A stretch of 5,938 nt of DNA. It comes from a bacterium (GTDB taxonomy: Bacteria > T1Sed10-126). The translations under genes were made by a program, and so were the position numbers. The stretch is taken from the NCBI GenBank assembly GCA_003557545.1, contig PWOD01000014.1, forward strand, positions 1-5,938. The letters are read 5' to 3'. Shown here one piece after another: positions 1-5,938 of the stretch. Position 1 is the stretch's first letter; every line of letters starts with the position of its first letter. The notes beneath the pieces were generated by a model. That model did no database searches. It was not told the origin of the DNA and saw only the letters and a list, made by a program, of their open reading frames with translations.

Positions 1-176
1 TAAGCTCCAGCCAGCGCCATCGCCCGGGGACCTGCTTCTACCCGTAAAAATCCAGCTCCGACTGTTCCCACATCACTGGCCTCAAGCCGCTGCAAAGACC
101 CCGTTAAAACTAAACCGGCAACCAGCAGGATAGTTAAAACAATCGGCAAAACCAGCTGCATAGATCTCGCCGCCAA
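1..176 (-). CDS. PorV/PorQ (UPF0164) family outer-membrane protein, 5' part only
   Basis: Only the first 58 codons are visible; the gene runs off the low-coordinate edge. From the TTG at 174-176 the product starts MAARSMQLVLPIV, followed by a hydrophobic stretch to about residue 27 and a likely signal-peptidase cut near LEA|SD (residue 33). The mature start carries GTVGAGFLRVEAG then PRAMALAGA (residues 37-58), matching the family pattern G-T-x-x-A-x-F-L-x-[IV]-x-x-G-x-R-x-x-A-[ML]-x-G-A. Family members are outer-membrane beta barrels; in Bacteroidota PorV shuttles type IX secretion cargo to the sortase. I chose TTG over the ATG at 159-161 because it has a Shine-Dalgarno-like site (181-189) at good spacing and supplies an arginine to the signal peptide n-region, which the ATG version lacks. 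It starts 31 bases after the stop of the T9SS-like protein gene, so co-transcription is likely. Family assignment is fairly firm; PorV versus PorQ versus another subfamily cannot be decided. Confidence 0.8.
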   Translation of the reverse strand, partial: MAARSMQLVLPIVLTILLVAGLVLTGSLQRLEASDVGTVGAGFLRVEAGPRAMALAGA

Positions 177-180
177 ATGA

Positions 181-189
181 CTACCTGCT
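181..189 (-). promoter_or_regulatory. Ribosome binding site that favours the TTG start of the PorV-like gene
   Basis: Minus-strand AGCAGGTAG contains AGGT and matches the consensus AGGAGGT at six of seven positions. Four bases separate the nonamer from the TTG at 176, and six separate its AGGT core from that codon. For the internal ATG at 161 the site would be about 20 bases away, too far to serve it. Confidence 0.5.
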
Positions 190-207
190 GGTCGAAATCG
201 ATCAAAT

Positions 208-1554
208 CTATCTAACAACTGTAATCTGCCCCCTTGTTACTCCGTAACGGGAATTAATCAGATAAAGATATACACCACTGGCAACTCTATTTCCTGAATC
301 ATTTTTACCCCACCAGGTGGCTTCATTCCCCGTAGCTCTATATTGAACACCACGTCCAACTGACAATCTGCGAACCATCTGCCCCTGAATGTTATAAAGA
401 TAAATTTCCATGCCAGGATCGGCCGGCAAATTCTGAAAAACCAACGGCTGACCTTCACGGGGATTAAACGGATTCGGCCAGCTTCTTACCATATCAACTG
501 TTTCAAGATGGTCAGGAGCCTGTTCGGGACTCCAGAGTACCTGGTAAAGTTGCGTATCAACCTGGTGGATAAACTCTACTTCCGCCTGTAGGATTATAAT
601 TTCTCCAGTGATTGCGAGGAGCGGAATTTCTTTTCCTGCCGCCGGATGCCAGTCAACCCGGCTGCGCCCCTGGGTAAAGCCAAATTTTTGTTCATAAAAA
701 TGACCATCACCATGCTCAGTTCTTGTCAGTTGAAACTCAAGCGGATCGTCGATCCCGGATGCAGTCATACGCACATCCAACTTATGCTGATCAAGACCAG
801 GGCGATAGGCCTGCAATATTCCCAGGGCCTCCCGGTCGGAAAAAACTGTGACCGGTTCTCTTTGCTCATTAAGCAGCTGAATGCCCGCCATACTTTCCCA
901 ACCACTGGTGTCAGAACCGGTCAAACTCCCGTGCGGCGGTGCTGTTGCTTCTGGTGACTGCTCGGAGACTGCAGACAGAGTTACCCGGGGCCGATCTTGT
1001 TCAAAATCAACCAGCTGAGGAACGCCAATCACCACCTCCACCTCCTCCGGTTCAACCCCCTGAATAAGTAACGGCTGGAGTCCTTCGATTTTGTCAACCG
1101 GCTGATTATCACGGACTATTTCAGCTGACCAACCAACGGGATTTTCAACCCCTGTTAAATCAACTATCAGCTGATAATCATCCACAACATTACCCAGATT
1201 AGAAACTCTGAACTCCAGAGCCACAGTTTCTCCGGGAGTCAAAAAACCTTCCTGCAAAGTACGGTTTGCTAACACCCCCGGATATGCGACTTTACCCACA
1301 GTAAGCTGCAGCTCCTCCGCTGTCACCAGCCTGTATTCTTTAACCTGATCAAAGTAGCGTCCCCCCAGCTCGCCCGGTGCTGAAGGTTTATACTCAACCG
1401 GATAATTTTCCGGAACAAGGGCATTAATAATCTTTTCACCCGCCAGAGTCTTATAATAAACAAACTCGCCCATGGCAGCATAAACCCCCGAAATAGCACC
1501 GGCTAATAAAAGGTAGATAGCCACCAATAAAACTAATTTATGAAACTTAACCAT
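208..1554 (-). CDS. Exported protein with T9SS/FlgD-type C-terminal domain
   Basis: 448 residues with ATG start; AAGGAA at 1565-1570 lies ten bases upstream, a weak, slightly distant ribosome site. Residues 1-26 are a signal peptide (MVKFHK, hydrophobic core, likely cut VYA|AM). Residues 35-68 carry the motif T.A.E.IINA..P followed by PS..G.L...F, also seen in the protein at 1777-2886. Residues 104-180 read like a CARDB/NEW3-type Ig domain (LTPGETVALEFRVSNLGN, GWSAEI, a closing VGVP-like strand IGVP). Residues 258-326 resemble a surface-protein beta module with the pattern V.V...S..D.LEF.LT.TE..DG.F. The C-terminal domain (354-448) is clearest: WPNPFNP, IYLYNIQGQMVRRL, TWWGKNDSGNRVASGVYLY and the terminal strand GQITVVR. 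Such domains are the type IX secretion signal in Bacteroidota and share their fold with the FlgD Ig-like domain. No enzyme domain is seen. The PorV-like gene directly downstream supports an export cargo role, which remains inferred. Confidence 0.85.
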   Translation of the reverse strand: MVKFHKLVLLVAIYLLLAGAISGVYAAMGEFVYYKTLAGEKIINALVPENYPVEYKPSAPGELGGRYFDQVKEYRLVTAEELQLTVGKVAYPGVLANRTLQEGFLTPGETVALEFRVSNLGNVVDDYQLIVDLTGVENPVGWSAEIVRDNQPVDKIEGLQPLLIQGVEPEEVEVVIGVPQLVDFEQDRPRVTLSAVSEQSPEATAPPHGSLTGSDTSGWESMAGIQLLNEQREPVTVFSDREALGILQAYRPGLDQHKLDVRMTASGIDDPLEFQLTRTEHGDGHFYEQKFGFTQGRSRVDWHPAAGKEIPLLAITGEIIILQAEVEFIHQVDTQLYQVLWSPEQAPDHLETVDMVRSWPNPFNPREGQPLVFQNLPADPGMEIYLYNIQGQMVRRLSVGRGVQYRATGNEATWWGKNDSGNRVASGVYLYLINSRYGVTRGQITVVR

Positions 1555-1636
1555 AGCTAACTATTTCCTTACTCTATCTGAATTTATCCGGCCACAAACA
1601 AGCCGCTTCGTACTTCCAAAAACTACCCTTATTTGC

Positions 1637-1665
1637 AGCATAACTACAGGCTACTATTTCTACAA
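1637..1665 (-). promoter_or_regulatory. Weak candidate promoter for the T9SS-like protein gene
   Basis: On the minus strand, TTGTAG (1660-1665) and TATGCT (1637-1642) are separated by exactly 17 bases. They match the sigma-70 consensus at three and four of six positions. The site lies downstream of the hairpin at 1684-1726 and about 80 bases before the ATG at 1554, where a new transcription unit would be expected. The matches are poor, so position is the main support. Confidence 0.25.
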
Positions 1666-1683
1666 TAAAAACCGATAACCCCC

Positions 1684-1726
1684 GGCTGCGCTCGAATATA
1701 GCAAAACACTATATTCGAACGCAGCC
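1684..1726 (-). terminator. 18-bp stem hairpin, possible terminator or mRNA-end structure
   Basis: Arms 1684-1701 and 1709-1726 are complementary over 18 positions around a 7-base loop. The only irregular pair (1691 with 1719) is C-A in a plus-strand RNA but G-U in a minus-strand RNA, so the structure is fully paired only in the direction of the genes. It begins 51 bases after the stop of the DUF11-domain gene, where a terminator is expected. Unlike a textbook intrinsic terminator, the stem is followed by GGGGG and TTATC, and the first T run (five Ts) comes about a dozen bases later. It could therefore be a non-canonical terminator, a processing or stabilising hairpin, or a protein-binding inverted repeat. 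Confidence 0.5.
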
Positions 1727-1776
1727 CCCGGTGATTTTCTCCATCCAGTTAAATCGATCATCGAGATAAACTGCTC

Positions 1777-2886
1777 TTAGTCTATCTCAACCTGGAATTC
1801 CAGATCAAACGATTCCGCCTCATCAATCTGGGTATAGAACCAGCGAATCATCAGTACATCTTCAATAGCATGCTCACCCTCAGCTTCCCAGTTTGGACTG
1901 AGATAATCAGTCGAATATTCAATCGTGGGAGTTCCGTCAGCTGTGGCCCACTCACTCAGGGTGGTGTGAGCTGGAAGCGCATCAATAATCTCAAGTTCTG
2001 TAGCTACTGCCGAACCAATATTTTCAACAGTAATCGTGTAGTCGATCTTACCGCCAGGACGGGTATCACTATCAACTACCGACTGGGCTTTAACCAGCGT
2101 TAACCTCGGCCCACTAATCTGGCTGTTGATCGTCAGACTCTGGGTATCATTACCATCCTCCGAGCCCGGGCCAGCAGCCATCGACCAGTTATCTCCCCAT
2201 TCCGGATTCGACGGGTCACGCACTGGGGCATTGTTAGTAACCCAGAACTCTGACGTGGTAGAATTGCCATCCACAGCAGTAGATTTAGCTTCAACTACGG
2301 CAAAAAAGGTCTGAATCTGTTGATAAACAAATTCTACAGATCCTTCACTATCATCTAATGCGGTGGCGGTTTCCGTGTCAAAATCTCCAGCCCCCAACTC
2401 TCCAGCCTGATACCATAGTTCGACAGAAAAAGTATCCCCCTCGATAATATCTCCCGGCAGCAGATGGCTGGCATCAAACTCAATTGCCTTGGCATTATTA
2501 CTCTGATTTTGCACCGGAATGGCAATCACCAACTGGCCACCTGGCTCAATCAGCTGCGTATCCTCGTGAGAGTTACCACTAATAGTGGGATTAATCTCCG
2601 TCGTTATATCCCACATATCCCAACCTGTATCAACCACGGCATCGACTTCTGCCTCAGCGCTGATCCAGAGTGTATCACCAGCCGGATTGAGAAAATTAGC
2701 AGACAGGTGACCCGCTTCTGAGGGGCGCTCATCACCTGGACTGATTGCATTAATGATCTCTTCCATCGCCTGAGTACGAGGATTATTAAAATCAGCCAGA
2801 GCCGGATTGCTGACAAAGACCACCGCAGCAATCAGCAGACTGAAAATTACACCACAATAGATTAACTTTTTCATCCAATAACTCAC
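1777..2886 (-). CDS. Exported acidic protein with C-terminal DUF11-like domain
   Basis: 369 residues starting at GTG (2884-2886), chosen because AAGGAGGT lies eight bases upstream; the next in-frame ATG (2874) would be 20 bases from it. Residues 1-31 form a signal peptide (MSYWMKK, hydrophobic core, likely cut ALA|DF). Residues 37-65 hold T.A.E.IINA..P and PS..G.L...F, a motif shared with the T9SS-like protein. Residues 105-160 (LIEPGGQLVIAIPVQNQSN onward) look like an Ig-type domain with the pattern PG....I.V.N. The end (260-369) is a DUF11-like domain: RLTLVKAQSV, PGGKIDYTITVENIGS, ATELEIIDALPAHTTL and a final strand DLEFQVEID. DUF11 domains occur in bacterial and archaeal surface proteins. 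A hand count gives 63 Asp+Glu against 12 Lys+Arg, consistent with a halophile. There is no catalytic motif, lipobox, sortase signal or T9SS domain. Precise function is unknown; a surface or structural role is inferred. Confidence 0.85.
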   Translation of the reverse strand: MSYWMKKLIYCGVIFSLLIAAVVFVSNPALADFNNPRTQAMEEIINAISPGDERPSEAGHLSANFLNPAGDTLWISAEAEVDAVVDTGWDMWDITTEINPTISGNSHEDTQLIEPGGQLVIAIPVQNQSNNAKAIEFDASHLLPGDIIEGDTFSVELWYQAGELGAGDFDTETATALDDSEGSVEFVYQQIQTFFAVVEAKSTAVDGNSTTSEFWVTNNAPVRDPSNPEWGDNWSMAAGPGSEDGNDTQSLTINSQISGPRLTLVKAQSVVDSDTRPGGKIDYTITVENIGSAVATELEIIDALPAHTTLSEWATADGTPTIEYSTDYLSPNWEAEGEHAIEDVLMIRWFYTQIDEAESFDLEFQVEID

Positions 2887-2893
2887 TGTTAAA

Positions 2894-2901
2894 ACCTCCT
2901 T
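2894..2901 (-). promoter_or_regulatory. Strong ribosome binding site fixing the GTG start at 2886
   Basis: Minus-strand AAGGAGGT is a near-perfect Shine-Dalgarno sequence. It ends seven bases before the GTG (eight from the AGGAGG core), ideal for that codon and too far from the ATG at 2874. Such a strong site argues against a Bacteroidota host. Confidence 0.85.
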
Positions 2902-2910
2902 AAAAAATCA

Positions 2911-2919
2911 ATCATACCA
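2911..2919 (-). promoter_or_regulatory. Possible extended -10 element before the DUF11-domain gene
   Basis: Minus-strand TGGTATGAT fits TG-N-TATNAT. No good -35 hexamer is found 16-18 bases upstream, and transcription from here would leave only a short leader before the ribosome site. It is a tentative call; read-through from the large gene upstream may be the main source of mRNA. Confidence 0.25.
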
Positions 2920-3018
2920 ATAAACTCAAAGGGACATGACTCAAAACCTTGTAAAGCCCTGAATCTGTCACCTCCTCCCGGAACTTTTAGTTTTCAGAGT
3001 CAATAAATAGCTCATTAT

Positions 3019-5938
3019 TCAGTTTACTTTTACTTCAAACTGCAGTTCTCCGGTTACCATACCCGGCTCCTGGGGTTCAATAGTTCCAATAATCGACCAG
3101 CGAACAATCTCCGCATCAACTGAATATTTTTCCTGATAAACACCGTTTACCCGATATGCTATATCTGCTGCCGGGCCAGTTACTACCGTCGCCGTATCAT
3201 TTATCACTGTGTGCTGTGGTCTGAAATCCTCAATAACCAGGGATTCAGCCGGACCGAACCCAGTGTTTGCATAGCCAATCGTATAAATCCTTGTATCACC
3301 TGGTAGAATTCTTGTGTCACCTTCTAAGCTTTTCCAGAGTTGCATATATGGAGCCGATTGAATAGTTGAAAATTTACTCTCATTGCCGGCCGTATCGACC
3401 GCAGTAATCCAGTAGTAATAGCTGGTTCCACGGTCAACATTCGTATCAAAAAAGGTGTGTATGGCCGGTTCAAGCGGCACAGTATCCTGTATAACCGCCG
3501 CCTCAGTATCAGTCGTTTCCTCTGCCTTATAAATACGGAATTTAACCGCACCAGATTCTTCATAGTTCCACTCGATTTCCACACCGGTATCGGGATCATC
3601 CACCCGGGCCTTTGTGGAAATATCAACCACCGGTTCAGGCGCTATATTATCAACCGTAAAGATCGGTGAACTGTCCCAGTCACCCGTATCAGTCCCATCA
3701 AATCCACGGATTCTTAATTTTACTTCATGGTTAACTGTTTCACCAAGATCGGTTTTAGAAGCCCAGGTAAAACTGTGCGTCTCTCCGGTCACCGACATAC
3801 TAACCGATTCCACCACTTCGGGATCAACAAGGGTCGCCGGCTCCCAGCTTTCCCCGGCATCCGAAGAAAATTCAACCGTCACAGTCCCTGAAACATCATC
3901 AACATCCGGATCAGAAATCAGATATGTCGCCACTATATCGTCGGCCAGATATTCTCCTCCACTCGGATAAAGCAACTCTACCTCCGGCGGTTGGTTATCA
4001 ATCACGGTAAACTCTTGGGCCCCTTTAGCAGCACCATCTGCAACTGTAACTACTACTGTTTCGGATGTGGTTGAGATTGTCCAATCTTCCACCCGGGTTC
4101 CCTCGCTAAAACTACCCGATTCTACCGGACTTATCTCACCCTGACTGACAAAAATCTCAACCCATGCCGAATCACCTGTATAATCAGTCACAATATCAAG
4201 TTCATCAACCCCCTCAAATGTCTCAACAAAGGCATTAATCTGCACCTCAAACGGAACATCCACCGTCACTTCCTGGGGAGCATCAATCTGAAAAACAGGG
4301 ATGGCTGTGTCGGACAAAGAATGCAAGGCTATCAGTTCATTATCAACGCCAACCTGTTGAAAATCTTCGTTGTTATTATCCTGATCAATAAACGACCCGT
4401 CCAGATCCGTGCCAGGCAACCTGAAAGCACTCTGAGTCCTGGCAAAAGAAGCACCAAAATCTACTGCTGTTCCCTCGTAGACTAACGAATTACGTATCCC
4501 GATAGCATCAATCCGATCAGCTGCCGCTTCTTCAGCTGTCGTATACTCACTCGGTTGTTGATTAAACAGAGCTATCCCCTGATCGGTGGGACTCGCCCAA
4601 TCCCCATATTCCAGATCAACATGAGTAAGGTTATCCGCACTTTCCAGATGACCTTCACGCGCCAGCAACAGATAACCTCCCGGTTGAATCTCTGTGCCAT
4701 GTGCGGCATCACGCACAGTCATATTGCTAAATTTTGCTTCATCACGTGGATCATTCCAGTCATTAGTATCGTCAAAAAAGGCAAACCATTTATCGGCAAG
4801 CTCCACCGGTTCTGAAGTTGGATTATAAAGACTGACAAAATCCCCATAATCTCCCCCCGCCATCCGTACAGTTGCAATCACAACATTGTCGGCCATCAAC
4901 CGGCTTCCGGCAAATTCTACCGGTTCCAGGCGATTCACCGTAATTGTATCAGAGGCTACCAATTGTGATTCAGGATCACCATTATAAAGTTCGGCAACTA
5001 TCTGATTCGAGCCTAACTCCAGGGGTACATCCGGACGTATCCAGGTCGAATCGGCCTGTATTTCAACCGGATCCTGAGCTTCTCCGTTAACCCGTATCAC
5101 CACTGAATCACCCGTTCTGGCCGCTTCAACCTCACCAGCCACAGTGATAAATTCGGCTGAAGTATCATAACCATCCTCCAGCTCAGTGATTGAAATATCA
5201 GCCAGTGGCGGCCAATCATCGGGAGATTCCTCGGTACTCAGCCAGGCAGCCCCTAAATACAGATCGGTTTCAGGCAATTGGTTTGTCCTGTGCTGTATTC
5301 TAAAATTACCCTCCGTCCCCGCTCTATCATCCTTGGTAACCTGGTGAGTTATCTTCACCCAATCGTCGCCTGTTTCATAGGTCTCCCAGTCGGAATAAGT
5401 ATGGGTTGTATAACCGGGCCGCAGAACTCCAATACGAACTTCACCGGTATCTCGGACCCATACCTCCAGATAATAATCTACTGGAGTATTATCGGCTTCT
5501 AAATGTTCAAAACCCTGGTCCTCATCATAGGGTCCACCAAAGGAATGATCATAATGTATCGCGTAATCTCCTACTAGCCCCTCACCAATCACAGAACGAG
5601 CTGATTGACCACCTGGATTTGAAGTTTCCCAGTGTTCAGGAGAATCATCATTCGGCCAGTCCTCGAAAAATGGATTTTTGAGGAAATTCTCTGTCGGCTG
5701 CTCAACCACCACAAATTCAGCCGAAATCGTTGCATTTTCCGTCAAAGATATCTGAGTAATAACAGATGAAGTGTCGACTATATCTGCCGCCCCAGATACA
5801 ACTATCCATTCAACAAATCCATATCCCATCTCAGCCGCCGCAGCCAGCTCCGTATCCACACCCTCTTCCAATACAAAGGTATCACCATCTTCGGCAGCTA
5901 CTCCTCCCACGCTTATCGTCCCCGAATCCGGATCCTCA
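3019..5938 (-). CDS. Large multidomain acidic surface protein, 3' part only
   Basis: The frame is open to the window edge, giving 972 codons; the true start and signal peptide lie outside. The GTG at 5910 is inside a domain and is not a start. Counting that codon as residue 1, the domains are: divergent InlB B-type repeat (to 69; GYGFVEW, ISLTENATISAEF); carbohydrate-binding-like jelly roll (75-226; LKNPFFEDW, YYLEVWVRD); glucodextranase-B-like Ig domain (236-328; ITELEDGYDT, RVNG, LELGSNQIVAEL); lamin tail domain (333-515; DFVSLYNPTSEPVELADKW, IQPGGYLLLAREG, tail DNNNEDF); Ig domain of filamin-like type (536-639; FEVQINAFV, DYTG); Ig domain (640-755; PPEVELLYPSGGEYL, SSDAGESW, FTVDN); fibronectin III (757-853; KFRIYKAEE, YYYWITAVDTAGNES); DUF11-like end (856-963; LPGDTRIYTIGYANTG, LQFEVKVN). 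About 186 Asp+Glu face about 46 Lys+Arg. No catalytic residues, transmembrane anchor or T9SS domain are visible. An adhesin or polymer-binding surface role is inferred. The next gene follows after 132 bases with no clear terminator. Confidence 0.85.
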   Translation of the reverse strand, partial: EDPDSGTISVGGVAAEDGDTFVLEEGVDTELAAAAEMGYGFVEWIVVSGAADIVDTSSVITQISLTENATISAEFVVVEQPTENFLKNPFFEDWPNDDSPEHWETSNPGGQSARSVIGEGLVGDYAIHYDHSFGGPYDEDQGFEHLEADNTPVDYYLEVWVRDTGEVRIGVLRPGYTTHTYSDWETYETGDDWVKITHQVTKDDRAGTEGNFRIQHRTNQLPETDLYLGAAWLSTEESPDDWPPLADISITELEDGYDTSAEFITVAGEVEAARTGDSVVIRVNGEAQDPVEIQADSTWIRPDVPLELGSNQIVAELYNGDPESQLVASDTITVNRLEPVEFAGSRLMADNVVIATVRMAGGDYGDFVSLYNPTSEPVELADKWFAFFDDTNDWNDPRDEAKFSNMTVRDAAHGTEIQPGGYLLLAREGHLESADNLTHVDLEYGDWASPTDQGIALFNQQPSEYTTAEEAAADRIDAIGIRNSLVYEGTAVDFGASFARTQSAFRLPGTDLDGSFIDQDNNNEDFQQVGVDNELIALHSLSDTAIPVFQIDAPQEVTVDVPFEVQINAFVETFEGVDELDIVTDYTGDSAWVEIFVSQGEISPVESGSFSEGTRVEDWTISTTSETVVVTVADGAAKGAQEFTVIDNQPPEVELLYPSGGEYLADDIVATYLISDPDVDDVSGTVTVEFSSDAGESWEPATLVDPEVVESVSMSVTGETHSFTWASKTDLGETVNHEVKLRIRGFDGTDTGDWDSSPIFTVDNIAPEPVVDISTKARVDDPDTGVEIEWNYEESGAVKFRIYKAEETTDTEAAVIQDTVPLEPAIHTFFDTNVDRGTSYYYWITAVDTAGNESKFSTIQSAPYMQLWKSLEGDTRILPGDTRIYTIGYANTGFGPAESLVIEDFRPQHTVINDTATVVTGPAADIAYRVNGVYQEKYSVDAEIVRWSIIGTIEPQEPGMVTGELQFEVKVN

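Follow-up and report, generated by a model that had tools for sequence, protein, structure and literature searches.

The gene pair at the low-coordinate end of the window, which is the whole stretch of 5,938 nucleotides that was analysed, is read here, with a probability of roughly 0.6, as one of many couples of a cargo and its own carrier within an export system of the phylum T1Sed10-126 that is type IX-like but divergent and devoid of PorU. The C-terminal sorting-like domain (CTD) of the cargo would be bound by the neighbouring barrel of the PorV/PorQ family and would probably be left uncut, with the cargo being held on the cell surface. The CTD-PorV export system is encoded genome-wide and is not specific to the window locus.

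The Window and the Genomes Compared

The window is the entire 5.9-kb contig (C153) from a MAG of 2.15 Mb with a completeness of 92%, labelled G000. The sister genome G001 (MAG T1Sed10_126) was the sole genome of the same family in the comparison, while G029 is a genome from another phylum. For the phylum T1Sed10-126 ("Candidatus Busufiota"), two genomes of 2.15–2.2 Mb from hypersaline soda-lake sediment are listed (PMC11382960); the completeness of the two genomes of this phylum, G000 and G001, is 92–93%.

All four main genes of the window are carried by the minus strand. The gene at 3019–5937, the 5′ end of which is cut, encodes a large surface protein of at least 972 amino acids with a DUF11-like end and weak InlB-like, lamin-tail, Glucodextranase-B, and fn3 matches, all of them under the curated cut-offs. 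It is followed at 1777–2886 by the gene of a DUF11-ending surface protein of 369 amino acids (PF01345, 30.5 bits), which has 34% identity to the syntenic protein of the sister genome. The CTD protein (208–1554, 448 amino acids) is composed of an N-terminal signal-like hydrophobic segment, a beta-rich body, and a C-terminal T9SS-like Ig domain. Of the PorV/PorQ-family gene, located at 1–176 and cut by the contig end, the first ~58 residues are present. Its frame is open up to position 218, and either TTG 176 or ATG 161 may serve as the start; the gene coordinates and the gap of 31 bases from the CTD stop to the barrel gene, as given in the initial annotation, are exact provided that the barrel starts at TTG 176.

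Between the DUF11 and CTD genes, a 19-pair hairpin followed by a T-rich stretch (1670–1732, minus strand) represents a probable intrinsic terminator (fold −40.7 kcal/mol, z −7.7; terminator-like site 1687–1670). The position of the hairpin with its T-rich tail upstream of the couple suggests that CTD-PorV is a separate transcription unit. The DUF11-ending proteins (window, 1777–2886; locus L031, 14476–19736) have in common an AMEEIINA-like start behind the signal segment and precede the CTD gene as a tandem.

Pairing of CTD and Barrel Genes

A first scan of the genome contigs with the window protein gave no match. The sister genome keeps the pair, with a full-length orthologue of the cargo (38% identity) and the gene order DUF11, CTD, PorV-TPR, and this order is found also on contig C28 of G029. 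The test of conservation in related genomes, which the initial annotation had proposed, thus shows the pair to be kept across genera, in the sister genome, and in a genome of another phylum. Two outcomes had been named that would speak against the link, namely, a barrel that is not of the PorV type once complete and a pair that is not kept together; as examined via the sister genome, the complete barrel is a PorV/PorQ-family member and the pair is retained, so that neither outcome was obtained.

PorV-family matches of more than 100 bits are located directly behind a CTD gene of the same strand in 16 of 16 cases, six of them in G000 (contigs C231, C119, C136, C73, C77, and C53) and ten in G001 (C102, C20, C79, C23, C45, and C108, as well as C6 and C118 with two each); stop and start often overlap in these couples. 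The barrel fragment of the window and the weaker barrel on C198 are likewise placed directly behind a CTD gene. No CTD gene directly precedes the weaker matches on C141 of G000 (44 bits), the contig-start fragments on C168 and C118, the FadL-like proteins on C99 and C164, and the second barrel on C102 (78 bits), which is found one couple further on. At the PorV loci of other genomes, a CTD gene is located just upstream in most cases, though not in all.

Within each genome, the distances among the CTDs correlate with those among the barrels (r 0.83, p 9e-4 in G000; r 0.66, p 1.3e-3 in G001). The same correlation would arise if the pair were duplicated as one block, and this co-divergence therefore demonstrates joint inheritance, not binding. 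In G000, there are about eight couples, that is, the window couple and at least seven more, versus ~44 CTD matches, and many cargoes would therefore be without a carrier of their own.

The SprA Pore and the Search for a Sortase

With PF14349, no SprA was matched in G000, G001, G027, G029, and G018. A profile of nine SprA proteins, which matches the solved SprA 6h3i at 1e-218, revealed a diverged SprA in G000 (E 2e-80), split across the ends of contigs C23 and C86, and another one in a 1,826-codon frame of G029. The absence deduced from PF14349 is overturned by this result, and a translocon-less route was therefore abandoned. Against TIGR04189, the SprA of G000 gives 2.9e-21, which is under the 200-bit cut-off. 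In G001, an N-terminal piece of SprA is found at a contig end (5.3e-20, with the profile including the G000 sequence); it is because of contig ends that SprA is incomplete in the assemblies of G000 and G001. Weak matches of the SprA profile in G027 and G005 were confined to one short part of the profile and were not counted as SprA.

A candidate for peptidase C25, the domain of PorU, was not found in G000, G001, G027, and G018, and none was accepted in G029, versus ten of ten SprA_N-positive comparison genomes tested in which this peptidase is present (one of them, G039, having a weak SprA_N match). The sortase search covered peptidase C25; a sortase of another family may exist in G000 and G001. 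Diverged SprA-like proteins that are missed by PF14349 are encoded also in genomes without peptidase C25 (G018 and G029; L104 251–5941, L103 4305–9782), and sortase-less SprA may constitute a wider class.

These results bear on the initial annotation in different ways. The profile search of the genome for SprA, which it had proposed as a check, led to the diverged homologue, and its idea of a divergent, type IX-like export route is upheld by the presence of this SprA and by the failure to find PorU. The outer-membrane sortase of its model was not found, with no peptidase C25 candidate for PorU in either G000 or G001. The notion of a route dedicated to this surface locus was not supported: with SprA on other contigs, ~44 CTDs, and at least seven further couples, the window couple is one among many.

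In an ordinary type A T9SS, a sortase missed by the search would cut the CTD after export, and the PorV-family barrels would be general shuttles for all CTD proteins. The SprA homologue, the Ig-like fold of the CTD, and the large excess of CTDs over barrels in G000 would fit such a system, while its sortase would have to have escaped detection in two genomes of 92–93% completeness, as opposed to the ten positive comparison genomes. General shuttles are also difficult to reconcile with the finding that each strong barrel adjoins a CTD gene, and cleavage with the resemblance of the CTDs to the uncleaved ones of PorU and PorZ, so that this explanation is considered unlikely.

The PorV/PorQ-Family Barrel

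The ~58 barrel residues of the window were not matched by any of the library models; against the barrel profile, they give an E value of 1.1e-4. The complete orthologue of the sister genome (G001, 420 amino acids) is 45% identical across these residues and scores 156.7 bits against the PorV/PorQ family NF033709, which is above the cut-off of 90. It stays under the equivalog cut-offs of T9SS PorV (NF033710, 55/250 bits) and PorQ (NF033711, 81.8/220 bits) as well as under that of the PorP/SprF family (TIGR03519, 18.5 bits, cut-off 90.55). Among solved structures, the barrel profile matches PorV of the Flavobacterium johnsoniae SprA-PorV structure 6h3i at 3.2e-26, with TodX following far behind. 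Judged from sequence, the barrel gene of the window is assigned to the PorV/PorQ family, outside the PorV and PorQ equivalogs; the designation of the next gene as PorV/PorQ-like in the initial annotation was thus appropriate in view of the family score of the sister orthologue and the match to PorV.

The lead of PorV of the SprA complex over TodX argues against the barrel being an idle paralogue of PorV or an uptake channel of the FadL type, whose adjacency to the CTD gene would result from gene-block duplication without a working partnership. The family is distantly FadL-like, as is evident from the TodX and Toluene_X matches, and block duplication would also yield the observed co-divergence, but the arrangement of a PorV-family gene behind a CTD gene is encountered again in many other genomes, across phyla, which makes this explanation distinctly improbable.

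The sister orthologue possesses a TPR region at its C-terminus. Such regions are present on several PorV-family barrels (L080, L081, L082, L088, and L176), while others are without them; some are preceded by a PEPEPE linker similar to the one in TonB. A peptidoglycan-binding domain was not found on the barrel-fused TPR region. When the sister barrel was modelled by AlphaFold without an alignment, a pLDDT of 42 was obtained, with the TPR tail alone being folded. The barrel end on contig C168 of G000 was rejected as a candidate for the remainder of the window gene because it is devoid of a TPR tail and has different neighbours.

The C-Terminal Domain of the Cargo

The 448-amino acid protein terminates in WPNPFNP...GVYLYLINSRYGVTRGQITVVR, with the CTD spanning positions 211–501 on the minus strand. 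Single-sequence models give a weak signal for this domain; in Pfam, FlgD_ig comes first (1.1e-3), and the score against the type A CTD model TIGR04183 (17.3 bits) is under the cut-off of 23. Among the NCBIfam models, those of PorZ (1.3e-5) and PorU (2.9e-4) match best, each with its CTD region. A profile of 14 C-termini from G000 and G001 matches the crystal structures of PorU (6za2, 9.4e-7) and PorZ (5m11, 3.2e-5), both better than FlgD; the window CTD itself, from which this model was partly built, is matched with an E value of 8e-31. According to the AlphaFold model, the CTD would be a beta sandwich with pLDDT >80 across the Ig part. In a Foldseek search with this model, PorZ 5m11 ranked first (E 2.2e-4), with FlgD chains close behind and low TM-scores. 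By these comparisons, the window CTD is placed nearest to the CTDs of PorU and PorZ, in line with the T9SS-like CTD protein that the initial annotation had recognized at 208–1554. Both PorU and PorZ are CTD proteins that retain this domain (PMC11285876).

It is barely conceivable that the cargo does not pass the outer membrane and that its terminal domain is a FlgD-like Ig domain, as might be concluded from the FlgD_ig match and from the FlgD structures in both the sequence-profile and the fold match lists, given that FlgD is outscored by PorU and PorZ in the sequence profile and preceded by PorZ in the fold comparison, and that the domain is located at the extreme C-terminus of dozens of large, repeat-rich proteins.

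The profile built from G000 and G001 yields ~44 CTD matches in G000 and 12 in the sister genome; the cargo set has seemingly been expanded in the former, with the carriers not keeping pace.

Proposed Mechanism and Relation to Known Systems

In the export route that we infer for the couple, including binding, retention, a function for the TPR tail, and a possible motor, the CTD protein would cross the inner membrane by Sec, as suggested by its N-terminus, and would enter the diverged SprA/Sov pore, the gene of which is present elsewhere in the genome. There, its Ig-like CTD would be recognized by the neighbouring PorV/PorQ-family barrel, for which family, adjacency, and co-divergence speak. Bound to the barrel, the cargo would exit the pore sideways, as was shown for PorV in F. 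johnsoniae (PMC10994853). As no PorU was found, the CTD would probably stay uncut, and with no sortase cutting it, the cargo would be retained on the surface by its own barrel, comparable to SprB, which is held by SprF, and to PorU and PorZ, which keep their CTDs. Several barrels, the sister orthologue among them, end in a TPR tail, by which the couple may be connected with a partner in the periplasm, comparable to PorE in the case of PorP.

In published accounts, the type IX system is assigned to Bacteroidota or the FCB superphylum, and Ig-like (type A) CTDs are linked to the PorU sortase and to a single, general PorV shuttle. In a literature search, no earlier account of type IX secretion in the phylum T1Sed10-126 was found, which is not proof that there is none. 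In the SprB-SprF pairs of F. johnsoniae (type B CTD with PorP/SprF), the carrier gene is, as in the present couples, located directly downstream of the cargo gene and provides it with its own carrier, some cargoes are orphans, and the carrier is thought to anchor the cargo (PMC12618676, PMC9143113). In contrast to these pairs, the CTD described here is Ig-like and nearest to those of PorU and PorZ, and the carrier belongs to the PorV/PorQ family instead of PorP/SprF. The PorU-PorV-PorZ-PorQ attachment complex of Porphyromonas gingivalis also combines uncleaved-CTD proteins with PorV/PorQ-family barrels, and its CTDs are the nearest solved relatives; here, however, the PorU peptidase was not found, the cargoes are large surface proteins, and the genes are arranged in adjacent pairs. 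In the PorE-PorP-PG1035 complex of P. gingivalis, a barrel carrying a CTD protein likewise meets a TPR-bearing periplasmic partner, whereas in several of the present couples TPR is fused to the barrel's own C-terminus, where no peptidoglycan-binding domain was found.

The best reading is a type IX-like variant for which a sortase was not found and in which pairing in the style of SprB/SprF is accomplished by PorV-family barrels. In this candidate phylum, the pore, many CTDs, and PorV-family carriers paired with them are present, and a sortase was not detected. If this reading is true, the core of the machine, consisting of pore, CTD, and carrier, would be separable from the cutting and attachment module, and many natural CTD-carrier pairs would be at hand for reading the recognition code.

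The ExbB-ExbD-TonB-TPR Block

Behind the couple of G001 come another PorV-family barrel, ExbB, ExbD, TonB, and a TPR protein of 908 amino acids. An assignment of this second barrel as PorP/SprF-like was dropped; it is a member of the PorV/PorQ family. Contig C19 of G000 ends just before the same ExbB and is colinear with G001 from there onward, and the window would therefore probably continue on C19, with a gap of ~2 kb. On contig C18 of G029, a different CTD-PorV couple is directly followed by ExbB, ExbD, TonB, and a TPR protein.

The block may be either an export motor or a Tol-like bystander. The best model for the ExbB of G029 is TolQ, and for the TPR proteins of the block it is YbgF. For the large TPR protein in the neighbourhood, an assignment as PorW/SprE was rejected because YbgF and other TPR models score equally well or better. 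The GldM model gave no match in any genome, the comparison genomes included, and hence a positive control was not available for it. A separate type IX branch, in which the own PorV-family carrier would take the place of both the PorU sortase and the general shuttle, with the neighbouring ExbB-ExbD-TonB-TPR module, instead of GldL/GldM, powering the pulling of carrier and cargo off the SprA pore, is regarded as rather unlikely. One ExbD was found in G001, namely, that inside the block, and two were found in G000. The block is located beside couples in G001 and G029, and it is colinear on the G000 contig that ends just ahead of ExbB (L031 4380–9267, L184 7688–12308, and L194 4522–9616).
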